64,000 nt of DNA from Magnetospira sp. QH-2 (GTDB lineage: Bacteria > Pseudomonadota > Alphaproteobacteria > Rhodospirillales > Magnetospiraceae): the NCBI RefSeq assembly GCF_000968135.1, contig NZ_FO538765.1, forward strand, positions 1,193,819 through 1,257,818, written 5' to 3'. Both the position numbers and the translations under genes were made by a program. Under the pieces are notes generated by a model. It was not told the origin of the DNA, searched no databases, and worked only from the letters and a program-made list of their open reading frames with translations. Shown here piece by piece: positions 1 to 64,000 of the stretch (position 1 is the stretch's first letter; each line of letters starts with the position of its first letter).

Positions 1-558
1 AGCCGCAGCGTTTGGAAAGAACAAACGGTAGTTCTCGTTGCACATGACCAGCTTGTCATCCGCATCCCACAACACCAAGGCCTCGGCAACGCTGTTGACC
101 GCGCCGATGAGCCGGGATTCCGCCGCCGATGCCCGGGCTTCACTGTCCCGCATGGCCCGGTCGGCCCGTTGGCGTTCTATGGCATAACGCAACGACCGAG
201 CGATCAGGCGGCCGTCGCCGTCTCCTTTGACCAGAAAATCCTGCGCGCCTTTCTGCATCGCGGCCATGGCAAAGGCATCATTGTTGGTACCCGTCAAGAC
301 GACAATGGGCAGATCAGGCGCTTGGGACAGAACCTTTTCCAATGTGCCTTGGCCATGGGAATCGGGCAGCGACAGGTCGAGCAGTACCACATCGAAAGTG
401 TCATCGGCCAAGGTTTTGAGGGCCGCTGCCAGACTATCAACATGGATGAATTGTATGCTGTCCCGTCTGGCCTCGGATTCCTGAACCAGGATCTCCACAA
501 GGCGGGCGTCGCCGAGATTGTCCTCGACCAATAAGACCCGTATGGGCGGTGTGTTCAT
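1..558 (-). CDS. Response regulator with PAS domain (3' end beyond window)
   Basis: Reading the minus strand from the ATG at 558 gives MNTPPIRVLLVEDNLGDARL, a classic receiver start. The phospho-acceptor Asp lies in VVLLDLSLPDS near residue 60 and the conserved Lys in AQDFLVKGD near residue 110. After a helical linker (about residues 125-160) a PAS-type stretch begins (LVLWDADDKLVMCNENYR). The protein leaves the window at base 1, so the output domain is unseen; in this family it is commonly a histidine kinase, GGDEF or EAL domain. It would receive phosphate from a histidine kinase in the cytoplasm. The receiver assignment is secure; the full architecture is not. Confidence 0.85.
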   Translation of the reverse strand, partial: MNTPPIRVLLVEDNLGDARLVEILVQESEARRDSIQFIHVDSLAAALKTLADDTFDVVLLDLSLPDSHGQGTLEKVLSQAPDLPIVVLTGTNNDAFAMAAMQKGAQDFLVKGDGDGRLIARSLRYAIERQRADRAMRDSEARASAAESRLIGAVNSVAEALVLWDADDKLVMCNENYRLFFPNAAA

Positions 559-642
559 GCTGTCCAGATCAGCCCCGGATCCCGCACTCGAGACCCTGTC
601 TTTTGAATTCCCTTGTAACGTAAGCTATTTCCGGCAAATGCT

Positions 643-1005
643 CTAGTCGGAAAAATCGTTGTATTTGCGGGCATTGCCGCGCGCTTTATGGACCGGGTAC
701 TTGGACTCGTTGAGTTCAATCTTGTCGCGCGCCACTGTTTCCAGGTCCAATCCGGCCCGTTCGCAAATCATCAGCAGGTACAGGAATACATCGGCGCATT
801 CCTCGCCCAGGCGGTGTTGGAACGCCGTGTCGGTCAAGGCTTGCTCCAGATCCTCGTCGCTCTTCCATTGGCTCAGTTCGAGGAGTTCGGAGGCCTCTAA
901 GGTCAAGGAAACCATCAAATTTTTCAAGCTATGATACGGTCCCCAGTCCCGTTCGTCGCGGAACCGGATCAGCCGTTGCGTCAGGTCATGATGGGTGCTG
1001 GTCAT
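643..1005 (-). CDS. MazG-like nucleotide pyrophosphohydrolase
   Basis: A 120-residue all-alpha NTP pyrophosphatase of the MazG/iMazG superfamily, the short single-domain type that hydrolyses non-canonical or excess (d)NTPs to NMP and pyrophosphate. Mg-binding acidic clusters are visible: LEASELLELSQW near residue 40 and GEECADVFLYLL near residue 75, followed by the basic KYPVHKARGNARKYNDF tail typical of this subgroup. I chose the ATG at 1005 (MTSTHHDL) because an upstream in-frame start would add a Pro/Arg-rich leader without homology. It is probably a housekeeping nucleotide-sanitising enzyme transcribed alone. Substrate preference cannot be told from sequence. Confidence 0.85.
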   Translation of the reverse strand: MTSTHHDLTQRLIRFRDERDWGPYHSLKNLMVSLTLEASELLELSQWKSDEDLEQALTDTAFQHRLGEECADVFLYLLMICERAGLDLETVARDKIELNESKYPVHKARGNARKYNDFSD

Positions 1006-1069
1006 AGCCGGATTGGTGCCACGGGGCCTTTGGGGAAACAAGCCTTTTTTCGTTCCAGGAATCTGGCGG

Positions 1070-3187
1070 CTATTTCTCTGTCATGCGGGCGATTCCATCC
1101 CAATCTTCCGCTGGGGGGGTCTTGGCATACTGCTGGCAGCGGTCCAGGTACAATGCCGCCGGTCCGTCGTTGGGGTAGGCATCCAATATCGCACGGAAGC
1201 CGTCGGTGGCTCGGGTCCATTCTTGCCGATTGTAAAGCCCGTAAGCCTCATCCCAAAGAGACAGTAAATTATTCAAGTGCTGCGGTGCCCATAGGATGGG
1301 ATTGATGTCATTGGTTTCCCAAGGGACGCCGATCAGCTCGCAGATTTCCATGGGCTGATCCGCACCCTTGACCGCGACACGATCGATAGGCCGGGTCACA
1401 AATCGGTCGCCAATTCGATCTCTCACTTCGCCAGAGACCAAAATCGTCGTGCCATAGACCTTGTTTACGCCTTCCAGCCGCGAGGCCAGATTGATGACCG
1501 ACCCGATGGCCGTGTAGTTGAGGCGGTCTGAACTGCCCACGTTGCCGACCACCGCCTCGCCGCAATGCACGCCAAAGCGGGTATGCAACGCGGGCAGGCC
1601 GCGGGCATCGTTTTCCAAATTGTAGACCATGTTGCCGATGCGGCACTCCAAGGCCGCGAAACAGGCGTTCGCCACATGGTCCGCGTCATTGGTCGGGGCG
1701 TTCCACAGGGCCATGATGGCGTCGCCGATGAACTTGTCGATGATGCCCTGACGTCGGTCAATGGCCACCCCGAGCAGATCGAAATAGCGATAGGTCATGC
1801 TCATCAACTCTTCGGGCTCAAGGCCTTCCGAGATGGTGGTGTAATCCGCGATGTCGGAGAACATGGCGGTCAATTGCTGCCGCTCGCCACCGACAGCGGA
1901 AGATACTTCGGTATTGAGAATGTGATGGACGAGGCTCTTGGGCACATATAGACCGAAGGTCTTCAGTCCCTGGCGCATGATTTCGAAGGAATTGGAGAGT
2001 TGCTCCAGTTCCTTGATCCGGGTACTCGGTAGCTCTGTGTCTCTGATCTCCAGGCGGTGGATGCGTCCGGCTTCTTGCGCGATGCTCTGGATGGTTCGAT
2101 TGAAGAGGCCGGAAACCCAAAGCGCAATGGGAATGGCGGTCAGAATCGCCAGAATGGCAAACAAGACATTGCCCACCAACGCCTGATCCAGATGCCCCAT
2201 GAATTCGCGGATCGGGGCGGCGACAATCACCCGGATCGCGCGGCCCGTTCCAGTGAGTGCATCGCGCTGATAGAATAGGATGTCCTGGTTATTGACCGTT
2301 CGGAGTTGTTGGCCGGGCCGCAGGTGTGGCACCGAGGCAACCCAGGCATCTTGATGTTCGGAAGCCGCGACCAAGGCTGCGCTTTGGGTATCGGTCGAAG
2401 AAGAATGAGCGATCAATCGTTCTTTGTCGTCAATCAGGAAGACGGCACCGGTTTTCGAAACTTTTTGCTGTCCGAGAAAGCTGTTCAGGCTGTCGGTGGT
2501 GATATCGATACCCATGACCCCGCGCCGATTGCCTAGTCGTTGGGCCAAGGTAAACCCGGTTTTGCCGGTTGAATTGTAAATGTAGGCATCCGTGGCAATG
2601 GGGGTCTCGGAGGCCATGGCGCTGTTGTACCAAGGGCGCTGCCGAGGGTCATAGGTGGTTTCGGTGTCTTGCTGTTGATCAATGAGCTCAAGCGCCTGAT
2701 CCAGGAAGTACCAAGTCTGGGGGCGGGTACCATCTTCTTGCCCGCCGATGTAGCGGAGGATATAGCTCGTCCGAGCAGGCGGGGAGATGTTGGCGAATGT
2801 CATGCCTTCGCGCATGCGGATCATCTGAAGAAAGTCACCGTCTCGGTTGCCCAAATAGGCAGAGTAAGTATTTTTTGATGCGCCGAGTGTCTCGATCAGT
2901 CCGGGGACCAAGGGGTGTGACCGGATATCCTCGGATCGAAGGGTGCCCTCGGGGGCCAAGGTCGGAAGGACGCGGGCGAGGGACGAGACGGCGGTAAACA
3001 GGTGTTCCACATGCTCACCCGCCCGCTCGCCCACTTCTACAAACAACCGGTGGGCGGAATTCATGGCGGCCTGGCGCCCGGCATACTGATTAAACACGGT
3101 GATCGAAAACGCTGTTACGACCGCCATGAAGATCAAAATGACACTGAGGCTGGATCGGAACGATATCCGCAAGCTCCGCGACCTCAT
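1070..3187 (-). CDS. Membrane-bound class III adenylate/guanylate cyclase with dCache-like sensor
   Basis: A 705-residue signalling enzyme. It has an N-terminal membrane helix (about 12-32), a large periplasmic region resembling a double Cache sensor (about 35-325, with the RQRPWYNSA signature), a second helix (about 335-357), a HAMP-like linker, then a class III cyclase domain (about 435-620). Metal-binding Asp residues are in FSDIADYTT and GDAIMALW. A C-terminal tail of about 80 residues may be TPR-like. It should make cAMP or cGMP from ATP or GTP in response to a small periplasmic ligand. Its start overlaps the stop of the TerB-like gene by 4 bases, so the two are translationally coupled. 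Nucleotide specificity is unresolved. Confidence 0.9.
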   Translation of the reverse strand: MRSRSLRISFRSSLSVILIFMAVVTAFSITVFNQYAGRQAAMNSAHRLFVEVGERAGEHVEHLFTAVSSLARVLPTLAPEGTLRSEDIRSHPLVPGLIETLGASKNTYSAYLGNRDGDFLQMIRMREGMTFANISPPARTSYILRYIGGQEDGTRPQTWYFLDQALELIDQQQDTETTYDPRQRPWYNSAMASETPIATDAYIYNSTGKTGFTLAQRLGNRRGVMGIDITTDSLNSFLGQQKVSKTGAVFLIDDKERLIAHSSSTDTQSAALVAASEHQDAWVASVPHLRPGQQLRTVNNQDILFYQRDALTGTGRAIRVIVAAPIREFMGHLDQALVGNVLFAILAILTAIPIALWVSGLFNRTIQSIAQEAGRIHRLEIRDTELPSTRIKELEQLSNSFEIMRQGLKTFGLYVPKSLVHHILNTEVSSAVGGERQQLTAMFSDIADYTTISEGLEPEELMSMTYRYFDLLGVAIDRRQGIIDKFIGDAIMALWNAPTNDADHVANACFAALECRIGNMVYNLENDARGLPALHTRFGVHCGEAVVGNVGSSDRLNYTAIGSVINLASRLEGVNKVYGTTILVSGEVRDRIGDRFVTRPIDRVAVKGADQPMEICELIGVPWETNDINPILWAPQHLNNLLSLWDEAYGLYNRQEWTRATDGFRAILDAYPNDGPAALYLDRCQQYAKTPPAEDWDGIARMTEK

Positions 3188-3588
3188 TGGGAAAGGCTTT
3201 CGAGCAGGGCTTCGCCTACGGCAAGATCATCGGATCGCAGGGCCGCCCAGGTCTCAATTTCCCTACAGGCAGATTCCTCGATGCCCCAATCCCGAACCAA
3301 GGGGCCGAGCATGGCCAGTTCTTGCGGGTCGCCATCTGAGTCCGCATAGACGAGGGCGTAAAGCTCCATCAAGGCGATGATCTGTGCGCTTCTGTCTTCA
3401 AAGATTTCGGTGTTCGAATCCCCGTATACCTCTTCTGCGGGGGAGCGGATGTCACCACCCATCTCGGCAATACGACGGTTGAGAAGCTGTTTCTCGGATT
3501 CTTCCACGCGCCCATCCGCCAAAATGACTTTCTGTGCCATGGCCAGGAAGGAGGCTTTTTGAGGTTGGTTCAATCTTCCGAGAAACAT
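3184..3588 (-). CDS. TerB-like (tellurite-resistance fold) protein
   Basis: A small alpha-helical protein of 134 residues. The pattern AMAQKVILADGRVEESEKQLL near residue 20 and MELYALVYADSDGDPQELAML near residue 85 is the duplicated acidic helix-turn-helix seen in TerB/DUF533-type proteins, which bind metal ions and often act in membrane-linked signalling assemblies. The ATG at 3588 is preferred over an upstream TTG. It lies directly upstream of the cyclase with a 4-base overlap, so the two probably act together, perhaps with this protein as an adaptor; that role is inference. Confidence 0.65.
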   Translation of the reverse strand: MFLGRLNQPQKASFLAMAQKVILADGRVEESEKQLLNRRIAEMGGDIRSPAEEVYGDSNTEIFEDRSAQIIALMELYALVYADSDGDPQELAMLGPLVRDWGIEESACREIETWAALRSDDLAVGEALLESLSQ

Positions 3589-3634
3589 GACGGACACAAA
3601 TCCATGCAAAGTTTGAATTTAAATGAAATCGTCC

Positions 3635-4285
3635 TCAATAGCTGTAGTAAACCGTATCCGACTTGCCGAAGTCGCGGCGGGTGGATTTTTGATTGCCCTG
3701 AGCGCGAGGATGCAGGGGGATGTCGTAATCCAGCAAGAATGTCTGCACGTCCGCCGGCGCCCAATCGGCCAGGGCATCGACGCGAAACAGGCGACCGTCC
3801 AGATCCACCCGCTGACGGCTTTGGTTCTGATCGGGGCTGTCGGCATAGACGGCACTGATCCAGCAATCAAATGGCGCCAAGACTTCATTTAGGTGGACGC
3901 ATTCATGAATCAGGCCACCGCCGTCGGGGTCTTCGGCCCAGAGGCATTCGAAATGGTCGGTGTCCTTGGCATCGGGGGCGCCACGGTCGCCGTGGCTTTC
4001 TCTGACATTGGTCAGACCGAGTTGTTCGACAAGCTTGTCGCGATAGGCGCGGCTTTCCTCATAGAGCTCCTGGGCATGGCAAAAGACCACTGGCGTGTCG
4101 GGGGCGATTTCCGCCACCATCTTCAACAGCACCACGCTCTTGGCCTTCAGCGAGGCCGTGACTACCGTCTTGCCGGGAAATTTTTCCTTCAGCAGGCATT
4201 CCAGAAGTTCAAAGGCGTCCTTGCTTTCTGCATAGGCCCGGATATCCTGAAGCACGGTCAAAGGCTTGATCCCCTCTATTGGCAT
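3635..4285 (-). CDS. PAPS reductase-like (CysH family) protein without the catalytic Cys motif
   Basis: The 216-residue protein follows CysH through the adenosine-nucleotide-binding alpha/beta fold: VTASLKAKSVVLLKMVAE at the pyrophosphate loop, TPVVFCHAQELYEES for the second strand, and RLFRVDALADWAPADVQTFL near the C-terminus, matching the plADWs...V pattern. It ends about 20 residues after PLHPRAQG. The C-terminal active-site motif of true reductases (ECGIH or KTECGLH) and the CC pairs of APS reductases are missing, so sulfonucleotide reduction is doubtful. The start is taken at MPIEGIKPL; a longer upstream extension has poor family fit. Divergent from the Nudix gene with a shared promoter region of about 110 bases. 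Confidence 0.7.
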   Translation of the reverse strand: MPIEGIKPLTVLQDIRAYAESKDAFELLECLLKEKFPGKTVVTASLKAKSVVLLKMVAEIAPDTPVVFCHAQELYEESRAYRDKLVEQLGLTNVRESHGDRGAPDAKDTDHFECLWAEDPDGGGLIHECVHLNEVLAPFDCWISAVYADSPDQNQSRQRVDLDGRLFRVDALADWAPADVQTFLLDYDIPLHPRAQGNQKSTRRDFGKSDTVYYSY

Positions 4286-4396
4286 GCCGCTCCCGACGGC
4301 TGTTCGGCGGCAGTCTAACTCAGTTGTACAATGCGCACAAAAGATTTGCCCTCGGTGGCTCGGGATGTGTTCCACCCGCCAGGCAGCCTTGCTAGT

Positions 4397-4867
4397 ATGA
4401 ATTTCAATTTTAAGGACGAATCGGTGTCAAACGACGTCATACCTCAGTCGGCGGTGGTTGCTTTTCGCGCCGGTCGCGATGGGCCAGAGGTCCTGCTTAT
4501 TACGTCCCGGGATACCGGTCGTTGGGTGCTGCCCAAAGGTAACATTAAATCGGGGCTGAGCGCCGCCAAGTCGGCCGCCGAGGAGGCGTTCGAGGAAGCA
4601 GGTATCTTCGGCAAGGTGATGACGCCGTCGGTGGGCCGCTACAAGTATTCAAAGTCCGGTGGCAATGGGCGGGTGACCTGCAAGGTCGAGGTCTTCCTCA
4701 TGGCCGTGAATCGGATAAAAAACGATTGGCCGGAAAAGTCCGAGCGCAAACGCAAATGGATGACCATCCCCAAGGCAGCGCAGATGGTCCACGAACGCAA
4801 GCTCTCGTCCCTGCTGCACCGGGTGGCGTCGCGCATCGAGGCCAAGACGCAATCCAAGGCTGCCTGA
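4397..4867 (+). CDS. Nudix hydrolase family protein
   Basis: The 156-residue protein shows the Nudix fold: GRWVLPKGNIKSG, then AAKSAAEEAFEEAGIFGKV, and a terminal helix. The Nudix box (GX5EX7REUXEEXGU) is diverged: the first Glu is Leu and REU reads EEA, while the EEAGI end is kept. This resembles the diphosphoinositol-polyphosphate-type Nudix group common in Alphaproteobacteria, which hydrolyses Ap4A-like or inositol pyrophosphate compounds. Start taken at MNFNFKDE (4397); the in-frame codons before it lie in the divergent promoter region shared with the CysH-like gene. Confidence 0.8.
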   Translation: MNFNFKDESVSNDVIPQSAVVAFRAGRDGPEVLLITSRDTGRWVLPKGNIKSGLSAAKSAAEEAFEEAGIFGKVMTPSVGRYKYSKSGGNGRVTCKVEVFLMAVNRIKNDWPEKSERKRKWMTIPKAAQMVHERKLSSLLHRVASRIEAKTQSKAA

Positions 4868-4948
4868 CCGCTTTTCAAATCAAGTTCGCGACGATGAGCG
4901 CCATTTGGGCTATCATGGGGTCTCGGGTCGTTTGAAGGGTTACGCCGC

Positions 4949-5311
4949 ATGTCGGACAAGACGTTTCAGGACAAGGTCAAGAATCTGAGCGATCGCATCG
5001 GTCAGGAGGATGTGGACGGGTTGTTGGATGAACGCGTGCTGGACGAATTGCTCCTCGATCAAGGCACCGATACCGGCGACGACTGGATTCACACCGCCGA
5101 CGGTACCACCGAACACGGTGGCGGCGGTGGCGGCGGTATGGGGCAGCGCTTTTCCGACGAGGATTGGGTGCACTTTGTGGACCGGGAAAGCGCCGAGGAA
5201 GAAGAGTCCCCCAGCGATCAGAAAAAGCACGAGCCGGACAATGTCGCCGATGCCGTGGATGCGGAACACACCAAAAAAGGATGGCGCGCGCGCCTCAAAT
5301 TGCGGACCTGA
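4949..5311 (+). CDS. Acidic hypothetical protein with Gly run
   Basis: A 120-residue, strongly acidic, probably cytoplasmic protein that I do not recognise. The N-terminus (KTFQDKVKNLSDRIGQEDVD) looks helical; a stretch of seven consecutive Gly follows His at about residue 56, then a highly charged low-complexity segment and a basic end (KKGWRARLKLRT). No signal peptide or membrane helix. It sits 12 bases before the PDZ lipoprotein gene on the same strand, so the two may be co-transcribed. The ATG at 4949 follows a weak GA-rich spacer. Confidence 0.55.
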   Translation: MSDKTFQDKVKNLSDRIGQEDVDGLLDERVLDELLLDQGTDTGDDWIHTADGTTEHGGGGGGGMGQRFSDEDWVHFVDRESAEEEESPSDQKKHEPDNVADAVDAEHTKKGWRARLKLRT

Positions 5312-5323
5312 CGGACCGCCCCT

Positions 5324-7033
5324 ATGATGACTCTCCCACGTTTCCCGAGTGCCGTCTTTTTGGCTGGCATGCTGTTATCCGGTTGCGCGCCACAATTGGC
5401 GGAGAGACCACCGACGATCAAATCTTCGGCGGCCAAGGTGGATTGGTTATCGATTTTACCAGACCGCGTGGCGCCGCTCACCCATGACCGGGCCGGTCGA
5501 TGGCCGATGATTTTGTGGAACGGCGTGGGATTCGAGCCTCTGGCACCCGAGCAGATTACCATGATGCTGGATCGGGGCTTGGTGCCTCACCTGCGTTTGC
5601 ACGCAAACATGATTCCCGCCGCGCGGGCTCTTCAAGCCGCCGGGGCGCCGGTCATCTTGATGCAGGGCGAAAGCGGACCTTGGGCCTATGCGATGACATC
5701 TACGGGCAAAGGCGACACCTTGGTGCCGGGGCAGTTCGAGGGCTGGGCCGAGGCCGCCCGCCGCATGCGCCAGACCATGGCGGCGTTTCGCGATGCCGGC
5801 GTGACCGTGGACGCGGTCTGGCTGGATTACGAGGTCGCGCCCTCCACCACCCCCCTGGCGGAGGTTCTCGCTTCGCCGGAAGGACGGGCCGTGACTCCGC
5901 CAGAGGCTAAGATTTCGCCACGGGCCTTCGCTCGCTACCGCCGACAGCTTTGGACATCGCTCATGTCCGCCTATGTGGCCGGGCCGATCCGTGAGGTTTT
6001 TCCCGCCGTTTCGGTCACCAATTGGATGACCGTCCTGTCGCTGCCCGAAAACCCGGTTCCCGGCATGACGAGCGGACGGCTGCCCATGACCGACCCGGGC
6101 CTGTTTACAGCCACCAACCCGGTGGCCTATGGCACCGATGCGGCCTTTCTCAACCTGTGGCCGGAACAGGCGCCAAAGGATCGGGACGGGGTGGACCGTG
6201 CCTATATGGCGATCCTGCTCGGCCAAGTCTCTGCCGATGCCGCCAATCGCCGGGCCGCGGCCCCCCATCTGAAGGCCATTCCCTGGGTTGCCCGCTGGGT
6301 TCCCCTGGTAGCCAAGCCCGAGGAATTCTTTGGCGGTCTTGGAGTCAATTTAAGGCCGACGGGGGAGGGGGCCCGCATTGTTGGGATCTTACCCAACACA
6401 CCTGCCGAAAGGGCCGGATTGATGGCGGGGGATCTGTTGCGTCAGGCCGACGGGTTGACCCTGGCGGGACTTACCCTGCCACACTTGGTGGCCCGGCTGC
6501 GCGGCGCACCCGGCAGTACGACAGAGCTGGAAGTCCGCAGGGGCCCGCATGATCTTTCCATTATCGTTGAGCGAGCCACCATCCATTTAAAAAGCCCGGC
6601 TATCCCGATGATGAGTCGGGAGCGCTATCGGGAGGCGCTGCGGCACCTGTGGATGCGCGGGATCAATGGCATGCAGATTTTCAACAGTACTACCCCCGGG
6701 GATGCCGAAACGGTTATCGCCGAAGTATCCGATGCGGTGGCGGTCTATGACGAGATGTTGGCACACCGGCGATTTCTCGAAGACGGCGTTCCCTTGAACT
6801 TGGCCGTCCCCGATCCGAACCAGCGGGTCCACTGGTCGGGTCTGCGATTGGGAAACGAAGCCCTGGTCCGGGTGATTTCCGTCGCACCCTTTGGAACGGA
6901 GCTAACTGTGCGGCCTTGGGGGGAGGAAGGTGTTTCGCTCCTGGCATCCGCTCGCGGTGCCACCTACAAACTCCAGCGCGTGGAAGGCCGGATTCGGGCC
7001 GAAAGCACCAGCGACTCGGCGATCCGCCCCTGA
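5324..7033 (+). CDS. Lipoprotein with internal PDZ domain, function unknown
   Basis: A 569-residue exported protein. The signal peptide ends in a lipobox LLSGC with the acylated Cys at residue 21, so it should be a lipoprotein. Residues about 45-330 form a domain that reads like a TIM-barrel sugar-binding or hydrolase fold (ILWNGVGFEPLAPEQI, VDAVWLDYEVAP), but I cannot assign a family. Residues about 345-420 are a PDZ domain (GARIVGILPNTPAERAGL, then AGDLLRQADG). A C-terminal beta-rich part follows. It may be a periplasmic scaffold or carbohydrate-active protein; no catalytic residues can be named with confidence. Confidence 0.7.
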   Translation: MMTLPRFPSAVFLAGMLLSGCAPQLAERPPTIKSSAAKVDWLSILPDRVAPLTHDRAGRWPMILWNGVGFEPLAPEQITMMLDRGLVPHLRLHANMIPAARALQAAGAPVILMQGESGPWAYAMTSTGKGDTLVPGQFEGWAEAARRMRQTMAAFRDAGVTVDAVWLDYEVAPSTTPLAEVLASPEGRAVTPPEAKISPRAFARYRRQLWTSLMSAYVAGPIREVFPAVSVTNWMTVLSLPENPVPGMTSGRLPMTDPGLFTATNPVAYGTDAAFLNLWPEQAPKDRDGVDRAYMAILLGQVSADAANRRAAAPHLKAIPWVARWVPLVAKPEEFFGGLGVNLRPTGEGARIVGILPNTPAERAGLMAGDLLRQADGLTLAGLTLPHLVARLRGAPGSTTELEVRRGPHDLSIIVERATIHLKSPAIPMMSRERYREALRHLWMRGINGMQIFNSTTPGDAETVIAEVSDAVAVYDEMLAHRRFLEDGVPLNLAVPDPNQRVHWSGLRLGNEALVRVISVAPFGTELTVRPWGEEGVSLLASARGATYKLQRVEGRIRAESTSDSAIRP

Positions 7034-7164
7034 TTCCCGCGCTGCTTGTGGCCGATCGTCTGGGCGATACCAATCACCCAATTCAGGTCTTCCTTGTATC
7101 ATACTTAAGTACCCTATATTTCCAACTGCATGTAATTCGCAACTAGAAAATAAATACTTTGGTA

Positions 7165-7178
7165 TTGATTTTTGTCAT
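7165..7178 (+). promoter_or_regulatory. FNR/Dnr-type site upstream of napF
   Basis: The 14-mer TTGATTTTTGTCAT matches the consensus TTGAT-N4-GTCAA/ATCAA except at its last base. It lies 55 bases before the napF start, in an AT-rich gap of 199 bases, where an oxygen- or NO-responsive Crp/Fnr regulator would be expected. Two such regulators are encoded at 40.2-41.7 kb. Binding is inferred. Confidence 0.55.
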
Positions 7179-7232
7179 GGCACCAAGGTATGATTTTTCA
7201 CACTACAAGTTCGGAGATAGGGGACGGAAAGC

Positions 7233-7769
7233 ATGCCATTGCCAGCCTCACGGCGGGCTCTGTTGTTCGGTCGAACCGGCGGCAGGGAGCGGGCGGTCGT
7301 ACGACCGCCATGGGCGGTATCGGAGGATCGGTTCACCGATCTTTGCGATCGCTGTGGGGACTGTTTTTCGGCTTGCGATGAAGGCATCTTGATCAAGGGC
7401 GCCGCCGGTTTTCCCGAAGTGAATTTTCAAAAGGGCGAATGCACGTTCTGTGGTGATTGCGTCACGGCCTGCAAGCCCCGCGCCTTGCAGCGCGATGAGG
7501 CGCGCGCGCCCTGGGATCTGACCCTGCAAATCACCGACAAATGCCTGTCGACCCGTGGCGTGACCTGCCGGGTCTGTGGAGACCAGTGCGATACGCGCGC
7601 CCTGCGTTTTCGTCTGGTGGTCGGAGGCCACGCCCTTCCCGAGATTGAACAGACCGCTTGCACAGGATGCGGCGCCTGCATCGGACCCTGTCCGGTAAAG
7701 GGCGCTATCGCACTGATCCCCGGCCAAGGGGCAACAGAGAATAACGAACAGGGAGCGCACCAACCATGA
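7233..7769 (+). CDS. napF: Ferredoxin-type protein NapF
   Basis: A 178-residue cytoplasmic iron-sulfur protein that assists maturation of NapA. Three 4Fe-4S ferredoxin motifs are seen: CDRCGDCFSAC, CTFCGDCVTAC and CTGCGACIGPC, with an extra Cys-rich stretch CRVCGDQC between the second and third. It opens the nap operon and its stop overlaps the napD start by 4 bases. Expression is probably driven by the FNR-like site about 55 bases upstream. Length and motif order match NapF. Confidence 0.93.
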   Translation: MPLPASRRALLFGRTGGRERAVVRPPWAVSEDRFTDLCDRCGDCFSACDEGILIKGAAGFPEVNFQKGECTFCGDCVTACKPRALQRDEARAPWDLTLQITDKCLSTRGVTCRVCGDQCDTRALRFRLVVGGHALPEIEQTACTGCGACIGPCPVKGAIALIPGQGATENNEQGAHQP

Positions 7770-8116
7770 AGGTATCGCGATTTATCGACGAGGAGGTGGC
7801 CGCCCAGGCCCCCAACGTGCAAGGCACGGATCACGGCTCATCCGAGCCGGTGGTCAATGTCTGCGGGGTCCTCGTGCATGCGGCGCCGGGCCAATCCGAC
7901 GCCGTTACCAAGATGCTTAACGATCTGCCGGGGGTGGAAATTCATGTTGCCAGCCCCGACGATCGCTTCGTTCTCACCATCGAGGACGTGGAAGACTGCA
8001 TGGCCAGCGAATGTCTGGCCGCCATCGCCGAAATGCCCGGTGTGATGAACTCGTCGCTCGTCTATCACCATTTTGAATCCAAAGACTCCATGGAACGGGA
8101 GGAGACCCCCTCATGA
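7766..8116 (+). CDS. napD: NapA maturation chaperone NapD
   Basis: A small cytoplasmic chaperone that binds the NapA Tat signal and helps cofactor loading. The ferredoxin-like fold is visible: [19 protein letters not shown] near residue 30, [19 protein letters not shown] in the middle, and [15 protein letters not shown] near the end. At 116 residues it carries an N-terminal extension of about 28 residues compared with the usual core. Both ends overlap neighbours by 4 bases (napF and napA), meaning tight translational coupling. Confidence 0.92.
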
Positions 8117-10626
8117 AACTGACCAGGCGTGATTTTGTAAAAGCCAATGCTGCCGCCGCGACCGCGGCCGTGGCTGGGCTGACTTTGAACTCCGAAACCG
8201 CCGACGCGGCCATGAAACGCCGCTCGAAGATCCGTTGGGACAAAGGCGTTTGCCGTTTCTGCGGCACCGGTTGTGGCGTGCTCGTGGGCACCCAGAACGA
8301 CCGTGTCGTCGCCACTCAGGGCGATCCCGATGCGCCGGTCAACAAGGGCCTGAACTGCATCAAGGGCTACTTCCTCTCCAAGATCATGTATGGCAAGGAT
8401 CGCCTGACCAGCCCGATGCTGCGCAAGAAGAATGGCCAGTTCGACAAAGAGGGCGATTTCGAGGCCGTTTCCTGGGACGAAGCCTTCGATGTCATGGCCG
8501 ACAAGTGGAAAGCGGCCATGAAGGCCAAAGGCCCGACCGCGGTTTCCATGTTCGGTTCCGGCCAATGGACGATCATGGAAGGCTACGCTGCCGCCAAGTT
8601 CATGAAGGCCGGTCTGCGTTCCAACAATATTGACCCCAACGCGCGTCACTGCATGGCCTCGGCCGTGGGGGCTTTTATGCGGGCCTTCGGGATTGATGAG
8701 CCCATGGGCTGCTACGATGATTTGGAGCATGCCGACAGCTTCGTGCTCTGGGGCGCCAATATGGCCGAGATGCACCCGATCTTGTGGTCTCGTCTTACCG
8801 ACACCCGCCTGACCAAGGAAGGCTGCGATGTGCACGTGCTCTCGACCTTTGAGCATCGCTGCTTCGAACTGGCCGACAACGGCATGGTGTTCACGCCGCA
8901 GACCGATCTGGCGATCCTCAACTACATCGCCAACTACATTATCGAGAACAAGGCCTACAACGAGGACTTCATCGGTAAGCACGTCAACTTCACCAAGACG
9001 GTCACCGATATCGGCTACGGCCTGCGTCCGGAGCATCCGTTGGAGAAGGCGGCCAAGGGCAAGGGCGGCAAGCTGACCAAGATCAGCTTCGAAGAATTCG
9101 CCGAGTCCGTGAAGCCATACACCTTGGAGTATACCTCCAAGCTGTCCGGCGTGCCGGAAGCCAACCTGCTCAAGCTGGCCAAGGTCTATGCCGATCCGAA
9201 CCGCAAGGTGGCCTCCTATTGGACCATGGGTTTCAACCAGCATACCCGCGGTGTGTGGGTCAACGGTCTGCTCTACAATGTGCATCTGCTGATGGGCAAG
9301 ATCTCAGAGCCGGGCAACAGCCCGTTCTCGCTGACCGGCCAGCCTTCGGCTTGCGGAACCGCTCGCGAAGTCGGCACCTTTGCCCACCGTCTGCCCGCCG
9401 ATCTGGTGGTCATGAACCCCAAGCACCGGGCCTTCGCGGAGAAGACCTGGAAGCTGCCCGAAGGCACCATTCCCGGCAAGCCCGGCTACCACGCCGTGTT
9501 GCAGCACCGCATGTTGAAGGACGGCAAGCTCAATTGCCATTGGGTCCAGTGCAACAACAACATGCAGGCCGCCGCCAACCTCAACGAGGAAAGCTACCCC
9601 GGCTATCGCAACCCGGACAATTTCATCACCGTTTCCGATCCTTATCCGACGGTCACCGCCCTGGCCGCCGACCTGATCCTGCCCACCGCCATGTGGATGG
9701 AAAAGGAAGGGGCTTACGGCAATGCCGAACGGCGGACCCAGTTCTGGCGTCAGCAGGTCAAGGCCGTCGACGGGGCCAAGTCGGACTCCTGGCAGGTGAT
9801 GGAATTCGCCAAGCGCTTCAAAGTGGAAGAAGTCTGGCCCGCTGAACTTCTGGACAAGATGCCCGAATACCGGGGCAAAACCGTTTACGACATCCTGTTC
9901 GAGAATGGCGTGGTCAACAAATTCCCGGTGGAAGACGTCAAGGATGGTGCGGGCAACTCCTATGACAAGGAAGACTCCGACCACTTCGGCTACTACGTCC
10001 ACAAGGGCATCTTCGAGGAATACCGGCTGTTCAATTCGGTGGCGGGCGTTCCGAAGAAGGGTCACGAGATGGCCGATTTCGACACCTACCACAAGGCCCG
10101 GGGCCTGCGGTGGCCGGTGATCGACAACAAGGAAACCCTGTGGCGCTTCCGCGAAGGCTACGATCCGCATGTGAATGCGGGCGAGGGCGTGAAGTTCTAT
10201 GGCAAACCGGACGGCAAGGCGAACATCATCTTCGCGCCTTTCGAACCGGCGGCCGAAAGCCCCGATGCCGAATATGATCTGTGGCTGTCCACCGGTCGTG
10301 TGCTGGAGCATTGGCATTCCGGTTCCATGACCCGGCGCGTGCCGGAACTGCACAAGGCGTACCCCAACGCGGTGGTCTTCATTCATCCCGAAGACGCCAA
10401 AAAGCGGGGTCTGCGTCGCGGCATGGAAGTCAAGGTCCAATCCCGTCGCGGTGAAGTTATCACCCGTGTCGAGACCCGTGGTCGCAACAAGGTTCCCGAA
10501 GGGCTGGTGTTCATGCCCTGGTTCGATGAAGGCCAGTTGGTCAACAAGCTGACCCTGGACGCCACCGATCCGCTGTCCAAGGAAACCGACTACAAAAAGT
10601 GTGCCGTCAGGATCGTCAAGGTCTAA
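8113..10626 (+). CDS. napA: Periplasmic nitrate reductase catalytic subunit NapA
   Basis: The molybdenum bis-MGD enzyme reducing nitrate to nitrite in the periplasm, with electrons from NapC through NapB. An N-terminal Tat signal ([12 protein letters not shown]) is followed by the 4Fe-4S motif [14 protein letters not shown]...CIKGY (about residues 47-80). The Mo-ligating Cys is in [10 protein letters not shown] near residue 180. The C-terminal MopB cofactor-binding domain ends with [14 protein letters not shown]. At 837 residues it is full length for the family. It follows napD with a 4-base overlap. A strong GC-rich hairpin lies after the stop, before napG. Confidence 0.97.
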
Positions 10627-10644
10627 CGGTCAATCCCCGAAACT

Positions 10645-10675
10645 CCCCGCCGCCAAACCCTATGAGGCGGCGGGG
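10645..10675 (+). terminator. GC-rich hairpin between napA and napG
   Basis: A perfect 10-base stem (CCCCGCCGCC at 10645-10654 with GGCGGCGGGG at 10666-10675) and an 11-base loop, followed by GTCTTTCCC. It sits inside the nap operon. It could be a partial terminator lowering napGHBC expression relative to napFDA, or a 3'-end stabiliser for the napFDA message. Confidence 0.6.
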
Positions 10676-10701
10676 GTCTTTCCCTAAGTAGAGTTCGAGT
10701 T

Positions 10702-11508
10702 ATGGCCGACAACACATCGAGCAGCACCAAGCAGAACGGCAGAAGAGGGTTCCTCGGCAATTCGCTGAAGGCCGCCTGCGGCACTGCTTTGTTCGCGTTC
10801 GGTCTGTCCGTGGCCAATCGTCAAGCGGCCTCGCTGCCCACCGAGGCCATCCGCCCACCCGGCGCCCTGCCGGAAGAGGGTTTTCTGTCGGCCTGCACCC
10901 GCTGTGGCCTCTGCGTTCGCGACTGCCCGTACCAGATTCTGGGATTGGCCGAGCTCGGCGAACCGGTGCCGGTGGGGACGCCCTATTTCACCGCCCGGAC
11001 CGGGCCTTGTGAAATGTGTGACGACATTCCTTGTATACCTGTTTGCCCGACCGGTGCCCTGAGCCGCGAGTTGACCGATATTACCAAGGCCCGCATGGGC
11101 GTGGCGGTGCTGGTGGATCAGGAAAACTGCCTGAACTTCCTGGGCTTGCGCTGTGATGTCTGCCACCGGGTCTGCCCGATGATCGACGAAGCCATCACCT
11201 TGGAGCGGCGCCCCAACATGCGCACGGGCAAACACGCTCTTTTCATTCCCACCGTGCATGCGGACAAGTGCACCGGCTGTGGGATCTGCGAACAAAAATG
11301 CATTCTGCCCGAAGCGGCGATCAAGGTGTTCCCGGAACATCTGGCACGCGGCAAACTGGGCGATCATTACCGATTAGGCTGGGAAGAAAAACAAGCCAAA
11401 GGCGAGGCCCTCATCCAAGGAATCATCGATCTGCCTGACCGTGGTTATGCCCCGGCGACGACCGACGAATTCAAGCCGACCACACGGCTGAAAGGGTTCA
11501 AGCCATGA
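10702..11508 (+). CDS. napG: Ferredoxin-type quinol dehydrogenase subunit NapG
   Basis: A 268-residue periplasmic iron-sulfur protein carrying four 4Fe-4S clusters, exported through a Tat signal (GRRGFLGNS near residue 13). Cluster motifs: CTRCGLCVRDCP, CEMCDDIPCIPVCP, CDVCHRVCP and CTGCGICEQKCI. With NapH it forms a quinol-oxidising complex that can feed NapC/NapA. Its stop overlaps the napH start by 4 bases. The family also includes MauM- and NosG-type proteins; the nap context decides the name. Confidence 0.93.
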   Translation: MADNTSSSTKQNGRRGFLGNSLKAACGTALFAFGLSVANRQAASLPTEAIRPPGALPEEGFLSACTRCGLCVRDCPYQILGLAELGEPVPVGTPYFTARTGPCEMCDDIPCIPVCPTGALSRELTDITKARMGVAVLVDQENCLNFLGLRCDVCHRVCPMIDEAITLERRPNMRTGKHALFIPTVHADKCTGCGICEQKCILPEAAIKVFPEHLARGKLGDHYRLGWEEKQAKGEALIQGIIDLPDRGYAPATTDEFKPTTRLKGFKP

Positions 11509-12443
11509 CCGGCAAGCCCAAGGACATCAAGCGCCTCGCCGGGCGCGCGGCGGTGGAGGAAAATGGCTGGTGGACGGCCCATAAATGGCTGGTCTGGCGT
11601 CGCGTATCCCAGGCTTCCATGTTGCTGATTTTCCTGGTTGGTCCGCTGACGGGTTTTTGGCTGATCAAGGGAACACTGATTTCGAGTCTGATCCTCGATA
11701 GCGTGCCCTTGGCCGATCCCCTGGTGACCTTGCAGGCCTTTGTGGCCGGGCATTCCTTGGAAATCGATGCCCTCATTGGCACCGCCATTGTGTTGGCGGT
11801 CTATGCCGTGATCGGTGGCCGCATGTATTGTTCCTGGGTCTGTCCGGTGAACGTGCTCAGTGACGGGGCCCATTGGCTGCGAGTCCGACTCAACTGGACC
11901 CGCTCGGGTGTCCATGTCGGTCGCGGCGCGCGCTTGTGGATCTTGGGCGGCGTATTGCTGGTTTCGGCCTTCGGTGGGGTCATCGCCTGGGAGGCGGTTA
12001 ATCCCATCAGTATCATCCATCGCGGGCTGGTCTATGGCACCTTGTTCACGGGCGGTTTGGCCTGGATGGTGGTGGCCGGGATCTTTCTGGTGGAGCTGGT
12101 TGGCGGCAACCGGGTCTGGTGCAGCCATCTCTGCCCGGTTGGGGCCTTTTACGGCCTGATCGGCAACAAGAGCTTTTTACGGGTCAGCGCTCCGCGGCGC
12201 GACGCCTGTGATGATTGTTTGGACTGCTTTGCGGTCTGTCCCGAAGGACAGGTTATCACCCCAGCGCTGAAAGGCGCCAAGACCGGCGACGGTCCGGTAA
12301 TCCTGTCCTCCGATTGCACCAACTGTGGACGGTGCATTGATGTCTGTCCGCAGAAGATATTCGAGTTCAGCAACCGGTTCAAAAACCGCCCCGAGGATCT
12401 GGTGAGTGTGGAATCCCCACCGCCAGCCAAGGAAGCGGCATAA
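11505..12443 (+). CDS. napH: Quinol dehydrogenase membrane subunit NapH
   Basis: A 312-residue integral membrane ferredoxin-type protein. Four to five hydrophobic segments can be read, with the two CxxxCP loops typical of NapH (CSWVCPVN and CSHLCPVG) and two C-terminal cytoplasmic 4Fe-4S motifs (CDDCLDCFAVCP and CTNCGRCIDVCP). It is thought to oxidise menaquinol or ubiquinol and pass electrons to NapG. Overlaps napG by 4 bases; napB starts 22 bases on, after an AAGGAG ribosome site. Confidence 0.93.
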   Translation: MTGKPKDIKRLAGRAAVEENGWWTAHKWLVWRRVSQASMLLIFLVGPLTGFWLIKGTLISSLILDSVPLADPLVTLQAFVAGHSLEIDALIGTAIVLAVYAVIGGRMYCSWVCPVNVLSDGAHWLRVRLNWTRSGVHVGRGARLWILGGVLLVSAFGGVIAWEAVNPISIIHRGLVYGTLFTGGLAWMVVAGIFLVELVGGNRVWCSHLCPVGAFYGLIGNKSFLRVSAPRRDACDDCLDCFAVCPEGQVITPALKGAKTGDGPVILSSDCTNCGRCIDVCPQKIFEFSNRFKNRPEDLVSVESPPPAKEAA

Positions 12444-12465
12444 AAACCGGAAGGAGACTTCATCC

Positions 12466-12921
12466 ATGACCATGACACATAGAAGGGGAGATCTGGCGGT
12501 GAAAAAACTTCTGACAATCGGCATGGTGGCCGGTGCCCTGATCCTGGGCCTGGTGACCTCGGCTCAGGCGGACGTCGAGACCCTGCGCGGTGAGCAGGTA
12601 GATACCAAGAGCCTGTCCACACCGGTGCCGAAGCTGGTGATCGGCACCAAGTTCGAACGCACATTCCGGCAGCAACCGCCGATGGTGTCGCACGAGGTGG
12701 ACAAGTATCAGATCAATATCAAGGCCAACGAGTGCATCAAGTGCCATGACTGGCGTTATGCGGCCAAGGAAAAGGCTCCTGAAATGAGCAAGCCTCATTA
12801 CAAGGACCGCAATGGCGAGGAATGGGACGAAGTGACCCGTGGCCGTTGGTTCTGCACCCAATGCCATGCAGCACAAACCAATGTGATGCCGCTGGTCGAG
12901 AATACGTTCACGTCCAAGTAA
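12466..12921 (+). CDS. napB: Periplasmic nitrate reductase dihaem cytochrome c subunit NapB
   Basis: The small electron-transfer subunit that binds NapA. Two CxxCH haem sites are present (CIKCHDW near residue 90 and CTQCHAA near residue 130), with the conserved PPMVSHEVDKYQIN stretch before the first. A signal peptide precedes QADVETLRGEQVD. I chose the ATG at 12466 because AAGGAG lies 10 bases before it; a longer frame overlaps napH without homology. Confidence 0.94.
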   Translation: MTMTHRRGDLAVKKLLTIGMVAGALILGLVTSAQADVETLRGEQVDTKSLSTPVPKLVIGTKFERTFRQQPPMVSHEVDKYQINIKANECIKCHDWRYAAKEKAPEMSKPHYKDRNGEEWDEVTRGRWFCTQCHAAQTNVMPLVENTFTSK

Positions 12922-12957
12922 AGACTCGGCAACGAGCAAAAGTGTAAGGAACGCGGT

Positions 12958-13566
12958 ATGTGGAAATTCCTGACCCGCCCCAGCGGGACCTTGTCGGCCG
13001 GATTGTTGCTGATTGTCGGCTTGGTTTTGGGGGTGGTTTTCTGGGGTGGATTCAACTGGACCCTGGAACTGACCAATACGGAGGCTTTCTGTCTCAGTTG
13101 TCATGAGATGGAGCGCAATGTTTATCGGGAATACTCTGGCTCGGTGCATGACACCAACGCCAGCGGCGTCCGCGCCACATGCCCCGATTGCCATGTGCCG
13201 CGTCCTTGGATTCATAAGATCGCCCGCAAGATCAGGGCCAGCAATGAGCTGTATCATCACTTCTTAGGCACGGTGGATACCGCCGAGAAGTTTGATCAGC
13301 ATCGGCTGACCATGGCCAAGCGGGTCTGGACGGTGATGAAGGAAACGGATTCCCGCGAATGCCGGAATTGCCACGACTTCATGGCCATGGACGTGACCAA
13401 GCAGGAATCCCGAGGCCGGGCCCGACACCTGGAAGCCCAAGATCAGGGCATGACTTGTATCGATTGTCACAAGGGTATCGCCCACGATCTGCCCCACGGG
13501 GCCTTGGATGCAGCGGACCAGATGAACGAGACCTGGAACGCCGTACAGCACAAGCGGGCGCAATAG
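12958..13566 (+). CDS. napC: Tetrahaem cytochrome c quinol dehydrogenase NapC
   Basis: A 202-residue membrane-anchored NapC/NirT-family cytochrome that oxidises quinol and reduces NapAB. One N-terminal transmembrane helix (about 10-32) precedes four haem motifs: CLSCHEM, CPDCHVP, CRNCHDF and CIDCHKG. Last gene of the nap operon, followed by a clear terminator at 13586-13625. Confidence 0.95.
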   Translation: MWKFLTRPSGTLSAGLLLIVGLVLGVVFWGGFNWTLELTNTEAFCLSCHEMERNVYREYSGSVHDTNASGVRATCPDCHVPRPWIHKIARKIRASNELYHHFLGTVDTAEKFDQHRLTMAKRVWTVMKETDSRECRNCHDFMAMDVTKQESRGRARHLEAQDQGMTCIDCHKGIAHDLPHGALDAADQMNETWNAVQHKRAQ

Positions 13567-13585
13567 CCCACCTGCGCCTGAGGAG

Positions 13586-13625
13586 ACGACCCGCTACAGC
13601 TTGGACCTGGGCGGGTCGTTTTCTT
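13586..13625 (+). terminator. Rho-independent terminator after napC
   Basis: ACGACCCGC (13586-13594) pairs with GCGGGTCGT (13611-13619) across a 16-base loop, followed by TTTCTTG. It ends the nap operon 20 bases after the napC stop. Confidence 0.75.
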
Positions 13626-13630
13626 GTGTG

Positions 13631-13820
13631 CTTAAAGCCTTTCGCGTTTAATATGACCCGTTGTGATGGCCACCGGAGGCCACCCTGCGGGCCGATCATT
13701 TTGCCTAAGGGGAGCGTCGCGACCCTTGACCGTAGCCCCGCTACGCCCTGCGCGCCACTCCTGCCCCTAAGGCAAAATGATTCGGTCACAATGGGTCATA
13801 TGAAACGCGAAAGACTTTAG
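13631..13820. repeat. Long imperfect inverted repeat (MITE-like element)
   Basis: The two ends (about 13631-13670 and 13781-13820) are near-perfect inverse complements; the shared core is TCACAA-GGGTCATAT-AAACGCGAAAG-CTTTA with 4 or 5 mismatches in 40 bases. A second inner pair (ATCATTTTGCC with GGCAAAATGAT, and flanking AGGGG/CCCCT) continues the palindrome. No reading frame is evident. It resembles a non-autonomous mobile or palindromic repeat lying between napC and moeA. The same 20-base end occurs again at 42033-42052. Confidence 0.75.
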
Positions 13821-13853
13821 TTATATCGAAATTCAAAGCGAACGGAGGCGTTT

Positions 13854-15092
13854 GTGTCGTCATCCTTGATGCCGCTCGAAGAGGCTCTGGACAAAGCCCT
13901 GGCCGGTCTTACCTGTGTCTGTGAAATGGAAACGCTGGTTCTGGGCGAGGCCCAGGGCCGGGTGCTGGCCGAAGATGTGATCGCCACCCGCCATGTACCG
14001 CCTGCCGACAATTCGGCCATGGATGGGTTCGCCGTTCGCCGGGCCGATCTGTCGCAGGATCTCGATAATGATCAACCGGTGGTCGGAGAGTCCTTGGCGG
14101 GGAATCCGTTCAACGGCCCTCTTGCGCCAGGGGCGGCGGTGCGTATCGCCACCGGAGCCTTGATCCCCAGTGGCGCTGATACGGTGATCATGCAGGAATA
14201 CTGTACCTTTACCGAGGAGTCCGGTTCGGTAATCCTATCTGCCGAGGGCGTGCGAAAAAGCCCCTTGGCAGCGCATATTCGGCGCCGGGGCGAAGATGTG
14301 GCGGCCGGTTCGATATTGCTGACGGCGGGAACTATTCTTCGTCCTCAGGAACTCGGTGTGCTGGCAGCCCAGGGCGTGGCTCGAATTCCCGTTCGGAAAA
14401 AACTGCGGGTGGCGGTATTCAGCACCGGCGACGAACTGCACGAACCCCACGAAAAGGACATTGGTGATTCCATATACGATTCCAATCGCCACATGCTGAT
14501 GGGTCTGCTGAGTTCCTTGGGATGTGCGGTGAACGACCTCGGCATCCTGCCCGATCGTTTGGAAATCATCACCGACGCCCTCGACAAGGCGGCCAAGGAC
14601 AATGACCTCTTGATCACGTCGGGGGGCGTGTCCGTGGGCAAGGCGGATTTCGTCAAACCGGCGGTGGAGGCTCTGGGCGAGATCGATCTGTGGCGTATGG
14701 CCACCAAGCCGGGCAAACCGGTAATGAAGGGCCGGATCGGTGACGCCATGGTTCTCGGGCTGCCCGGGAACCCGGTGGCGGTGATGGTCAGCTTCCTGCA
14801 ATTCTCCCGGCCTTTGATGCTCCGGATGATGGGGGCGGTCGGACGAGCGGTGCCGAGCCTGAAAGTGCCAGCGGCGTTCGAATTCAAGCGCAAGCCCGGA
14901 CGCCGGGAATGGCTGCGGGCGCGATTGACCGAAGATGGGGCTCGGGCGGAGATTTTTCCCCTCAATAGTTCCGGGGCGCTGACCTCCCTTTCCTGGGCCG
15001 ATGGGTTGGTGGAACTGCCGGAGGCTTGTACCGCCGTGACCGAGGGGGAGACGGTCACCTATATCCCGCTGAGCGGTTTTTCGTTGCTCTGA
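13854..15092 (+). CDS. moeA: Molybdopterin molybdenumtransferase MoeA
   Basis: A 412-residue enzyme that inserts molybdate into adenylylated molybdopterin, the last common step of Moco synthesis. Diagnostic motifs: PADNSAMDGFAVR near residue 50, STGDEL (cofactor-binding MoCF/MogA-like domain) near residue 190, DLLITSGGVSVGKADF near residue 255, and GLPGNPVAVMVSF near residue 300. Start is GTG at 13854 with CGGAGG 6 bases before. Its place between nap and the mod-type transport genes fits supply of Mo to NapA. Confidence 0.95.
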   Translation: MSSSLMPLEEALDKALAGLTCVCEMETLVLGEAQGRVLAEDVIATRHVPPADNSAMDGFAVRRADLSQDLDNDQPVVGESLAGNPFNGPLAPGAAVRIATGALIPSGADTVIMQEYCTFTEESGSVILSAEGVRKSPLAAHIRRRGEDVAAGSILLTAGTILRPQELGVLAAQGVARIPVRKKLRVAVFSTGDELHEPHEKDIGDSIYDSNRHMLMGLLSSLGCAVNDLGILPDRLEIITDALDKAAKDNDLLITSGGVSVGKADFVKPAVEALGEIDLWRMATKPGKPVMKGRIGDAMVLGLPGNPVAVMVSFLQFSRPLMLRMMGAVGRAVPSLKVPAAFEFKRKPGRREWLRARLTEDGARAEIFPLNSSGALTSLSWADGLVELPEACTAVTEGETVTYIPLSGFSLL

Positions 15093-15175
15093 AAACATTT
15101 GCAGGCTTCGGCAATTACGGATTTTCTGTTACACCAGAACAGGATGGGGAATCGTAGGCGAGGAGTCCGACAGCA

Positions 15176-15883
15176 ATGATCGACACAGGGTCTCTCGGCA
15201 TGATCGAGATGGACGCATTGCGTCTGAGCCTGAAAGTGGGGCTGACAGCGGCGGTGGTCGGTTTGGTTCCTGCCGTGGTCATGGCCTGGATTCTGGCACG
15301 CCTCGATTTTTTTGGGAAATCTCTCATCGATAGCGTCATCCACCTGCCCTTGGTGCTGCCACCGGTGGCCGTGGGCTATGGATTGTTGTTGCTGGCTGGG
15401 CCGGACGGCGTTGTTGGGTCCTGGCTATCGGCAGCTTTTGGATTAAACCTCTCGCTTGGTTGGCTGGGAGCGGTGGTGGCGGCGACGGTCATGGCCTTTC
15501 CCTTGTTCGTGCGCGCCGCGCGTCAGGCTTTCGAAGCGGTTGATCCGCGTTTGGAGGAGCTGGCAAGCACCTTGGGCTGCGGGCGTTGGCAGGTGTTTCG
15601 GCGGATCTCGCTGCCCTTGGCGTTGCCTGGCGTGGTCGCCGGGATGCTCTTGGCCTTTGCCCGCGCGTTTGGGGAGTTCGGCGCGACCCTGACTTTGATC
15701 GCCGTGATTGGCGGTAACAATCGGACCTTGCCTTTGGCGCTGCGGGAACTGACCCAATCCCCGGATGGGGCCGAGGCCGCCTTGCGGCTTTGCCTGTTGT
15801 CGGTGGTGGTGGCTCTGGGGGCCTTGCTGATTTCCGAATGGCTATCGCGGCGGGTTCGCAAACGCATGGAGGCCCGGTCATGA
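15176..15883 (+). CDS. modB: Molybdate ABC transporter permease ModB
   Basis: A 235-residue inner-membrane permease of the CysT/ModB family with about five transmembrane segments. LPLVLPPVAVGYGLLLL near residue 60 and the cytoplasmic EAA loop LEELASTLGCGRWQVFRRISLPLALPG near residue 125 are typical. RBS GAGGAG lies before the ATG at 15176. It overlaps modC by 4 bases. No modA gene for the periplasmic molybdate-binding protein is present in the window. Confidence 0.92.
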   Translation: MIDTGSLGMIEMDALRLSLKVGLTAAVVGLVPAVVMAWILARLDFFGKSLIDSVIHLPLVLPPVAVGYGLLLLAGPDGVVGSWLSAAFGLNLSLGWLGAVVAATVMAFPLFVRAARQAFEAVDPRLEELASTLGCGRWQVFRRISLPLALPGVVAGMLLAFARAFGEFGATLTLIAVIGGNNRTLPLALRELTQSPDGAEAALRLCLLSVVVALGALLISEWLSRRVRKRMEARS

Positions 15884-16992
15884 TTGCCGTCGACCTGCAT
15901 CTGGATGACCCGCGGACTCCTATTGGTGCCTGCTTCGAAACGGATCTTGCCGGGATAACGGCGATCGTTGGGCCACGCGGATCGGGTAAAACCACCCTAT
16001 TGCGGATGATTGCCGGATTGACCAAGCCGGATCGCGGGCGCCTGACCATGGGCGAGCGTGTGCTGTTCGAATCCCGGGTCCCTATCAACCATTCGCCGGA
16101 CAGGCGGCGCATGGGATTGGTAATCCCCGGAGGCCAGTTATTTCCCCATCTCTCGGTGCGTAAGAATTTGGTGTTTGGTCGGGAAGAAGGGCGCCGGGTC
16201 GGGGTAGAGGAACAGATCGGCTTCGATGATGTGGTGGCCCTGCTTGATTTGGGCGAGCAACTGGAATGGGCGACCAACCGTCTGAGCCCGATGCAAGAAT
16301 CCCGGGTGGCCTTGGGGCGGGCCTTGTTGATGCAGCCTGAGATGCTCTTACTGGTTAGTCCCGATAGCGCAATCATGGCCTTGCTTTCGGAAATAGTCAC
16401 GCTGTTCAAGATCCCCGTGCTTTTCACCAGTGAAGACAGAGAGGGTGCCGCCCGTGTTGCCGGCAAGCTACTGGTCATGGTCGGAGGGGCGGTCGAACCC
16501 ATCAAGATTGCCAAGAAAGCACCAACGGCGGCAAAGAAGTCGAAGCCGAAACCAGCCGCCAAAACGGAACCGGTTGCGGCTCCCAAGGACCCCTTGGCTG
16601 GCGAGATATCGACGGTATTGACAGCCAAGGTCTGGGGCTATGATTCCCGCGATGGCCTGACTCGGTTGGAATATGCGCCGGGCCGGGAAATCAGTGTCAT
16701 GCGCGATGATCTGATGCCGGGGCAGGAAGTCAAGGCCACGATCCTGGCGCGGGATGTGGGCGTCGCCTTGGCCGTTCCCGAGGGATTGGGCTATCCCAAT
16801 GTGCTCGAAGGGATCATCGGCGAAATCACGCCGCATAAGTCCGGCTTGGTGGATTTGGTCATTGATGTTGGGGCGCCTTTGTCGGCGCAGGTCACCAAAG
16901 GTACGGTCAAGCAATTGGGGCTCGCCGAGGGCAAAACCGTCTATGCCCTGTTCAAGTCGTCGGTGATTCGGGAAGAGTTGGTGGCAGAGTGA
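15880..16992 (+). CDS. modC: ModC-like ABC protein with degenerate catalytic motifs
   Basis: At 370 residues it aligns with ModC: ABC domain (about 1-210) and C-terminal TOBE/Mop-type molybdate-binding repeats (about 245-370). Walker A is intact (GPRGSGKTT), but other motifs are not: Walker B reads MLLLVSPDSA where LLLLDEPxSA is expected (Asp to Val, catalytic Glu to Ser), the signature is LSPMQES instead of LSGGQ, and the switch-His region is LFTSEDREG. A Lys/Pro/Ala-rich linker (about 208-235) separates the halves. It may be a weak ATPase, a molybdate-binding regulator, or a gene in decay. Start at 15880 by the 4-base overlap with modB. Confidence 0.8.
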   Translation: MIAVDLHLDDPRTPIGACFETDLAGITAIVGPRGSGKTTLLRMIAGLTKPDRGRLTMGERVLFESRVPINHSPDRRRMGLVIPGGQLFPHLSVRKNLVFGREEGRRVGVEEQIGFDDVVALLDLGEQLEWATNRLSPMQESRVALGRALLMQPEMLLLVSPDSAIMALLSEIVTLFKIPVLFTSEDREGAARVAGKLLVMVGGAVEPIKIAKKAPTAAKKSKPKPAAKTEPVAAPKDPLAGEISTVLTAKVWGYDSRDGLTRLEYAPGREISVMRDDLMPGQEVKATILARDVGVALAVPEGLGYPNVLEGIIGEITPHKSGLVDLVIDVGAPLSAQVTKGTVKQLGLAEGKTVYALFKSSVIREELVAE

Positions 16993-19372
16993 AGGTGAAG
17001 CAACTGCCCTGACCAGGAGTGGAGGTCACCCAGATATCCCCTCCATGCAACTGCAGTATCTTTCGACAAACCGCCAGGCCGATGCCAGTACCCTCATAAA
17101 GATCGCTGGTGTGCAGCCGCTGAAAGATAATGAAAATGCGGTCGTTGTGTTCGGGGTCGATGCCTATTCCGTTGTCGGTGACACTGATATGCCAACGCTC
17201 CCCTTTCAACTGGGCCTCGATACGGATATCCGGAGGAACACCGGGCTGATGGTAGGTCAGGGCATTGGCGATCAAATTCTGAAACAGGCGGAGTATCTGG
17301 GACCGGTCGACAGGGAGGGTCGGCAACGGGCCGGTGGTGATCATGGCGTCCGTCTCGACAATCCGCGGCTGTAGGAAGGCCAGGGCCTGATCCACTACGT
17401 GGTTGAGCGGGGTGATACGGGAGCCTTCGCGCCGGGTTGCGACCCGGGAATAATCCAGCAGGTCCTGGATAAGGTGATCCATGCGGCTGGCACCATCCAC
17501 GGCAAAGGCGATATATTCGTCCGCCGTTGGATCCAACTGGCCTTTGTACTGTCGTTCCAAAAGCTGGCAATACGAGGTCACCATCCGCAATGGCTCGCGC
17601 AGATCATGGGAGGCCACATAGGCAAAGCGCTCCAGTTCTTCGTTGGAGCGGGACAGTTCCACCTCGAAGTTCTTGCGATCGGTGATATCGACCATAAAGC
17701 CGTTGATGGCTATGGGAATACCATCATCATTCTTGAGAACGCTGACGATATCACGCAGCCATATGTAGTCCCCATCCGCCTTGAGCATGCGGTATTCGAA
17801 AGCATGATCGCGACCGGCGGCGGTTTCGTTGGTACAGGTGCTAAGGGCCTGCTTCCGGTCGTCGGGATGGATATGATCAACCCAGAAATCCAAATCGGTC
17901 CACTGGGAAACGGGAAAACCAAATAGTTCCTCCGCATGGGGCGAGATATAGGTGAACAGGCCGCTGACCAAGTCCACCTCCCAGGCCACGATATGGGTGT
18001 TTTCCACCAGCGACCGAAAGCGCTCCTCGCTTTTCTGGAGCTGCTCCGTTCGTTTGGCGACCCGGATCTCCAGTTCCTCGTGGGAGTGACGCAGTTCGTT
18101 CTCCGCCTCGACCCGACGAGTGACATCATCGAACAGCGCAACCACTTCGCCAGTTGGGATCTTGAATACTCGATTTTCACGCCAGTTTTTTCGGTGGCTA
18201 TCCTGATATTGGGTGGCAGGGAGAAATTCCGAAACCCCAGTTTCCCACACGCGCCGCAAAGTCTCCAGTAGGCCGAAGTCCTCGACCCCTGGAAAGACTT
18301 CAGTCAGGCGCTTACCCAACAGTTCATGGCGACTGATTCCTTCGATATTCTCGGCTCCCAAATTGAAGGCCTTGAACAGGAAATCCTTGCCGTCGTCGAT
18401 GGCTTCATAGATGACCACGCCACTGGTCATGTGCTCGATAAGCTCACGGTATCGGGCTTGGGACTCTATATATTCCTGGGTGCGGAAGGCCACTTCACGG
18501 CTGAGCAATCGTGTCCAGACCACGAACATGATCAGCACCATCACCGCGCCGCCCAGCCCCCACCAGAACCAGGTCGGAAGTTTCTGGGTCTCTTCGGGGC
18601 GGACGCCCAGCCAACGGTCGAGCGTTTTGTAATAAAAGCTGTTTTTGTCCTGGCGCCAAGCCGCCAGGTGACGGTCGATGGCGGCGCTCAATTCGGCGTT
18701 GCGCCCTTCTGGCAGCGCCACTTGCAGGCGGAAAGGACTGAAAACAATGGAGCTGCGCTTGGCTTGGAAACTGCTTTCCTTGGAAAATCCCAAAAGGCTG
18801 TTGACCACGGCGGCATCGGCCTCGCCATCGTCGACGGCCTGCAAGGCGGCATCATAGGATTCCAGGGGCAAAAGGGTGCATCGGATGCCGAAATCCCGAC
18901 AGAGTTCCCCGTATTTATTGCCCAACAGTCCGCTGCGCATGACCGCAACCTTCTTGTCGGCCATATCGAATAAATTCTGTGGCGAGAAATCCGGTTTCAC
19001 ATAAAGCTGTGCCCAGACCGAGACCACGGTTTCCTTGGAGAAATCAATGAATTCGTCACGCGTTGGGGTGCCGGCAATACTGGTCATCAGATCGATGTCA
19101 CCGGCACTGACCCGTTCAAGGCCTTCGGCAAAGGTACCGGGCACGAACTCTAGATGCCACCCTTCTTGCTGGGCAATCTGATTAAGAAGGTCCACATAGA
19201 TGCCGCGGGGCGTGCCGCTATCATCGATAAAGACCTGTGGGAAGTTGTTGTAGACTCCCACCTGGACCTCGCCATTGGCGCCACGGGCCAGAACCGGGGT
19301 GGCAATCAACAGGGAACATAGCAAAACCGCCAGCACCGGAATGTATCCGGTCACGGCTCGATCAAGTCTCAA
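16952..19372 (-). CDS. Sensor histidine kinase with periplasmic SBP_bac_3 domain and two PAS domains
   Basis: An 806-residue sensor. Signal peptide, then a family-3 solute-binding domain (about 33-255) of the type that binds amino acids or similar small ligands, one membrane helix (about 268-290, WFWWGLGGAVMVLIMFVVW), two PAS domains (about 305-420 and 445-565), HisKA with the phosphorylated His in ASHDLREPLRMV, and HATPase_c (N-box NLIANALTY, G-box GTGIGLAVC). No receiver domain. Its 3' end overlaps the convergent modC-like gene by 41 bases. Ligand unknown; its place between mod and nor genes hints at a link with anaerobic respiration, which is inference. Confidence 0.9.
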   Translation of the reverse strand: MRLDRAVTGYIPVLAVLLCSLLIATPVLARGANGEVQVGVYNNFPQVFIDDSGTPRGIYVDLLNQIAQQEGWHLEFVPGTFAEGLERVSAGDIDLMTSIAGTPTRDEFIDFSKETVVSVWAQLYVKPDFSPQNLFDMADKKVAVMRSGLLGNKYGELCRDFGIRCTLLPLESYDAALQAVDDGEADAAVVNSLLGFSKESSFQAKRSSIVFSPFRLQVALPEGRNAELSAAIDRHLAAWRQDKNSFYYKTLDRWLGVRPEETQKLPTWFWWGLGGAVMVLIMFVVWTRLLSREVAFRTQEYIESQARYRELIEHMTSGVVIYEAIDDGKDFLFKAFNLGAENIEGISRHELLGKRLTEVFPGVEDFGLLETLRRVWETGVSEFLPATQYQDSHRKNWRENRVFKIPTGEVVALFDDVTRRVEAENELRHSHEELEIRVAKRTEQLQKSEERFRSLVENTHIVAWEVDLVSGLFTYISPHAEELFGFPVSQWTDLDFWVDHIHPDDRKQALSTCTNETAAGRDHAFEYRMLKADGDYIWLRDIVSVLKNDDGIPIAINGFMVDITDRKNFEVELSRSNEELERFAYVASHDLREPLRMVTSYCQLLERQYKGQLDPTADEYIAFAVDGASRMDHLIQDLLDYSRVATRREGSRITPLNHVVDQALAFLQPRIVETDAMITTGPLPTLPVDRSQILRLFQNLIANALTYHQPGVPPDIRIEAQLKGERWHISVTDNGIGIDPEHNDRIFIIFQRLHTSDLYEGTGIGLAVCRKILQLHGGDIWVTSTPGQGSCFTFTLPPTLPESPTT

Positions 19373-19473
19373 GGACGGGTCTCCCCCCAGGAATCGCGCT
19401 CATGTGACGTCTTTTATGGACTTCGATGCGTCGCGAGTATGGCATCAAACCCTATTCTTTAGTAGGTCTTTCT

Positions 19474-19872
19474 CTACTGGGCGGCGTCGAACTGTAATGA
19501 AAAAGTGGCGGTCACCATATCCATGGTATTGCGGTGGTCAATCAGCCAATTAGCCAAGCCTTCGCTGAAATAGCTCTTCAAATCCGCTTCCTCGCCCGCC
19601 TGGAGGCGTGACAGAACCACGCGTAATTCGGCCAGCACCCGCTCGTGTTCTCCTTTATGCATGGGGTAAGCGAAGAAGCCGATGGTGCGCATCATCTCTT
19701 CCTCACGACCGAAATGCTCTGTGCAATGGTCCAGGAATTGGGTCATGAGAGCGATGAGGGAGTCCCCCGTCGCCTCGGCCATCTCGTTGATCAGGTTCAC
19801 GGCTTCCAGATGGTCATCGTCCATAAAGGCAACACCAACCTTGAAGTCGTCGGTCCAGGTCAGAGCGGTCAT
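19474..19872 (-). CDS. Bacteriohemerythrin
   Basis: A 132-residue four-helix-bundle protein with the hemerythrin di-iron ligands in order: DDDHLEAVN (His near 21), DHCTEHFGREEEMM (His near 52 and Glu near 56), HKGEHERVL (His 71 and His 75 region) and WLIDHRNTMD (His and Asp near 112-117). It reversibly binds O2 and may bind NO. It lies 26 bases downstream of the last nor-cluster gene on the same strand, suggesting co-transcription and a role in O2 or NO handling during denitrification. Confidence 0.92.
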   Translation of the reverse strand: MTALTWTDDFKVGVAFMDDDHLEAVNLINEMAEATGDSLIALMTQFLDHCTEHFGREEEMMRTIGFFAYPMHKGEHERVLAELRVVLSRLQAGEEADLKSYFSEGLANWLIDHRNTMDMVTATFSLQFDAAQ

Positions 19873-19898
19873 GGGGCACAGTCTCCTTTGTTGGGTGT

Positions 19899-20069
19899 TT
19901 ATTGCAGGGTCAGGACAAGAAAGGCAAGAATGGCGCCTGTTATGCTCCAGACTAAAATCAGGCCTCGCAGGGCCAGCGCGCCGCCGCGATACATGAAAAA
20001 GGCCATGCCGAAAATCAACAGCCCGCAGATTACCAGGGCAATGGCACTATCGGCATTCAAGTCGTTCAT
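19899..20069 (-). CDS. Small membrane protein in nor operon (56 residues)
   Basis: MNDLNADSAIALVICGLLIF opens a 56-residue protein with two hydrophobic helices (about 10-25 and 35-55) and a short basic loop (MYRGGALALRG). The ATG at 20069 overlaps the stop of the NorF-like gene by 4 bases, which supports its reality despite its size. I do not recognise a named family; a small accessory subunit of the NO reductase complex is possible. Confidence 0.7.
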   Translation of the reverse strand: MNDLNADSAIALVICGLLIFGMAFFMYRGGALALRGLILVWSITGAILAFLVLTLQ

Positions 20070-20359
20070 GCGGTGCCTCCCGGAGTCAGGAGATCGAGGC
20101 CGATGATAATGGTGATCAGAATCGCAAGGAAAATCGCAAATCCTTTTTGCCAGCCCGATCCGCTGTGTCGCAGGTTCAGGTAGTACCACAGGATTACGCC
20201 CACTTTCAGACCAGCCAAGCCCAGCAAGGCCGCGATCCAAGGGCCCGCGAGGCCGGTTTCCAGATCGACCCGACCAGCGCCCATGGTGCCGATGGTCAAG
20301 GCCATCAGCCCGATCCAGGCGGCGATCAGCGTTTTTACGGTGGCCATGTTGCTATGCAT
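20066..20359 (-). CDS. norF: NorF-like / cytochrome oxidase subunit IV-like membrane protein
   Basis: A 97-residue protein with three hydrophobic segments and the motif GLAGLKVGVILWYYLNLRHS, as in the prokaryotic cytochrome c oxidase subunit IV/NorF group. In denitrifiers norF lies beside norE and supports full NO reductase activity. It starts 5 bases after norE and overlaps the next small ORF by 4 bases. The symbol is given from context and fold. Confidence 0.75.
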   Translation of the reverse strand: MHSNMATVKTLIAAWIGLMALTIGTMGAGRVDLETGLAGPWIAALLGLAGLKVGVILWYYLNLRHSGSGWQKGFAIFLAILITIIIGLDLLTPGGTA

Positions 20360-20364
20360 AAGGA

Positions 20365-20961
20365 CTATCTCATGAGGTAGATAACGGGGAAAATCAACAC
20401 CCAGATCAGGTCCACCATGTGCCAGAAGGCGGCGCCGGTTTCCAGGTTCTCCAGGCTGTTCTTCCAGGCCACCACGGCCAGAATGATCAACCCCAGCACC
20501 ACATGCAGGGCGTGGAACCCGGTGACCAGGTAGTACAGGGTGAAGAAGGTGTTGGTCTCGATGTCAAAGCCCTGGGCCAGCTTGGCATCGTACTCGACCA
20601 TTTTGACTGCAAGGAAAAGAACCCCCACGGCCATGGCGGCGATCAGCCACAGGCGCGAGGCTTTGCCATGTCCTTGTGAGCTGACCCGTACCGCGATGGC
20701 GGCAAGCAGGCCGCTGGTCAGCAGGATCATGGTGTTGACCGCTCCCGCCACCCGGTCCAGGTGGGCCTGGGAGGCGTCGAAGGTCACCGGGTCGAGCATT
20801 CGCGCTCCGGCAAAGCCGATCAGCGCCGCACCGAAAACCAGCAGCTCGCTCCAGATTAAGATCCACATGATCGGATTGCCGGGCAGGCTGGACAACGGCC
20901 CCCAGCCGTCGTCGCCGGTTGGTGGGGGGTGAGGGGTCAGGGTCACGGGGCGCGCATCCAT
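20365..20961 (-). CDS. norE: NorE, cytochrome c oxidase subunit III-like protein
   Basis: A 198-residue, five-helix membrane protein of the CoxIII family in its short, nor-associated form. WILIWSELLVFGAALIGFAG near residue 32 and FFTLYYLVTGFHALHVVLGL near residue 140 are the conserved helices. NorE is an accessory factor for nitric oxide reductase. It follows norD with only one base between and is followed closely by the NorF-like gene. Confidence 0.88.
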   Translation of the reverse strand: MDARPVTLTPHPPPTGDDGWGPLSSLPGNPIMWILIWSELLVFGAALIGFAGARMLDPVTFDASQAHLDRVAGAVNTMILLTSGLLAAIAVRVSSQGHGKASRLWLIAAMAVGVLFLAVKMVEYDAKLAQGFDIETNTFFTLYYLVTGFHALHVVLGLIILAVVAWKNSLENLETGAAFWHMVDLIWVLIFPVIYLMR

Positions 20962-20962
20962 G

Positions 20963-22900
20963 TCAGGCCACCAAATGCCGGAAGATGGCGGGCAGGGCCA
21001 TGGTCAACCGGTCCATGTGGGAGACGATGGCGCAGCCACCGCGTCCGAAAAGATAGGGGAAATAGTCCCGGGCCTCCGTATCCACGGTGACGCCGAACAC
21101 CGCCAAGCCTTCCTGCCGGGCCTCTCGGATGGCCATGCGGGTATCCTCGATGCCATAGCGGCCTTCGTAGTGATCCAGGTCATTGGGCTTGCCATCGCTG
21201 ATCAGCAACAGCAACCGGTGGCGGTTGGGGCGTTGATTGAGCTGTTCCGTGGCGAAACGCAGCGCCGGTCCCATGCGGGTGTAATAACCGGGCTTCAAGG
21301 CGCCGATGCGTCGGGTCACAGTGGGGGACACCGGTTCGTCGAAGTCCTTCACCCGGTCCAGCCGTACATAATTGCGTTTGCGCGAGGTGAAAGTATAGAC
21401 CGCGTGGTCGTCGCCCGAGGCCGCCAGGCCGTGGGTAAGGGTGGTCAGGGCCTCCTTTTCCACGTCCAGAACCCGCCGCCCTTCCATCCAGGCATCGGTG
21501 GACAGGGAAACATCCACCAGGATCAAGGCCGCCAGGTCCCGGCTTTCATTGCGGAACTGCACAAAGATCCGGTCGCTGCCCTCCCCGGTGGCGGCCAAAT
21601 CACAGCGCGAGCGGATCAGGGCATCCACGTCCAGGTCGCGGCCATCCATTTCCCGGGGCACCCGTTCGCGCTTCGGGCGCAGGGCCTCGAACTGGCGGCG
21701 CACCTTGCGAATGCGCTGGCGGGTGCGGTCGTCGGGGGTCCAGTCTTCGCCTTCGTCATCGGCAAGACCGGTCAACACCCGGCAATGGGCGGGATGATAG
21801 ATCTTTTTGCGGTAATCCCATTCGGGAAAGGTTTTCACGCCCAGCAGGCGAGTGGGGTCCACGGCGCCCGCTGGCAAGTCCAGATCCAGCTTAATCTTCG
21901 ATGCGGTTTTTTTGTCGTTATGGGAGATGGTCAACTCGTCCAGGTCCTCGGCGGCGCGCAGGGGGTCCTTGTCCCCTTCGTCGTCGTCGGGCCGATTAAC
22001 ATTGACCATTTCAGCCATGGCGAGGATTTTTTCGAAGCGGTCAAGAATGAGCGGGTCGTCCCGTTCGGCCTGGTCATTGTCTTGGCGCGAGGCGGCGAAC
22101 TTGCGCCCGTCGCGGGCATCCTCGGACTCGGTCCCATCGCCCGGATCATCATCGGGATCATCGCCGATCTTTCCTTCGGGATGTCGGTCGATCACCTCTC
22201 CCCACAGGGGCACGGGTAGGAAGGACTTATAGGCCATCGTTGCGTGGAAAGGGGTCAAGTCATCGCTTTCCCCAGTGACGTAAGCCAGGTGAGCCAAGGC
22301 ACGCGGATCGGTTGGGCCACCGAGCAGCGCCTGGATACAGTCCTCGACCCGTTGTTCCTCGCGGGGCAGGGAGCGTTTGGGCCGAAGGGTTCGCAGGCTG
22401 TCGCACAAGACCTTGTGATGGTTGCTCAGACCGGGCAGGGCGGCAAGCACCCGGCGGGTTGTCCTATGGACACGACGCAGCGCCTGCAGGTCGGCCCGAT
22501 AGGGATCCTCGGGGTCTGAAAGCGGGTAGCTCGCATGGGCCAGGTAGGCCGCCAGCCACAGATACAGGCGGCGGTTCAGATCGGTTTGAGGAAAGACATC
22601 GATGCGCGCTGGAAGAGTCAGGGTTTCCGGGTCGCGGCTGGCTGTCTCCATTTTCTCCGCATCCATGCCGAGTTTCATCAGCAAGCTCAACCGATGCTTC
22701 TTGTCGCGGGCCACGGCCGCAGCCAATTGCAGTCCCGGGTCGCCGCCGATACCGTGGAAAAACACTGCGAGAGTGGTGCGAACCTGCTCCAAGGTCACCG
22801 CGGCTTCCTGATGACGGGGGTAACTGGTTTGTCCACCGATCAGCCGATGCCAATGGCGGCCCACCAGTTCTTCCGGTTCGAATAGATCGCGCAGGCTCAC
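20963..22900 (-). CDS. norD: NorD, VWA-domain NO reductase activation protein
   Basis: A 645-residue protein that works with the NorQ AAA ATPase to insert the non-haem iron of NorB. The C-terminal VWA domain (about 450-640) has the MIDAS motif LVDVSLSTDAW and LLLISDGKPNDLD. A long acidic middle is typical. The start is taken as GTG at 22900 (VSLRDLFEPEELV) preceded by AGGAAGG; a longer frame starting inside norQ has no family support. Confidence 0.93.
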   Translation of the reverse strand: MSLRDLFEPEELVGRHWHRLIGGQTSYPRHQEAAVTLEQVRTTLAVFFHGIGGDPGLQLAAAVARDKKHRLSLLMKLGMDAEKMETASRDPETLTLPARIDVFPQTDLNRRLYLWLAAYLAHASYPLSDPEDPYRADLQALRRVHRTTRRVLAALPGLSNHHKVLCDSLRTLRPKRSLPREEQRVEDCIQALLGGPTDPRALAHLAYVTGESDDLTPFHATMAYKSFLPVPLWGEVIDRHPEGKIGDDPDDDPGDGTESEDARDGRKFAASRQDNDQAERDDPLILDRFEKILAMAEMVNVNRPDDDEGDKDPLRAAEDLDELTISHNDKKTASKIKLDLDLPAGAVDPTRLLGVKTFPEWDYRKKIYHPAHCRVLTGLADDEGEDWTPDDRTRQRIRKVRRQFEALRPKRERVPREMDGRDLDVDALIRSRCDLAATGEGSDRIFVQFRNESRDLAALILVDVSLSTDAWMEGRRVLDVEKEALTTLTHGLAASGDDHAVYTFTSRKRNYVRLDRVKDFDEPVSPTVTRRIGALKPGYYTRMGPALRFATEQLNQRPNRHRLLLLISDGKPNDLDHYEGRYGIEDTRMAIREARQEGLAVFGVTVDTEARDYFPYLFGRGGCAIVSHMDRLTMALPAIFRHLVA

Positions 22901-22916
22901 CGTCGCGTCCTTCCTG

Positions 22917-23708
22917 TCAGCCGAAGGTGGCCCGGACCACTTCGTCCAGGCCGGCCTTGACGTCGTCGTCATCCGAGAGGGGTTCGATCAGGCTGGCCCG
23001 GGCTGCATCCAAATGACTCATGCCCGACCGGATCAGAGTCGCACAATAGACCAGCAGGCGGGTCGAAGCGCCTTCTTCCAGGTCCTGGTCCTTCATGGAG
23101 CGGATGCGCCCGGCCAGATTGACCAAGGCCAGGCATTTGCTCTCTTCCAGGCCAGACTCCCTGGCGACGATGGTCACTTCCAGATCCGGCGCGGGATAGT
23201 CGAAATGCAGGCCGATGAAGCGCTGCCGGGTGCTGGGCTTGAGGCTCTTGAGAATGTTCTGATATCCGGGATTATAGGATACCACCAGCATGAAATCGTC
23301 GGGCGCTTCCAGGGTTTCCCCGGTGCGCTCCAGGGGCAGGATGCGGCGGTCGTCGGTCAGCGGGTGCAGCACCACGGTGACGTCCTTGCGCGCTTCCACC
23401 ACCTCGTCCAGATAGCAGATGCCGCCCTGGCGCACCGCATGGGTCAGCGGGCCATCCACCCAGGCCGTCTCGCCACCCTTGAGCAGATACCGCCCGGTGA
23501 GGTCGGCGGCGGTCAGGTCATCGTGACAGGAAACCGTATGCAGGGGCAGACCCAGCTTGGCCGCCATGTGGGCCACATAGCGGGTCTTGCCGCAGCCTGT
23601 TGGGCCCTTGAGCATCAGTGGAAGATTATTCTCGCGGGCTCGTTCGAACAATTCGCATTCGTTGCCCACGGGTAAGTAGAAGGGGATATCTGGATGGGGA
23701 TTTGTCAT
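22917..23708 (-). CDS. norQ: NorQ, MoxR-type AAA ATPase
   Basis: A 263-residue AAA+ ATPase of the CbbQ/NirQ/NorQ group. Walker A GPTGCGKTRYV near residue 33 and Walker B GGICYLDEVVEAR near residue 95 are clear, with sensor residues in VVSYNPGYQNILKSLKPSTRQRF. It partners with NorD to activate NO reductase. Start at MTNPHPDIPFY, the family-typical beginning. It lies 131 bases after norB. Confidence 0.94.
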   Translation of the reverse strand: MTNPHPDIPFYLPVGNECELFERARENNLPLMLKGPTGCGKTRYVAHMAAKLGLPLHTVSCHDDLTAADLTGRYLLKGGETAWVDGPLTHAVRQGGICYLDEVVEARKDVTVVLHPLTDDRRILPLERTGETLEAPDDFMLVVSYNPGYQNILKSLKPSTRQRFIGLHFDYPAPDLEVTIVARESGLEESKCLALVNLAGRIRSMKDQDLEEGASTRLLVYCATLIRSGMSHLDAARASLIEPLSDDDDVKAGLDEVVRATFG

Positions 23709-23839
23709 GGCTCGTTTCAAAAAAAATTCGGGGTGACCGGGGGGATGTTTGTTTCCTGGGGAGGAAACGGGGCCGGTCACCCCGAGGGGTCAGAGATCAG
23801 ACAGTTTTCACGGGGATAGTGTTTTTATGGTCACGGCAA

Positions 23840-25183
23840 TCATTCCGCTGCCTGGGCCGCAGAACCGGCACGAGCCTGTTCCTTGTCCGATGTCAAGATG
23901 GCGTAGACGAACACCAATGCACCCGCGACAACCACGACACCCGAGAGCAGTCGAAGGATGAAGAACAGGTCGATTTGTTCGGCAACCTCCATGAAGGAGA
24001 TCCCCATCACCCGTTGCAGGTGGGTTTGCAACACACCGGCAGCCGTCAAAGTCAGAGTCATGAACACCATTCCCGATGACATGATCCAGAAGCTCCACAT
24101 GTTCAGCACCTGGTTATAGGGCTGCATGCCGCGCAGCATGGGCATGGCATAAGTGATCATGGCCAGATTGAGCATCACATAGGCCCCGAAGAAAGCCAGA
24201 TGGCCGTGAGCCGCGGTGATTTGGGTGCCATGGGTGTAGTAGTTGATGGGCGCCAGGGTATGCAGGAAGCCCCAGACACCGGCCCCGAAGAACGCCAAAG
24301 TGGCGCAACCCAGGGTCCACATCATGGCCGCCTGATTGGGATGGTCGCGACCGCCCTTGCGGACGATGACGAAGGCAAATACCACCATGGCAAAGAACGG
24401 CAGCACTTCCAGGGTCGAGAACACGGATCCGATCCATTGCCAGTATGCCGGGGTACCAATCCAGTAGTAGTGATGGCCGGTGCCAAGAATGCCGGTGAAC
24501 AGGCTCATGGCAACGATGATATAGAGCCATTTCTCGATGATTTCCCGATCGACGCCGGTCATCTTGATCAACAGGTACGACAGGATGGAGGCCATGATCA
24601 GCTCCCACACGCCCTCGACCCACAGATGCACGACCCACCACCAGAACATCTTGTCCAGGGCCAGATTGGTCGGATTGTAGAAGGCAAACAGGAAGAAGAT
24701 CGCCAGTCCCCACAGGCCCATGAGCAAGATCATGGAAACCGCTGTTTTGCGGCCCTTGAGCACGGTCATGGAGAGGTTGTAGAGGAACATCAGCGCGACC
24801 ACCACGATGGCCACCTTGATCCAAAGGGGTTGTTCAAGGAACTCACGGCCTTCGTGGATACCAAACAGGTAGCCGACAACCGCCGCGGCGGCTCCAAACA
24901 GGAACAGCCAGAACTGGATCTTGGCGATCAGCGGGCTGTGAATCTCTGTCTCGGTTTCTTCCGGAATCAGGTAATAGGCCGCCCCGAAAAAGCCGAACAA
25001 CAGCCACACGATCAAGGCATTGGTATGGATCATGCGGATGATGTGAAAGGGCACCAATTCCGACAGGAAGTTGGGAAAGACATAGACGGTGCCGGCGATC
25101 AATCCGCCCAGAACCTGTGCCAGGAACAAGCCCATGGCAGCCAGGAAGTACGGATAGGCCAGCTTTTGTGTTTCATATTTCAT
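23840..25183 (-). CDS. norB: Nitric oxide reductase large subunit NorB
   Basis: A 447-residue, 12-helix haem-copper-superfamily protein that reduces 2 NO to N2O using electrons from NorC. Conserved segments include RMIHTNALIVWLLFGFFGAAYYLIPEE, WWVVHLWVEGVWELIMA (His for the active site and Glu near FeB), GTGHHYYWIG and THGTQITAAHGHLAFFGAYVM. Length is right for cytochrome-c-type NorB. Follows norC by 24 bases. Confidence 0.97.
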   Translation of the reverse strand: MKYETQKLAYPYFLAAMGLFLAQVLGGLIAGTVYVFPNFLSELVPFHIIRMIHTNALIVWLLFGFFGAAYYLIPEETETEIHSPLIAKIQFWLFLFGAAAAVVGYLFGIHEGREFLEQPLWIKVAIVVVALMFLYNLSMTVLKGRKTAVSMILLMGLWGLAIFFLFAFYNPTNLALDKMFWWWVVHLWVEGVWELIMASILSYLLIKMTGVDREIIEKWLYIIVAMSLFTGILGTGHHYYWIGTPAYWQWIGSVFSTLEVLPFFAMVVFAFVIVRKGGRDHPNQAAMMWTLGCATLAFFGAGVWGFLHTLAPINYYTHGTQITAAHGHLAFFGAYVMLNLAMITYAMPMLRGMQPYNQVLNMWSFWIMSSGMVFMTLTLTAAGVLQTHLQRVMGISFMEVAEQIDLFFILRLLSGVVVVAGALVFVYAILTSDKEQARAGSAAQAAE

Positions 25184-25207
25184 GACAAAAAACTCCTTGC
25201 TCGCCGA

Positions 25208-25660
25208 TCAACCGGCCTCGTTTGGCGGCCAACCTTGGGTCTTGATCGTGCTGACCCACTGGAAGAAATCGACCAGCGCATTTAATTCTGCCTCGTCGAG
25301 GTTGAAATTCGGCATCTGGCGCCGACCCTCAATGCCCGTGGGCTGGGATTTGATCCATTCCTTGATCCCCGAACGGGCGCCCTCGGCATCCTCGGGGCCG
25401 CCGTAGCGCACCCAGACATTGCCCAGTTCCGGGGCATAGTAGGCACCCTCGCCGAGCAGCGAATGACAGTTAATGCAGGAGTTCCGTTCCCAGACGGCTT
25501 TGCCTTGGGCCACGGTCTCGGTGAGTGTCTTCTCGTCGGTAGAGGTGTTCTTGACATAGGACACGCTCTGCGCCACTAGGGCGATCAAAATGACGAGGAA
25601 GAACAGTGAGCCGCCAAAAAAGATGTTCCTGGCGGCTGTCTTGGTCAAACCCTCGGACAT
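25208..25660 (-). CDS. norC: Nitric oxide reductase cytochrome c subunit NorC
   Basis: A 150-residue membrane-anchored monohaem cytochrome. An uncleaved N-terminal helix (NIFFGGSLFFLVILIALVAQ), the haem site NSCINCHSLLGEGAYYAPEL near residue 60, and an axial Met in GRRQMPNFNLDEAE near the end are as expected. I chose MSEGLTKTAARN at 25660; a longer frame adds an unsupported leader. It heads the nor operon, with an FNR/Dnr-like site 120 bases upstream. Confidence 0.95.
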   Translation of the reverse strand: MSEGLTKTAARNIFFGGSLFFLVILIALVAQSVSYVKNTSTDEKTLTETVAQGKAVWERNSCINCHSLLGEGAYYAPELGNVWVRYGGPEDAEGARSGIKEWIKSQPTGIEGRRQMPNFNLDEAELNALVDFFQWVSTIKTQGWPPNEAG

Positions 25661-25780
25661 GGCTTTCCAGTCTCTCCGTTGGTGTTCCCCCAATGGCCAG
25701 GACCTCATGCCCAGGCCATGACGAGCCTGAAAAAATCCGGCTCGACGCGATAAGGGTATGGAAACCGTCGCCGGGAGCCC

Positions 25781-25794
25781 TTAACTTTGGTCAA
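25781..25794 (-). promoter_or_regulatory. FNR/Dnr-type site upstream of norC
   Basis: Read on the minus strand the 14-mer is TTGACCAAAGTTAA, an imperfect palindrome matching TTGAC-N4-GTCAA at 9 of 10 defined positions. It lies in the 187-base divergent gap between norC and ubiE, 120 bases before the norC start and 54 bases before ubiE, so it could act on either. Confidence 0.6.
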
Positions 25795-25847
25795 TTCCAT
25801 GGTACTTTGGTGCCAGGTGATTCCCGATCTTTGACGGATGCCCCTTC

Positions 25848-26564
25848 ATGACCGAATCCCGGCCCATTCCCACGCGGTCAAAAACCCCTGATCTGGCCCG
25901 GCACCGGGCCAGTATTCAGGCCATGTTCGCCCTGGTGGCGCCGCGCTATGATCGGATGAACGATCTGATGAGCATGGGTATTCACCGCCTATGGAAGCGC
26001 CGGTTGCTGAGGTCGGCGCTGCGGGGAGGCATGGCGGTGGATCTAGCGGGGGGCACCGGAGATATCGCCCGGCTTCTGGTCCGTCGCGGATTTCAGGCCG
26101 TGGTCTGCGATCCATCGGTGCCGATGATGCAAGGGGGCTCGCGGGATCCCGCCCTGAGGTGGGTGGCGGGGGTCGGCGAGGATCTCCCGTTCGCCGATGG
26201 CTCGGTGGATTTGGTAACCGTTGGATTTGGCCTCCGCAACATGAGTGAACCGGAAAGGGCCCTGGCCGAAGCGCTGCGGGTGCTCAAGCCAGGGGGGCAG
26301 TTCCTGTGTCTGGAATTCTCCAAGCCGGCTGGCTGGCTGGCACCATTTTATGATCTTTATTCCCGGCACGGCATTCCGCGCATCGGCGCCCTGGTGGCCG
26401 GGAAGCGGGAGGCCTATGAATACCTCGTCGAGTCCATCCGCGAATTTCCCGACCAGGAAACCCTGAAGGGGATGATGCAACAGGCGGGCTTCGAGGCCGT
26501 CACCTACGACAACCTTTCATTTGGAATTGCCGCCATTCATGCCGGACGCAAACCCGCATCATAG
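25848..26564 (+). CDS. ubiE: Ubiquinone/menaquinone C-methyltransferase UbiE-type
   Basis: A 238-residue SAM-dependent methyltransferase. The UbiE signature YDRMNDLMSMGIHRLWKR is near residue 34, the SAM motif VDLAGGTGDIARLL near residue 64, and the second signature DLVTVGFGLRNMSEPERALAEALRVLKPGG near residue 120. It acts in both ubiquinone and menaquinone synthesis. The neighbour menA overlaps its 3' end by 26 bases, which favours the menaquinone role here. Many Alphaproteobacteria also have a second ubiE elsewhere. Confidence 0.9.
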   Translation: MTESRPIPTRSKTPDLARHRASIQAMFALVAPRYDRMNDLMSMGIHRLWKRRLLRSALRGGMAVDLAGGTGDIARLLVRRGFQAVVCDPSVPMMQGGSRDPALRWVAGVGEDLPFADGSVDLVTVGFGLRNMSEPERALAEALRVLKPGGQFLCLEFSKPAGWLAPFYDLYSRHGIPRIGALVAGKREAYEYLVESIREFPDQETLKGMMQQAGFEAVTYDNLSFGIAAIHAGRKPAS

Positions 26565-27456
26565 TCAGCCCAAAGGCTTGGCCTTGTGGTGGCAAGCCAT
26601 TCGGCCGCGCACCTTGACCATGTCCTTGTCTCCGGTTCTGGTGGGGCTGGCCTTGGCCTGGATCGAGAGCGGCGTGCTGGGGTGGGGCGTGGCATTGATT
26701 GCCCTGATTTCGGCCATGGCCATCCAGGCGGGCACCAATCTGCACAACGATGCCGCTGATAGTCTCAATGGCACCGATACGAGTGAACGATTGGGTCCGC
26801 CACGAGCGACGGAACGGGGCTGGGCGACGGCCGAGCAGGTGCTGAAAGCCGCCCATCTGGCTTTCGGGATCGCGGTCTTGGGCGGCGGGGCGCTGGTATG
26901 GGTGGGGGGCTGGCCGATCTTGCTCTTGGGGTTGTTTTCGGTGATCGCGGGATATGGCTATTCGGCGGGCCCCTGGCCATTGTCGCGAGGACCATTCGGT
27001 GAGCTGTTCGTCGTGGCATTTTTCGGCATGGCGGCGGTCTGGGGGACGAGCTATTTGGTCTCTGGACAATCTTCGGTCATCGCCCTGGTTCTCGGACTGG
27101 CGGTGGGAGCCCCGGCGGGGGCGGTGCTGTTGGTGAACAACTGCCGCGACCGAGTGGGGGATACCCGCGCCGGAAGACGGACTCTGGCCATCTTGGCGGG
27201 GCCGTCCCTGTCGCTAGGGATCTATCTGGCGTTGATGATCCTGCCATTTGCCGTCATTGGCGGATTGGTCTGGGTGGATGGGGCTTTTTCCGGAATCCTG
27301 GCAGGGTTGCTGGCGCTGCCGTTGGCCGGGTGGAGTTTCTCGTTGTTGCGCCGCGCCGGAGACGGGCCCGGCTTCAACCGCTGTCTGGCCGCGACGGTTG
27401 GATTCCAGACCCTTTTCTGCCTGCTATTGAGTGGCGGTCTTTTCCTGTTCTCTTGA
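26539..27456 (+). CDS. menA: 1,4-dihydroxy-2-naphthoate polyprenyltransferase MenA-like
   Basis: A 305-residue UbiA-superfamily prenyltransferase with about eight membrane helices. The Asp-rich first motif is IQAGTNLHNDAADSLNGTD near residue 55 and the second is VNNCRDRVGDTRAGRRTLA near residue 200, both in the MenA style. It would attach a polyprenyl tail to DHNA to form demethylmenaquinone, which UbiE then methylates. Start MPDANPH (26539) is preferred over a longer frame lying inside ubiE. Confidence 0.88.
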   Translation: MPDANPHHSQPKGLALWWQAIRPRTLTMSLSPVLVGLALAWIESGVLGWGVALIALISAMAIQAGTNLHNDAADSLNGTDTSERLGPPRATERGWATAEQVLKAAHLAFGIAVLGGGALVWVGGWPILLLGLFSVIAGYGYSAGPWPLSRGPFGELFVVAFFGMAAVWGTSYLVSGQSSVIALVLGLAVGAPAGAVLLVNNCRDRVGDTRAGRRTLAILAGPSLSLGIYLALMILPFAVIGGLVWVDGAFSGILAGLLALPLAGWSFSLLRRAGDGPGFNRCLAATVGFQTLFCLLLSGGLFLFS

Positions 27457-27539
27457 GCAATATCAATCCACATTCGATTATGGCAATGGTACAAAGGTAC
27501 AGGGCCGTCAATTCCGGGGGCGTGTAATGGGGAGGCCGC

Positions 27540-28403
27540 ATGACCATTGAACAGCTACTGCCCTTGGGGCTGGCTTTCATCATGCTGTCCATTGGACTGG
27601 GCCTGAGGGCCGAGGACTTCTCTCGCGTGTTCCGCCATCCCGTCCCCATGGGAGTCGGGCTGATCAACCAGATCCTGTTGTTGCCGTTGATTGGTGCCGG
27701 GCTGGTGTTGCTCTATGACGGCCGCCCGGAGTTTGCCATCGGGCTGATGATCCTGGCTGCCTCGCCAGGAGGCATCACTTCCAATCTGCTGACCACCCTG
27801 GCGGGAGGCAATGCGGCCCTGTCGGTGTCCATGACCGCTTTGGCCAGTCTGGCCAGCATTGTAACTGTACCGATCATCCTGGGCCTGACGCAGATTCTTT
27901 TGCCTGGGAATGTGCAGGAAATCACCATGCCGGTGGGTCGGATCATGGCCGGGATCCTGGTCATCACCGGGCTTCCCATCGCGCTGGGCATGGGGTTGGT
28001 CCATTGGCGGCCCGGCTGGGCAAACTGGCTTAGGCCCAAGGCACGACTGCTGGCCACTATCTTGTTCGCCTTGATTGTCGCCGGGGCCTTTGTCGGTCAG
28101 ATGGATAACATCTCCCGCTATTTCACCGATATCGGTCCCTATGTCGCGGCGCTCAATATGGGCACCATGGGATTGGGGCTGTTGGCGGCCCGCGGACTGC
28201 GGCTCAATGGGCCGGACAGCATCGCCATCTGCCTGGAATCGGGGTTGCAGAATGCCGCCTTGGCGATTTTTGTCGCCACCACCTTGCTCGGCGAGCCCAT
28301 GATGGTGGTCCCAGCAATCATCTATGCCCTGATCATGAATATCACCGCCGGATTATTCCTGCTGCGGGTGCGTGGGCAGGCGGTCTCCCCATCGGCCTTG
28401 TGA
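27540..28403 (+). CDS. Bile acid:sodium symporter (BASS) family transporter
   Basis: A 287-residue protein with about nine membrane helices. The family signature LAASPGGITSNLLTTLAGGNAALSVSMTA near residue 75 and ESGLQNAALAIFVATTLLG near residue 230 are clear. Prokaryotic members move organic anions with sodium; the substrate here is unknown. Starts with ATG at 27540 after GGGGAGG. Confidence 0.9.
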   Translation: MTIEQLLPLGLAFIMLSIGLGLRAEDFSRVFRHPVPMGVGLINQILLLPLIGAGLVLLYDGRPEFAIGLMILAASPGGITSNLLTTLAGGNAALSVSMTALASLASIVTVPIILGLTQILLPGNVQEITMPVGRIMAGILVITGLPIALGMGLVHWRPGWANWLRPKARLLATILFALIVAGAFVGQMDNISRYFTDIGPYVAALNMGTMGLGLLAARGLRLNGPDSIAICLESGLQNAALAIFVATTLLGEPMMVVPAIIYALIMNITAGLFLLRVRGQAVSPSAL

Positions 28404-28413
28404 GTCCGCATCC

Positions 28414-28869
28414 ATGATCCGCATCAAACGGAACTACCGGGTGGCGCAAAAGGTGGAACGGTTGTTCGACGTGGCGGCGGACTTCGAATCCTATCCGGAA
28501 TTCCTGCCCAACTGTTTGGCCATGCGGGTTATTGAACAAACTGACGAAAATTTTCTGGTGGACAATCTTTACCGTTGGGGGCCGGTCACAACCCAGTTTC
28601 GCAGCCGCACCCACATGGAGCGACCCCATCGGCTGGACGTTAAATCAGTGGATCGGGGCACTCAGTTCAGCATCGGTTGGCGCTTCGTGCCGGACGGCCC
28701 GGAGGCCACCCAAGTCACTTTTACCATGGAAGTAGACCTGAACAATCGGCTGCTCAGGGGGGTGGTGGAAGCGGTCCTGCAAACAACAGCCCAGCGCATA
28801 GAATCGGCTTTTCGAGCCCGCGTGGATCAGATCTTCGGCGGCACCGGGTCATCCAGCACCGAGATATAG
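28414..28869 (+). CDS. Coq10/RatA-type SRPBCC (START-like) protein
   Basis: A 151-residue START-fold protein. MIRIKRNYRVAQKVERLFDVAADFESYPEFLPNC is the standard opening of the Coq10/RatA family, with WRFVPDGPEATQVTF in the middle and QRIESAFRARVDQIFG at the end. Family members bind ubiquinone and aid its use in respiration; the RatA toxin label used by databases is a homology carry-over. The last 43 bases overlap the convergent cytochrome c gene. Confidence 0.85.
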   Translation: MIRIKRNYRVAQKVERLFDVAADFESYPEFLPNCLAMRVIEQTDENFLVDNLYRWGPVTTQFRSRTHMERPHRLDVKSVDRGTQFSIGWRFVPDGPEATQVTFTMEVDLNNRLLRGVVEAVLQTTAQRIESAFRARVDQIFGGTGSSSTEI

Positions 28870-29501
28870 GCTAACAGATTTTGGATATCCTCGGCAGAGA
28901 GCGGGGCGATATAGCGATCCGGCTTGGGATGAAAGCGCTCATCCTTGGCCATCCGTTCGAACTGGCGTTCCAAATAGGGGATATGCTGGCCGGCCAACAG
29001 CGGATCGCTGGGGCCGCCTTCACCCTGTTCTCCGTGGCAGCGCCCGCACTCATACTGCCCATAAAGATCCCGACCCCGCTTCAGATCACCCGGCGCGCGG
29101 GGAATTTGTAGGACCCGCTTGGCCGCCAACAATCGCTCCAGGCCGTCCACACGGCCCTCCACCGGCGGCAGATAGGTGCGTAAGGTGATGCTGGTAATAA
29201 AGGCGGTGACGTCGAGAATATCTTGATCGGACAGCTCCCGCTCTGAGGTGAAGGGGAACATGGGGATATTGGTGCGCTCGCGACTTTTGAAGTCGCGCAG
29301 TTGCTCGGCCAGGACTTTTTGCGACATGCCCGCCAATCGCGGATACTTGCCGCCGCCGCCGCCTTGGGCCTGATCTCCGTGACAAGGCGCGCAGGTGATG
29401 AAAATATCCTCGCCGTCCAGAGGATCGCCCAGAACCTCCGGCTCGGCCCGCGCGGGGAGAGCGGCCAGCAATACGAGGAGCATCGGCCCCCAGCGGATCA
29501 C
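28827..29501 (-). CDS. Dihaem cytochrome c (c4-like) ending the nos operon
   Basis: A 224-residue exported cytochrome with two CxxCH sites (CAPCHGDQ near residue 40, CGRCHGEQ near residue 150). Axial Met candidates include MFPFTSE. Start is GTG at 29501, overlapping the nosY stop as GTGA, and gives a compact signal peptide IRWGPMLLVLLAALPARA. It probably delivers electrons to NosZ or belongs to the NosC-type cytochromes of clade II nos clusters. Confidence 0.88.
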   Translation of the reverse strand: MIRWGPMLLVLLAALPARAEPEVLGDPLDGEDIFITCAPCHGDQAQGGGGGKYPRLAGMSQKVLAEQLRDFKSRERTNIPMFPFTSERELSDQDILDVTAFITSITLRTYLPPVEGRVDGLERLLAAKRVLQIPRAPGDLKRGRDLYGQYECGRCHGEQGEGGPSDPLLAGQHIPYLERQFERMAKDERFHPKPDRYIAPLSAEDIQNLLAYISVLDDPVPPKI

Positions 29502-30325
29502 GGCAGATCGCCCCGCCGGAACAGCCAGTATCCAATGCCGCCGCACATGGCGCCAAAGGCCACCGGATAGAAGGCCGCGTAAACCATGTAGCCGCCTCGC
29601 CCGAAGGCATCAAGGATCACATAGGCCGAAGGACCCAAAAGGATCAGTTGCGGATCGAACAGCATCATGGCAGCGGTGCGGAAGCTTTGCAGCGGATTGG
29701 CCAGGGCGATGCCGACGATGAATTCCATGGGCACTTTGGTGCGGATGATCATGCCGAGCAGGATCAAATCCAGGAATAACAGCATCACCAGCCAGACGAT
29801 GAAGGCCATGCCTTGGCCGATATCCGTGCCCCGGGCCATGCTGGAGAGCAAAAAACCGATGCCCAGAAAGCAAAAGGCCATGGAGAATAGCAGCCCCACA
29901 TAATAGGCGAAATGACCCCAAGGCACCTCCAGCCCGGTGACCATGCCCCAGATGACAGCCACGGCCATGGCCAGAAACACCGGCAGGAACACCACCGCGA
30001 ACCGCCCGGCGAACTTGCCCCAGTACCAAGACGACAAGGAGACGGGCAGCGACAGCATATATTCGAAGACCCCGGCTTCCCGGTCTCCGGCCAACGATCG
30101 TACGGTGCTGAGCAGAATAAAGATGGGCAAAATGGCCAGGGAAATCTGAATGAAGGTCACCAACATGCGCGACAGGCCGGTCACGCCCATGACCCGGGAC
30201 TCGGTCAGGCCGAAAACCATCAATCCGACCACCAGCCCGCCGAACACGATGGTATAGATCAAGAACCAGCGGGCCCGCACGGATTCCGCCATATCCAACC
30301 GCATGGTCAAGAACAATGCTTTCAT
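29498..30325 (-). CDS. nosY: NosY, ABC transporter permease for NosZ maturation
   Basis: A 275-residue membrane protein with about six helices; LAILPIFILLSTVRSLAGDREAGVFEYMLSLPVS is the conserved NosY stretch. With NosF and NosD it forms the system that supplies sulfur or copper for the CuZ centre of N2O reductase. Starts inside the nosL stop by a 4-base overlap and ends overlapping the cytochrome gene. Confidence 0.9.
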   Translation of the reverse strand: MKALFLTMRLDMAESVRARWFLIYTIVFGGLVVGLMVFGLTESRVMGVTGLSRMLVTFIQISLAILPIFILLSTVRSLAGDREAGVFEYMLSLPVSLSSWYWGKFAGRFAVVFLPVFLAMAVAVIWGMVTGLEVPWGHFAYYVGLLFSMAFCFLGIGFLLSSMARGTDIGQGMAFIVWLVMLLFLDLILLGMIIRTKVPMEFIVGIALANPLQSFRTAAMMLFDPQLILLGPSAYVILDAFGRGGYMVYAAFYPVAFGAMCGGIGYWLFRRGDLP

Positions 30326-30819
30326 GTGCCGGTCCCCGAATTGTGATCATGGTCATGATCGTGGTCGTGGGTGGGGTCGTTGGGGGTGTCACAGCGGCTA
30401 GTGACGCCGCGTGCCAATACACCGGTGCGCATTTCCTCATACGAGACACTGCCGTCGCGGGCGGTGCTCAGGGCACCGTAGCCGTAATCCATGGGGGTGA
30501 CCTGTCCAGCGAGATAGTGGGCCTGGCGGGCTTCGAGCCAGGTATCGGGACGATCCATGTCCGGTACCCAGATTTCCAGGTCCGGGTCGTCCCGGTGGCC
30601 GTTTTCCTCGACCCAATGCAGGGCATCGCCGATATCGTCGAATTTGACCAATTCCTTGTCCGGGCCATGGCGTACCTGGGTTCCAAACCGGGGGTCACTG
30701 ATGATCATGCGACAAATCTCGCAGGTATCCCGGTCGTAGCGGATCTGGCCCGGGCCGGTTTCCGGTTCGAAACAGCCGGCGAGCAGCAATAGCGGAATTG
30801 CAATCAATACTTTTTTCAT
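30322..30819 (-). CDS. nosL: NosL, copper-delivery lipoprotein
   Basis: A 165-residue lipoprotein: lipobox LLLLAGC with Cys at residue 16, then RDTCEICRMIISDPRFGTQV containing the Cu(I)-binding Cys/Met residues. NosL hands copper to apo-NosZ. It ends with a His/Asp tail (THDHDHDHDHNSGTGT) that is not part of the usual fold and could bind metal. Start at the ATG 30819, which overlaps the nosF stop by 4 bases. Confidence 0.92.
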   Translation of the reverse strand: MKKVLIAIPLLLLAGCFEPETGPGQIRYDRDTCEICRMIISDPRFGTQVRHGPDKELVKFDDIGDALHWVEENGHRDDPDLEIWVPDMDRPDTWLEARQAHYLAGQVTPMDYGYGALSTARDGSVSYEEMRTGVLARGVTSRCDTPNDPTHDHDHDHDHNSGTGT

Positions 30820-31688
30820 GGCCGGGCCTCGTCCATGTGGATGGCTGTGAGCACCCCGGCATAGCGCGACAGGGTGCCGAGAAACTTCAGTCGATCTGGT
30901 CCAGCCACCTGGCCGATCCATTCGATGCCGTCGGAAGAGGTGAAGCCCCACTCGGTGATGGTCCGGGCAAAGGCCTCGTCGATGCGGGCCAGGCGGATGC
31001 GGCAATCCTGCAAGGCGGCGGCGTCCACGGCGTCTTCCACCCGGTCATCAAGGATGACCGAACCCCGATCCATTTCCACAACCCGGTTAACCAGAGCAGC
31101 GACTTCTTCCAACCGGTGGCTGGAAATGATCATCGCGCTGTCCAATCGCTCGGCGAGCAATTTGAACAGGGTCTGGCGGGCCGCCGGGTCCAGATTGGCG
31201 GTGGGCTCATCAAGGATCAACAGGTCACAATCCCGGCCCAAAGCGATGCCGATGAGCAATTTCTGTTTTTGACCGCCTGATAATTTGTTGAACGGTTTGC
31301 GCAGCGCTTCGTCCATATCCAGACCCATGGCGATGGCGATATCAGCCATGCGATCCATTGGAATCCCGACAAGACTGGCGGCATAGCGCAGAAGCTCACG
31401 TACCGGCATTTTGAGCGGCGGGGGCAATTGCGGCACAAATCCAACCCGTTTTAAAATCCAGGTCCGGTCGCGGCGCGGGTCGGCCCCGGCCAGACGCACC
31501 GTGCCTTCGTGCCGGTACTCACCCAACAGGCAGCGGATCAGGGTCGTCTTGCCCGCGCCGTTGGACCCGATCAACGCCATGCGTTCTCCGGCGGTGAGCG
31601 TCAGGTCCAGGCCATCCAGGACCCGATGGCCGCGAAAGGATTTGGCGACACCTTCCGCTACGACGATCGGCAGGCCGGTCTGGTTCAT
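30816..31688 (-). CDS. nosF: NosF, ABC transporter ATPase
   Basis: A 290-residue ATPase. Walker A GSNGAGKTTLI near residue 43, signature LSGGQKQKL near residue 135, Walker B LLILDEPTANLDP near residue 155 and the switch His in ISSHRLEEV are all intact. It powers NosY. Start is ATG 31688, with GAGGG before it; a GTG at 31700 overlapping the nosH stop is an alternative. Confidence 0.92.
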   Translation of the reverse strand: MNQTGLPIVVAEGVAKSFRGHRVLDGLDLTLTAGERMALIGSNGAGKTTLIRCLLGEYRHEGTVRLAGADPRRDRTWILKRVGFVPQLPPPLKMPVRELLRYAASLVGIPMDRMADIAIAMGLDMDEALRKPFNKLSGGQKQKLLIGIALGRDCDLLILDEPTANLDPAARQTLFKLLAERLDSAMIISSHRLEEVAALVNRVVEMDRGSVILDDRVEDAVDAAALQDCRIRLARIDEAFARTITEWGFTSSDGIEWIGQVAGPDRLKFLGTLSRYAGVLTAIHMDEARP

Positions 31689-31696
31689 GGTCGCCC

Positions 31697-32677
31697 TCAC
31701 AGCAGCTTATCCAGTCCCTTGATGCGGAAGGTCAGGGCCTCGGTGGGACAGACATCCACGCACATACCGCAACGGGTGCAATCGGCGCCGATGTCCAGCT
31801 TGACCTTCTTGGCGTAGTTCAATTTGGTCACGTCCAGAACGTGGGGCACCATGCAGACTTTGCGGCATTCGCCCTCATGCAGGCAATTGTTGAGATTATA
31901 GCGGATCTGGGTCGGCGATGTGGTGCCGACGATGCCATAGGTCAGGCCTATAGGACAGATATAACGGCACCAGAACCGGCGGGAATAGAATATCTCGATC
32001 AGCAAAAGGAACCCAACCCAGACCAGGGCCAGGCTGGCGCCATAGGTGAACGATCGGCTCAAAATCCCCACCGGCGAGATGGTTTCGAATACCGTATAAC
32101 CGCTGGCGAAGGCCAAAAAGGCGAAAATCACGTAGAGGACGGTCCGCAGGCGGCGGTCCAGGGGATGATCCTTGATGATCTTGCGAGCCACCAACTTCAA
32201 ATGCAGCCATTCGGCCCACTCGGCGACCAGGTGATAGGGGCAGACCCAGGAACAGAAGGTCCGTCCACCCAGCAACCACCAGAGTAGCAACACGGTGATG
32301 GAGCCGATGGCCAGATTGATCAGCACTTCCTTGTAGGCCAGCATCACTTGCAGCGCCGAATTCAGGTCAGCCATGTGAAAGCCGACGAAGCGCGAGGCGG
32401 TCAGGGCACCTTCGACCAGTTGGATATCCAACTGGAAGGACAAAACGAACAACAGATTCCACAAGATGATCGAGGCCCAGCGGCGGAATCGCCATTTGTT
32501 GCCCCCATGCAGACCTTCTTCCATTTCGTGGCGGATGGCCGCGAGACGTTTTTGTTTTTCCTCGCTGGTCCGTTTGAAAGCGTGGGCTTCGGCGGCCTTC
32601 TTGGAATAGTCACCCTTCTTCGGCATCCTCATGGTGCCGCCGAAAAGCAGATTTATGGAGTCGCGCATGCCCTTCAT
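31697..32677 (-). CDS. nosH: NosH, NapH-like membrane ferredoxin protein
   Basis: A 326-residue NapH-family protein. A long basic N-terminus precedes about four membrane helices; loops CSWVCPYH and CRYICPIG match the CxxxCP pattern; the C-terminal cluster sites are CLHEGECRKVCM and CTRCGMCVDVCP. In clade II nos clusters NosG and NosH form a quinol-to-cytochrome path to NosZ. GGAGGA precedes the ATG at 32677. Confidence 0.88.
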   Translation of the reverse strand: MKGMRDSINLLFGGTMRMPKKGDYSKKAAEAHAFKRTSEEKQKRLAAIRHEMEEGLHGGNKWRFRRWASIILWNLLFVLSFQLDIQLVEGALTASRFVGFHMADLNSALQVMLAYKEVLINLAIGSITVLLLWWLLGGRTFCSWVCPYHLVAEWAEWLHLKLVARKIIKDHPLDRRLRTVLYVIFAFLAFASGYTVFETISPVGILSRSFTYGASLALVWVGFLLLIEIFYSRRFWCRYICPIGLTYGIVGTTSPTQIRYNLNNCLHEGECRKVCMVPHVLDVTKLNYAKKVKLDIGADCTRCGMCVDVCPTEALTFRIKGLDKLL

Positions 32678-32679
32678 GA

Positions 32680-33426
32680 TCACGATTCCTCCCACATCTT
32701 GCCGGGGATGACCTCGATACAGGCCGGTTCCACCGGACAGATCATCTCGCACATGCCGCAGCCAACACAGGCCTCCAGAACTTTGGGCGTGCGCCGTTCG
32801 TCGTTGGGGTCATCACTCATGGGGACCAACGCGATAGCATTTTTGATTGGGCATTCTCGAACACAGAGATCACAGATGTCCAGATCATAGGGATGGTCGG
32901 CGATACGGATGGGGGTCCAGCGATCCACTTCCGCGTAACGGTGCAAACCCGGATGGGCAACCCCTCGGGCGGCGCCTTGAAAGCCCTTCCCCTTGCGTGC
33001 CAGACAGCTGTCCGGGCGGGTCAACTCGGCCAACCCCATGCGCACCTGTTCCTTCTTGTCGATGTCGTGACTCAAGGCGCCGGTGGGGCAGGCGAGCACA
33101 CATTGCACGGCGTCGCAGGAAAAGTCGCAGGCCTGATCCCGGGCCGGAACATAGGGGGCGCCAATCCCGAACCCGTCGAAGATGTCTCCCAAAACCACGG
33201 CTTCCACCGGGCAGACCTGCACGCACTGGCCGCATTTGATGCAAGAGGCGAGGAACTCCTTTTCGCTGAGGGCCCCCGGCGGGCGCAGGCGCGGGTTGGT
33301 CTTGGCCACCACCGGCAGGAATCCCGCCAGGGCGACACCGGTGACACCTGCTCCGGCGATCATGGCACGCAGGGCTTGGCGGCGGGCCCGCTGGGTGACG
33401 GGACCGGGAGTTTTTTTCTTGCTCAT
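32680..33426 (-). CDS. nosG: NosG, NapG-like periplasmic iron-sulfur protein
   Basis: A 248-residue protein with an exported N-terminus (RRQALRAMIAGAGVTGVALAG, Tat-like) and four cluster motifs: CIKCGQCVQVCP, CDFSCDAVQCVLACP, CDLCVRECP and CVGCGMCEMICP. Related to NapG; the neighbours nosD and nosH give the name. Overlaps nosD by 4 bases. Confidence 0.88.
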   Translation of the reverse strand: MSKKKTPGPVTQRARRQALRAMIAGAGVTGVALAGFLPVVAKTNPRLRPPGALSEKEFLASCIKCGQCVQVCPVEAVVLGDIFDGFGIGAPYVPARDQACDFSCDAVQCVLACPTGALSHDIDKKEQVRMGLAELTRPDSCLARKGKGFQGAARGVAHPGLHRYAEVDRWTPIRIADHPYDLDICDLCVRECPIKNAIALVPMSDDPNDERRTPKVLEACVGCGMCEMICPVEPACIEVIPGKMWEES

Positions 33427-34751
33427 GGGATGAGCCTGCCTTTGTTGGGGTCGTCCAGGCCGAAAGGATCATAGCGTCCGGTTTCGGTTGATGAGTCCGC
33501 GGATGAAGCGGCCGCTCTTTTGGTCAGTGGGGTAAATTCAGCGCTCATGCGGGGTTTTGCGTCGGCCAGCATGATCAAGGGTTCGGTAAAGGGGGCCAGC
33601 CTTTCCAGGAAATCCACCATGCTGAGCAAGGGCGTGCCGAGAAAGAAGGCGGCGGGAGGCACATCCATCCATATCCGGTCGGCAAACACTTTGGGCTTGT
33701 GGGGGCGGTCGCCGAAACCGTCCCCGTTCTCGTCGAAGCCTTCATAGTCGTCCCAGTAATTGCCTTCCCATTCATTGCGGGCGGCCCCGGCATATTCATT
33801 GACCGACACCTGCCGGATGTTGTCGATGAAACGGTTGTCCTTGACGAGATTGCCTTGCCAGTCGTTATGGAACAGCAGCCCGATTTTGGAAAAGGCGACG
33901 GTATTGCGATAGATCCGGTTGGTGGTATCCGGCTGAAAGGGTGAAACATCCAGATAGATCCCAGTGCCGCAATAGAGAATCTCGTTGTCGGTGATATCGG
34001 TATTGCTGGTTTCCTTCATGCCGATCCCCATGCCGGTGGCCCCCTGGGCATGGACGATACGGTTGCCGCGCAAGACCACATCATCGGAATACATCAAGAA
34101 GATGCCGACGGAATTGTCGCGGAAGCTGTTGTCTTCCACCAGATTGTACTTCGAATACATAAAGTGCAGGCCATAACGCCCGCCATGCACGCTGTTCCCC
34201 TTGATATGATTATTGGCCGAGTACCAAACCACCATGTCGCGGGTGTCGGTCACATGGTTATCCGCGATCTTGTTGTCACGGGAATACCACAGCCGGATGG
34301 CGTCGCCGCGCACACCCAAGTGAAAGGGCTTGGAGGTGATACGGTTGCGCTTGACGATGTTGTTGTTAGCCTGCTGCAGATCAACCCCGAACAGGCAGTC
34401 CTCGATAATATTGTCTCGAATCAGATTGTAATTGCCTGCCACCCGAACCCCGGAATCAATGTCATTGTGGGACTCGCCGGAGTTTCTGAGGGTGAAGCCA
34501 CTGACCGTCGCGCCGTCGGTTTCAATGGAGATGACCGTGCCTTTTCCGCCCGCGTCGATAATGACCTCGCCGTGGCCTTCCAGGGTAATGGGTTTGTCGA
34601 TGATCAGGGTTTCGTGATAGGTGCCCGCCGGAGGCCGGATCACGGCGCCCTTCTCCGCTTCATCGATCAAGGCCTGAAGGGACGGCATGGCCACCGCCGG
34701 GTGCCCAAGGAGCATCCCGGCGGTGACAATGATGAGTCCCAGTCGGCCCAT
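33423..34751 (-). CDS. nosD: NosD, periplasmic beta-helix copper-site maturation protein
   Basis: A 442-residue exported right-handed parallel beta-helix protein. Many short repeats carry N-rich turns (NNIVKRNRI, DNKIADNHV, YNLVEDNSFRDNSVG, WEGNYWDDYEGFDENGDG), typical of NosD/CASH domains. It works with NosFY to build the CuZ cluster of NosZ. A signal peptide ends near VAMPSLQ. Two bases separate it from nosB. Confidence 0.94.
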   Translation of the reverse strand: MGRLGLIIVTAGMLLGHPAVAMPSLQALIDEAEKGAVIRPPAGTYHETLIIDKPITLEGHGEVIIDAGGKGTVISIETDGATVSGFTLRNSGESHNDIDSGVRVAGNYNLIRDNIIEDCLFGVDLQQANNNIVKRNRITSKPFHLGVRGDAIRLWYSRDNKIADNHVTDTRDMVVWYSANNHIKGNSVHGGRYGLHFMYSKYNLVEDNSFRDNSVGIFLMYSDDVVLRGNRIVHAQGATGMGIGMKETSNTDITDNEILYCGTGIYLDVSPFQPDTTNRIYRNTVAFSKIGLLFHNDWQGNLVKDNRFIDNIRQVSVNEYAGAARNEWEGNYWDDYEGFDENGDGFGDRPHKPKVFADRIWMDVPPAAFFLGTPLLSMVDFLERLAPFTEPLIMLADAKPRMSAEFTPLTKRAAASSADSSTETGRYDPFGLDDPNKGRLIP

Positions 34752-34753
34752 GG

Positions 34754-36052
34754 TCAGACGTCCTCGTCCCGCAGCTGCTGGCGCCGCAACAGGGCGGCCA
34801 GAGCCAAGAACAAAGACGACAGAACCATCAGGCCGAAGCCCAGTGCCGGATAGGAGTGGGTGGCGAACTGCGCCACCTTGCCCTGACCGAACACCGTCGG
34901 CATGAAGGGTTTGAGGGTGAAGGCCCCCATGTCGTTGAGGCTATGGCCATACCACCAGAGCCAACTGGAATACTCGATGATGAAGAACATGGGCAGGCCG
35001 ATGGGGATCAAGACCAACAGCCAGAAGAAGAATCCTCCGTTCTTGCGGCCCGCATAGACGAAGAACACCATGGCCGCCAACACGCCATAGAAAACCACGG
35101 TTCCGGCGATGGTCATGGTGGCCACCAGCGGACGGATTTCTTCGGGATTGTTGAACCAACGTCCCAACGCCTTCTCATAGTGCCAGAACAGCAATTGCTT
35201 GCCGCTTCCGACCCAAGCTTCCCGAACGGCCGAGGGCTTGCGGGCCTGATCGGCTTCGAAAGCGCCTTTGAGGATATGGATGTTGAGCTCCTTGCCCGCC
35301 ACGCCGCTTTCCCTGGCCTCGGCGAGGATCGCCTTGAGGCTTTTGGCTTCGGCGGTGGATTCACCACTGCCCGAATGCAGTTTGGCCAGGGTGTCTATCA
35401 ACGCGGTCTGACCGCTCCGCTCCAAGGTGGCCTTCACCTGGTCGCGGGACAGCAGGCTGCTTTCACCGCTTTCTTGCAGCGATTCCTTGAGTTTGGCGAT
35501 AATCGGGCTCAGTTCCTCGCCTTCTTCTTCGTGGCCCTGGCCAAGGGAGGTTACCATGGCCTGCAGGTAGGCACTCGACTGATAGCTCAGGCCGCCTTCC
35601 CCATGGTAGGTCATGGCCATCCACACGGCCACGGCCCCAAAGCCCACGGACATGACAAGCATGCGAATCTTGGCATTGAACACCAAGAATCCCGCCAGCA
35701 TGACGCCCAACAAGGACAATAGAAACGGCGCAAACGCTTTCTCTACCACACCACCCGAGGCGATGGGGTACATGCCGACGAAGTGATTGATGGCATCCAT
35801 TTCGTGGACACAATCCAGGGCCTCGTCTTCGAATTTTTCGGCAATGTCCAGCTTTTGGCAGCCATTGAACACGCCGTTCATATGAAAGTTGATCCGAACC
35901 CCGTCGGGAAAGGCCTCGGCGGGGTAGTTCGGGGCGGTCAGGGCAACCCACCAGGTGGGGGAATAGTAAATTCCCACCAGCATCAGCAAGGCACCCAATG
36001 TCAGCCCACGGATAATCCATCCCCGGTGATCGGGGGAGTCAAATTCGTTCAT
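34754..36052 (-). CDS. nosB: NosB-like membrane protein of clade II nos clusters
   Basis: A 432-residue membrane protein: one N-terminal helix, a soluble loop, two or three central helices (about 105-150), a helical soluble stretch (about 165-275) and three to four C-terminal helices. It ends with FMPTVFGQGKVAQFATHSYPALG, a strongly polar motif before the last helix. A large membrane gene between nosZ/cytochromes and nosD marks the clade II (atypical) cluster and is usually called nosB; its molecular role is not known. Confidence 0.75.
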   Translation of the reverse strand: MNEFDSPDHRGWIIRGLTLGALLMLVGIYYSPTWWVALTAPNYPAEAFPDGVRINFHMNGVFNGCQKLDIAEKFEDEALDCVHEMDAINHFVGMYPIASGGVVEKAFAPFLLSLLGVMLAGFLVFNAKIRMLVMSVGFGAVAVWMAMTYHGEGGLSYQSSAYLQAMVTSLGQGHEEEGEELSPIIAKLKESLQESGESSLLSRDQVKATLERSGQTALIDTLAKLHSGSGESTAEAKSLKAILAEARESGVAGKELNIHILKGAFEADQARKPSAVREAWVGSGKQLLFWHYEKALGRWFNNPEEIRPLVATMTIAGTVVFYGVLAAMVFFVYAGRKNGGFFFWLLVLIPIGLPMFFIIEYSSWLWWYGHSLNDMGAFTLKPFMPTVFGQGKVAQFATHSYPALGFGLMVLSSLFLALAALLRRQQLRDEDV

Positions 36053-36092
36053 TTTTTCCAGTCCGGTCAGAAACGTCCCACGGGTGGGAGGA

Positions 36093-36809
36093 TCAATCGA
36101 AGTCAGGGTTGATCCAGTCCTTGGACGGAGCCACTTTATCCTTAGGCGGCTTCATGCGGGAGACATAGTTCATTACCATTTGCATGTCTTTGTCGCTGAA
36201 CTGGGCAATCTGCTTGACCATGTCCGGATTAGCGTTGCGGCGCTTGCCGTCACGGATCCATTCGAACTGGCGCAGGATGTACTTGTAGTGTTGGGCTTGG
36301 ATCAGCGGATAGTACTTGTCATCCATGCCTTCGCCGTTCTTGCCGTGACATTGCGGGCAGTTCTTGTCGTAGAGCACCTTGCCTTGCTCATACTCCGGCG
36401 TGCCTTCGGCCCAAGGGCCAAGTCCCGGTTCCGGGTTCATGGGCAACGCGGCGATATAGGCCGCCACATCGGCGATGGATTGCGGCCCGCCGATTTCGCT
36501 GGGCAGGGCGAAGGGGTACATGGTCGGGTTGTCGCGATTAAGCGCTCGGATATCGGCCAATTGCTTGATCAACACGTTTTTGTGCTGCCCTGCCAATTGC
36601 GGGAAGGTACCGTCCGGCTGACCCCAGCCTTCCGGCAGGTGGCAGGCGGAACAGACTTCATAAACTTCGATGCCATTTTCATGGTTGGGGGTCAGGTGAA
36701 GGGCATCTTCTTGCTCTCCGCCCCCCTTGTTCCAATCAGCGGCCAGGGCGGGCGTGGCGGCCAGGGTGGCGCCAACAACCAGGGCGGCAAAGGTCTTGGT
36801 GGTATTCAT
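36093..36809 (-). CDS. Dihaem cytochrome c in nos operon
   Basis: A 238-residue periplasmic cytochrome with signal peptide ending at PALAADW. Haem sites CSACHLPEGWG near residue 53 and CPQCHGKNGEG near residue 150. The spacing is that of c4-type dihaem proteins made by duplication. Between nosB and another dihaem cytochrome, it likely passes electrons toward NosZ. Confidence 0.9.
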   Translation of the reverse strand: MNTTKTFAALVVGATLAATPALAADWNKGGGEQEDALHLTPNHENGIEVYEVCSACHLPEGWGQPDGTFPQLAGQHKNVLIKQLADIRALNRDNPTMYPFALPSEIGGPQSIADVAAYIAALPMNPEPGLGPWAEGTPEYEQGKVLYDKNCPQCHGKNGEGMDDKYYPLIQAQHYKYILRQFEWIRDGKRRNANPDMVKQIAQFSDKDMQMVMNYVSRMKPPKDKVAPSKDWINPDFD

Positions 36810-36855
36810 AATCGGGTCTCCTGTCTCTCTGAAAACAGATTTTGTCTCGCTTGGT

Positions 36856-37599
36856 TTATTTTTTGGCTTTGCGGCGATCCACCTGGGACAGGTAGTCCGC
36901 CAGCAGGGCGATCTGGTCGTCCTTCAGCTTTTTGACGAAGGGGAACATGGTCTTGGATTTGCCGTTCTTGCGGATTTTGGCCTTGATGTCCTGTATCTGG
37001 ATGGTGATATAGGCGGCCTTTTGTCCGGCAATGTAGGGATATCCCTTGAGCGGCTTCTTGCCTTCCTTGCCGTGGCAGGTCTGGCACTTGGCTTTTTTAT
37101 AGAGCTTGGCTCCGGCTTTCATGCGGTCTTCGGAAATCGGTTCCTTGGGTGCTTTGGGCGCGGCCGGTTCGAGCTTGGCCAGCCAATTGGAAACTTGCTT
37201 GATCTCCGCCGGGGTGATGCGATGCTCGCCTTCGGGCGTGATGATGGCGCCGCGCATGCCTTGGACCCGAGGATTGCCGGTGGCATCCGGAGAGCCGGTG
37301 CGCTTGCCTGAGAGGATATCCTTGACCTGGGCGATCATATACTTGGCATCCTGCCCGGCCAGGTTCGGATAATCCTGAATGGCCTTGGCCCCATTGCGGC
37401 CATGGCAGGCAATACAGGTGCGGCGCAGATACAAGCGTTTGCCGGGATCTTTCTTTTTCTTCGCCTTTTTCGGCGTGGCGGGCTGCTCGGCGGCTTTTTC
37501 CGCTGCGGCGGCCGTGGAGAAGGGGACGGAAGCCGTCCAGGACAGAGACACCATGCAGGCCAGCAGGGCGGATGATACGAGAGCGGACGAGCGGCGCAT
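36856..37599 (-). CDS. Dihaem cytochrome c following nosZ
   Basis: A 247-residue exported cytochrome starting MRRSSALVSSALLACM. After a Lys-rich segment (KKAKKKKDPGKRLYL) come CIACHGRNGAKA near residue 60 and CQTCHGKEGKK near residue 170. It ends in a basic tail. Start chosen at the ATG whose product has a clean signal peptide; the longer frame lacks one. A hairpin separates it from nosZ. Probably an electron donor to NosZ. Confidence 0.9.
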   Translation of the reverse strand: MRRSSALVSSALLACMVSLSWTASVPFSTAAAAEKAAEQPATPKKAKKKKDPGKRLYLRRTCIACHGRNGAKAIQDYPNLAGQDAKYMIAQVKDILSGKRTGSPDATGNPRVQGMRGAIITPEGEHRITPAEIKQVSNWLAKLEPAAPKAPKEPISEDRMKAGAKLYKKAKCQTCHGKEGKKPLKGYPYIAGQKAAYITIQIQDIKAKIRKNGKSKTMFPFVKKLKDDQIALLADYLSQVDRRKAKK

Positions 37600-37642
37600 G
37601 ATGGACCTCTTAAAAACTCTATGTTCGGTTTGGGGTGGTAGG

Positions 37643-37667
37643 TGGGGGGACGGAGACCGTCCCCCCA
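37643..37667 (-). terminator. Perfect hairpin after nosZ
   Basis: TGGGGGGACGG (37643-37653) pairs perfectly with CCGTCCCCCCA (37657-37667) around a 3-base loop, 30 bases after the nosZ stop. There is no T-run on the transcribed side, so it may protect the nosZ message end or attenuate read-through into the cytochrome genes. Confidence 0.55.
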
Positions 37668-37697
37668 TGTTTCATGTGAGCGCGCGAGCCACGGGGT

Positions 37698-39992
37698 CTA
37701 TTTCTTGACCTCGACGGCGCCGTTCTGCTCCAGGAAGGTTTTGGCGCGCAAGCCGATATCGGCGGCCTTGACCTGATACTGGAACCATTGTTGGGCCCAC
37801 AAGGTGCCGTTGTGCCAATCTTGCTTGGCGGCATAGTCTTCGGACTTCTTCTTGGCGTCAGCCGCGAAGCCGAGCTGATCGGTGGCATCCTCGACGAGGG
37901 CCACGACCGGCGCGAAGTCCTTGTAGTTACGCCCGACAATGAAGCCAACCACGCTGTCGATCACCGCTTGGGTGTCGTTGTTGGTCTTCACCTGCTTGGT
38001 GTAGTCCGCCTGGGCATAGATGCTGCCCTCCTTGAGCGCCGCCTTCTGGGCTTTCATACCCTTCGGACGAACCAGCAGATAGCCTTGCATTTCCAAGTGC
38101 AACGCCGAGCAGAACTCGGTGCAGTAGTACGGGAAGACACCCGGACGGTCGGCGACGAAAGTAGCCGAGACGGTTTTGCCCGGTTCCGCCGACAGGTTCA
38201 CGTTGTGCTCGTACAGAGCGAACCCGTGGGTTTCGTCTTCGGCCCGTTCCAGATTGGTGAAGTGCAGGGAGACGGTCTCGCCTTCTTCCACTTCGATGAT
38301 CTCGGGCGTGATGTGCGAGCGGATCAGGGTGCCGTAGACATGTGTCACGCCATCCTTCTTCTCGATCTTTTCACGTCCCGGACGCACCCGGTACGGGGAT
38401 TTCTCATCGGCACGGCTGTTCCAACCCACCTTGTAGCGGATATGGGGCTTCAGCTTGTCGGCCTTGATGGCGACGGCATAGTGCGGCTCGCCCAAGGGCA
38501 ACGGCATGTCGTAGAGCAATTCCATCTTGTCACCGGAGATGTCGATGAGCTGATGGTTCTGCGGATGCAGCGGACCCACGGGATTGAACCGGTCGATGGC
38601 CAGCTTGTTCAACGACACCAGGTACTTACCCTGCGGTGTGACGGAGTCCCCTTCCATGGTCATCAGGTGACCGATGTTGTAGTGGATGGAGAGCTTGTCC
38701 AGTACCTTGCCTTCGCAGTAGTTCCACTTGGTCACCTGGCTGTCCACGTAGATGGAGGTATAGACCACGCAGGGGGTGGAATCGTACTGGGTATGCAGCG
38801 GGCCGAGGCCGACCTGGAGCTGCAAGTGCAGCGACTTTTTCAGGTCGAGGATCGGGATCCCATAGGGGTCCTTGCCCGCGAAGTCCTTGCTATCGATCAG
38901 TTTTTTGATCTTCTCGAAGCTGTAGACCGACGCATGGGTGTCGAGCTTGCCGGCGACAATGATGAATTTGCCGTCCGGAGATACATCGACGCCATGGGGC
39001 GACTTGGGTTCCGGGATCAAGAACAGAATGCCTTCCTTGACCGCGGTATCCATGGTGATCACGTCATGGCCGTTGATCTTCGTGGTTTTGCCCGCCTTGA
39101 ACAGTTCGGCGGCTTTCTTCCAGTTGACCATGTGCAGGAAGTCGGTATCCTTTTGGGAACAACCAGCTTCGAACGGCGGGCGACCGGACTCGATGCCACC
39201 CACATAACGCTCGGTGCAGAAGGAGTTGGTGAACGACCAGCCATCGGACGGACCCTTACCAAAATCAGACAGATCCTGGCTGTAGGGCGGCAGTTCGACG
39301 GAGAAGGATTGATCCTGCTGGATGCGGCCCTTCTTGTTGTCGAACTTCCAGTAAGTGACAGCGCCACGGTACTTTTCGTTGAAATCGCTCAGCGGCACAT
39401 AGTCGTTGGTGAACGGCGCCGCATACTGGGTGGCCTCGATCACATAGTCGGTGTTCGGCGTGACAAAGGCACCACCGTGCTCCGATTTCATGATCGGGTT
39501 GACAACGATCTGCTTGGTCTCGAAGTCGGCGAGGTCAATTACCGCGATGCGGGGATTGGCCTTGTCGTTGATGAACAGATACCGGCCATCATATTCGCCA
39601 TTGGTCTCTGAAATCGCCGGATGGTGGGTGTCACCATAGGTGATGGTCTTGCCGTTGATCTTCCCCTGATCAAGAATCGCCTTGGATTCATCATCAAAAC
39701 CGTAGCCCTGCCAGGGTTCCGGCGTGAAGACGGCAACATATTTAAGAATCCGCATCGACGGAATGCCGTATACGATGACTTGTCCGCTTTGTCCGCCGGA
39801 ACTGAAGGCGAGGAATTCGTCGCGCTTGCCGGTGGGGACGTAGGTCTTAGCCGCCGCCAGGACGTCTTTCTGGGTCAGACCACGGTCTTTCATGATCTGT
39901 TGCAGATTGTCCTGGGCGGTGGAACCGGATGCTGCCAGGCCTACGCCTAGGGCAACCGCCAAGCCTACCGCTTTGGTTAGTCGTTGAGTCAT
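37698..39992 (-). CDS. nosZ: Nitrous oxide reductase NosZ (clade II-like)
   Basis: A 764-residue copper enzyme reducing N2O to N2 in the periplasm. The N-terminus is a Sec-type signal (no twin Arg), the mark of clade II. The beta-propeller carries the CuZ His ligands (YGDTHHPAISE, SEHGGAF, SPHGVDVSPDG, GLGPLHTQ, YNIGHL, GEPHYAV). The C-terminal cupredoxin CuA domain has YYCTEFCSALHLEMQG. A further 80-residue C-terminal extension (after LLVRPKG) is unusual against clade I. GAGGAAG precedes the ATG. An FNR-type box lies 166 bases upstream. Confidence 0.96.
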   Translation of the reverse strand: MTQRLTKAVGLAVALGVGLAASGSTAQDNLQQIMKDRGLTQKDVLAAAKTYVPTGKRDEFLAFSSGGQSGQVIVYGIPSMRILKYVAVFTPEPWQGYGFDDESKAILDQGKINGKTITYGDTHHPAISETNGEYDGRYLFINDKANPRIAVIDLADFETKQIVVNPIMKSEHGGAFVTPNTDYVIEATQYAAPFTNDYVPLSDFNEKYRGAVTYWKFDNKKGRIQQDQSFSVELPPYSQDLSDFGKGPSDGWSFTNSFCTERYVGGIESGRPPFEAGCSQKDTDFLHMVNWKKAAELFKAGKTTKINGHDVITMDTAVKEGILFLIPEPKSPHGVDVSPDGKFIIVAGKLDTHASVYSFEKIKKLIDSKDFAGKDPYGIPILDLKKSLHLQLQVGLGPLHTQYDSTPCVVYTSIYVDSQVTKWNYCEGKVLDKLSIHYNIGHLMTMEGDSVTPQGKYLVSLNKLAIDRFNPVGPLHPQNHQLIDISGDKMELLYDMPLPLGEPHYAVAIKADKLKPHIRYKVGWNSRADEKSPYRVRPGREKIEKKDGVTHVYGTLIRSHITPEIIEVEEGETVSLHFTNLERAEDETHGFALYEHNVNLSAEPGKTVSATFVADRPGVFPYYCTEFCSALHLEMQGYLLVRPKGMKAQKAALKEGSIYAQADYTKQVKTNNDTQAVIDSVVGFIVGRNYKDFAPVVALVEDATDQLGFAADAKKKSEDYAAKQDWHNGTLWAQQWFQYQVKAADIGLRAKTFLEQNGAVEVKK

Positions 39993-40157
39993 GGCTCTTC
40001 CTCAAATTTCCCATGCCAATTTTGGAGTCGATGACGGAATCCGCGCGTACCAAACCAGCACACCCCCGAAACGGAAAGCAGAGCCCCAATCATCAACGAA
40101 CGTGAGATTGCTTCCCACGCTCAGATAAAACCTATCACCCATAAGGATGAAACGGCC

Positions 40158-40171
40158 TTGACGTTGATCAA
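40158..40171. promoter_or_regulatory. FNR/Dnr-type box between nosZ and regulator genes
   Basis: TTGACGTTGATCAA, a full match to the TTGAY-N4-RTCAA class. It is 62 bases before the regulator start on the plus strand and 166 bases before nosZ on the minus strand, in the 240-base divergent region. It is the best such site in the window and could control both directions, including autoregulation. Confidence 0.75.
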
Positions 40172-40232
40172 GGTACCCTTGGGGAAAATGGCTCTATAGT
40201 ATGAATATCAGGGGAATAAGGTTGGTTGGGAA

Positions 40233-40946
40233 ATGAAAAACACGCCTCTGGATACCAACGAACTGGCGGGTGCCGTGGCGCGCGTCCGGTTGGTGCCGGT
40301 TTTTTCCAAGGCACCGGTACAAAGCCTGGAGTTCTTGCTGGACCAGGCGGAATTCTGTCACCTGGAATCCGGGGAATGTCTGGCCACCCGCGATACCATT
40401 CCCGACCGCATCCATATTCTGCTCAAGGGACATGTGGGCATGTTCGAAGGCGAGACTCATCAAAGTGACCATTTGGTGGATCTGGTTCCCGCGCCACAAA
40501 TGATCGGTTTATCCGAAGCCCTGCTCAAGGAGCCCTACGGTCATTCCTTTTTCGCCGCCGACGCAGTGGAGTCGCTGGCCTTGCCGGTGGAGCGGTTGGT
40601 TTCGCTGGTCGCGGACGATCCCCATCTATTGCAGTCCATGATCGGGGCTCTCAGCCTGCGCCTGCATTCCCTTGTTACCCAAATCAACATGTTGAAAACC
40701 AAGCGGGCGGACCAACGTTTGGCCGAGCACCTATTGAGCCTAATGCGCGAAAACCGCGGGGACGATTCTTTCGATCTGCCTTACGATAAAAAGACCCTGG
40801 CCGCCCATTTGGGAATTGCGCCAGAAAGCCTATCCCGTTCTATCGCCAAATTGCGTAAGATGGGCGTGACGATCGACGGCAAGCGAATCACCATCGCCGA
40901 CGCCGGGGTCTTGGAGGAATTCCTGTTCGAGTCCGCCACCGCCTGA
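40233..40946 (+). CDS. Crp/Fnr-family regulator (Dnr/NnrR-like)
   Basis: A 237-residue regulator: cAMP-binding-like beta-barrel (about 15-125), dimer helix (about 130-160) and winged helix (about 170-230) with recognition helix KKTLAAHLGIAPESLSRSIAKLRKMGV. The E-SLSR recognition core matches the TTGA-type half site. N-terminal Cys residues for an FNR iron-sulfur cluster are absent, so Dnr/NnrR-type (NO-sensing) is more likely than FNR. Divergent from nosZ across a consensus box. Confidence 0.85.
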   Translation: MKNTPLDTNELAGAVARVRLVPVFSKAPVQSLEFLLDQAEFCHLESGECLATRDTIPDRIHILLKGHVGMFEGETHQSDHLVDLVPAPQMIGLSEALLKEPYGHSFFAADAVESLALPVERLVSLVADDPHLLQSMIGALSLRLHSLVTQINMLKTKRADQRLAEHLLSLMRENRGDDSFDLPYDKKTLAAHLGIAPESLSRSIAKLRKMGVTIDGKRITIADAGVLEEFLFESATA

Positions 40947-40956
40947 ATGGAGCGCC

Positions 40957-41676
40957 ATGCCCCGCCAACAACTACTCCGGTCCAGTGACCGGGATATGGA
41001 TGCCGTTTCCGGTGCGGAACTGTTCGCCGGGTTGGCCCCCAATCATCGACAGACTCTCTTTGAGACCGCCTCTGTGATGCATGCGGAGGAATCCGGTATT
41101 CTGTTTTCCCAGGGGGATCCGGCGGAAGAGTTTTTCGTGGTGCTTGATGGCATGGTCAGCCTGTCCATATATGATGCGGATGGGTCCCAGGCCGTGGTGG
41201 AGACAGTCCGTCCGGTCCGGACCTTTGCCGAGGCCGCAGCCTTTCTCTTCGGCTCCTTTCCGGTAACCGGGGAATACGAGTCCGGCACGCGGGTCGCCCG
41301 CTTTCCCGTCAGTCGGCTGATGGCGGAACTGGGAAAGTCGACCGACCTGGCGGCGGCTTTCCTCGCCGCCCTCGCCCGGCGGGAACAGGAACTCTCCACG
41401 AAAATCAATCAACTGAAACTCCGCTCGCCCGCCGAACGTCTGGGGAGGTTGCTGGTGGACTTGGCCGATCCCTCTGCTCAAGGTGAAGTGACCGTGGCTC
41501 TCCCCTATGAAAAGGCGATGGTGGCCAAGGTCTTGGGGATAACACCGGAAAGCCTGTCGCGGCTGTTTGCGCGATTGGGGGGTTGGGGAGTGAGCACCAA
41601 CGGGCGAGCGGTGACAATCGAAAGCCTTCAGCACCTCCGCGATCGTTGTCAGCCTTCGGGCCGGGGAGCCTGCTGA
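40957..41676 (+). CDS. Second Crp/Fnr-family regulator
   Basis: A 239-residue paralogue of the preceding gene, 10 bases downstream. Sensor barrel (about 20-130; GILFSQGDPAEEFFVVLDGMVSLS is the roll signature), dimer helix, and DNA-binding helix KAMVAKVLGITPESLSRLFARLGGWGV. Also lacks an FNR-type Cys cluster. The shared PESLSR core implies overlapping targets. Tandem Dnr-like regulators can split nitrate, NO and oxygen responses. Confidence 0.85.
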   Translation: MPRQQLLRSSDRDMDAVSGAELFAGLAPNHRQTLFETASVMHAEESGILFSQGDPAEEFFVVLDGMVSLSIYDADGSQAVVETVRPVRTFAEAAAFLFGSFPVTGEYESGTRVARFPVSRLMAELGKSTDLAAAFLAALARREQELSTKINQLKLRSPAERLGRLLVDLADPSAQGEVTVALPYEKAMVAKVLGITPESLSRLFARLGGWGVSTNGRAVTIESLQHLRDRCQPSGRGAC

Positions 41677-41677
41677 T

Positions 41678-42037
41678 ATGTGCAATCGTTTGAGCCCGGA
41701 AAAGGCAGTGATCTGGGATATCATCCATTCTGGAAGGATCTATCATGATCTTGCCGATAGGCTGAAAGCCAGTCACTTTACCCACCGACCCTATCGCCGC
41801 ATCTTCCGGATTTGCGAGACCCTGTACCGATCCGGTGGAACCGTCACGCCCGAGGCCTTCGACGAAGTGGCTCGATCCATGGGGTATCGCTTCGATCTCC
41901 GCGACCGCCGGGCGTTGGACCGGATGCTGCGTCAACCGCCTCAGGCCCGAATGGTCGCCAACGTCTCTAGGCTTGCCCAGGCAATGATTGATCTTCAGTC
42001 AGCGGGGCGCGCGGATTTGGAAATTCTCGCCAATTAA
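41678..42037 (+). CDS. Stand-alone DnaB N-terminal-like domain protein
   Basis: A 119-residue helical protein starting one base after the second regulator's stop. Residues about 8-65 (IIHSGRIYHDLADRLKASHF then RPYRRIFRICETLYRSGG) follow the pattern of the DnaB helicase N-terminal domain (helices around FY..AHR.IF.AI..L...G), but there is no helicase part. It may use this fold for protein-protein contacts. The assignment is by eye and needs a profile search. The end repeat at 42033-42052 overlaps its stop. Confidence 0.5.
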   Translation: MCNRLSPEKAVIWDIIHSGRIYHDLADRLKASHFTHRPYRRIFRICETLYRSGGTVTPEAFDEVARSMGYRFDLRDRRALDRMLRQPPQARMVANVSRLAQAMIDLQSAGRADLEILAN

Positions 42038-42052
42038 ACGCGAAAGACTTTA
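42033..42052. repeat. 20-base copy of the 13.6-kb repeat end
   Basis: ATTAAACGCGAAAGACTTTA matches one or other end of the inverted repeat at 13631-13820 at all but one or two positions. It lies exactly between two convergent genes and supplies both stop codons (TAA for the DnaB-N-like gene and TAA on the minus strand for the kinase). Confidence 0.6.
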
Positions 42053-44449
42053 ACGCGCCAGGGGCAGGGTAAAGGTAAAACTGCTGCCTTGGCCGGGTTC
42101 GGATTCCACCCAGATCCGACCACCGTGTCCCTCGACGATTTTCTTTACCACTGACAGGCCGATGCCGACCCCTTCATAGGCCTCCTGCACATGCAGACGC
42201 TGGAACATGATGAATATCCGTTCGAGGTATTCCGGCCTGATGCCGATACCATTGTCTTTAACGGTGCAGACGCATTCCTTGCCCAGCCGTCGAACCGACA
42301 GGGAAATCCGGGGCTGGCGTTCAGGGTCATTATACTTGAGCGCGTTGCCGATGAGGTTTTGGAATACTCGGACCACCTGGTTCGGCTCCACCATTACCGT
42401 ATGATTTTGCGGTGGCTCATGGATCTCCGCCTGATGCTCCTCAATGGTGATTGCCAAGTTCGATAGGGCGACCCGAATGAGCTCATTGGTTTCTACCGGT
42501 TCCGGGGGCAGGCCATGTGTGCCGACACGGGAATACTCCAACAATCCCTTGATCAGGGTGGCCATGCGTTCTGATCCCTGAACGGCAAAGTTGATGTAAT
42601 CCCGAGTTTCACCGTCCAGCTGGGACCCGATCCGTTTGTTCAACAGTTGCAGATAGCTGGTGACCATGCGCAGGGGTTCTTGCAGGTCGTGGGAGGCCGC
42701 ATAGGCGAATTGTTCCAAATCGGCATTGGAGCGGTTCAGTTCCTCGTTGGTGCGATTGAGACCCCGCTCCGCGGCTTCGCGCCTATCCACTTCGTGCCGC
42801 AGGCGGTTGTTGAGGCCCACGAGTTTGCGATTCCACAGCCAGAACAGCAAAATCACCACCAGAGCCGCGCCGCCGATCTGCCAGACCAGGCTGTGATCCA
42901 CCCCATGCTCAAAGCGCGTGGCGGTCCATTTGCGGCGAATCTGGATATGCTCTTCCGGGGTGATAGACCGCACCGCCCGGTCGAGAATAGCCAGCAACAG
43001 GGGGGCGTCGTTGCGGACCCCCACGGACAGTCGGTTTTGATACTCGGTCTGGCTATTGACCTTCAAGTTGCTCAGTTGAACGCGCTGGATTTCATTGACC
43101 ACCACGTACAAGGAGCCGAAGTGAGCGAAGACCTCGCCCTTTGAGACCCGCTCCAGTCCATCCTGAACGGACGCAACATCGACCACCGGAATGTTTTTGT
43201 AGTCTCGGCGCACGAACTCCCCATGGGCATAGCCCTTGGGCACGGCCAGGGAGCGTTTGTAGACATCCTTAAGTCCGTCGAGAAAAGGGACGTCATTTTG
43301 GGTCACGAGCACCAGTGGGGATTTGATGTAGGGCACGGTGAAATTGAGAAAGACGCGGCGTTCCGGCGTGTCATTGAGCGATGACAGAATGTCGCACTTG
43401 CGCGCCTTGGCAAGCACCAGGCTTTCCGACCAGTTGGCGGAGGGGATCAGCCGGATGGGGGTGCCGATTCGCTTTTCCAGCAGGTTGATGTAGTCCGCCG
43501 CCATACCGACGTGATTGCCATCTTCATCGATGCGCTCATAGGGCATCCAATCGGGGTCAACACACATGGTGATTGGCCCGTTGCGATACAGGTATTCCGC
43601 TTCCGGATCAGACAGGGGGATCCTTTTTGAATCGGCAGGGGACTTGCTATCCATGCGCAGCCAGCGCTCTCGGATGCGGATATGGTCTTCCGGTGTCAGG
43701 GTTCCAATCGCCTGATCCAGCAGGGCCAGCAAGATGGGGTCGTCCTTGCGCACGCCAACTCGAAATCGGTTGTCGTAGGGGGTCTCTCCGGCAATTCGGA
43801 GGTTCTCGATCCCCAGTTCGCGAATCCGGTGGGTGGCCATGTACAAGGACGCGACAATGGCGGTGATTTGGCCCTCGGAAACCCGTTTTAAACCATCGTC
43901 GATGCTGGTGATTTCCTGAAAGCGGATGTTGGGGTGGGCCTGGGCGATGGTTTCCTCGTAGATGTATCCCTTGACCAGCCCCAAGGTATCGCCTTCCATC
44001 TGTTCGAGGTTGGTAATCTGGCTGTTTTCCTGACGGGTGATCAGCACCACCGAGGATTCCAGGTAGGGGCGGGTGAATCCCAGGAACTGACGCCGCTCCG
44101 GAGACTCATTGAGCATGGACAAGATGTCGCAATCGAGCAACTTGGCCCGTTCAACGCTGTCGCTCCATGTTTTGGTGGGGATCACCCGGATGGTCTTGTT
44201 GAGGCGTTGCTCCAGCAAGCGCATATAGTCAGCGGCGATGCCTTCGTGAATGCCCTGCTCGTTGATGCGCTCGAATGGCATCCAGTCCGGATCGACGCAC
44301 ATGGTGATCGGCAGGCGGGTTTCCAGATAGGATTGTTGATCCGGGGTCAGGGGAAGCTGGGCCATCGCTTGCTCGGCAAGGGAGATCCATGCCAAAGAGA
44401 AGCTAAAAGCGATGCGCCGCGCGAGTTTTAATGTTGTTGAAATTGTCAC
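42050..44449 (-). CDS. Histidine kinase with two tandem periplasmic SBP_bac_3 domains
   Basis: A 799-residue sensor. Signal peptide, then two homologous solute-binding domains (about 40-255 and 280-515), each opening with ITMCVDPDWMP-ERI and containing CDILS-LN-(T/S)PERR. One membrane helix follows (about 525-545), then HisKA (YAASHDLQEPLRMVTSY, His near 590) and HATPase_c (NLIGNALKYND, GVGIGLSVV). No PAS or receiver. The duplicated sensor is Bvg/EvgS-like in layout, but the kinase is simpler. Ligand unknown. Partner response regulator not adjacent. Confidence 0.9.
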   Translation of the reverse strand: MTISTTLKLARRIAFSFSLAWISLAEQAMAQLPLTPDQQSYLETRLPITMCVDPDWMPFERINEQGIHEGIAADYMRLLEQRLNKTIRVIPTKTWSDSVERAKLLDCDILSMLNESPERRQFLGFTRPYLESSVVLITRQENSQITNLEQMEGDTLGLVKGYIYEETIAQAHPNIRFQEITSIDDGLKRVSEGQITAIVASLYMATHRIRELGIENLRIAGETPYDNRFRVGVRKDDPILLALLDQAIGTLTPEDHIRIRERWLRMDSKSPADSKRIPLSDPEAEYLYRNGPITMCVDPDWMPYERIDEDGNHVGMAADYINLLEKRIGTPIRLIPSANWSESLVLAKARKCDILSSLNDTPERRVFLNFTVPYIKSPLVLVTQNDVPFLDGLKDVYKRSLAVPKGYAHGEFVRRDYKNIPVVDVASVQDGLERVSKGEVFAHFGSLYVVVNEIQRVQLSNLKVNSQTEYQNRLSVGVRNDAPLLLAILDRAVRSITPEEHIQIRRKWTATRFEHGVDHSLVWQIGGAALVVILLFWLWNRKLVGLNNRLRHEVDRREAAERGLNRTNEELNRSNADLEQFAYAASHDLQEPLRMVTSYLQLLNKRIGSQLDGETRDYINFAVQGSERMATLIKGLLEYSRVGTHGLPPEPVETNELIRVALSNLAITIEEHQAEIHEPPQNHTVMVEPNQVVRVFQNLIGNALKYNDPERQPRISLSVRRLGKECVCTVKDNGIGIRPEYLERIFIMFQRLHVQEAYEGVGIGLSVVKKIVEGHGGRIWVESEPGQGSSFTFTLPLAR

Positions 44450-44529
44450 CTGGAACGGTCCCTTGCTCTCGGCGAGGCAACTATACCAGTTTCTTCGCGG
44501 TCCCCAAACCCAATGTGGCGGCCAAGAAA

Positions 44530-44563
44530 GGACGGGCAGATCCGCGGTATGATCCGCCCGTCC
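44530..44563 (-). terminator. Terminator after PEP-CTERM gene
   Basis: GGACGGGC-A-GATC pairs with GATC-C-GCCCGTCC around an 8-base loop; on the minus strand the stem is followed by CTTTCTT. It lies 18 bases beyond the stop of the PEP-CTERM gene. Confidence 0.65.
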
Positions 44564-44580
44564 CTAAACAGGGGAGGGGA

Positions 44581-45189
44581 TTAGGCCCAGGTCGAGGCCC
44601 GGCGCCGTGTCAGCCATACCAGGCCAAACAGAGCCGGTAACAACATCATCAGAGCGGAAGGTTCCGGGACCACGCCACGCTGAAGCAGTGAGGTCAACGA
44701 GCCTTGGCCGAAGCTGCCATCAAATCCAGCGAAAAACACGTTGACACCATCATGATCGCCAAAGATCTGGAACATGGAACCAAAGTCGTCGATTCCCGTG
44801 ACAAAGACCAATTCCGGTGGCGCATCGACAGCATAGTCGTGGGCAATGATGCCGAAGGCACCACGTTGGTCGCCTGGGCTGGTCGGAATCACATCCTGAT
44901 AGCCGAAGCTATAGGATTGACCGAAATGAATGTTGAAATCGGTTGCGATTTCAGCCCCAAATCCAGGAGCGTTGACCGGGTCGGCAAAGACCAGATACGG
45001 CGCGGTGTCATCCAGTACATCGACGGTAAAATTGCCGGTGATGGTTTCTCCGGCATAGGTGCCGCCACCGAAGGCGCTATCGAAAAAGGCCCCTGAGAAA
45101 TCGAAGGTAATCGGTGTGGCGTTTGCGTTTTGGGCGCTGGCAAAGAGGAATACCAAAAAGGCGCCCGCCTTGAGCATGCGTGAGGTCAT
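44581..45189 (-). CDS. PEP-CTERM sorting-signal exported protein
   Basis: A 202-residue secreted beta-rich protein. N-terminal signal peptide ends near QNANATP; C-terminus has the PEP-CTERM signal VVPEPSALMMLLPALFGLVW followed by TRRR, recognised by exosortase/EpsH in bacteria that make exopolysaccharide. The middle (FDFSGAFFDSAFGGGTYAGETITGNFTVDV) looks like a small beta-sandwich. Function unknown. An FNR-like site lies about 40 bases upstream. Confidence 0.85.
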   Translation of the reverse strand: MTSRMLKAGAFLVFLFASAQNANATPITFDFSGAFFDSAFGGGTYAGETITGNFTVDVLDDTAPYLVFADPVNAPGFGAEIATDFNIHFGQSYSFGYQDVIPTSPGDQRGAFGIIAHDYAVDAPPELVFVTGIDDFGSMFQIFGDHDGVNVFFAGFDGSFGQGSLTSLLQRGVVPEPSALMMLLPALFGLVWLTRRRASTWA

Positions 45190-45227
45190 AGTTTCTACTC
45201 CATATTGGCCGGTGCTTTCTGCTCCGG

Positions 45228-45241
45228 TTGATGTTGATCAC
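45228..45241 (-). promoter_or_regulatory. FNR-like site upstream of PEP-CTERM gene
   Basis: Plus-strand TTGATGTTGATCAC differs from the palindromic TTGAT-N4-ATCAA at one base. It is 39 bases before the PEP-CTERM start and more than 200 bases before the glutathione reductase gene. In the 271-base divergent gap nothing else stands out except paired TTAACG repeats near 45375-45391. Confidence 0.4.
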
Positions 45242-45460
45242 GAGTCCCTCCTAGAGTTCACGTTTGTTGATCTAACGACATTGAGAATGACAGGCGTTTT
45301 CGAAATTCTCCATGCACCTTACGGAGGGGGGGAGCAAACTCCACCTTTAGTCGGGGCATTGGTATGCTGTGGAATTAACGTTGTGTTAACGATTTCGGCA
45401 CGCTGACAGGCGCGCGGGAATCGCCTATGGTGCCGCCGTCGAATCACTCTGGAGAAACCC

Positions 45461-46840
45461 ATGGCCAGCTACGACTATGATCTCATTGTGCTTGGCGCCG
45501 GATCGGGCGGGGTACGCGCGGCTCGCCTGACCGCCGCGACCGGGCGTCGGGTGGCTCTGGTCGAGAAGGGCCGGGTCGGCGGCACCTGTGTCCTGCGCGG
45601 CTGCGTTCCCAAGAAATTAATGTTCTATGCCTCCCACTTTGCCGAGGAATTCGAGGACGCCAAGGGATTCGGCTGGCGATTCCCCGGTATGCCGACCATG
45701 GATTGGCCTGCTTTCATGGAGTCCAAGAACGCCGAGTTGGATCGCCTTGAAGGCCTTTACCGCCGCACCCAACGGGAAAACGGCGTCGAGATCATCGAAG
45801 GCCTGGGCCGGGTTGCCGGGGCCCATAGGGTCGAGGTGGATGGCAAGCCCTTCACCGCCGAGACCATTCTGATCGCCGTCGGCGGGCGGCCTTCCATGCC
45901 CGATATTCCCGGCATCGGTCTGGCCATGACTTCGGACGGAGCCCTGGATCTGCCGGAACTGCCCAAGCGCATGGTGATTGTCGGTGGCGGCTATATCGCG
46001 GTGGAGTTTGCGGGCGTCTTTGAGTCTCTGGGAGTCGAGGTGACCATTGTCATCCGGGCGGGCAACGTGCTGCGCGGCTTCGACGAGGACCTGCGCGCCA
46101 CCCTGACCGGGGAAATGGAAAAGAAGGGCATTCATGTGCGGCGGGAATGCCTGGTGCGCTCCATCGAGGCGGAACCCGACGGCAGCCTGTCCCTGCGGCT
46201 GGCCGGGGGCGAGGAGATCGCCACGGACAAGGTTCTCTATGCCACCGGACGCAAACCCAATACCGACAAACTGGGGTTGGCGGAAGCAGGCATTGTTCTG
46301 AACGAGAACGGCGCGGTAATTGTCGACGAGTATAATCGCACTTCGTTGGAAGGCGTCTATGCCATCGGCGATGTGACCGACCGGGTGAACCTGACTCCGG
46401 TGGCCATTCGCGAGGCGGTCTGTTTTTTCCAGACCCGTTTTTGCGACAATCCCATGACCATGGATTACGACCACATCCCCACCGCGGTGTTCTCTCAACC
46501 GCCCCTTGGGACCGTCGGTTTGACCGAGGAAGAAGCGCGGCAGCGCGGTCCGGTGGATATCTTTGTATCGCGGTTCAAGCCCATGAAGTATAGCCTCGCC
46601 GGGCGGGACGAGCGGGTGATGTTCAAGCTGATCGTGGACCGCGAGACCCAGGTCTTGCTCGGCGCCCATCTGCTCGGCCATGAGTCACCGGAACTGATTC
46701 AGGTCCTCGGTCTGGCGGTCAAGGCCGGTTTGAAGAAATCGCAATTGGACGAGGTGGTGGCAGTGCATCCCACGTCTGCCGAAGAACTGGTGCTGATGCG
46801 CGAGCCTCTGCCCGACCCCAGCCCCGAGGAAACAGGATAA
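45461..46840 (+). CDS. gor: Glutathione-disulfide reductase
   Basis: A 459-residue flavoprotein disulfide reductase. FAD-binding GAGSGGVRAAR near residue 13, redox pair GGTCVLRGCVPKK near residue 45, NADPH-binding GGGYIAVEFAGVF near residue 178, second FAD motif YAIGDVTDRVNLTPVAI near 305, and catalytic His in VAVHPTSAEE near the end. The GGTCVxRGCVPKK form favours glutathione over mercury, trypanothione or lipoamide substrates. It reduces GSSG with NADPH in the cytoplasm. MBL-fold gene follows by 5 bases. Confidence 0.93.
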   Translation: MASYDYDLIVLGAGSGGVRAARLTAATGRRVALVEKGRVGGTCVLRGCVPKKLMFYASHFAEEFEDAKGFGWRFPGMPTMDWPAFMESKNAELDRLEGLYRRTQRENGVEIIEGLGRVAGAHRVEVDGKPFTAETILIAVGGRPSMPDIPGIGLAMTSDGALDLPELPKRMVIVGGGYIAVEFAGVFESLGVEVTIVIRAGNVLRGFDEDLRATLTGEMEKKGIHVRRECLVRSIEAEPDGSLSLRLAGGEEIATDKVLYATGRKPNTDKLGLAEAGIVLNENGAVIVDEYNRTSLEGVYAIGDVTDRVNLTPVAIREAVCFFQTRFCDNPMTMDYDHIPTAVFSQPPLGTVGLTEEEARQRGPVDIFVSRFKPMKYSLAGRDERVMFKLIVDRETQVLLGAHLLGHESPELIQVLGLAVKAGLKKSQLDEVVAVHPTSAEELVLMREPLPDPSPEETG

Positions 46841-46845
46841 GCGAC

Positions 46846-47520
46846 ATGAACTCCAATGAAACGCGCACCTTCGGTGACTGGACCCTGACCGTTGTGGTGG
46901 GCGATCCGCCTTTCTATGAGAACGGTTTCCTGATTTCTCATGACCCCAGCGGTGATACCGCCGCTGTGGACCCGGGCTGCGCCGCCACCAAATTCACCAA
47001 TCCGGTCGCCTTGGCCGGGGGCAAGCTGACCCAGATCCTGCTCACCCATGGTCATCCGGATCATGTGAGCGGCGTCGCGGAATTGCAGCGGGTGATCAAG
47101 GGGCCCTGCCATGTGCACGCCGACGAAAAACCGGTGATCGAGGTCGGATCGGCGCTGGCCGGCTCTTTCGGCATGAGCGGCTTTGAATCCCCCAGCGACT
47201 GCACCTGGTTCGACGACAACCCCACGCTGACCATTGGCGGTCAGCCGGTCGGTGTCATCAACTCCCCCGGCCATACCCCGGGCGGCGTGGTGTTCGTGTT
47301 TCCCGGTTTCGCCCTCACCGGCGACACCTTGTTCGCCCAGGGCGTCGGCCGCACTGACCTGCCCGGCGGCGATGGCGCCACTTTGGGGCGGTCCATTGAC
47401 AAGGTGCTGAAAGAACTGCCCGGCGACACGGTGATGTACAGCGGCCACGGCCCCAGCTGGACCGTCGACGAGGCCCGCCCCTGGTGGACCTGGGCCAAGG
47501 ATGCCTATGGGTTGGGGTGA
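46846..47520 (+). CDS. Metallo-beta-lactamase-fold hydrolase
   Basis: A 224-residue MBL-fold protein with the metal motif LTHGHPDHVSG (HxHxDH) near residue 66, a further His in NSPGHTPGGVV near 142 and Asp in LTGDTLFA near 163, and SGHGPSW near 208. This set is complete for a di-metal hydrolase of the glyoxalase II/RNase Z-like superfamily. Coupling with glutathione reductase suggests a thiol ester or persulfide substrate, but the exact reaction is not shown. Confidence 0.85.
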   Translation: MNSNETRTFGDWTLTVVVGDPPFYENGFLISHDPSGDTAAVDPGCAATKFTNPVALAGGKLTQILLTHGHPDHVSGVAELQRVIKGPCHVHADEKPVIEVGSALAGSFGMSGFESPSDCTWFDDNPTLTIGGQPVGVINSPGHTPGGVVFVFPGFALTGDTLFAQGVGRTDLPGGDGATLGRSIDKVLKELPGDTVMYSGHGPSWTVDEARPWWTWAKDAYGLG

Positions 47521-47559
47521 GTGAGGGGGATGGCGGAAAGCCATCGGCTCTGTCTTCTT

Positions 47560-48966
47560 CTATGCCGACGGCAGCGTAAAGTGGAATGCTGAGCCTTGGT
47601 CATCTCCTTTTGACTCCACCCAGATCCGGCCACCGAAACGCTCGACGATCTTGCGGCAAAGCGCCAGCCCGATACCGGTGCCTTCGAACTGATCGTCGGT
47701 ATGGAGCCGTTGAAAGATCTTGAAAATCCGTTCCTGGTATTCCGGCGCCACCCCCATGCCGTTGTCGGCAAGGATGAAATGCCAGGCATCACCGCTGGGC
47801 TGCACGGATAAGGTAATCTCCGGCCTCCGCCCCTCCATACGATACTTCAAGGCGTTTTCCAGGAGGTTCTGGAATAGTTGGACCAATTGTCCCTCTTCGC
47901 CGCGAACTTCGGGCAGAGGCGCAGTTAGCTCTACCTTGGCGCCTGTTTCGGCTATGCGGGAGGCAAGAACGTCCAGACTCTTGGTCCAGACACCGGCCAT
48001 GGAGACTTTTTCCGTCGGGAGATCAGAAGCATCAAGGCGCGAGAAGCGAAGCAAATTCAGAATGAGTGCGGACATGCGCCGACTGGCATCGGCGGCAAAG
48101 GCGATGAATACCTTGCCGTCTTCGTCCAATTGGGGCGCATATCGTTGCTCCAGCAATTGCATGTAGCTGGTGACCGTGCGCAGAGGAGTCTGTAGATCAT
48201 GGGAGGCCAGATAGACAAATTGTTGGAGCTCCTCGTTCGACCGTTTGAGTTCTCGCTCTCTTTGGTGAAGCTGCATTAGGCGCTGTTCCTGGGCCTCGGC
48301 CATGGCATTGAAGCTGCGACCCAGACTGTCAATCTCATCGCCGCCGGGGCGTGTCGACAGGCGTTCAGCCGAGCCCTGGCTTGCCAGGGTCTCTGCTGTC
48401 TGGGCCACGACCCGAAGCCGTCGGGTCAGCCAAAAACCGAGCAGGGAAAATAGCAGCGTCGAGGTCATCACGGCGGCAGCCAAAATCAGCATGGCCGCCG
48501 TTTTCATATTGACGCGCGCCTCGTTGAACCGGTCCGTGGAAAGACCGTAGTAAAGACGCCCGTAGACTTGTCCGCCCAGGGAAACCGGTACAGAGGTATG
48601 CCAAACGGCAACTTCGGCCTTTCCCGGCAGACCCGGCGAGGGCCTCGGCGGCGTGCTTTTCCACCCACTGCGCGCCATGACATTGCCCTGGCGGTCCGTT
48701 AGCAGGAGGTACCGGATATCGTCGTGAGACTGAAGGGTTTCCAAGGTATCTTGCACCGTGGCGGTGTCCCGTTCGACCAACGGTACCGCGGTGGCGGCCG
48801 CCAGCAGATGCCGAAGCTCGGCCAGCCGCGAGATGGTTTGTTGTTCATAAAAATCTTCAAGGATATTTCTGTCACTGTAGAACAGAGCCAGCAGCATGGC
48901 GGTTTCCACTGCCAGGCCCGCTAGGAGCAGCTTGAATCCGAAAGAATGAAAGATGGCCCGCAGCAT
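47560..48966 (-). CDS. Sensor histidine kinase with HAMP domain
   Basis: A 468-residue kinase: membrane helices at about 8-28 and 160-185 flank a periplasmic sensor of about 130 residues; HAMP (about 185-235, DEIDSLGRSFNAMAEAQ), HisKA (YLASHDLQTPLRTV) and HATPase_c (NLLENALKYRMEG, GTGIGLALC) follow. The same kinase subtype as the two larger kinases in the window. It starts 18 bases after the PhnD-like gene on the same strand, a pairing seen when the binding protein presents the ligand to the kinase. Confidence 0.9.
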   Translation of the reverse strand: MLRAIFHSFGFKLLLAGLAVETAMLLALFYSDRNILEDFYEQQTISRLAELRHLLAAATAVPLVERDTATVQDTLETLQSHDDIRYLLLTDRQGNVMARSGWKSTPPRPSPGLPGKAEVAVWHTSVPVSLGGQVYGRLYYGLSTDRFNEARVNMKTAAMLILAAAVMTSTLLFSLLGFWLTRRLRVVAQTAETLASQGSAERLSTRPGGDEIDSLGRSFNAMAEAQEQRLMQLHQRERELKRSNEELQQFVYLASHDLQTPLRTVTSYMQLLEQRYAPQLDEDGKVFIAFAADASRRMSALILNLLRFSRLDASDLPTEKVSMAGVWTKSLDVLASRIAETGAKVELTAPLPEVRGEEGQLVQLFQNLLENALKYRMEGRRPEITLSVQPSGDAWHFILADNGMGVAPEYQERIFKIFQRLHTDDQFEGTGIGLALCRKIVERFGGRIWVESKGDDQGSAFHFTLPSA

Positions 48967-48984
48967 GACAGGTACGACCTCGCC

Positions 48985-49836
48985 CTAACGGCTTTCCAGA
49001 GCCTTACGGACCGGATCGAGATAACGGTCAAGGATAGTCAGATCATCGCTGGCAACCGGAATGATGTGACCGTATCCGGTGGCCTTGGCGAAGGCTTGCC
49101 CCGCATCGGAGCGGGCGAATTCAAAAAGCGCGGACTGGACGGCTTTGACTTCCGCTTCGGGCACTTCAGGAGCGGCAAGGAATAAGATGAAAGCCGCCAC
49201 GTCCACCGTATTGCCAATCACCCGCAGGCGCTCGGTGGTTTCCGGGGCCATGCTGGCCATGGTTTTGTACCAGACCAGGGCCGCGTCGGCCTCGCCGTTG
49301 AGTACCGACAGGACCGCCGTATTGTGGGAGGGTCTTTTCTCCAAATGAACGGTCTTTCCCGGCTCCAGTCCGGCATCGATCAGGGCCTCGGCGCCCATCA
49401 TGGTGATGATGGCCAGCGGATCCGGCGTGGCCACGGTCAAGCCGCGCAGGTCGGCGAGGTTCTTCGCAGGCGCGTCCTTCTTGGCCAGAAAGGTACCCCG
49501 CAGAACGGCCTTCATTTGAGCCAGAACCCGGTAGCCGTCATCCACCTCGGCCAGGCGACCGAAGTGGGGAACATCGAACATGAAGCGATAGCCATGGTCG
49601 CGGGTTTTCAGGGCAAAGGCCTTGAAGTCCGTGGCGGTGACGAAAAAGGTCGGTCGCCCAAGGCTGCGCTCAAGATGCTGGCGCATAGGCTCGTACTGCT
49701 CGAACAGGACCCGCGTGCTGTAATAAGGGGTAATGCCGATTTCAAGGGATTGTGGTTGGTCCGCTCGGACGGCCCCGGAAGGCATCAAAAAACACACAAG
49801 AATAGCTGCGCAGCGCAGCCACGACCAGTTTGTCAT
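48985..49836 (-). CDS. PhnD-like periplasmic substrate-binding protein
   Basis: A 283-residue exported protein with a signal peptide (SWLRCAAILVCFLMPSGAVRA) and the type 2 periplasmic binding fold of the phosphate/phosphonate family: GITPYYSTRVLFEQYEPM near residue 32, LRGLTVATPDPLAI near 150, and GEADAALVWYKTM near 205. No ABC permease or ATPase is nearby; a histidine kinase follows instead, so it more likely serves sensing than uptake. Start chosen at MTNWSW, after a TTTCCTCT complement (AGAGGAAA) ribosome site. Confidence 0.82.
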   Translation of the reverse strand: MTNWSWLRCAAILVCFLMPSGAVRADQPQSLEIGITPYYSTRVLFEQYEPMRQHLERSLGRPTFFVTATDFKAFALKTRDHGYRFMFDVPHFGRLAEVDDGYRVLAQMKAVLRGTFLAKKDAPAKNLADLRGLTVATPDPLAIITMMGAEALIDAGLEPGKTVHLEKRPSHNTAVLSVLNGEADAALVWYKTMASMAPETTERLRVIGNTVDVAAFILFLAAPEVPEAEVKAVQSALFEFARSDAGQAFAKATGYGHIIPVASDDLTILDRYLDPVRKALESR

Positions 49837-49945
49837 TGTCTCGTTTCCTCTGCATGGCCAGGTTTTCCCGGTCCAGTTCCTTCCCGTGGTTAACATAACC
49901 AATCGTTGGGAAGTCGCCTAGGGTCTTCGTGGAATTGGTGATTTT

Positions 49946-51277
49946 TTAAGAAGCGGGGGAATGAGCCAAGACACCGAATAGGTCATAGTCATCCGTCTCT
50001 TCCACCACCGCCTTGACCAGATCCCCCGGCTGAACACCGGTCAAACCGTCCAAGTGAAACTGTCCGTCAATTTCCGGGGCGTCGGCGGCAGTGCGACCGA
50101 TGGCACCATCCTCGTCCACATGATCGATGAGCACGTCGCAGGTTTTTCCGACTTTGGCGGCCATGCGCTCTGCGGAGATTTGCCGTTGCAGTTCCATCAA
50201 CCGGTGCCAACGTTCTTCTGTCTCGTCAGGATCAATGGGATCGGCCAGGTCGTTGGCCTTGGCGCCTTGGACAGGCTCGTACTTGAAGCAGCCGACCCGG
50301 TCCAATTGCGCTTCTTCCATCCAGTCCAGCAGGTCCTCGAACTCGTCCTCGGTCTCGCCGGGGAAACCGACGATGAAAGTGGAGCGCAGGGTCAGATCAG
50401 GGCAGATGTCGCGCCAGGTTTTGATGCGGTCCAGCACCTTCTCGCCGTGGGCCGGGCGGCGCATGGCCTTGAGCACCCGGGGATTGGCATGCTGGAAGGG
50501 GATGTCCAGATAGGGCAGGACCAGCCCCTCGGCCATCAACGGGATGAGTTGATCCACATGGGGGTAAGGGTAGACGTAGTGCAGCCGCACCCAAATGCCC
50601 AGTTCTCCCAAGGCGCGCGCCAAGTCTGTTGCATGGGCACGCACATTGCCGCCCGCCCAGGTGCTGCTGGCGTGTTTGAGATCCAGGCCATAGGCGCCCG
50701 TATCCTGGGAGACCACCAGCAATTCCTTCACCCCGCCGATGGCCAAGGCTTCGGCCTCGGCCAAGATGTCGGCGGCCGGGCGGCTGACCAATTTGCCACG
50801 GATATCGGGGATAATGCAGAAGCTGCATTGATGGCCGCAGCCTTCGGAGATCTTCAGATAGGCATAGTGGCGCGGGGTGAGCTTCAGCCCGGCGGCGGGC
50901 ACCAGGTCCTGGTAAGGATCATGCAGCGGCGGCACCGCGTCGTGCACGGCATTGACCACGGCCTCGTATTGCTGCGGGCCGCTGATGGCCAGTACATCCG
51001 GATGGACGGCGCGTACCGCCTCCGGGTCTACGCCCATGCAGCCGGTGACCACGACCTTGCCGTTCTCTGCCAGGGCCTCGCCGATGGCTTCCAGGCTTTC
51101 CGCCTTGGCGCTGTCGAGAAAGCCGCAGGTATTGACCACCACCAGGTCGGCGCCGTCATAGTCCGAGGAAATCTCATAGCCCTCGGCCCGCAAACGGGTG
51201 AGGATCCGTTCGGAATCGACCAGGGCCTTGGGACAGCCGAGGCTGACCAGCCCGACGCGGGGCGGATTGCTGTTCAT
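49946..51277 (-). CDS. rimO: Ribosomal protein S12 methylthiotransferase RimO
   Basis: A 443-residue radical SAM enzyme that adds a methylthio group to Asp of ribosomal protein S12. N-terminal UPF0004 domain with Cys residues ([29 protein letters not shown]), radical SAM CxxxCxxC in [14 protein letters not shown] near residue 145, and a TRAM domain at the end (about 370-435). Full length, typical RimO. Confidence 0.95.
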
Positions 51278-51351
51278 GGAGGAGGTTATAGGGTGGAACC
51301 CCCCGGGTGTCCAATGACGGACTCATAGCAACGTTTGAGTAATTCATGCTT

Positions 51352-51402
51352 CGACAAGCTCAGCATGAGGGTAACATAGAGCCCCATATCCTGAGCTTGT
51401 CG
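51352..51402. repeat. Palindromic intergenic repeat
   Basis: CGACAAGCTCAG (51352-51363) and its perfect complement CTGAGCTTGTCG (51391-51402) form a stem across a 27-base spacer in the gap before rimO. This resembles a widespread family of short intergenic repeats containing CTTCGACAAGCTCAG. A diverged half copy (CATCCTGAGCCCGTCGAAGG) is at 54258-54277 inside the toxin pseudogene. Confidence 0.6.
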
Positions 51403-51442
51403 CAGGACAAGGGGCGCAGGACAAGGGGTGACGGGTGGTTTG

Positions 51443-52141
51443 TCAGCCGCCTTTGGAAAGTGCCACGTCCACCGCCAGAATTTGTTCGGCTACGGAAATG
51501 GGGATCTCCGAGGTGATCTCCAGACCTCGGTCCTCAAACACATCGCTGCCCATATGCTCGAACTGCCAATCGCGAATGGCGCGGTCACGTTGTTCGACAA
51601 GCTTGGCGATTTGCGGCTGAAACAACTGCAGGATGGCGGTCAGCCAGATGTTCACCGGCCAGGAAGGAGGAACCATGTCCATCTCAAAGCGGTCGATCAT
51701 GGCGATCACATCCTCTGCGGCATACCAGTTTTCGGCGGTCACCCAGCGATTGGTGGTGAACAGCCCGATGGGGACGCCGGCATTATCCATGGAGATGGCG
51801 ATCAGGTGGCTCAGCTTGTCTTCGCGCTCGTCCATATAGGTCGCGTGGCTCTGTTCCACTGGCGCCATGCCCTTGGTCATGCCCGCAGCGCGCAGAAAGG
51901 TATGGAAGTGGCCATGCTCGCCGGTTCGATGGGCGTGATAGTAATACTGGCTGGCGCTGGCCGGGTCGAACACGTCGCCCGGCGGATAGTGATCATATTC
52001 GTAAAAGGTGCCCTGTCCCTTGAGCACCTCGCCGACAATGTTGTCGTCGGTTTTTTTTAGCACCCGCAGGCATTCGGTGATCCGGTCCCCAGCCTCGGCC
52101 ATGCGCTGTAGCCGGTCGCGGGGCAAGCCGTTGAGGTCCAT
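51443..52141 (-). CDS. His-rich conserved hypothetical protein
   Basis: A 232-residue, probably cytoplasmic protein. The notable motif is YYYHAHRTGEHGHFHTFLR near residue 70 with five His, suited to metal or haem binding, preceded by FYEYDHYPPGDVFDP. I do not recognise a characterised family. Start at MDLNGLPRD; the longer frame runs through the NPC-repeat gene in another phase and is not real. It follows the small NPC-repeat gene on the same strand, after a strong terminator. Confidence 0.7.
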   Translation of the reverse strand: MDLNGLPRDRLQRMAEAGDRITECLRVLKKTDDNIVGEVLKGQGTFYEYDHYPPGDVFDPASASQYYYHAHRTGEHGHFHTFLRAAGMTKGMAPVEQSHATYMDEREDKLSHLIAISMDNAGVPIGLFTTNRWVTAENWYAAEDVIAMIDRFEMDMVPPSWPVNIWLTAILQLFQPQIAKLVEQRDRAIRDWQFEHMGSDVFEDRGLEITSEIPISVAEQILAVDVALSKGG

Positions 52142-52198
52142 GAGGAGTCCTTTCCGCCTCGAATCGCCATTGAAATGAGTCCTGGCGGTCAGTGTAGC

Positions 52199-52228
52199 AA
52201 AAAAAACGGGCCGGCATGACCCGGCCCG
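52199..52228 (-). terminator. Strong terminator after small NPC-repeat gene
   Basis: Perfect 8-base stem CGGGCCGG/CCGGCCCG (52207-52228) with 6-base loop; on the minus strand it is followed by eight T residues. It lies 20 bases after the stop of the NPC-repeat gene and before the His-rich gene. Confidence 0.85.
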
Positions 52229-52248
52229 CTTGATTCCCGAAGCAAGGC

Positions 52249-52545
52249 TTACATGGGTTTGCAGGGATTCTTGGCGGCACAAGGGTTCTTGGCAGCACAG
52301 GGATTGTGCTTCGCCGCGCAAGGATTGCAGGGGTTGCACGGGTTGTACTTCTTCTTGGCGGCACAGGGATTGTGCTTGGCGGCACAAGGGCTGCAAGGAT
52401 TGTGCGCCTTTTTGGCCTTACAGGGGCTGCAATAGGCCAACTGCACAGGCATCTTGGCCTGGGCGGTGGGTAATGTATCGGTGGCGGCCGATCCGGCGAG
52501 AGCGGCGACACCGATGGCGGTGGCGGTGAGCGTTTCTTTGAACAT
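52249..52545 (-). CDS. Small exported Cys-rich NPC-repeat protein
   Basis: A 98-residue protein: signal peptide (MFKETLTATAIGVAALAGSA), then after VQLAYCSPCKAKK an array with eight Asn-Pro-Cys triplets and two SPC, mostly in the unit NPCAAK with Lys or His between. Half of the mature protein is repeat. Evenly spaced Cys with Lys/His suggests metal binding or covalent cross-linking in the periplasm. The same triplet array forms the N-terminus of the cytochrome P460-like protein upstream, so the two should act together. Confidence 0.75.
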   Translation of the reverse strand: MFKETLTATAIGVAALAGSAATDTLPTAQAKMPVQLAYCSPCKAKKAHNPCSPCAAKHNPCAAKKKYNPCNPCNPCAAKHNPCAAKNPCAAKNPCKPM

Positions 52546-52658
52546 GGAAAGTCCTCTTTGCAAGAAAAGTCAAAACGGTTTCAGGGGAACCCGGAAGGGG
52601 TACGGAAGGCCGTTTGTCGGTCTGTCCGGTTTTTGATCCCTCCGGGCGGTCTGTCGTG

Positions 52659-53645
52659 TTATTTGCGCACCTCTTCGGGCAGGAACATCAAGGAGTCCTG
52701 ATCCTCGGCCACGGCGCCATGGCATTCGTGGCAGAAGGCCATGCCCGGATCGTTTTTGGCCTTGGTCTTACCGAACACCGATCCGTCGGGCAGAATCATG
52801 GTGTAGCGCCAGTCATCGGTGGCCTTGTTGAAGCCCGATGCCATCTTCTCCATGACAAACAGCGGTCCGACGCCCACCTTGCCGTGGGGCGAGACGGTGA
52901 AGCTGTCCTTGGCGATGACCGTTCCAGCCGGGGCCTTGCCGATGTTCTCGTATTGGCGATAGGCCGCCGCGCCGGTCTTGTTGACCCAATTGTTGACGTA
53001 GCGATCGCCATGGGTGGCCGCCTGATAGGGGGCCGTGGCGACATTATCCCAGCCGGTGTAATTGACCACCGAAGCCTCGCCGGACCCGCCATAGGCAGCG
53101 CGCATTTCCGGCAAGATGCACTTGTAGGCAGCCTGGGCTTCGGCGTTGTTCAACTCCGGAACCTCGGCGGCTCCGCCACAGGGATTGCAAGGATTGGCCG
53201 GGCCGCAAGGGTTCGCTGCGGCACAGGGATTCTTGGCCGCGCCGCAAGGGTTCGCTGCGGCACAGGGATTCTTGGCCGCGCAAGGATTGCAGGGGTTTTT
53301 AGTCGCACAAGGATTGCAGGGGTTTTTGGTCGCGCAAGGATTGCAGGGATTCTTCGCCGCGCAGGGATTGCAGGGGTGGCAGGACCCATGGGCCTTGGCC
53401 AACCGCGGCACCACGCAATGCTTGGACCAGGCCCCACCCGCCGCCGCACAGGGATTACAGGGATTGCAGGGGTTTTTGGCCGCGCAGGGGTTACAGGGAT
53501 TGCAGGCGGCGAGTTGCACCCCGTTCGCCGACTTGGCCTGGGCGGGCGTGTTGGCGGTGGTCAAGGCGCCAAGGACAATGAATCCGGCGGCGGCCAAAAC
53601 CGGCAACGCGGTCGAGGCTTTAAGGGTCAGCGGAAATGGGTGCAC
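52659..53645 (-). CDS. Cytochrome P460-like protein with N-terminal NPC-repeat array
   Basis: A 328-residue exported protein. Signal peptide to about residue 37 (TPAQAKS), then about 110 residues holding 18 NPC triplets ([28 protein letters not shown] units), then a cytochrome P460-type domain (about 160-325; [20 protein letters not shown]) ending with a c-type haem site [19 protein letters not shown]460 proteins oxidise hydroxylamine or NO-related species, or act as haem proteins of unknown role. The fusion with Cys repeats is unusual. Lys for the P460 cross-link cannot be assigned by eye. Confidence 0.75.
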
Positions 53646-54011
53646 GGAACTCTCCTACGGCATTGAAAAATGTAAATCTGATCTTCCGAGGATGGTCTTG
53701 TTGTGAATTAGTCGCAATTAACACTGCGTCACGGCTGCGTGAGGCGGCGTGAGGGGAAGAGAGGCTCCCATACACAAGACCGTCGGCGCCCGATCGCGCG
53801 AGAGATCCGCGAAAACAGGAAAATAAGCTTTATAAATCCAGATTAGCGGCATAAATATCATAATTATCGCCATAAATACCGATTGTGCCCCATTTTTGTT
53901 CTTGACGTGCGCCTCCTATGTTTGATATGCCGGTGAAAGTACGCCTCATGATGGGCTTGTGGGCCTTAATGGGGGGTGATGTCACAAACCATCAATGCAA
54001 AGGAGTTCCCC
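53646..54011. other. AT-rich intergenic region before toxin island
   Basis: 366 bases without a gene. The part 53820-53890 is notably AT-rich compared with the surroundings and includes ATAAATATCATAATTATCGCC. A possible promoter reading toward the island has TTGACG at 53902-53907 and a TGATAT-type -10 near 53923. GGAG at 54001-54005 precedes the ATG at 54012. The divergent P460-like gene must also start here. Confidence 0.4.
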
Positions 54012-54875
54012 ATGGGAAGCCTCAATAGCGCAATGCCAGACTCCGCCACCAAGGGCTCCAAGGGGGCCTCTTCGTCGGACAATTCCCTGTTTTCCTTCGG
54101 CGAAACGAGCCCAGCGCCCCGGCACCTCTTCCAGCCCCGCCCTTGCCCGCGCCGTCCCCGGACTTCGGCACGACGCCCGATTTCGGCGGCGGCTGTCATC
54201 TTATGGCTCGGACACCTCCCTGAGGGTGGGTCGCTGTTCGATGAGGTCCCAACCCTTCATCCTGAGCCCGTCGAAGGAGCCCCCGCGCCCTTGCCAGCGC
54301 CGACCCTTGCCGATCCCCTTGGCCAAGTCCGATGCGACCCCGACCCTCGGCGCCGATCCCACCGACCGCCAGACCCGGGCCTTCAACAAGCGCCAGGAGG
54401 CGGCCAACCTCAAGGCGGCCCGGGCCGATTCCGATGCCGCCTGGAAGTTCCATCAGGATAAGAAAGCCGCCGAGCAAAAAGCCGCCAGCCAGCGGATCCA
54501 GGCCCGCCGCCAGGCCAGGCCGCCGAACGCCAACAGGAGGCCCAGGCCCGCAAGACCCACCAGGCCCGCATGCAGGCCCAACAGGCCCAGGCAAAGCAGG
54601 CCCAAGCAACGCAGGCCCAGGCAACCCAGGCCCAGGCAACCCAGGCCCAACCCGGCTTCCTGGCCCGCAAGCTGGGCGTGACACCCGTGCGATCGGCGCC
54701 GCAACCGGCACCGCAACCCGCCATCCCGCGCAGGCCAGAGGAAACGCCCATCCGCGTCGAACAGGCCCTGGCCAAGAGCCCGCCACCACTCCAATCCGAT
54801 CCCGAGGATACCTGGGACGGCATGGCGCCGCCCAAGCCGGAGGAAATCCAAGCCATCCGCGACAAGCCGGTGGCC

Positions 54876-55145
54876 GCGCGCACCCATGCGGATCAGCGCC
54901 GCCTCCATTGGGCCGAGGATTACTGGACCAACGAGGATATCCAGACCGAAACCACCGCGTTCTACAAGCTCAACAGCGAAGTCGGCGCGCCCACGGGTCA
55001 TGCCACGGGCCATGCCCCCTTCGGCGCCGATGGCGCCCGCTCGGAAGACGCCAGGATCAACCGCCAGCGCGCCGACGATGTGATCAAGCGCCTCGGGCCC
55101 GATGCCGATCCGGACCATGTGCGCATGGTCGAGGCGCATTACGGC
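54876..55145 (+). repeat. 90-residue module, copy A
   Basis: Encodes ARTHADQRRLHWAEDYWTNE through GPDADPDHVRMVEAHYG. Nearly identical to copy B (57989-58258), shortened in copy C (58481-58687) and truncated in copy D (60381-60505). Likely a stalk or processing domain of the toxin family; no known fold recognised. Confidence 0.85.
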
Positions 55146-56087
55146 ATCGCCAACCCAGCCTCCGACGGCGGCGGCCTCTTGGGCGGTGACTGGGTCGACG
55201 CCCAAGGAAACTGGCACGACGATAAAGGCAATCGGATCGATCTGGAGTCCATCGGAACCAAGGGTCAAGCCGATGCGCCCAAGGTCCCGTTGATGGCCGC
55301 AGCTCAAGAACAGACACAAGGGACCGGACCGGCCACCGGCAACACGTCTTCCAGTTACCCCCATTCAGCGACAGGCTTTCAGCCCGCAAGCGCTACAGGC
55401 GCGCAGCCCTTTGTGACGAATTCGCAAACACAATCCTGGTCCGATATGGGGCAGGGAAAAGCCTACCAGCCGCCTGAAACCCAGGTGGCTCAGGCGAGTC
55501 CCCCGAATAGTCCCTTGCAGGCTCCGATTGCCCCCACGCAACCGCAATCACGGGCTGATAGAACATTTCAATCTTATCGAAAGAACTTGGCTCCAAGGGA
55601 AGGTGGTTATGCAAACCGCCCTCTCAGCGTTGACAAGGGTGGTCCTACTTTAAAGGGAATGTCGCAAAAAGCTTTGGACCAGTTCAGGCAAAATTCGAAA
55701 TGGAAACATCTGCCAAAGCAATCCAAGAATCTTACTAATGCTCAAATTGACCAGATATATCGGGTGGAATATTTTGATCGGCCTCAGCTCGACAAACTCG
55801 AGCAGGTACCCGGCCTTGCCCAAACAGCCCCACAATTAACAGAGCAGATCTTCGACGCAGGTGTCCAGCACGGGATCGAGGACGCGGGCAGATGGTTACA
55901 AGAGTCTCTTGATGAAGTACTTGGTACGGACCTTCGCGTGACAAATCCGAAAACAGGCCAAAAGAACTATGACGGAATTATCGGTTCTGGTACCCGAAAA
56001 ACTGTTGAACAGGCAGTGCAGGCGGGAAAAATCAAAGAAGTCAATAACCGAATTGCTGCTAAGAGTCGGACTCAGAAAGAAGCTTTC

Positions 56088-56977
56088 GAGTTCAATCTCT
56101 TGCTAGACGCCGGGTGAGCTGGCGTATACTGGCGATGGTAATCCAAGCGACGGCGCTTTCGATGGTCGCCTCGAAATCCTTGGCCAGTCTACGACACCGA
56201 CCGAGCCAAGCGAAGGTACGCTCCACGACCCAGCGCCGGGGTAGAACCTCGAAACCGTTTGCCGCATCGGAGCGCTTGATCACTTCAATGGTCCATTGTC
56301 CGATCTTTTCCAGCGCGCCGCGCAGCTTTTGTCCAGCATAGCCTCCGTCAGCGAAGACATGGCGTAGCCAAGGGAGGCGGCTGCGAAAGGAGGCGAGGAT
56401 CCCGGGAGCACCGTCGCGATCCTGGATATCCGCCTCGTGCACCATGACGGCAACCATGAAGCCTTCGGTATCGGTGACGATGTGACGCTTCCGGCCTTTG
56501 ATCTTCTTGCCTGCGTCAAAGCCCCGGGGGCCGCCGCTCTCCGTGGTTTTCACGCTCTGGCTGTCGATCACTCCGGCACTTGGGGAGGCCTCCCTGCCCA
56601 TCGCCTCGCGTGCCGCCATGACAAGATGATGATTGATCGTCGCCCACCGACCGTCGTCGCGCCAATCGTAAAAATATCCCTGTACCGTCGAATAGGGCGG
56701 AAAGCATTTCGGCAACAGTCGCCACTGACATCCACTCGCCGCGATATAGAGCAACGCATTGACAACCTCCCGCAAATCCGTCTCGCGTGGCCGACCCAAT
56801 CGGTTCGCCTCGGGTAAATGCGGCTCGATCCATTCCCATTCCTCTTGTGTCAGGTCGCTTGCATACCGGCTGTTGTTGCGCTCATACTTGGGACGAGTGG
56901 TCTCGGTCCACATCTTGTGTCTCCTTCATTGTTTGGTCACAACGATAGAATCACAAGTGACTGATTCCACTCAACTC
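56088..56977 (-). mobile_element. IS5-family insertion sequence
   Basis: About 890 bases. The transposase gene fills most of it. Proposed ends are GAGTT (56088) and its complement AACTC (ending 56977); a longer inverted repeat could not be confirmed by eye. The flanks (GCTTTC on the left, TTTTTCAG on the right) rejoin the muramidase reading frame, which supports the boundaries within a few bases. Confidence 0.75.
56092..56913 (-). CDS. IS5-family transposase
   Basis: A 273-residue DDE transposase. N-terminal DUF4096-type domain (EEWEWIEPHLPE, GRPRETDLREVVNALLYIAASGCQWRLLPKCFP), catalytic Asp residues in GVIDSQSVKTTE and VFADGGYAGQKL, and the Glu in RRWVVERTFAWLGRCRRL. Single intact frame, so the element may be active. 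Confidence 0.93.
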   Translation of the reverse strand: MWTETTRPKYERNNSRYASDLTQEEWEWIEPHLPEANRLGRPRETDLREVVNALLYIAASGCQWRLLPKCFPPYSTVQGYFYDWRDDGRWATINHHLVMAAREAMGREASPSAGVIDSQSVKTTESGGPRGFDAGKKIKGRKRHIVTDTEGFMVAVMVHEADIQDRDGAPGILASFRSRLPWLRHVFADGGYAGQKLRGALEKIGQWTIEVIKRSDAANGFEVLPRRWVVERTFAWLGRCRRLAKDFEATIESAVAWITIASIRQLTRRLARD

Positions 56978-57089
56978 TTTTTCAGCCAGCCTCTAAGAGG
57001 CTGGCATATATGAAAACACTGCCTGAATATCCTGGTAACCCAGGATGGCCAGGCCGAGCCCAGTATTTCGTCATTCCATGATAGCGTCT

Positions 57090-57569
57090 TCAATTAGGGC
57101 GAGAGGAAGAACCTCTTGCCCCATATTGATTTCTCTGGTGAATCACATCCTTTAAAATTTTCTCATAAATTTTGGATAATTGGTGTAATTGGGCGGAGTA
57201 ATACTGTGTTCCACATGATGGCATACAAGCATTGTTTTCATTATATAAATTCCAATAGAATTCAGTAAAAACCAAACGTATTGCTCTGAATTTAGCTCTC
57301 AATGAATCTTCATTTTCAACTCCTTGGTAGATGAATTCTAAAGAATTTCTTACGATTTCCTCTTCAAGGCACAAAACGGTCATAACAAACCCTTCCCTGG
57401 CTTCGTCAGTGGACCCTGATCGTAGCTGCTCGGATTTTCTCCAGCATGTCTTAATAGCCGTATCCGCATCTGGAATTGCCAAGGTTTCCGCCAACAACCG
57501 CGCAGGCAGAAACAAAAGGATAGTCAGGATGATGATTCCGATAGATTGGCCAATTCTAGAGAATCCCAT
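57090..57569 (-). CDS. Exported hypothetical protein, possible immunity factor
   Basis: A 159-residue protein beginning MGFSRIGQSIGIIILTILLF, a signal peptide ending near LLAETLA, then a helical mature part with Cys residues (TCWRKSEQL, VLCLEEEIV, NNACMPSCGTQ). The gene is AT-rich relative to the window, a sign of transfer. It lies convergent to the muramidase gene, and periplasmic helical proteins are typical inhibitors of secreted muramidases, so an immunity role is conceivable. Nothing in the sequence proves it. Confidence 0.55.
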   Translation of the reverse strand: MGFSRIGQSIGIIILTILLFLPARLLAETLAIPDADTAIKTCWRKSEQLRSGSTDEAREGFVMTVLCLEEEIVRNSLEFIYQGVENEDSLRAKFRAIRLVFTEFYWNLYNENNACMPSCGTQYYSAQLHQLSKIYEKILKDVIHQRNQYGARGSSSRPN

Positions 57570-57835
57570 TTTCAAACCTCCAAGACACCAGCTTCTCCCT
57601 TAGACTAGTATATTCCGTTCTATTGCTCGTATATAGGTCGCATGGAGGGACTGTAACGGATGGCGCAATCATGCGGAAGGGCAAGAGTATTTTAGCCCGA
57701 TTTCGTGGTGATATAAGGTTAAATGCCGCACATTGGTTACGGTGACGGATTACAGTAATGGCATGGACGCCCCCTTCGGCTTCGTGATGAGCCATACTGG
57801 AGGTTGTCAGCACTTTCCCGCACTGGGAGGGTCCA

Positions 57836-57988
57836 ATGCCTGAGATGACCACAGTTGGCCTGGATCTGGCCAAAACCGTCTTCCAATTTCATGGCGCCGA
57901 TGAGGCGGGCCGTCCGGTCTTGCGCAAGAAGCTGCGGCGCCCCCAGCTATAGGGTTATTTTTCCGGGCTTGAGCCCTGCCTGGTGGCC
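57836..57988 (+). mobile_element. IS110-type transposase N-terminal remnant
   Basis: The frame from 57836 gives MPEMTTVGLDLAKTVFQFHG, then AGRPVLRKKLRR, the RuvC-like start of an IS110 transposase, with a stop at 57950 and further homologous codons (YFSGLEPCLV) up to about 57988. There the sequence switches to toxin module copy B. The preceding 260 bases (57576-57835) contain no gene and probably include the left end of the element. Confidence 0.75.
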
Positions 57989-59758
57989 GAGCGCACCCAT
58001 GCGGATCAGCGCCGCCTCCATTGGGCCGAGGATTACTGGACCAACGAGGATATCCAGACCGAAACCACCGCGTTTTACAAGCTCAACAGCGAAGTCGGCG
58101 CGCCCACGGGCCATGCCACCGGCCATGCCCCCTTCGGCGCCGACAGCGCCCGTTCGGAAGACGCCCGGATCAACCGCCAGCGCGCCGATGATGTGATCAA
58201 GCGCCTCGGGCCCGATGCCGATCCGGACCATGTGCGCATGGTCGAGGCGCACTATGGGGTGGGGGAACCGGCCCGAGCGGTCTCCATGGATGAGCAGGGC
58301 AATCGGTATGATGCCCAGGGGAATCTGATTGATCAGAATACCGGGAACGATTCCATGCATAATGCAAGAACGCTGGAGTATGTTCCCGGCCGGGACGATA
58401 CGCCGCCCATAGACCTTCTCTATCGCCCCGGCGAAGATCCCGGCACCGGCATGCCGGTGGACACGAACGGCGGGAAGGGCGATATCCAGACCGAAACCGC
58501 GTTCTACAAGCTCAACAGCGAAGTCGGCGCGCCCACGGGCCATGCCACGGGCCATGCTCCCTTCGGCGCCGACAGCGCCCGTTCGGAAGACGCCCGGATC
58601 AACCGCCAACGCGCCGACCATGCTATCAAGAGCCTCGGGCCCGATGCCGATCCGGACCATGTGCGCCTGGTCGAGGCGCATTACGGCCTTTTGCCGAAAC
58701 AGGAATCACAAGATACCCTCGGCGGCACGGATGGAACTGACACCTTTGGGGGCGGGGATGGAGACGATAGCCTGATCGGCGGTTCCGGCCATGACGACTT
58801 GTCCGAGGGCTCCGAGGTCCCTAACGACCAGACTCAGCCAGCACCCACTCCCGAAGATGAGTCGTACTTCGACCGCAAAACCTACCGCCAAGCCATCGAG
58901 GAACAGCGGTTGGCCTCCTGGCTCGCCGGAGGGGGGCAGCGCATCGCCGACAACCTCTCCGAAGCCTATGACCAATGGGACCCGAAATGGTCTGATCTCT
59001 ACGAGATCCCGGGCTCCATGCTGAGGTCTTTCAGCAACGACATCAAAGACGCCATCGAGAACCCGGAGGACCCCTCGAAAACCCTGCCGCTGGCGCTCGA
59101 AGCAACGGGCCTCGGCGGCGCCTTCAGCCGCCTTCCCAAAGCCCTGCCGGACGGCGACGTGCTCGGCATGAGCGGTGGGCGCGGCACCTTCCAGGGGACG
59201 AAGAAGACCTGGACCCAACCCCGCGCGCCGCGCCCGGGCGAATGGGAGGCCCCGGACGGAGACCTGGACACGGGCGACATGGAGGTCATCGATCTGCTGA
59301 ACCAGGGCGGCTCCCGACCCGGCCAGCCCGCCACCGGCAACCGCAATCCCGGGGGGATTCATAACCCGGATGGCATAGGGGTTGCCCATGCGGATCGGCG
59401 GCATGTGGTCACTGAGGAATATCTGGACCACCGAATTCGAACAGATGAAAAATCAAAAGGGGTAGCGTCAACCTATATCAACCAGGACTTTGCCAACAAG
59501 GCTACGACGCCTGCGGTCAGGAATGACATGCACAAAGCGAAGCGTGGAAAACACGGTAAATACGAGATTGTCACGGATCTTAATATGACAATTGGATACG
59601 TAAAGGGCTCGAAAACCAAGCGGGGAGGGAACGGAGAAACAGTGTATATCCCCCACGGAAAACCCCAGCCAACCTCACGTGTAAAAGTAGTTTTTTCGCC
59701 CGACTCCTCTAGGGCTTATGGTGTTCATATCATAACATCCTACCCGGTGCTGCCTTAG
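57983..59758 (+). CDS. Polymorphic toxin-like protein with RTX-like repeats and RNase A-like C-terminal domain
   Basis: A 591-residue protein, likely 5'-truncated: it begins at an IS110 junction with module copy B (3-92), has copy C (167-235), then an RTX-like Asp/Gly stretch (GGGDGDDSLIGGSGHDDLSE, about 252-275), a helical middle (about 285-360), a Pro/Gly-rich hinge, and a C-terminal domain (about 466-591). This tip has HADRRHVVTEEYLDHRIRTD, STYINQDFANKA and a closing VHIITSYPV, matching the pattern of bacterial RNase A-like (CdiA-CT/BECR-type) toxins. The tip is AT-richer than the stalk. The next gene looks like its immunity protein. No export signal survives at the present start, so it may be a displaced cassette. 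Confidence 0.7.
   Translation: MAERTHADQRRLHWAEDYWTNEDIQTETTAFYKLNSEVGAPTGHATGHAPFGADSARSEDARINRQRADDVIKRLGPDADPDHVRMVEAHYGVGEPARAVSMDEQGNRYDAQGNLIDQNTGNDSMHNARTLEYVPGRDDTPPIDLLYRPGEDPGTGMPVDTNGGKGDIQTETAFYKLNSEVGAPTGHATGHAPFGADSARSEDARINRQRADHAIKSLGPDADPDHVRLVEAHYGLLPKQESQDTLGGTDGTDTFGGGDGDDSLIGGSGHDDLSEGSEVPNDQTQPAPTPEDESYFDRKTYRQAIEEQRLASWLAGGGQRIADNLSEAYDQWDPKWSDLYEIPGSMLRSFSNDIKDAIENPEDPSKTLPLALEATGLGGAFSRLPKALPDGDVLGMSGGRGTFQGTKKTWTQPRAPRPGEWEAPDGDLDTGDMEVIDLLNQGGSRPGQPATGNRNPGGIHNPDGIGVAHADRRHVVTEEYLDHRIRTDEKSKGVASTYINQDFANKATTPAVRNDMHKAKRGKHGKYEIVTDLNMTIGYVKGSKTKRGGNGETVYIPHGKPQPTSRVKVVFSPDSSRAYGVHIITSYPVLP
57989..58258 (+). repeat. 90-residue module, copy B
   Basis: Near-identical to copy A over its whole length (differences include Gly to Ser in FGADSARSED). 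It is joined to the IS110 remnant at a short GGTGGCC microhomology also present before copy A. Confidence 0.85.
58481..58687 (+). repeat. 90-residue module, copy C (N-terminally shortened)
   Basis: Starts at DIQTETAFYKLNSEVGAP, lacks one Thr and the first 20 or so residues of the module, and ends GPDADPDHVRLVEAHYG. Tandem with copy B within the same protein, separated by about 74 unrelated residues. Confidence 0.85.
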
Positions 59759-59759
59759 T

Positions 59760-60173
59760 GTGAATGGAGAATCTGAATTGACAGAAGAACGTTTTCATAA
59801 GGATTTTCCTTATTTGTATACCCTGCTGAACAGAAGCTTTGGACAGCATTGTGATGCCTTGGGGCGGCGCATGGAAGCCAAGGTCGCCTATTACCGGGTC
59901 TTGGTTGAGGACGAAGACGGGGAAAAAGTCCTGCTAGAGATCGAAGCTTTTTTGAAATCTCCTTGGACCGGGCCGGAGGCAATCAAGGAGGCGTTCAGGC
60001 AGGCAGATGTGTGGTACCCCTACGCAGAAAGACGCTACAAAGGGGCCAGCGACCCGGACAATCGGGCCATCGGGTGGATTGAACAGATCCGCGATATCTT
60101 AATGGCTCCCATGTCTGACCAGGTCCGCCGAAACGCCGCGAAACTGGTTCGGATCGGTGACGAGTTCGATTAG
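59760..60173 (+). CDS. CdiI-like immunity protein
   Basis: A 137-residue acidic cytoplasmic protein beginning one base after the toxin stop, from GTG at 59760 (an in-frame TTG at 59778 is an alternative). The pattern FPYLYTLLNRSFGQHCDA, then a middle IEAFLKSPWTG and a helical end is that of CDI-type immunity proteins (small helical family with F..L..LL...F.qD). Its place and size match a cognate inhibitor for the RNase A-like tip. Confidence 0.7.
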   Translation: MNGESELTEERFHKDFPYLYTLLNRSFGQHCDALGRRMEAKVAYYRVLVEDEDGEKVLLEIEAFLKSPWTGPEAIKEAFRQADVWYPYAERRYKGASDPDNRAIGWIEQIRDILMAPMSDQVRRNAAKLVRIGDEFD

Positions 60174-60245
60174 GGATTACGGGGATTACGGTGGGATTAC
60201 GGTGACACTCCACTAATTAGCGCCGTCACCTGCCTAGTTGAGCGC

Positions 60246-60505
60246 ATGCCCATCCACGTCGAACAGGCCCTGGCCAAGAGCCCACCACCACTCCAATCCG
60301 ATCCCGATGATTCCTGGGACCGCATGGCCCCGCCCAAGCCGGAGGAAATCCAGGCCATCCGCGACAAGCCGTTGGCCGCGCGCACCCATGCGGATAAGCG
60401 CCGCCTCCATTGGGCCGAGGATTACGGGACCAACGAGGACATCCAGACCGAAACCACCGCGTTTTACAAGCTCAACAGCGAAGTGGGCGCGCCCAAGGGT
60501 CATCC
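60246..60505 (+). pseudogene. Truncated copy D of the toxin stalk
   Basis: Encodes MPIHVEQALAKSPPPLQSDP through KLNSEVGAPKGH, homologous to the part of the muramidase gene at 54750-55000, then breaks off into an IS3-type fragment. The preceding gap has repeated GGGATTACGG motifs (60172-60205) of the kind flanking transposase genes. Not functional as a protein on its own. Confidence 0.8.
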
Positions 60506-60702
60506 TACATCTCAAGCGACCTTGCCGACTGGCTGGAAGAAAGGGGCATGGACCATGTCCGTGGCGCGCTGTACCACCCTCAGGCACAAGGCAAGATCGA
60601 GCGCTTGCATCAGACTATGAAGAACCGCAACCTGTTGGAGAACTACTATCTGCCGGAAGACCTCGAAGGGCAGATCGGCACCTTCGTCGCGCATTACAAC
60701 TT
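60506..60702 (+). mobile_element. IS3-type transposase C-terminal fragment
   Basis: One frame reads SYISSDLADWLEERGMDHVR, then YHPQAQGKIERLHQTMKNR and FVAHYN, the end part of an rve integrase core as in IS3-family elements, including the catalytic Glu region (GKIERLHQ). Both sides are truncated. Confidence 0.8.
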
Positions 60703-61034
60703 GAGCCAGATCCTCCGCTACACAACAGGATTACTTGTCCCATTCATTTTGACCACGGACACAAGATCCGCCCGAAAGTGGACCAATCGTACAAGAATAT
60801 TTTTTCGGCTGCTGGAACAGGGGGCTATTCAACACCGCTGACCATCCCTGTCGGCGGATTTTACGCCTGAATAAAATGCTGATTAAGATTGTATGACGTC
60901 AAAAATTACTAAATAATTGATATATATTGACCCTTGTTTTCAAGCAATAGACTGGCATGAATTCTGCTTTCTCCATGATTGTGATCCAAGGCATGTCGCC
61001 AAGCGATGATAATCAAAACCAAGGAGAGAAAGCG
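60703..61034. other. Remnant and AT-rich gap
   Basis: About 330 bases. One frame can be read to 60870 (HFDHGHKIRPKVDQSYKNIF, then GTGGYSTPLTIPVGGFYA), possibly the end of an old toxin tip, but with no start. The rest (60880-60950) is AT-rich and presumably holds the promoter of the next gene; AGGAG lies 11 bases before its ATG at 61035. Confidence 0.4.
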
Positions 61035-61814
61035 ATGGTGCGATTTGTTCTGAAAGCCATGATCGTGATGGGGGCTATTGCCGTCCTATCGACCCGCGAA
61101 GCCCAGGCGACCGTGCTTTTTTATGATGACTTCGAGCAGGAGAGCGTGGGGCAGATCCCGTCCCAGTGGCAGAACTACATCTGGGCGCCCGGGTCCAATT
61201 ATGTGGTCGATACCCTGGCCTCGGAGGGAAGCCAGTCGCTCCGCCTGCAATCCTTTCGTTATCAACAAAGGGCGTTGATTGCACCAGGCACGTCCTATCA
61301 AGGGGATTCCGTCTTGAGCTTCGACTTCTACCTACCGGACGCCAGCGCTTATGGTTCCGGGGCTCGGTACGGGGGCGTAAGCTACATGGGCACGGATGTC
61401 TTGTTCCGCTATGCGGGGAACGGAGAGGCCGAGGCCATCTTAAATGCGCCGGGCTATCCCGGTACTCTGGGCAGCATTGGCACGGACCAGTGGCATACGG
61501 CAACAGTCCATATCGATTGGAGCGCCAGTCAATTCGCTCTCGATATCAATGGAATCCTGGTGTCGGGCTTGGCCTTTACGCAGAACACCAGCGGCAATTC
61601 CCATATTCTTGCTCGTGGGGACAACTGGCCCAACAGCCCTAATCTCTTATATATCGATCCCATCACCTTGGCCGCTGTACCCGTGGCCGAACCCGCTTCC
61701 CTGGCCTGCTTGGGATTTGGGCTCGCGGGTCTGGCCTGGGTCCGGCGGCGGGGCAGTGGTAAACAAAAGGCAGCGGAGCGCCATCCCGGTTACTCGCGCA
61801 CAATCAGCGGATAA
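61035..61814 (+). CDS. PEP-CTERM-type exported protein with lectin-like fold
   Basis: A 259-residue secreted protein. Signal peptide ends near STREAQA; the body reads as a jelly-roll (FYDDFEQESVGQIPSQW, VLSFDFYLPDASAYG, WHTATVHIDWSASQFALDIN), similar to LamG or concanavalin-type domains. The C-terminal VAEPASLACLGFGLAGLAW-RRR is a PEP-CTERM variant with Ala-Glu-Pro. Start at MVRFVLK; an upstream in-frame ATG lacks a ribosome site. Ends inside the convergent cupredoxin-like gene by 25 bases. Confidence 0.8.
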   Translation: MVRFVLKAMIVMGAIAVLSTREAQATVLFYDDFEQESVGQIPSQWQNYIWAPGSNYVVDTLASEGSQSLRLQSFRYQQRALIAPGTSYQGDSVLSFDFYLPDASAYGSGARYGGVSYMGTDVLFRYAGNGEAEAILNAPGYPGTLGSIGTDQWHTATVHIDWSASQFALDINGILVSGLAFTQNTSGNSHILARGDNWPNSPNLLYIDPITLAAVPVAEPASLACLGFGLAGLAWVRRRGSGKQKAAERHPGYSRTISG

Positions 61815-62251
61815 TCCGGGGTCGGGTTGAGAGGGCAGGAGAAAAGATAGTCGCCGGGCTTTAAGCTCACTTTGTAGTCTTTTGTCGTGCCTGGGGTCAG
61901 GCCGCCGCCGGACACGCTGGTCTTGCTCAATTTGTGTAAGGGGTTGCGCCAGTCATAGTCTTTGTCGCGCAGCCAGAATCCCAGTTCGTAAGGGACATTG
62001 CCATTCTTGACCCGGAAAATGTACTCGCCGGGTTTCAGCGCCATCGGCTTCACCGCGGCCATGCGGTCGGTGGCGCCTTGGGCGTTGATGGCCAGGCAGT
62101 CGGCTTTCTTGGTACTTTTGAAGCCGTGGTCAGGCTCCAGATCAAGGAACTGGCAAGGGACCTGAGTCAGGTCGATGACCGTCGGCGCAGCCCAGGCCGG
62201 AGCCGTGGCTGCGACAAACAGGGTGGCGGATAGGGCAATGAAGCGGATCAT
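61790..62251 (-). CDS. Exported cupredoxin-like protein
   Basis: A 153-residue protein with a signal peptide (RFIALSATLFVAATAPAWA) and a beta-sandwich pattern (MALKPGEYIFRVKNGNVPYELGF, VSLKPGDYLFSCPLNP). The cupredoxin ligand loop C..H..M is incomplete: Cys is present in FSCPLNP but the following His/Met are not, so type 1 copper is unlikely. Overlaps the YeeE-type transporter gene by 4 bases and is therefore its partner, perhaps a periplasmic binding component. Confidence 0.65.
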   Translation of the reverse strand: MIRFIALSATLFVAATAPAWAAPTVIDLTQVPCQFLDLEPDHGFKSTKKADCLAINAQGATDRMAAVKPMALKPGEYIFRVKNGNVPYELGFWLRDKDYDWRNPLHKLSKTSVSGGGLTPGTTKDYKVSLKPGDYLFSCPLNPTPDYPLIVRE

Positions 62252-63426
62252 GGTCGGATCTCCGTGGATTGGTTGCTCAGATTGAACAGGGGACGCAAAC
62301 GCACCCCAATGAAATTGCCGGGCAGGGCGCAAAGGAGCCACACCCAGCCATGCAGGCTGCCCGAGGCAATGCCGCTGAAAAAGGCGCCGATATTGCAGCC
62401 ATAGGCCAACCGGGCGCCGTAGCCCATGGCCAGTCCACCCATCACCGCCGCGGCGAGGTTGCGACGGTCGCGGGGCAGGGGCGTGAGAGTCTTTCCGGCC
62501 AAGGCGGCGGCGATCAGGGCGCCGCCCAGCAGGCCGATGTTCATGAGGGAGGTGCTGTCAGCCCAGACCGGACGGGCCAGCGCGGCTTGTTGAAAGGGGC
62601 CGCTCCAGAAGCTTCCGGCCTCGGGCATCCAGCCCATCAGCAGGGCGCCCTTGGCGGCCCAGAGGGAAAAGGCCCAGGTGATCGACCAGGCATGCCCGGC
62701 CACCACCAAGGTCAGCCAGTTAAGCAGAGCCAACAGAATGGCGCCCTGCAACAGCGGCCAGGGTCCCCGGATCAACCGATCCATGGAAAAATCCCCGTCC
62801 CACCATAGCGCCCGGCGCAAGCGCCCACCGGCGGCCCTGAACAGCAGCAAGATCAACCCGAGCGCGCCGATTTGCAGCGGTAGGGCGGCTTCCCAGCCCA
62901 GAGCCTGGCCGAGGCTGACACTGCCGATCCCGGTCCCGGCCAGACTTTCCCACCAGGCCAGATCCAGGCTGCCCCAAAAGGCTCCACCGCAGAAAAACAG
63001 CAAGACGAGAGCCGCCCGCGCCGAGCCGCCGCCCGCTGTGTACAGGGTCCCGGATGCACAGCCATCGCCCAGTTGCATGCCCATACCGAACAAGAAGGCG
63101 CCGAAGGCCATGGAAAGACCCACCGGCGCAATGGCGCCGCCGACGCCCTGCCCGAAGGCCTGACCTTGGGCCAGCACCGGAGCAAACAGCAGCATGGCCA
63201 AAATCAGCATCACGGCCTGAGCCGCCAGACCGGATAGGTCCTTGTCAACAAAGGCCCGCCGATAGGCAGAGGTGAACCCGAAGGCCGCGTGATACAGGGT
63301 TACGCCCAGGGCGACGCCGATCCACAGCAGCCCGGGCAGCCGGTCGCCCTCCGCCGCGCTCAGAAACGTCAGCGGAGCGAGAATGACGATGGCGACGGTC
63401 AAAAGGGGCAAGCGGGGCGTATCCAT
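62248..63426 (-). CDS. YeeE/YedE family (thiosulfate/sulfur-compound) transporter
   Basis: A 392-residue membrane protein with about ten helices. The repeated family motifs are GMGMQLGDGCASGTLYTAGGG near residue 115 and YGCNIGAFFSGIASGSLHGW near residue 350; the Cys residues in these are the ones that relay thiosulfate in TsuA-type proteins. The C-terminal end overlaps the cupredoxin-like gene. Substrate might be thiosulfate or another reduced sulfur compound. Confidence 0.88.
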   Translation of the reverse strand: MDTPRLPLLTVAIVILAPLTFLSAAEGDRLPGLLWIGVALGVTLYHAAFGFTSAYRRAFVDKDLSGLAAQAVMLILAMLLFAPVLAQGQAFGQGVGGAIAPVGLSMAFGAFLFGMGMQLGDGCASGTLYTAGGGSARAALVLLFFCGGAFWGSLDLAWWESLAGTGIGSVSLGQALGWEAALPLQIGALGLILLLFRAAGGRLRRALWWDGDFSMDRLIRGPWPLLQGAILLALLNWLTLVVAGHAWSITWAFSLWAAKGALLMGWMPEAGSFWSGPFQQAALARPVWADSTSLMNIGLLGGALIAAALAGKTLTPLPRDRRNLAAAVMGGLAMGYGARLAYGCNIGAFFSGIASGSLHGWVWLLCALPGNFIGVRLRPLFNLSNQSTEIRP

Positions 63427-63490
63427 GCCCCTAAGGTGGCGGATCCTCTGCGCACAGCCCAGTCAAGGCGACTCACTTATTGGTGAGGTC

Positions 63491-63964
63491 CTATTCCTTC
63501 GGTCCGCCATTGGTCCAGATGCCGTGGCCCCGCTCACGGGCCTGATGCTCTACTTTCAGCAATTGCGGCGCGGTTTCCGGGTCGGCCTGGGCCCAGCCGG
63601 TATAGACCATGCCCTTGGACAGGTCGTAGCGGTTGGCCTCGCAGCGGGCCAGCGGGCAGCCATCGGCGCGACGGTCGCCAAAGGTCTTGCAGGTTACCTG
63701 CGTCCCGGCGGTCAGGTCCATCAACCCCGTGGCGGCAATGCGGTTGCACTCAAAGGTCTTGCCCGAGCGGGTAAAACAAGACAGTCCCGGTGCCGGGGCC
63801 TTGATGCCCATGAGACAGAAAGTCTGGCCGTTCACCCGCAGCATATCGGCAGCCAGTACCTGTGCCCGGCCGGAAGCCATGGACATGTTAAAGGCTTCAG
63901 CCTGGCCAGCGACAAGCAATGACATCAATAGCATCGATAGCGCGACAATTCTTGGTCCCCACAT
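63491..63964 (-). CDS. Exported staphylococcal-nuclease-fold protein lacking catalytic residues
   Basis: A 157-residue secreted protein. The OB-fold order of thermonucleases is present (DMLRVNGQTFCLMGIKAPA, CEANRYDLSKGMVYTGWAQA, EHQARERGHGIW), but the catalytic Asp/Arg/Glu of VxDGDT, IRLxGIDAPE are replaced (AADM, FCLMGIKAPA). Extra Cys residues may form disulfides. A non-catalytic binding role is likely. 35 bases remain to the window end. Confidence 0.75.
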   Translation of the reverse strand: MWGPRIVALSMLLMSLLVAGQAEAFNMSMASGRAQVLAADMLRVNGQTFCLMGIKAPAPGLSCFTRSGKTFECNRIAATGLMDLTAGTQVTCKTFGDRRADGCPLARCEANRYDLSKGMVYTGWAQADPETAPQLLKVEHQARERGHGIWTNGGPKE

Positions 63965-64000
63965 GGCTCGATCTCCCCGCGATGCGACAGGCGTCTATCT

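Follow-up and report, generated by a model that had tools for sequence, protein, structure and literature searches.

Asn-Pro-Cys Arrays, Many Joined to a Cytochrome P460 Domain, and Their Frequent DUF6969 and FGE-Like Partners in Proteobacteria

Introduction

Bufferins are Sec-exported cysteine-rich proteins that are modified by MNIO enzymes, the family responsible for their maturation, and a few bufferin chimaeras carry cytochrome c and FGE-sulfatase domains, according to the part of the source that we consulted (PMC12452194; section 14 for the chimaeras). The Asn-Pro-Cys (NPC) triplet is itself found in CdeC, a spore protein of C. difficile described in the consulted parts of two papers as having a 6-NPC repeat and many cysteines (PMC7677010; PMC6101409). 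CdeC self-assembly is redox-sensitive and partly disulfide-dependent; the NPC-bearing fragment 1–100 multimerizes and forms no inclusion bodies, and the NPC-free fragment 206–405 also multimerizes (PMC7677010, in part). In cytochrome P460 of Nitrosomonas europaea, Lys70 is cross-linked to the haem and Glu96 provides the distal carboxylate, and the counterparts of these residues in cytochrome c'-beta are Phe61 and Gly82, the Lys-Glu spacing being 24–26 in the three P460s of the same table (Table 2 of PMC11928373, consulted in part).

The window studied here, by which we mean the whole 64,000-nucleotide stretch analysed, encodes a protein that joins a long NPC array to a P460-like domain. The first-pass annotation had described an exported array of 18 NPC triplets ahead of such a domain and had stated that no protein of this plan was known. 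The count of 18 proved exact and the N-terminus is signal-like, so that export is predicted. Neither the plan as a whole nor an NPC-array system was found described in open-licence PMC text, but the repeat itself has the precedent of CdeC (as seen in the consulted parts of the papers). The fusion is real; it is not, however, a one-off, as it recurs in many relatives.

Results

The Fusion Gene and Its Surroundings

The fusion protein contains exactly 18 NPC triplets and one HPC, with 25 Cys, 21 Lys and a single CxxCH motif (table 1). Its composition predicts only 0.24 NPC triplets, and the highest number reached in 10,000 shuffles was 4. The 18 triplets use six different codon spellings, indicating that the repeat is maintained at the protein level and not at that of DNA alone; in view of this variety and of conservation across 81 loci, we rejected a frame artefact or a DNA-level repeat. 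By a hydropathy/AxA rule, the start is signal-like in 74 of 81 fusions (the window's and the best 80 of 263 relatives) and in all 28 small NPC proteins.

Table 1. Features of the window discussed in the text (empty cells, nothing reported)
Feature	Position	Strand	Remarks
NPC-array / cytochrome P460 fusion protein	52659..53645	(-)	328 aa, GTG start
Predicted Sec signal peptide (by eye)	53535..53645	(-)	about aa 1-37, AQA before K38
NPC array, 18 NPC	53178..53501	(-)	aa 49-156, broken at aa 68-88 by SKHCVVPRL stretch
PF16694 cytochrome P460 match	52704..53060	(-)	aa 196-314, E 3.3e-7, 31.2 bits against cut-off 27
Lys246, position of the P460 haem-cross-linking lysine	52908..52910	(-)	invariant in 81/81 (best 80 of 263 relatives and window)
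Glu266, putative distal carboxylate position of active P460	52848..52850	(-)	from a weak alignment (E 0.075)
CHECH haem c motif	52719..52733	(-)	aa 305-309
Second NPC-array protein, 98 aa, 8 NPC, signal-like start	52249..52545	(-)	directly downstream of fusion
Rho-independent terminator-like hairpin, 11 pairs and T run	52204..52231	(-)	z -4.2
DUF6969 protein, 232 aa, no signal-like start	51443..52141	(-)	PF22308, 2e-84
NosZ propeller	37698-39992		window protein scan
NosD	33423-34751		window protein scan
COX1-family protein	23840-25183		window protein scan
Molybdopterin oxidoreductase	8113-10626		window protein scan

Two genes that the first-pass annotation had passed over, those of the second NPC protein and of the DUF6969 protein, lie downstream on the same strand. 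The terminator-like hairpin falls between the NPC gene pair and the DUF6969 gene, and both NPC genes may consequently share a transcript that stops ahead of DUF6969. A full denitrification set had also been placed "beside" the fusion; four such genes are indeed in the window, in which 20 proteins were scanned for domains, but the nearest ends about 12.7 kb away, which makes the word a loose one.

NCBIfam gave no match for the fusion, the second NPC protein or the DUF6969 protein of the window. A phmmer search of the PDB with the whole fusion returned seven trefoil-type designs in which no stretch was significant by itself, and a tblastn search against plasmids matched nothing. An anti-phage role was rejected, as PADLOC had no match for the four proteins tried.

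A (K/R/H)C-x-(I/V)-P-R-L motif lies inside or borders the array in 30 of the 81 fusions, the window's (53382-53444) and 29 others, and may serve in recognition or docking. FGE target motifs are of the CxPxR type; we rejected the array insert as such a target because it reads C-x-x-P-R and is present in the window genome, which has no such FGE. Elsewhere in the window, a 591-aa frame at 57983-59758 (+) ends in a bacterial CdiA-CT RNase A domain (PF18431) and likely encodes a polymorphic toxin, and at 54570-56117 (+) a Glycosyl hydrolase 108 domain (PF05838) follows N-terminal QAQAT-type repeats with a 15-base period.

The Haem Domain

The P460 homology proposed by the first-pass annotation is upheld by a PF16694 score above the cut-off and by the c-type haem motif (table 1); when two relatives were scanned with PF16694, one was above the cut-off (L151, 33.5) and one below it (L044, 23.7). 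Among the 81 fusions (window and best 80 of 263), CxxCH is kept in all and Glu occupies position 266 in 77. Tyr207, His212, Arg215, Trp279 and Tyr281 are also invariant in the 81-row alignment.

The P460 alignment drew on 42 of the 81 sequences. Searched against the PDB, the family profile gave no match at E 0.01 and, at E 10, only cytochrome c'-beta 7ead (0.075) and an unrelated chain (1.2); with a stand-alone P460 as query, 7ead was again the only structure reached within the family (E 0.014). In the weak alignment with 7ead (E 0.075), Lys246 stands opposite Phe61 and Glu266 opposite Gly82, and on the basis of this one match the fused domain resembles a P460, perhaps one that is active, rather than a c'-beta. 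The two positions are 20 apart in the window fusion and 21 in 7ead.

Stand-alone P460 proteins devoid of an array adjoin the fusion in ten loci (L050, L059, L064, L065, L066, L090, L094, L099, L100, and L107), with Glu at the corresponding position in nine and Lys in one. Among stand-alone P460s from the class that are more distant (L187-L191), five of five have the cross-link Lys, with Thr or Val at the Glu position.

Relatives of the Fusion and Arrays with Other Attachments

A scan of genome contigs yielded 449 stretches, 263 of which encode relatives of the fusion. We examined 81 fusions, namely the best 80 of these 263 plus that of the window; the 80 kept loci come from Alphaproteobacteria (Rhodospirillales, Kiloniellaceae, Sneathiella, Anderseniella, Hyphomicrobiales, and others) or are assigned to Proteobacteria only, and they include isolates of Sneathiella, Aestuariispira, and Pelagibius; the locus of Aestuariispira insulae (L058) has FGE-like and DUF6969 genes close by, and that of Sneathiella glossodoripedis (L049) a DUF6969 gene. 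In this set of 81 (best 80 of 263 and window), the NPC array always precedes the CxxCH domain and counts 8 to 57 NPC (median 22), an additional NPC ORF is present in 32 loci, DUF6969 in 43 and an FGE-like protein in 42 (both in 34, either in 51), these neighbor counts being affected by the many loci that end at contig boundaries. Of the 42 FGE-like genes, 35 lie on the opposite strand, with a median separation of 118 bases.

The search for NPC-array proteins and their fused domains that the first-pass annotation had proposed recovered arrays joined to P460, SoxA/TsdA-type, and phosphatase-like domains as well as arrays alone. Arrays without P460 adjoin DUF6969 and an FGE-like gene in L118, L119, L139, L141, L142, and L144, and DUF6969 in L116, L117, L128, and L135, where the FGE gene is absent from the fetched stretch. 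In L132 (9e-7) and, in another class, L207 (4e-15), the array is fused to a SoxA/TsdA-type cytochrome c (PF21342), a plan that L131, L133, and several others resemble by eye, and at L134:2276-3124 (-) a short array (4 NPC) is fused to a DSP-PTPase-like phosphatase domain with DUF6969 adjoining. The array is thus the common element, and P460 is one among at least three attached domains.

In another class, 17 of the 20 stretches sampled have an NPC frame, and 11 of these loci, 10 from one family, were picked by hand for linkers and neighbors; L219, which belongs to a different family, was left out, as were six whose setting was of the DUF6969 type or of another kind. Their NPC linkers contain 24% Lys, 22% Met, and 9% His, as compared with 47% Ala, 19% Lys, and 16% Cys in the alphaproteobacterial fusions. 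A multihaem cytochrome cluster is present in 11 of the 17 NPC-bearing stretches, the same 11 used for the linkers, an arsenite methyltransferase cluster in 7 of the 11 loci, and an ArsS cluster in 5, family names that come from the scan of L207 only (NF008823 and TIGR04167 above their cut-offs). At L205, L206, L207, L209, and L214, the arrays adjoin ArsM and ArsS (arsenosugar) cluster genes together with the multihaem cytochrome.

Among the 81 loci (best 80 of 263 and window), a PF04143 sulfur transporter cluster is near 18 and a DUF302 cluster near 8, each cluster being named from one scanned member. A cupredoxin-like protein, recognized by eye (no Pfam family over its cut-off), is also encoded near the NPC genes in 16 of the 81 (e.g., L056:6343-6837), often together with the PF04143 cluster.

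Co-occurrence of Arrays and Partner Proteins

Of 100 relative genomes, which partly overlap with loci L033-L112, 33 were matched by BLAST, and the removal of three in which only the P460 part matched (G008, G061, and G077) left 30 NPC genomes, including G052 and G076, kept despite just 3–4 NPC per ORF. With the small NPC protein as query, 26 of the 100 were matched, the sole new one (G098) being a weak 28% match that was not counted. NPC genes found by reading only (G012, G072, and G082) were kept out of the main tests. DUF6969 was scored in 38 genomes and the FGE-like subfamily (E 1e-60 or better) in 24.

By Fisher tests, which take genomes as independent, both families are strongly associated with the arrays: DUF6969 is present in 25 of the 30 NPC genomes versus 13 of the 70 others (p 1.2e-9), and the FGE-like subfamily in 23 of 30 versus 1 of 70 (p 1.8e-15). 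By genus (61 genera), the corresponding figures are 14 of 17 versus 6 of 44 (p 8e-7) and 12 of 17 versus 0 of 44 (p 4e-9); by family (31 families), NPC coincides with DUF6969 in 13 (p 6e-6) and with the FGE subfamily in 11 (p 4e-6). The sole FGE genome with no BLAST-detected array, G072, has an NPC gene beside the FGE gene on reading, and five genomes (G018, G038, G054, G078, and G089) have no NPC frame in the 9–12 kb around their FGE gene, which indicates that the FGE-NPC link is not only one of gene order. Three of the 13 DUF6969 genomes without a BLAST-detected array have one on reading, so that 10 of 38 remain, and 5 of the 30 NPC genomes have no DUF6969. The window genome has no FGE-like protein of this subfamily; we therefore rejected FGE as an obligatory partner.

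In a phylum-wide sample of 299 genomes, 55 were matched, and after dropping five P460-only matches (G376, G280, G305, G198, and G146) and keeping the weak G107 and G367 we counted 50 NPC genomes. DUF6969 occurs in 11 genomes of this sample, 8 of them with NPC (p 4e-5); of the other three, one has an AEGCC repeat adjoining (L172), one a short SPC/NPC array (L175), and one nothing similar (L171). The repeat at L172:2210-2506 (-), built of AEGCC/AEGC units after a hydrophobic start and 71 bases from DUF6969, is a different Cys repeat, and DUF6969 may thus serve other Cys arrays as well. The FGE subfamily, scored on at most eight candidates per genome, occurs in 14 genomes of the sample, 10 with NPC (p 4e-6) and 4 without; 13 of the 14 belong to one family, of the other class, in which a search for DUF6969 gave no match. 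Taken with the window genome, this family indicates that neither partner is universal.

The MNIO enzymes behave differently. They are present in 38 of the 100 relatives, in 4 of 30 NPC genomes versus 34 of 70 others (p 0.0008, a single post hoc test), or in 5 of 33 NPC genomes if G012, G072, and G082 are added. By genus, they are found in 1 of 17 with NPC versus 22 of 44 (p 0.001), and by family the effect is absent (6 of 14 vs. 9 of 17, p 0.72). NPC arrays and MNIO enzymes thus tend to avoid each other. The window genome itself (G000) has no MNIO enzyme (PF05114), and the two other genomes of its family (G001 and G002) have MNIO and no NPC, DUF6969, or FGE-subfamily match. Neither window NPC protein has a Pfam match to DUF2282 (Buf1) at E 1.

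The Partner Proteins

In an alignment of 31 DUF6969 sequences (30 of the 43 and the window protein), 35 columns are invariant, among them His51, His69, His71, Glu75, His78, His80, and His112. The structure predicted for DUF6969 is confident (pLDDT 91, pTM 0.90); its best PDB matches were at E 0.92 with Foldseek and at Z 3.5 (5.2 A over 54) with VIA-align, and a profile search of the PDB hit a tRNA ligase alone (0.26), poor matches that do not establish a new fold. A hydrophobic N-terminal stretch is found in 1 of 43 DUF6969 proteins versus 40 of 42 FGE-like proteins, and DUF6969 is probably cytoplasmic. No paper naming the family was found in open-licence PMC text.

The FGE-like partner matches PF03781 at 1.4e-42, and its model (pLDDT 88) superimposes on ToxD 7spq (Z 25.7, 2.5 A over 235), CalU17 6vqp (Z 25.4, 3.0 A over 237), PvdO 5hha (Z 24.6, 2.7 A over 222), and FGE 2q17 (Z 24.0, 3.3 A over 234). 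A GGSWDDxGCGxC motif is present in 39 of the 42 alphaproteobacterial proteins, its CGxC being invariant in the 35 of 42 clustered proteins that were aligned. In 9 of 9 other-class loci, CGxC is down to one Cys, which weakens the case for canonical FGE-type copper chemistry; the Cys pair was therefore rejected as proof of it.

Discussion

A Proposed Role for the Arrays

We tentatively favor, at somewhat below even chances, the reading that these proteins are exported thiol-rich arrays that bind soft metals or metalloids, are serviced by DUF6969 and often by an FGE-like protein, and hold a tethered P460 haem. Export is predicted from the signal-like starts, and we infer metal binding, modification, and haem activity. 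The array would be a flexible, thiol-dense chain that could bind soft ions such as Cu(I), As(III), or Hg(II) outside the cytoplasm, by analogy with metallothioneins and bufferins. Before export, while the chain is still cytoplasmic, DUF6969 would act on it; the FGE-like protein, where present, would act outside the cytoplasm, and both would probably modify, protect, or load the array cysteines. The P460 domain would place a c-type haem next to the array as a redox or gas-binding center and, judging from its cross-link-position Lys and putative distal carboxylate, may serve in that same compartment as a hydroxylamine oxidase or an NO binder.

The conservation of the fusion plan in 81 of 81 cases (best 80 of 263 and window) and the co-occurrence with DUF6969 and FGE-like proteins support this reading. 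The mutual avoidance of NPC arrays and MNIO enzymes, from a post hoc test with no effect by family, and the published bufferin chimaeras (PMC12452194) also count in its favor. Met and His are copper ligands. The Met/His-rich linkers and the arsenic-cluster genes in the 11 other-class loci argue for metals; on the other hand, all of the arsenic genes were seen in a single family and might reflect shared gene order, no metal-responsive regulator was seen, neither partner is universal, and the PF04143 clusters near 18 of 81 loci could indicate sulfur instead. For the array, the first-pass annotation had suggested copper or iron binding, a thiol-rich scaffold, or a site of modification; on the whole, the partners found in relatives favor metal handling with possible maturation.

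The array might instead be a disulfide scaffold that forms cross-links to itself and to the small NPC protein, either in the oxidizing periplasm or at the surface, with the haem held in the network and metals irrelevant. CdeC, with its NPC repeat and disulfide-aided assembly, provides a precedent, notably the multimers formed by its NPC-bearing fragment (PMC7677010, in part); the fusion and small NPC genes often adjoin, and the Ala, Lys, and Gly linkers fit an extended chain. Yet the multimerization of the NPC-free CdeC fragment and the absence of inclusion bodies with fragment 1–100 mean that the NPC part is not singled out in the consulted part of that paper. The scaffold would also leave unexplained both the co-occurrence with DUF6969 and FGE-like proteins and the Met/His-rich linkers beside arsenic genes in the other class, and we consider it unlikely.

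A further possibility, which we rank just behind the scaffold, is that the P460 domain is the business end, as a hydroxylamine oxidase or NO binder, and that the array serves as a tether, or as a sink for S-nitrosothiols, and has spread by repeat expansion. The residues retained at the two positions of Table 2 (PMC11928373, in part), the Glu kept by nine of the ten stand-alone P460s adjoining fusions, and the denitrification genes of the window would all suit such a role. The Glu assignment, however, comes from the E 0.075 alignment, the Lys-Glu spacing is shorter than in the Table 2 P460s, and Glu is replaced in all five of L187-L191; the same partners also accompany arrays that lack P460, which is therefore not what defines the system.

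Improbable, finally, is a sulfur carrier whose cysteines would hold persulfide or thiosulfonate sulfur to be handed on by the attached cytochrome, as in SoxYZ with SoxAX: the arrays fused to SoxA/TsdA-type cytochromes and the PF04143 and DUF302 clusters point that way, but no Sox protein is among the 20 window proteins scanned, the domain attached in the window is a P460, and the transporter cluster is missing at most of the 81 loci.

The metal-binding reading can be extended to a bolder proposal, which we regard as rather unlikely although ahead of the scaffold: NPC arrays would be the substrates in a new class of post-translationally modified, Sec-exported metal-binding proteins that does not depend on MNIO, with DUF6969 modifying Cys in the cytoplasm, an exported enzyme of the FGE fold able to act later, and haem domains (P460 or SoxA/TsdA-type) added as redox partner. 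Such arrays would fill the bufferin niche, which would explain why NPC and MNIO rarely share a genus.

What looked like one odd gene thus becomes a recurring system in which Cys arrays, combined with at least three types of attached domain, go together with two partner families, and it may represent a little-known bacterial way of handling toxic or scarce metals. The frequent genomic partnering with NPC arrays also offers a direct handle on DUF6969, a Pfam family that has no assigned function. Should the arrays prove to bind metals, by themselves or once modified, they would be another solution to the problem met by bufferins, with a P460 haem tied in.

Comparison with Known Systems

The window domain shares with the cytochrome P460/c'-beta superfamily its PF16694 score, the CxxCH motif, and a Lys at the cross-link position, but differs in sitting behind a long NPC array. 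With CdeC, the fusion has in common the NPC repeat and many cysteines; in the consulted parts of its descriptions, however, NPC makes up a small part of CdeC and no haem domain is mentioned for it, and the CdeC motifs CCRQGKGK and CNECC are absent from the window fusion. The FGE-like partner has the PF03781 domain and, in its predicted model, the fold of the formylglycine-generating enzyme, whereas the human Cys336/Cys341 pair (as given in PDB titles) is replaced by CGxC (spacing 3) or by one Cys. Bufferins and oxazolins, as far as the consulted part of their description goes, offer the likeness of a Cys-rich, predicted-exported protein beside a candidate cytoplasmic enzyme, together with chimaeras. 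The window NPC proteins nevertheless differ from bufferins in their repeat and in having no DUF2282 match, and their genome has no MNIO enzyme; it is DUF6969 that is, instead, the frequent neighbor of NPC arrays.
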